Part shown: positions 1 to 11,068 of the stretch, piece by piece | Layout: every line of letters starts with the position of its first letter | Numbering within the stretch: the first letter of the stretch is position 1 | Assembly: GCA_902783305.1 (NCBI GenBank) | Contig: CACZQU010000514.1 | Coordinates: 1 to 11,068, forward strand | Direction of reading: 5' to 3' | Length of the DNA stretch: 11,068 nucleotides | DNA from: an uncultured Lachnospiraceae bacterium | GTDB taxonomy: Bacteria > Bacillota > Clostridia > Lachnospirales > Lachnospiraceae | The notes under the pieces: generated by a model | Told to the model about the DNA's origin: nothing | What the model saw: only the letters and a program-made list of their open reading frames with translations | Database searches by the model: none | Program-made: the position numbers and the translations under genes

Positions 1-1670
1 AGCTCCTCTCGCAGTCCCGCGTCCGTTTTTCCTGTCCGGTGAAGATCTCTGTCGTGGTTCCCGCGTACCATACGCCTCCGGAATATCTGCGGCAGATGAT
101 GGACAGTCTGACGGCCCAGACCTATGGAAACTGGGAGCTTTGTATTGCCAATGCCAGTCCTGAGGACCCGGCCATGGCGGAGATTCTGGAGGAGTACACG
201 GCGAAGGATCCACGGATCCGGGTAAGAAATCTGACGGAAAACCGCTCAATCGCCCTTAACACGAATGCGGCCTGTGAGATGGCGCAGGGAGACTGGATCG
301 GATTCCTGGATCATGATGATCTGCTCCCCCCCTGGGCTCTGTATACCGCTGCGCAGGCTTTTGCGCATTGCGGGGAAGCGGATATGGCCTATTCGGATGA
401 GGATAAGGTGACACAGGACGGGAAAACCCATTTTCAACCCCATCTGAAGCCGGATTTTAATCTGGACCTTCTCCGGTCAAACAATTACATCTGTCATTTT
501 CTGCTGGTCAGGAAAGACCTGCTGAAGCGGACAGGCGGATTTTCCCCGGATTATGACGGAGCCCAGGATTATGACTTCATTCTCAGGTGCTCGGAGAAAG
601 CCCGGAGGATCATTCATATTCCGGAAATTCTGTACCACTGGAGAGTTCACCAGGCTTCCACATCAGATAACCCTGCGAGCAAGATGTATGCTTATGAAGC
701 CGGAAGGAGGGCCATCGCAGACCACCTGGCGCGCTGCGGGGTGGAGGGTGAGGTTCTGCATACCCCGGATTACGGGTTTTACCGGGTAAAATATACGGCG
801 GGGACCAGTCCTCTGGTATCCATTCTGATCCCCAACAAGGATCATCCTGAGCTTCTTCGCCGGTGTGTGGAGTCCATTTTACGAAAAACCGCTTATCCGA
901 ATTATGAAATTCTGATTGTCGAGAATAACAGCGAAGGAAAAGAGATTTTTTCCCTGTATGACGAGCTGAAGAAGGAGAAAAGAATCCGGGTGATCGCCTT
1001 TCAGGGTCGTTTCAACTATCCGGCGATCAATAATTATGCTGCGGAACAGGCCCGGGGGGAAATGCTTCTTTTCCTCAACAATGATACGGTCGTGCTGGAG
1101 GCAGGCTGGCTGGAGGAAATGGTCAGTGTATGTCTCAGGAAGGAAGTCGGCGCGGTGGGAGTGAAGCTGGTTTATCCGGATTCCACCATTCAGCATGCCG
1201 GTATCGTGGTGGGAATGGGAGGAATTGCCGGAGCCATGTTCACCGGCATGCCCGGGGAGCGGAGCGGATATCTGCACAAAGCCAGTCTGCTGCAGGATCT
1301 GAGCGCGGTGACGGCTGCCTGCATGATGATACGGAAAGAGGTTTTTGAACTGGTCAGAGGATTTACACTGCAGCTGGCGGTAGCCTTCAATGACGTGGAT
1401 CTTTGCCTGAAAATCCGCAGGGAAGGTTTTCTGATCGTTTATGATCCTTATGTGGTATTATGTCACGACGAGTCGCGTACACGAGGCGCGGAGGACACAC
1501 CTGAGAAGGTCCGCCGATTCCAGTCAGAGATCGAATACATGAGGACTCACTGGATAGATATTCTGAAAAAAGGGGATCCCTGCTATAATAAAAATCTGTC
1601 ACTGACCAAATGGAATTACTCTTTGAAACCAGATGCGAGGTACGAAGGAAGCGAGGCGGAGAATGGCTGA
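1..1670 (+). CDS. Two-domain family 2 glycosyltransferase, 5' end outside window
   Basis: Likely adds sugars from nucleotide-sugar donors to a lipid-linked surface polysaccharide on the cytoplasmic face of the membrane. Two GT-A folds are visible. Counting from the GTG at 39, the first starts at VVVPAY (residues 5-10), has the metal-binding DHDD at 91-94, YSDEDK near 118-123 and a YHWRVH segment at 199-204. The second starts at VSILIPNKD (260-268), has LNNDT at 346-350 and FNDVDLCLKIRREG near 450-463. The frame is open back to base 3 and the GTG at 39 has no ribosome binding site, so I read this as a 5'-truncated gene with first full codon at 3. Tandem GT2 proteins like this are common in rhamnan and exopolysaccharide clusters; the actual sugars cannot be read from sequence. 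The 3' end overlaps the next gene by 8 nt, suggesting translational coupling. Confidence 0.9.
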   Translation, partial: LLSQSRVRFSCPVKISVVVPAYHTPPEYLRQMMDSLTAQTYGNWELCIANASPEDPAMAEILEEYTAKDPRIRVRNLTENRSIALNTNAACEMAQGDWIGFLDHDDLLPPWALYTAAQAFAHCGEADMAYSDEDKVTQDGKTHFQPHLKPDFNLDLLRSNNYICHFLLVRKDLLKRTGGFSPDYDGAQDYDFILRCSEKARRIIHIPEILYHWRVHQASTSDNPASKMYAYEAGRRAIADHLARCGVEGEVLHTPDYGFYRVKYTAGTSPLVSILIPNKDHPELLRRCVESILRKTAYPNYEILIVENNSEGKEIFSLYDELKKEKRIRVIAFQGRFNYPAINNYAAEQARGEMLLFLNNDTVVLEAGWLEEMVSVCLRKEVGAVGVKLVYPDSTIQHAGIVVGMGGIAGAMFTGMPGERSGYLHKASLLQDLSAVTAACMMIRKEVFELVRGFTLQLAVAFNDVDLCLKIRREGFLIVYDPYVVLCHDESRTRGAEDTPEKVRRFQSEIEYMRTHWIDILKKGDPCYNKNLSLTKWNYSLKPDARYEGSEAENG

Positions 1671-2640
1671 GGTAACAGTCGTCATCCCGAATTACAATGG
1701 TCTGCGTTTTCTGACGGAATGTATCGGAAGCCTGAACAGACAGACCTTCCATGATTTTGAGGTTATCGTGGTGGACAACGGATCCAGTGATGAGAGCGTA
1801 TCCTGGCTGACGCGGGAAGCGGCGCACGTGAAAATTATCCGTTTCCGGGAAAACCTGGGTTTCAGCCGGGCTGTGAATGCCGGAATACAGGCGGCCCATA
1901 GCCCGTTGGTGATCCTGCTCAACAATGACACCCAGGCAGAGCCGGAGTTTGTCGCAAGACTCTATGCCGCTGCCTGCCGTCATCCCCGGGCATTTGCCCT
2001 GGGAGCGAGGATGATGCGGTATTATGACCGGACAATAATCGATGACGCGGGAGATATGTACAATGCGTTAGGATGGGCTTATGCCAGGGGAAAGGGAAAG
2101 ACAGCTGAGCGTTATCTGAAGGAATGTCAGGTTTTTGCCGCCTGCGCGGGAGCTGCCATTTACCGCAGGGAGCTGTTTGAAAAAACAGGGTATTTTGACG
2201 ACGAACATTTCGCTTACCTGGAGGATATCGATATCGGATGGCGTGCCAGACTGTACGGCTATGAAAACTGGTATGTGCCCGACGCGGTAGTTTATCATAT
2301 CGGAAGCGGGACAAGCGGTTCCCGGTATAATCAGTTCAAGACCCGTTATTCTTCCCGCAATAATGTCTATATGGTATACAAGAATATGCCGGCTCTCCAG
2401 ATCCTGATGAATCTTCCTTTCCTTGCGGCAGGCTTCGGGATAAAGCTGCTCTATTTCAGTGCAAAGGGACTGGGAAGGGAATATGCAGCCGGAATCTGGA
2501 ACGGAATCCAGCTTTGCCATCCTGAGCGGAAGGTTCCCTGGGGAACGGCAGGTCCGGGCAGATATGCCAGGATTCAGGTCGAATTATTAAAAAACCTCAT
2601 TCTTTACTTTTTTGTTGCAATTATGTTTCATTTATTATAA
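1663..2640 (+). CDS. Family 2 glycosyltransferase, rhamnosyltransferase-like
   Basis: A 325-residue GT2 enzyme expected to transfer one sugar onto the growing lipid-linked glycan. The N-terminal nucleotide-binding strand reads VTVVIPNYNG (residues 4-13), followed by VIVVDNGSSD (34-43), the acidic LNNDT metal site (86-90), and LEDIDIGWR (186-194), which carries the usual ED pair of the acceptor/catalytic region. A C-terminal hydrophobic stretch (about 245-265 and 310-325) could be membrane-associated. The start is taken at the ATG at 1663 rather than the upstream in-frame ATG at 1633, because it puts the Rossmann strand close to the N-terminus as in the family. The ATG lies inside the last codons of the preceding gene (ATGGCTGA overlap), so the two are probably co-translated. 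The family resembles WbbL-type rhamnosyltransferases, but the donor specificity is inference. Confidence 0.9.
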   Translation: MAEVTVVIPNYNGLRFLTECIGSLNRQTFHDFEVIVVDNGSSDESVSWLTREAAHVKIIRFRENLGFSRAVNAGIQAAHSPLVILLNNDTQAEPEFVARLYAAACRHPRAFALGARMMRYYDRTIIDDAGDMYNALGWAYARGKGKTAERYLKECQVFAACAGAAIYRRELFEKTGYFDDEHFAYLEDIDIGWRARLYGYENWYVPDAVVYHIGSGTSGSRYNQFKTRYSSRNNVYMVYKNMPALQILMNLPFLAAGFGIKLLYFSAKGLGREYAAGIWNGIQLCHPERKVPWGTAGPGRYARIQVELLKNLILYFFVAIMFHLL

Positions 2641-2681
2641 ACTAAGACATTGGAAACTGATTGGGGAGAGGTGTGGGAAGA

Positions 2682-4079
2682 GTGGATAATCAAAGGAGCT
2701 TCAGCCGTTTTCACCTTGCGATGGATGCTGTCGTGGTAATGAACTCATACCTTCTGGCATGGACGCTTCGCTTTGTATGGCCTTTTGCAGCGACAGCAGT
2801 CAGAGCCAGATCCTTTCAACAGTACATGGGGTACCTCCTTCTGATGGTCCCTCTGTATCTGCTCCTCTATCACGCGTTTTCTCTCTATGAGCCTCTGAGA
2901 ATGCAGGGCAGACGGCTGGTGCTGTCCAATCTCATCAAAGCGAATACGCTGGGAGTGCTGATTGTCATTTCCTTTCTGTATATGACCGATGAGGCCTATA
3001 TCTCCCGGTTTATGTTCGGGATGTTCTATGTGATTAATATCTTTTCGAGCTGGTTGTACCGGATGCTCGTTTTTTACATCGTCCGGGATATGAGACGCAA
3101 GGGGCACAATCAGCGTCAGGTTCTGCTGGTCGGATACAGCAGGGCGGCACAGGAATATATTGACCGCGTGCTGGACAATCCGCAGTGGGGAATCGTGGTC
3201 CGTGGTGTTCTTGATGATGATACCGAGAGAGGGACGGTCTACCGGGGGATCAAGGTTCTGGGCAGGATTGCCAATCTTATGGTGATCCTTCCGGCAAACC
3301 GGCTGGATGAGATCGCCATCACGCTGGGACTGAAGGACTATTACAAACTGGAAGAGATTGTTTCTCTATGTGAAAAATCGGGAGTACATACCAAATTTAT
3401 CCCTGATTATAATAACATTATTCCGACGAAACCATATACAGAGGACATTCTGGGACTTCCGGTCATCAATATCCGTTATGTCCCTCTCACGAATACCTTC
3501 AATGCCCTGGTGAAGCGCACCATGGATGTGACCGGAGCTTTGGCCGGACTGGTGCTGGCTTCTCCCGTGATGCTTCTGGCGGCTGTCCTGATAAAGCTTA
3601 CGTCGCCGGGACCGCTGATTTACCGGCAGGAAAGGGTCGGACTTCACAACAAGACCTTCTGGATGTACAAGTTCCGCTCGATGGAGGTTCAGCCCGAGGA
3701 GGAAGAAAAAAAATCCTGGACGGTAAAGGATGATCCCCGGGTGACCTGGATCGGCAGACTGATGCGCAGAACCAGCATAGATGAGCTTCCACAGCTTCTG
3801 AATATTCTGAAAGGGGATATGAGTCTTGTCGGTCCAAGGCCTGAAAGGCCTTTCTTTGTGGAGAAATTCCGGGAAGAGATTCCGCGGTACATGGTAAAGC
3901 ATCAGGTCCGGCCGGGACTTACGGGATGGGCACAGGTGAATGGATACAGGGGAGATACATCGATTCGGAAAAGAATTGAATATGACCTGTTTTATATTGA
4001 AAACTGGACGATCGGCTTTGATATAAAAATCCTGATTCTCACGATATTCCGCGGATTTATTAACAGGAATGCCTACTGA
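2682..4079 (+). CDS. Undecaprenyl-phosphate sugar-1-phosphate transferase (WcaJ/CpsE type)
   Basis: Predicted initiating enzyme of the pathway: it moves a sugar-1-phosphate from a nucleotide sugar to undecaprenyl phosphate. Numbered from the GTG at 2682, there are four N-terminal membrane segments (about 13-33, 48-66, 86-101, 108-133), a nucleotide-binding-like middle domain starting at [10 protein letters not shown] (147-156), and a C-terminal bacterial sugar transferase domain (about 278-465) with a membrane helix (280-305), YKFRSM (329-334), the catalytic Asp-Glu of SIDELPQ (367-368), LVGPRPE (382-388) and [12 protein letters not shown] (410-421). The length, about 465 residues, is normal for the polytopic class. 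The start is uncertain: TTG 2661, GTG 2673 and GTG 2682 are all in frame after a purine-rich GGGGAGAGG at 2663-2671. The gene follows the glycosyltransferase by a few tens of bases without a terminator. Its stop codon TGA directly abuts a dispersed repeat. Confidence 0.93.
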
Positions 4080-4154
4080 GGGACAGGACCCGGGGAGCGC
4101 GAAGCGCGGAACAATCCGCAGGAGTCATTTTGTCCTGTAATCATCGATTTACAG
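4079..4154 (+). repeat. 76-bp dispersed repeat, copy 1
   Basis: This stretch reappears in reverse complement at 10981-11056, with 63 of 76 positions identical by my hand alignment. The core at 4093-4132 differs at one base only (C at 4119). Visible internal pairing includes GCGC-gaa-GCGC (4098-4107 region), GCGGA-acaa-TCCGC (4106-4119), an outer ACAGGAC (4083-4089) with GTCCTGT (4132-4138), and a terminal CTGTAA/TTACAG hairpin (4135-4154). The element begins on the last base of the sugar transferase stop codon and ends 12 bases before the LCP gene's ribosome binding site, so it fills nearly all of that intergenic space. No T-tract typical of a terminator follows it directly. Identity unknown; a REP-like or 3'-end RNA element is the best guess. 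Confidence 0.85.
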
Positions 4155-4177
4155 AAATGTTGGCGAAAGGGGTATAT

Positions 4178-5743
4178 ATGGCAGCACCGAAATCAAAGAA
4201 CAAGGGGAAGCACAGGGTTCTGTTTATCCTGGAAATGCTGCTTTTGGTGCTTTTTATCGGTATTTTGTCCCTGTACGGACAAATTACACAGAGAATCGGA
4301 TCGCTTTCCACTTCTTCCGAGGGAGAGGAGTTTCAGGCACGGCAGGATTTTGATGAAGCCGGGATCGTGATGAACCATACGGCACCGAGGATGACGGGGT
4401 ACCGTACGGTTGCGTTCTTTGGACTGGATCATCGTGCCAAAAACGAGGAGATGGATGGCGAGAACAGCGACACCATTATCATCTGCAGTGTCAATAATGA
4501 TACGCAGGAGGTAAGGATGGTGTCCATTTACAGGGATACTTTGCTGGACATCGGGAATGACATATATGCTAAGGCCAATGCGGCATATGCCTATGGCGGA
4601 CCTGTTCAGGCAGTATCCATGCTCAATACCAACCTGGATCTGAATATTACCGATTATGTAACCGTGGATTTCAACGCAGTGGCAGAACTGGTCGACGCAG
4701 TGGACGGTCTGGATATTCCTCTGTCTTACGCGGAGATCGTCCATATGAATAATTACTGTGTAGAGACCTCCGAGGAGACGGGAAAGGATTATGTCCCCAT
4801 TGAACTGCCGGGAAATGAGCCTGCAGATCTGGAAAAGGTTGTGGGAACCTATCATCTGAATGGAGTGCAGGCCACTTCCTATTGCAGGATCCGGTATACT
4901 GCCAGCATGGATATGGGACGGACGGAGCGGCAGAGACGTGTTATTCAGATGGTTGTCCAGAAGCTGAAAACCACCGGTCTGGCGAGAATTTTCCGGATTA
5001 TGGATGCGGTTTTTCCCATGATCAGGACTTCGCTGACCAAGACGGAAATTCTCTCCATGATCCCCCAGATGATCTCCTACAAAATCGATGAGACGACGGG
5101 ATTTCCTTTCAGGTATAAATTCTCAGACATCAAAGGCAGCATAATTGTCGCGGATACCCTGAAAGACAATGTAACGGAATTACATGATTTCCTGTATGGT
5201 AAGCAGGAGAATTATTTCCCGTCGGAAAATATCGGGGAGATCAGCGCACGCATTCTGGAAATTGTCGGGGGCGAAGGTGAACTTCAGGAGAATGCTCCTG
5301 TGATAAAAGAGGGTACAGGGATTGATGATTTTTTCTGGTCCTATGGCAGCAGCACGGGGAATGATGCGGGCGGCATAGACAACACATACACGGCAGACGG
5401 TATATCCGCCGCTCCGTCGGGCGATGAAGTCTCTTCCTACGAGGACAGCTACGACATTGGTTCGTATGGATATGGAACCGGCGACAACGCTTCGGTATAT
5501 ACTGGCCCGGTTGACGATGACGGCGGCTCCTGGACTGGTCAGGGGACAGGCTACGATCCCGATCAGGGCGGAGGCAATGCGGTGTATCCGGCAGAGGATG
5601 AGGCTTCCGGCGGATCAGCTGATTACGATGACGGATATGACTTACAGCCCGATGCCGGTTATGCGCAGGGCGGGGCAGATGGTTATGAATCCTCCGGATT
5701 TGCAGATGGGGATGACGGAGCCTTTGAAGGCGAAAGTGCATAG
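4178..5743 (+). CDS. LytR-CpsA-Psr (LCP) family glycopolymer ligase with long acidic tail
   Basis: LCP proteins transfer undecaprenyl-pyrophosphate-linked glycopolymers to peptidoglycan on the outer face of the membrane. This 521-residue protein has a short basic cytoplasmic N-terminus, one membrane segment (about 13-33), then the LCP catalytic domain (about 76-262). Family landmarks are FFGLDHR (80-86), SDTI with Asp98, VSIYRDT with Arg119-Asp120, YCRIRY with Arg237/Arg239, and GRTERQRR (247-254). The ATG at 4178 follows AAAGGGG (4166-4172) by 5 nt; an earlier in-frame TTG at 4130 would put start codons inside the dispersed repeat and is rejected. Residues about 385-521 form a low-complexity tail rich in Gly, Asp, Ser and Tyr, probably disordered and outside the cell. 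Its place after the polysaccharide enzymes fits wall attachment of that polymer. A terminator follows. Confidence 0.93.
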   Translation: MAAPKSKNKGKHRVLFILEMLLLVLFIGILSLYGQITQRIGSLSTSSEGEEFQARQDFDEAGIVMNHTAPRMTGYRTVAFFGLDHRAKNEEMDGENSDTIIICSVNNDTQEVRMVSIYRDTLLDIGNDIYAKANAAYAYGGPVQAVSMLNTNLDLNITDYVTVDFNAVAELVDAVDGLDIPLSYAEIVHMNNYCVETSEETGKDYVPIELPGNEPADLEKVVGTYHLNGVQATSYCRIRYTASMDMGRTERQRRVIQMVVQKLKTTGLARIFRIMDAVFPMIRTSLTKTEILSMIPQMISYKIDETTGFPFRYKFSDIKGSIIVADTLKDNVTELHDFLYGKQENYFPSENIGEISARILEIVGGEGELQENAPVIKEGTGIDDFFWSYGSSTGNDAGGIDNTYTADGISAAPSGDEVSSYEDSYDIGSYGYGTGDNASVYTGPVDDDGGSWTGQGTGYDPDQGGGNAVYPAEDEASGGSADYDDGYDLQPDAGYAQGGADGYESSGFADGDDGAFEGESA

Positions 5744-5791
5744 TGTATTGCCGTGTGCGCTTCTTTCATACGCGTTTGAAGTGTAAACAGG

Positions 5792-5824
5792 AAAAGGAGG
5801 TGCTGATAAAGTACCTCTTTTTTT
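5792..5824 (+). terminator. Intrinsic terminator after LCP gene
   Basis: The sequence folds as AAAAGGAGGTGC (5792-5803), a 7-nt loop (5804-5810) and GTACCTC continuing into T's, giving 12 pairs of which two are G-U. Seven T's run from 5818 to 5824. It ends the polysaccharide/LCP transcription unit. The next gene's ribosome binding site starts only 14 nt after the last T, so the structure also lies in that gene's leader. The 5' arm contains a perfect AGGAGGTG Shine-Dalgarno string but has no start codon at a workable distance. Confidence 0.85.
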
Positions 5825-5848
5825 CTTATGCCGCAGCAGGAGAAAGAA

Positions 5849-6778
5849 ATGAAAATCCAGGTAGTAATTCCTTCTTATAAGCCCGGACGCAGTCTGGAGA
5901 GGCTTTGTGACAAACTCTCAGAGCAGACGGTGAAGCCCGACAGCATTCATATTGTCAATACAGAGGAAAGATATTGGCCCGGAGAGCTGAAGACCCGGTT
6001 CCGGCCCATAAAGGTCACTCATATTTCCAGGGAGGATTTTGACCATGGCGGAACCAGGCGGTTTGCGGCTGCCGTCACCGATGCGGATATCCTGGTCTGC
6101 ATGACTCAGGATGCAATGCCCGCTGATCCCTGGCTGATCGAAAATCTGGTTGCACCCTTCCGGCAGGATCCTGCCATAGGAGTGACCTTCGCGAGACAGC
6201 TTCCCAGAAAGGAAAGCGGGATTTTAGAGAAAATGTACCGTGATTTCAATTATCCCTCGCAGTCTTATGTCCGTGATAAGGGAGATCTGAAAAAATACGG
6301 AATCAAAACTTTTTTCTGCTCCGATGTCTGTGCAGCTTACCGGATGGATGCGTACAGGAAAGCAGGAGGATTTCCGGCGAAAGCGATTTTCAATGAAGAT
6401 ATGATCCTTTGCTCACTTATGCTGAATAATGGCGCAAAGGTCAGATACTGCTCAAACGCCCGGGTGATACACTCTCACGATTATACCTGCAGACAGCAGT
6501 TCCACCGGAGCTTTGATCTGGGAGTGTCTCACGCGCAGTTTCCCGAGGTTTTTTCCCGGGTTTCTTCGGAGGCAGAAGGTATCAGTATGGTGAAAAGGAA
6601 CACCAAAGCGCTGCTGGGAAGCGGGAAGATCCGGCCTGCGGCAATGCTCTGGATAACAAGCGCGGCACGGTACGCGGGATACCGTCTTGGAAAAAGCTAC
6701 CATTGTCTTCCGTCTTCCTGGGTGCTCAGGCTGACAATGAATCCGGAGTACTGGAAAAGAGGACACACCACAGATTGA
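5849..6778 (+). CDS. Family 2 glycosyltransferase, RfbF-like (DHGGTR/TQDA type)
   Basis: A 309-residue GT2 enzyme. The nucleotide-binding strand is IQVVIPSYKPG (residues 3-13). FDHGGTR (64-70) and TQDAMP (86-91, the acidic metal site) are typical of the rhamnosyltransferase RfbF-like branch, and FNEDM (181-185) supplies the acidic pair of the second half. The start is placed at the ATG at 5849, preceded by AGGAG (5838-5842) at 6 nt; the in-frame ATG at 5828 sits directly after the T-tract of the terminator and has no ribosome binding site. The terminator separates it from the LCP gene, so it depends on read-through or a promoter I cannot place. No T-tract terminator was seen after it, only a short TGTCAT/ATGACA hairpin (6816-6830). 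It probably works on the same surface polymer as the upstream enzymes; rhamnose as donor is inferred from the family only. Confidence 0.88.
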   Translation: MKIQVVIPSYKPGRSLERLCDKLSEQTVKPDSIHIVNTEERYWPGELKTRFRPIKVTHISREDFDHGGTRRFAAAVTDADILVCMTQDAMPADPWLIENLVAPFRQDPAIGVTFARQLPRKESGILEKMYRDFNYPSQSYVRDKGDLKKYGIKTFFCSDVCAAYRMDAYRKAGGFPAKAIFNEDMILCSLMLNNGAKVRYCSNARVIHSHDYTCRQQFHRSFDLGVSHAQFPEVFSRVSSEAEGISMVKRNTKALLGSGKIRPAAMLWITSAARYAGYRLGKSYHCLPSSWVLRLTMNPEYWKRGHTTD

Positions 6779-6842
6779 ACACATTTCACTGATAAAATCC
6801 GGGAATCAGAAAGAATGTCATGGGATGACAGGCTGAATCGTA

Positions 6843-6920
6843 ACGTATTCGTTTTTATTCATGGTGTAACCGAAAAGCCGCGCGCGGGGAAGGTCAGACC
6901 ATGAATAGGAATACGTATTC
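6843..6920. promoter_or_regulatory. Interrupted inverted repeat with 12-bp palindrome upstream of htrA
   Basis: The 224-nt gap between the third glycosyltransferase and htrA holds two inverted arms: ACGTATTC (6843-6850) with GAATACGT (6909-6916), and TATTCATGGT (6856-6865) with ACCATGAATA (6898-6907). They give 18 pairs interrupted by a 5-versus-1 base bulge and closed by a 32-nt loop. The right arm is part of a perfect palindrome, GAATACGTATTC (6909-6920), so the octamer ACGTATTC occurs at 6843 and again at 6913. No T-tract follows, so it is not a plain terminator. It could be an operator pair or an RNA hairpin in the htrA leader. I found no convincing promoter in the gap, and nothing resembling CIRCE or the CtsR heptads. 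Confidence 0.5.
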
Positions 6921-7002
6921 TGCGGATCCGGGGGGCTGACAGCAGCGAACCGGGTGCTTTGGGAATGACAGTATTTGAGGAACAGCCGCAGGAGGTGTTT
7001 TT

Positions 7003-8394
7003 GTGGAAGATGAATATTTGTGGAATGAAAACGGACAAAGCCCCGAAGAACGAAGAAGGTATGATTCTGACCGGACGGAAAACGGACCGGCAGGACGTCA
7101 TGCCAGAAGGAAAAGATACAGGAAAAAAGAGACAGGCCTGCTGTCTGCGATAAGACAGGGAGCGGTATTCGGTCTGGCGGCCGCAGTGGTTTTCCTTGGT
7201 GTGAATTATGCTGCGGGATGGCTTTTGGGAAGGGATTATTATTCCAATGGCGGCAAGGCTACCGTGAGCCGGGCAGAGCTCATCGCCCAGCCGGAGCCGG
7301 CAGCCAAGGAGGCAGAATCAGCAGGGGAAACCAATGCCTCCCAGGAGACAGCGTACCGGGCAGGATCTGTGGCTGGGGTTGCAAAGGCGGCTACTCCCTC
7401 GGTGGTGGCGATTACTTCGATCAGCATTCAGGAAATCCGGAGCTTTTTCGGGATTTATCACGATTATGCCAGTCAGGGCAGCGGTTCCGGAATTATTGTC
7501 GGCGAAAATGAGGAAGAGCTGCTGATCGCGACGAATGACCATGTGATTTCCGGTGCCTCTACGTTAAATGTGTTCTTCTATGGGAATGAAGTTTCCGGAG
7601 AAGAAGAGAACCTGGATGGAGCAGTCAGTGCCACGGTGAAAGGAAGAGACGAGGCAGACGACCTGGCGGTGATTTCCGTGAAGAAACGGGATTTGCCGGA
7701 AGAGACGATGGAATCGATCCGTATCGCCAGGCTTGGAAATTCTGATGAGCTGGTGGTAGGGGAGCAGGTGGTCGCAATCGGGAACGCGCTGGGTTACGGG
7801 CAGACGGTGACCAGCGGCTGGATCAGCGCACTGGAACGGTCGGTATCGATGAGTGACGGAAGATATTCCAACCTGATTCAGACAGATGCGGCGATCAACC
7901 CTGGCAACAGCGGAGGCGCATTGCTGAATATGCGGGGAGAAGTGATCGGGATCAATTCCGCGAAGTACTCTTCTTCCAGCGTGGAGGGAACCGGATTTGC
8001 GATTCCCATTTCCAAGGCGCAGCCGATCCTGGAGAAGCTGATGGTCCGGAAAACCAGGGAAAAAATAGCTGACGTTTCCCGCTCGGCTTTTCTGGGCATT
8101 CAGGTGGCAGATATCTCGGAAGAGGCAATCTGGATGTATGATATCCCGCAGGGGGCATTTGTCACTGCGGTCACGGAGGGAGAAGCGGCGCAGGAAGCCG
8201 GGATCATGAGCAACGATATTATTCTCCGTCTTGACGGGGAAAAGGTGTCGGGAAAGGATGATCTGATCTCAAAACTGCAGTATTATGAGGCAGGAGAAAC
8301 CATAGAAATCATTCTGGCCAGGATTATAGAAGGAAAGTATCAGGAGCAGTCCGTGGAGGTGACTCTGGGAGTCCGCCCGGGCGTCGGTACATGA
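7003..8394 (+). CDS. htrA: Membrane-anchored HtrA/DegP-type serine protease with one PDZ domain
   Basis: A surface protease of the HtrA family that degrades or handles misfolded exported proteins. The 463-residue protein has an acidic then basic cytoplasmic N-terminus (Arg/Lys-rich 32-42), one membrane segment (about 51-75) and a linker to about 120. A trypsin-like domain follows with catalytic His180 (ATNDHVI), Asp220 (ADDLAV) and Ser303 (GNSGGAL). A single PDZ domain spans about 362-456, with FLGI (363-366) as the likely carboxylate-binding loop. All three catalytic residues are present, so it should be active. The GTG at 7003 is chosen because GGAGG (6991-6995) lies 7 nt upstream; the ATG at 6959 is in another frame. 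The length and layout match other Gram-positive HtrA proteins. The next gene, a ClpX homologue, starts 11-17 nt later with no terminator, so they are likely one operon. Confidence 0.95.
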   Translation: MEDEYLWNENGQSPEERRRYDSDRTENGPAGRHARRKRYRKKETGLLSAIRQGAVFGLAAAVVFLGVNYAAGWLLGRDYYSNGGKATVSRAELIAQPEPAAKEAESAGETNASQETAYRAGSVAGVAKAATPSVVAITSISIQEIRSFFGIYHDYASQGSGSGIIVGENEEELLIATNDHVISGASTLNVFFYGNEVSGEEENLDGAVSATVKGRDEADDLAVISVKKRDLPEETMESIRIARLGNSDELVVGEQVVAIGNALGYGQTVTSGWISALERSVSMSDGRYSNLIQTDAAINPGNSGGALLNMRGEVIGINSAKYSSSSVEGTGFAIPISKAQPILEKLMVRKTREKIADVSRSAFLGIQVADISEEAIWMYDIPQGAFVTAVTEGEAAQEAGIMSNDIILRLDGEKVSGKDDLISKLQYYEAGETIEIILARIIEGKYQEQSVEVTLGVRPGVGT

Positions 8395-8411
8395 AGGGGT
8401 AGGAAGTGACC

Positions 8412-9818
8412 ATGTCAGAAGAGAAAGAGAACAAGGAGAAAGAGAATAAGGAAGACAGAAAAGACGTGGAAAGGTTCTGCGCTCTTTGCCGCAGATCGGA
8501 GAGCCAGGCCGGAAAGCTGATCGAAATGCCGAATCATATCCTGGTGTGCAGCAGCTGTATGCAGAAGGGCTTTGATACGGTGAACCGGCAGATGGAATCC
8601 GAAGGCTTTCATCTTCAGGATCTCTTCCGGAACCTGGAAAATTTTCCGGGTATACAGTTGTTCGATCTGGGAGGCTTCTCCCCGTTCGCAAAAGCGCCCG
8701 AAGTGAAGAAAAAACCGGAGAAGGACGCGGAAACGTCTGTTGTGGATATGAAAAAGGTTCCGGCTCCGCACAAAATCAAGCAGATGCTGGATGAATACGT
8801 GATCGGCCAGGAGCGTGCCAAAAAGGCGATTTCGGTAGCGGTATACAATCATTACAAAAGAGTATCGGATCAACTCGAGGATGATATTGAGATCGAGAAA
8901 TCCAATATGCTGATGATCGGGCCTACGGGAAGCGGCAAAACGTATCTCGTACGGACATTGTCAAGGCTTCTGGATGTCCCGCTTGCGATTGCGGACGCGA
9001 CCTCTCTTACGGAAGCCGGTTATATCGGAGATGATATCGAAAGCGTCTGCTCCAAGCTTCTGGCAGCTGCGGATAATGACCTGGACCGGGCGGAGCATGG
9101 GATCATCTTTATCGATGAGATTGACAAGCTCGCGAAGAAAAAGAATACCAACCAGAGGGATGTGAGTGGGGAAGCGGTACAGCAAGGCCTTTTGAAGCTT
9201 CTGGAGGGCAGCGAGGTGGAGGTTCCCGTAGGAGCCACAAGTAAAAACGCCATGACCCCTCTGGTGACAATGAATACCAGAAATATCCTGTTCATCTGCG
9301 GCGGCGCGTTTCCCGATATTGAGATCATCATAAAGGAACGGCTGAACCGGCAGGCCTCCATTGGGTTTTACGCGGATCTGAAGGATAAATACGATCATGA
9401 CCCTCATCTGATGGAGAAGGTGAGCGTGGAGGATCTGAGAAAATTCGGCATGATACCGGAATTTCTGGGAAGACTTCCTGTCATTTTTACGTTAAGCGGA
9501 CTGGACGAGGATATGCTGACCAGGATTCTGGTCGAACCAAGGAATGCCATCATCAAGCAGTACAAAAAGCTTCTGGCTATGGATGAAGTGAAGCTGGAAT
9601 TTGAAGAAGACGCGCTCAGGGCGATCGCGAAAAAGGCGCTGGAGAAGGAGACAGGGGCCAGAGCCCTCAGAGCTCTCCTTGAGGATTATATGCTCGATAT
9701 TATGTTTGAGATCCCTAAGGACGAATCGATCGGGAAGGTAGTGATTACCAGGGAATATATTGAAGGGACAGGCGTGCCGCGGATTATGCTCAGAGATCAG
9801 CAGAGAATCTCCGGATGA
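8412..9818 (+). CDS. clpX: ClpX-like AAA+ unfoldase, divergent RKH loop and long linker
   Basis: ATP-driven protein unfoldase of the ClpX family, which feeds substrates to ClpP. The 468-residue protein has a charged N-terminal extension with a tandem EKENK repeat, a Cys4 zinc-binding domain (Cys23, Cys26, Cys46, Cys49), Walker A GPTGSGKT (170-177), the pore loop GYIG (203-206), Walker B IIFIDEID (231-238), IGF (317-319, the ClpP-docking tripeptide), FGMIPEFLGRLP (345-356) and sensor 2 GARALR (416-421). Two departures from E. coli ClpX stand out: the zinc domain to AAA+ linker is 76 residues instead of about 33, and the position of the RKH substrate loop reads Ser277-Lys278-Asn279 with no length change. 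No clpP or tig lies beside it. The ATG at 8412 follows AGGAAG (8401-8406) by 5 nt; GTG 8406 is an alternative. It could be a second, specialised ClpX. Confidence 0.92.
   Translation: MSEEKENKEKENKEDRKDVERFCALCRRSESQAGKLIEMPNHILVCSSCMQKGFDTVNRQMESEGFHLQDLFRNLENFPGIQLFDLGGFSPFAKAPEVKKKPEKDAETSVVDMKKVPAPHKIKQMLDEYVIGQERAKKAISVAVYNHYKRVSDQLEDDIEIEKSNMLMIGPTGSGKTYLVRTLSRLLDVPLAIADATSLTEAGYIGDDIESVCSKLLAAADNDLDRAEHGIIFIDEIDKLAKKKNTNQRDVSGEAVQQGLLKLLEGSEVEVPVGATSKNAMTPLVTMNTRNILFICGGAFPDIEIIIKERLNRQASIGFYADLKDKYDHDPHLMEKVSVEDLRKFGMIPEFLGRLPVIFTLSGLDEDMLTRILVEPRNAIIKQYKKLLAMDEVKLEFEEDALRAIAKKALEKETGARALRALLEDYMLDIMFEIPKDESIGKVVITREYIEGTGVPRIMLRDQQRISG
8421..8450 (+). repeat. 15-bp tandem repeat, two units, in clpX 5' end
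   Basis: The unit GAGAAAGAGAACAAG (8421-8435) is followed directly by GAGAAAGAGAATAAG (8436-8450), with one silent C/T difference. It encodes Glu-Lys-Glu-Asn-Lys twice, in the charged extension before the zinc-binding domain. Gain or loss of a unit would keep the reading frame. Confidence 0.8.
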
Positions 9819-9825
9819 TTGTGGG

Positions 9826-9854
9826 TTCACACCAGGGAAAATATATGATATGAT
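9826..9854 (+). promoter_or_regulatory. Sigma-A-type promoter after clpX
   Basis: TTCACA (9826-9831) matches 5 of 6 bases of the -35 consensus and is separated by exactly 17 nt from TATGAT (9849-9854), which matches 5 of 6 of the -10 consensus. A second overlapping TATGAT lies at 9844-9849. Transcription would begin near 9861, giving a leader of about 350 nt before the zinc-ribbon gene. The promoter begins 8 nt after the clpX stop codon, so the downstream gene can be expressed independently of clpX. Confidence 0.65.
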
Positions 9855-9856
9855 AA

Positions 9857-10123
9857 CAGATGTATCCGCTGAACAACATCTGCGCGAAGCAGCATGGAAA
9901 GAATGCTGCGGGTACAGGTATGCATGCGCTTGGCTGGCATGCGGCCATTGAGACAAGACGATACATTGTCTGTCGTGGGAGGACGGCGTCTTTGGGCGTG
10001 TACAGGGTTTTTGATGTACGTGTAACATCCGGCACAGCAGTTACCGGATGTACAGGCCCGCAGCAGGCGGCCGGCCTGACTTAAGCAGGCGTAGGATTAC
10101 ATTGGACAGCTCCTTAAGGGCTG
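9857..10123 (+). other. Hairpin-dense leader or candidate non-coding RNA
   Basis: This is most of the 392-nt gap between clpX and the zinc-ribbon gene. I found no convincing gene in it. Short stem-loops follow one another: 9857-9882 (7 bp, CAGATGT/ACATCTG), 9889-9909 (7 bp, GCAGCAT/ATGCTGC), 9922-9942 (6 bp), 9951-9971 (6 bp), 9997-10022 (8 bp with wobbles), 10025-10051 (8 bp, ACATCCGG/CCGGATGT, extendable), 10064-10078 (5 bp) and 10107-10123 (6 bp with a wobble). A good promoter lies just upstream. I could not match it to tmRNA, RNase P RNA, SRP RNA, or the common riboswitch signatures I know. It may be a long regulatory leader or a separate small RNA. Some of these stems would occur by chance in any 270 nt. 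Confidence 0.4.
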
Positions 10124-10210
10124 GAACCTGTCATGAGAAAGAGACTGGCAGATCCCTGTCAGATTCTGGTTTTTCCACTCCCTGGGGAGAATCCGAGAAA
10201 GGAGATATGG

Positions 10211-10759
10211 ATGGAACGCAAGAGTTTGTTTGATGGTCTTTCAGAGACTCTCAACAAAACTGCAAAAGTATTGAGCGACCGTGCAAGCAGTGTGTACGAG
10301 TCCTCGAAGATTCGAAGCAAGATCAATTCGGAAGAAAAAGCCATCGAGAAGATGAAAGGAGATATCGGCACCCTGATTTACAGCCGCTATGAGGAAGGCG
10401 AGCAGTTTGAAGGAGAGGTCGGGCGTCTGAGCGAGGAAATCCGGGAGCGGTATATCCGGATCCGGCTGCTGGAGCAGGAGAACGCCAGTGTTCATGGAAA
10501 GAAAATCTGCCCTTACTGCAAAAAGGAGGTTCCGCTGGATGCTGTTTTCTGCCCCTCCTGCGGGAAGGAATGTCCTCCCCGGGAAGAGGAGAAAGAGGTG
10601 TTTGAGCAGGAGAATGCTCAGGCAGAGCCATATGAAGACGAAGTCTTCATGAAGCAGGAGGAGGTTGAAGTGACGGGAGAAGAGATGGCTGAGGTGGCGG
10701 AAAGCGCCTTTGACGATGAGACTGTGCCGAAAGCTGCTGAGGATGAATTTGAAGCATGA
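10211..10759 (+). CDS. Small coiled-coil protein with C-terminal zinc ribbon
   Basis: A 182-residue protein of unknown function. Residues about 10-95 are rich in charged and heptad-like spacing and probably form a coiled coil; there is no signal peptide or membrane segment. A zinc ribbon follows, with CPYC (Cys100, Cys103) and CPSC (Cys114, Cys117), then a strongly acidic tail from 123 to the end. The ATG at 10211 is preceded by AAAGGAG (10198-10204) at 6 nt. The in-frame ATG at 10133 lacks a site and would add 26 non-family-like residues. The gene has its own promoter at 9826-9854 with a long structured leader, and a strong terminator after it, so it appears to be a single-gene unit. Similar coiled-coil/zinc-ribbon proteins are found in Clostridia without an assigned role; a protein-binding or scaffold role is only a guess. 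Confidence 0.85.
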   Translation: MERKSLFDGLSETLNKTAKVLSDRASSVYESSKIRSKINSEEKAIEKMKGDIGTLIYSRYEEGEQFEGEVGRLSEEIRERYIRIRLLEQENASVHGKKICPYCKKEVPLDAVFCPSCGKECPPREEEKEVFEQENAQAEPYEDEVFMKQEEVEVTGEEMAEVAESAFDDETVPKAAEDEFEA

Positions 10760-10887
10760 AATCCCGTCAGGAGATAAAGGATCAGGATGTACAGGCTGGA
10801 TCAAAGCCGGAATGAGCATGAGACCGGTATGGTGAATGCAGCTGGTTATGTTGAGGAAGAAATGCGTCTGCAGACGGCGCGGGAAAG

Positions 10888-10935
10888 AAGGGACTTTGGT
10901 CTCGGAGCAGGCTCCGGGGTCAAGGTTCCTTTTTT
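10888..10935 (+). terminator. Long intrinsic terminator after zinc-ribbon gene
   Basis: The 5' arm 10890-10907 pairs with 10912-10929 over 18 consecutive positions, with five G-U or U-G pairs, closed by the 4-nt loop CAGG (10908-10911). Six T's run from 10930 to 10935, and A's at 10888-10889 can extend the stem into them. This is the clearest transcription end in the window. It lies about 130 nt after the stop codon of the zinc-ribbon gene. The rest of the gene-free stretch 10760-11068 holds only this terminator and copy 2 of the dispersed repeat. Confidence 0.9.
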
Positions 10936-10980
10936 ACCACTCTGACGGTGAAGGTGATGTGTGACGGCAATAGTCAGGGG

Positions 10981-11056
10981 CTGTGCATAAATGATTGCAG
11001 TGCAAAATGACTCCTACGGATTGTTCCGCGCTTCGCGCTCCCACAATCCTGCCCCT
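10981..11056 (-). repeat. 76-bp dispersed repeat, copy 2
   Basis: Inverted counterpart of 4079-4154, with the 40-bp core at 11003-11042 differing at one base. Here a strong stem forms between GGATTGT (11018-11024) and ACAATCC (11043-11049) around GCGC-ttc-GCGC; copy 1 lacks this stem because its left arm differs at four bases. GGGGC (10977-10981) and GCCCC (11051-11055) could close the whole element. It lies about 45 nt beyond the terminator of the last gene. By analogy with copy 1, its orientation would suit the 3' side of a minus-strand gene beyond the window edge, which I cannot see. Confidence 0.85.
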
Positions 11057-11068
11057 ATATTCGTATTC

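Follow-up and report, generated by a model that had tools for sequence, protein, structure and literature searches.

What is a 76-nt sequence doing in two inverted copies, at non-coding sites 6.9 kb apart, on a single Lachnospiraceae contig? The question is raised by the stretch of DNA analysed here (the window), which is the whole of contig C514, 11,068 nt, from a 2.99-Mb draft genome in 614 contigs that is 82% complete. The original prediction, made from the letters of the window, was of a maintained or recently spread element, perhaps associated with the 3' ends of genes and perhaps able to support inversion of the segment between its copies. A repeat search of the window recovered the pair as described, with 63 of 76 positions (83%) complementary between 4079-4154 and 10981-11056, and the 40-bp core with one mismatch between both copies could be read directly from the window sequence. 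The protein families proposed for the surrounding genes were borne out by Pfam, which identified sugar transferase, LytR_cpsA_psr, GT2 and trypsin-like with PDZ families, as well as a ClpX-type AAA with zf-C4_ClpX and a zinc ribbon.

The pair proved to be a small sample of something much larger. A search of the genome of the window with the 24-base core GGAACAATCCGNAGGAGTCATTTT, at up to three mismatches, gave 86 matches (38 forward and 48 reverse) and none with a reversed-pattern control, so that the two window copies must be members of a large dispersed family; the terminal inverted repeat (TIR) pattern GAYTSCAGTGCAAAA, with one mismatch allowed, gave 109 matches in the same genome versus one with its control. 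The idea of a recently spread element was therefore right in kind, this being a dispersed mobile element, and the copy count that had been proposed as a check came out at far more than two. Such repeats break draft assemblies, and at least 24 contigs of this genome have a core or terminal-repeat match, among those listed, no more than 100 bases from their start. The pattern GGAACAATCCGNNGGAGTCATTTTGCACTGCAA had no match in the genome contig collection, from which near relatives of the window are possibly absent. The GTDB pattern set yielded at least 120 loci, with titles that include Muricomes, Faecalicatena, Blautia, Hungatella, Anaerobium, Konateibacter and Velocimicrobium, and DNA similar to the element was found in one record of the plasmid collection and eight of the phage collection, three stretches of it being included in the flank comparison described below.

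When the copies from the genome of the window were lined up, the full-length form could be recognised as GACTCCAGTGCAAAA...TTTTGCACTGCAATC, about 180-250 bp long and made up of a left terminal repeat, three internal hairpins (H1-H3), an outer stem and a right terminal repeat, with no ORF and no encoded protein. Where both ends could be recognised, lengths ranged from 51 to 250 bp, and in a common 65-bp form in this genome only hairpin 3 lies between the left start and the right end. Read in reverse, the right end is GATTGCAGTGCAAAA, which in the genome of the window matches the left end as an inverted repeat at 12 of 15 positions. The terminal inverted repeats of related Lachnospiraceae are GAT....GGGTCAAAAG, and those of the window's own lineage are somewhat different from them; individual relatives have ends with other letters and the same design (e.g., GATACCAGGGTCAAAAGG with GATGTTGGGGTCAAAAG), which are perfect or near-perfect. 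The loop of hairpin 1 is of the CUUG type, hairpin 3 terminates in GCGAAGC, a sequence known as an unusually stable DNA mini-hairpin, and the internal loop of hairpin 2 is nearly invariant across genera (ATGAG.AAG.AG opposite GCGGATT.CGAAT in alignment A1). Covariation was assessed in 19 of 24 chosen sequences, five having been dropped by the extraction pattern, and 27 of the 37 predicted pairs had both sides changed in at least one sequence.

Some copies in this genome are mosaic. In L052, L091, L096, L108 and L111, ..CTGCATATACCGCG or a close variant of it stands before the core, and in several of these copies GCACGGCAATC..TGTTCCCGCGAGTATA comes after it; together they make up a second repeat class with the same core. 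Another repeat adjoins the element or lies near it in L019, L058, L078, L080 and L119, most of which contain words such as GTTACTATTC..GGTCTGACCTTC..CGCGTGGCTTTAC.

The hairpins H1-H3 are the structure of Rfam's Clostridiales-1, and the element appears to be what Rfam lists as Clostridiales-1 RNA (RF01699), an entry with the same three-hairpin interior. Copies from the genome of the window and from relatives match the RF01699 model from position 1 to 166; the model ends at the outer stem, and the right terminal repeat is left out of it. Among the 29 matches listed in the genome of the window, five were over the cut-off, and in 14 control genomes there was one with a match at E ≤ 1 and none with a match over the cut-off. 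Across a set of 61 genomes, consisting of the window's own and 60 relatives, RF01699 was found at E ≤ 0.001 in 32 and over the cut-off in 28, in 3 of 25 genera. Relatives of RF01699 whose outer stem differs, being GAAAGTCC..GACTTTC or AAAGCCC..GGGCTTT, were seen at L141, L148, L150 and L153 (genomes G052, G030, G032 and G036), in which no right-hand terminal repeat was seen by eye; these are possibly moved by another system.

Read against this anatomy, the two window copies (Table 1) are probably a decayed and a truncated product of the element, respectively, and the element limits as given by the termini differ slightly from the limits of the 76-nt repeat pair. Copy 1 starts with GA and ends in ..GTCCTGTAATC (reverse complement GATTACAGGACAAAA), its left target half is not preserved and reads CCTACT, and a covariance-model search of the window gave no RF01699 match to it among those listed at E ≤ 1. 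Copy 2 is cut by the contig end at 11068, and its left end is lost. Its match to RF01699 (11008-11068, minus strand, E 1.8e-7), cut at the 5' end, scored 45.2 bits, below the Rfam cut-off of 48 because the contig end cuts the copy.

Table 1. The two element copies in the window, their ends and targets, and the genes next to copy 1.
Feature	Position	Strand	Basis
Sugar transferase gene (Bac_transf + CoA_binding_3), ends at copy 1	2661..4079	+	Pfam
TGA stop of the sugar transferase gene, made of target T + element GA where the insertion begins	4077..4079	+	Window sequence
Copy 1, 65-bp short form with hairpin 3 only, probably decayed	4078..4142	+	Length and layout as other 65-bp copies in the same genome
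Right terminal inverted repeat of copy 1, GATTACAGGACAAAA	4128..4142	-	TIR consensus
ATCGAT, right-hand target half of copy 1, fits ATNNAT	4143..4148	+	Consensus in the same genome
Gene of the LCP family (LytR_cpsA_psr), downstream of copy 1, with an assumed start codon	4178..5743	+	Pfam
ATAAAT, target half of copy 2, fits ATNNAT	10987..10992	+	Window sequence
Right terminal inverted repeat of copy 2, GATTGCAGTGCAAAA, exact	10993..11007	+	TIR pattern search
Copy 2: hairpin 2 arm, hairpin 3 and right end of a longer element	10993..11068	-	RF01699 match

The flanks of the wider family carry short target-site duplications. In the genome of the window, 77 distinct copies were analysed (which may leave out some of the 86 core matches), and the 31 with both ends recognised and complete flanks were tested for duplications of 2 and 4-10 bp. 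The 6-bp register stood out (identity 0.64 vs 0.55 in shuffled pairings, z 4.2, 0 of 500 shuffles), the next being a mildly raised 9-bp register (z 2.2), and exact 6-bp duplications were present in 9 of the 31, a test with some noise since at least L036, L061 and L095 had the left end assigned to an inner match. Relatives had their register at 7 bp, with exact 7-mers at 16 of 34 copies (mean of 0.74 and maximum of 5 in 1000 shuffles). Among the matches listed for the GTDB set, exact 7-mers with the consensus ATNNNAT flanked 30 of 53 copies (shuffled mean 1.09, maximum 5), and seven other copies had exact 8-mers (shuffled mean 0.19, maximum 2); two copies are common to the relatives' and GTDB sets, and without these the GTDB counts are 28 and 7 of 51. 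The 121 TIR matches listed for GTDB also included one without flank and 67 without a right end by pattern, of which 24 were no more than 250 nt from the end of the locus, a further 21 had an inner-stem-like end only and 22 had neither. The inner stem was considered as the real right end and rejected, there being no duplications among those 21.

Short forms are flanked in the same way: exact duplications were found at 7 of the 13 GTDB copies of 118 bp or less, among the matches listed, at forms of 95 and 104 bp in genome G034 and, by eye, at single-hairpin and 67-nt forms in genome G010. Mobility thus seems to need the ends of the element and not its hairpins.

Comparison of the flanks of 103 elements with the available loci produced one empty site. 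In Muricomes intestini, a 69-bp element is flanked by ATGCTAT twice (L374), and two further loci, L322 and L295, align gap-free across the junction (148 and 120 columns, ~86% identity) minus the element and one copy of the duplication. The repeat copies at this site differ by ~14%, and the target in the empty copies reads ATGCTGA and ATGCTGC versus ATGCTAT, the differences falling at the last two places. The DNA into which this element inserted is itself a palindromic repeat of ~150 bp, GTAACAGTTCAGCCAT..ATGGCTGAACTGTTAC. In two distant pairs of loci (L169/L374 and L176/L288) the element is seemingly absent from one member, with the alignment stopping 70-120 nt before the boundary, and in the intergenic region shared by L014 and L143 the element is in both genomes, apparently at different positions.

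Insertion also accounts for the position of copy 1. The copy starts at the sugar transferase stop because that TGA is composed of the last base of the target and the first two of the element, and the same boundary TGA was present in 166 of 180 distinct ends with flank in the pooled genomes. In pooled loci of several genomes, where open frames and not verified genes were counted, 12 of 81 incoming frames stopped exactly at the boundary TGA, and the other peaks, at -8 (7), -5 (7) and -3 (4), fell inside or next to the AT-rich target. The 3'-end association that had been proposed holds, then, only weakly, as a frequent meeting of insertions with stop codons. The idea that copies mark convergent gene ends did not hold up. 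For the 40 of 77 copies in the genome of the window with ORFs on both sides (longest-ORF calls of at least 100 codons; the remaining 37 had no near called ORF on one side, or a contig end), the neighbouring ends were stop/start in 18, start/stop in 13, stop/stop in 5 and start/start in 4, so neither an orientation rule nor a preference for convergent ends was seen among them. A called ORF was overlapped by 13 of the 77 copies.

The candidate for the enzyme that moves the element came from G010, in which the end GATGTTGGGGTCAAAAG, identical to the right end of the element in that genome, also occurs ~0.1 kb outside a large ORF, with only one such insertion sequence end on the contig. The ORF matched PF13751 and PF05598, both over their cut-offs, and its best NCBIfam model was the IS1182 transposase NF033551, at 132 bits versus a cut-off of 270; it is because the latter is below its cut-off and the two Pfam families are over theirs that the protein is called IS1182-like. 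Ends of the same design were found beside an IS1182-like transposase gene in six related genomes. Both ends, together with exact duplications of 7 bp (GTAAAAT, ATATTAT, ATTGAAT and ATCTTAT), are present in four insertion sequences of 1855-1892 bp, L253, L260, L256 and L267, with the transposase gene of L256 being interrupted. The duplication of L266 matches at 6 of 7 positions, L270 is a deleted element of 1001 bp with the duplication ATAAAAT, and L254 and L255 have both ends and start at a contig end. In addition, a transposase remnant in genome G035 lies beside GATTGCATCGACAAAA, the right end of the short element in that genome. Relatives of the G010 ORF were present in 9 of the 61 genomes, and 16 plasmid records contained transposase relatives, all at less than 60% identity.

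Searches of the genome of the window (82% complete) for protein relatives and for PF13751 found no IS1182-like transposase, and PF13751 was not found in the copy-rich G034 (83% complete); a relative of this transposase probably once acted in the window's own lineage. For twelve of 20 extra TIR matches in G034, either hairpin 3 or a partner end lay close by, the other eight had by eye no ORF resembling a transposase, and none of the 20 was hit by tblastn with the IS1182-like protein. A further inverted repeat, of 26-35 nt and in a subterminal position, occurs in seven of the insertion sequence loci (L253, L254, L255, L256, L260, L266 and L267). This inner repeat was not seen in the short element, and the two therefore share only ~15-18 bp. 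L247 (genome G005) has the same ends and a different interior that resembles the start of an IS1182-like element (GTACCTTG..), and may have arisen from an insertion sequence of that kind by deletion. An IS256/Mutator transposase (PF00872) was also considered as partner and rejected: it had no match in the genome of the window, it was present in 8 of 37 genomes searched, and at the eight loci examined the only ends seen alongside were matches with 2-3 mismatches, none having 0 or 1.

The ends, the duplications, the empty site and the transposase-bearing elements with the same ends together make it most likely that the element is a MITE which an IS1182-like transposase moves in trans, a reading to which, from comparison of sequences, we would give a probability of about 0.9. 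The DDE transposase of the insertion sequence would bind both ends of the element in trans and insert it at AT-rich sites of the form ATNNNAT, with about 7 bp duplicated, or 6 bp in the lineage of the window.

Other accounts of the copies must be set against this one, chief among them that they are paralogous genes for a trans-acting small RNA or a cis-regulatory RNA. It would suit such genes that 27 of 37 predicted pairs covary in 19 sequences, that the internal-loop bases of hairpin 2 are nearly invariant and that RF01699, typed by Rfam as 'Gene; sRNA', is over its cut-off in 28 of 61 genomes, but the ends of the supposed genes are terminal inverted repeats with flanking target duplications, an empty site exists, codirectional copies lie in both orientations (18 vs 13) and short forms devoid of hairpins have duplications as well. 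We consider RNA genes on their own improbable, and an RNA function of the interior, if there is any, would be cargo on a MITE. Short length, palindromy, a mostly intergenic location and high copy number also recall a REP/BIME-like element moved by a RAYT (Y1 HUH) transposase. Y1 transposition is not known to leave target duplications, however, and the finding of duplications here, along with an IS1182-like DDE element whose ends are of the same design and whose duplications are of the same length, makes that mechanism very unlikely. Hardest of all to credit is a role for the pair as a switch that recombines or inverts the intervening 6.9-kb segment. Two copies are indeed inverted on one contig, but they are two of 86 core matches scattered in both orientations, they belong to different length classes, and a Pfam scan of the eight window proteins found no recombinase.

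A MITE moved by an IS1182-like transposase leaves a puzzle in its interior, in that the compensatory pairs and the near-invariant loop of hairpin 2 suggest that something beyond mobility may keep it. As pairing and loop have been kept across genera although hairpin-less forms have transposed, the three hairpins could tentatively be regarded as a functional nucleic-acid module, acting as RNA, or as a DNA structure in transposition or at gene borders, that has spread through the Lachnospiraceae between IS1182-like ends, an idea that we think doubtful. A possible connection is IS1272, of the IS1182 family, which is reported to act on stem-loops; transposases of this kind may thus read palindromes. 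The BOX and RUP elements of pneumococci are modular palindromic repeats with internal hairpins and variants from which modules are missing; their modularity is like that of the element here, and their sequence and host group differ from it.

Among the systems known from the literature, the IS1182 family provides the best NCBIfam match for the partner, which has one large ORF and terminal repeats within 1855-1892 bp. IS1272, a member of that family, is reported to insert by replacing inverted-repeat targets, with no duplication left behind (PMC5678879), whereas the IS1182-like elements here have 7 bp duplicated at ATNNNAT. Bacterial and archaeal MITEs that share only segments of less than 20 nt with their insertion sequence partner have precedent (PMC3852290), and these are likewise short, non-coding and of high copy number, as is the element here, with its ends of ~15-18 bp in common with an insertion sequence. 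It differs from them in having an interior of three hairpins with compensatory changes across genera, not recognisably a deletion remnant of an insertion sequence. Clostridiales-1 itself was listed in 2010 from Clostridiales and human gut, in a table row reading 'y n n' of which the first column is 'RNA?' (Weinberg et al. 2010, PMC2864571). A literature search, outside the 2010 supplements and most subscription papers, found no paper that calls Clostridiales-1 a MITE or transposable element. Rfam types RF01699 as gene/sRNA, whereas the element described here has transposon ends, duplications and a likely insertion sequence partner. Rfam itself has pointed out a clear relationship between one plant microRNA family and a MITE (PMC4383904), and Clostridiales-1 would be the bacterial counterpart of this case.

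If this reading is true, RF01699, a candidate structured RNA of 2010, would be recast from an sRNA gene to a transposable element with a likely transposase and defined ends, and its copy number and scattered locations would be explained. It would also provide a directly testable pair of transposase and substrate, and raise the question of why a MITE preserves an elaborate structure that is seemingly unneeded for its mobility.
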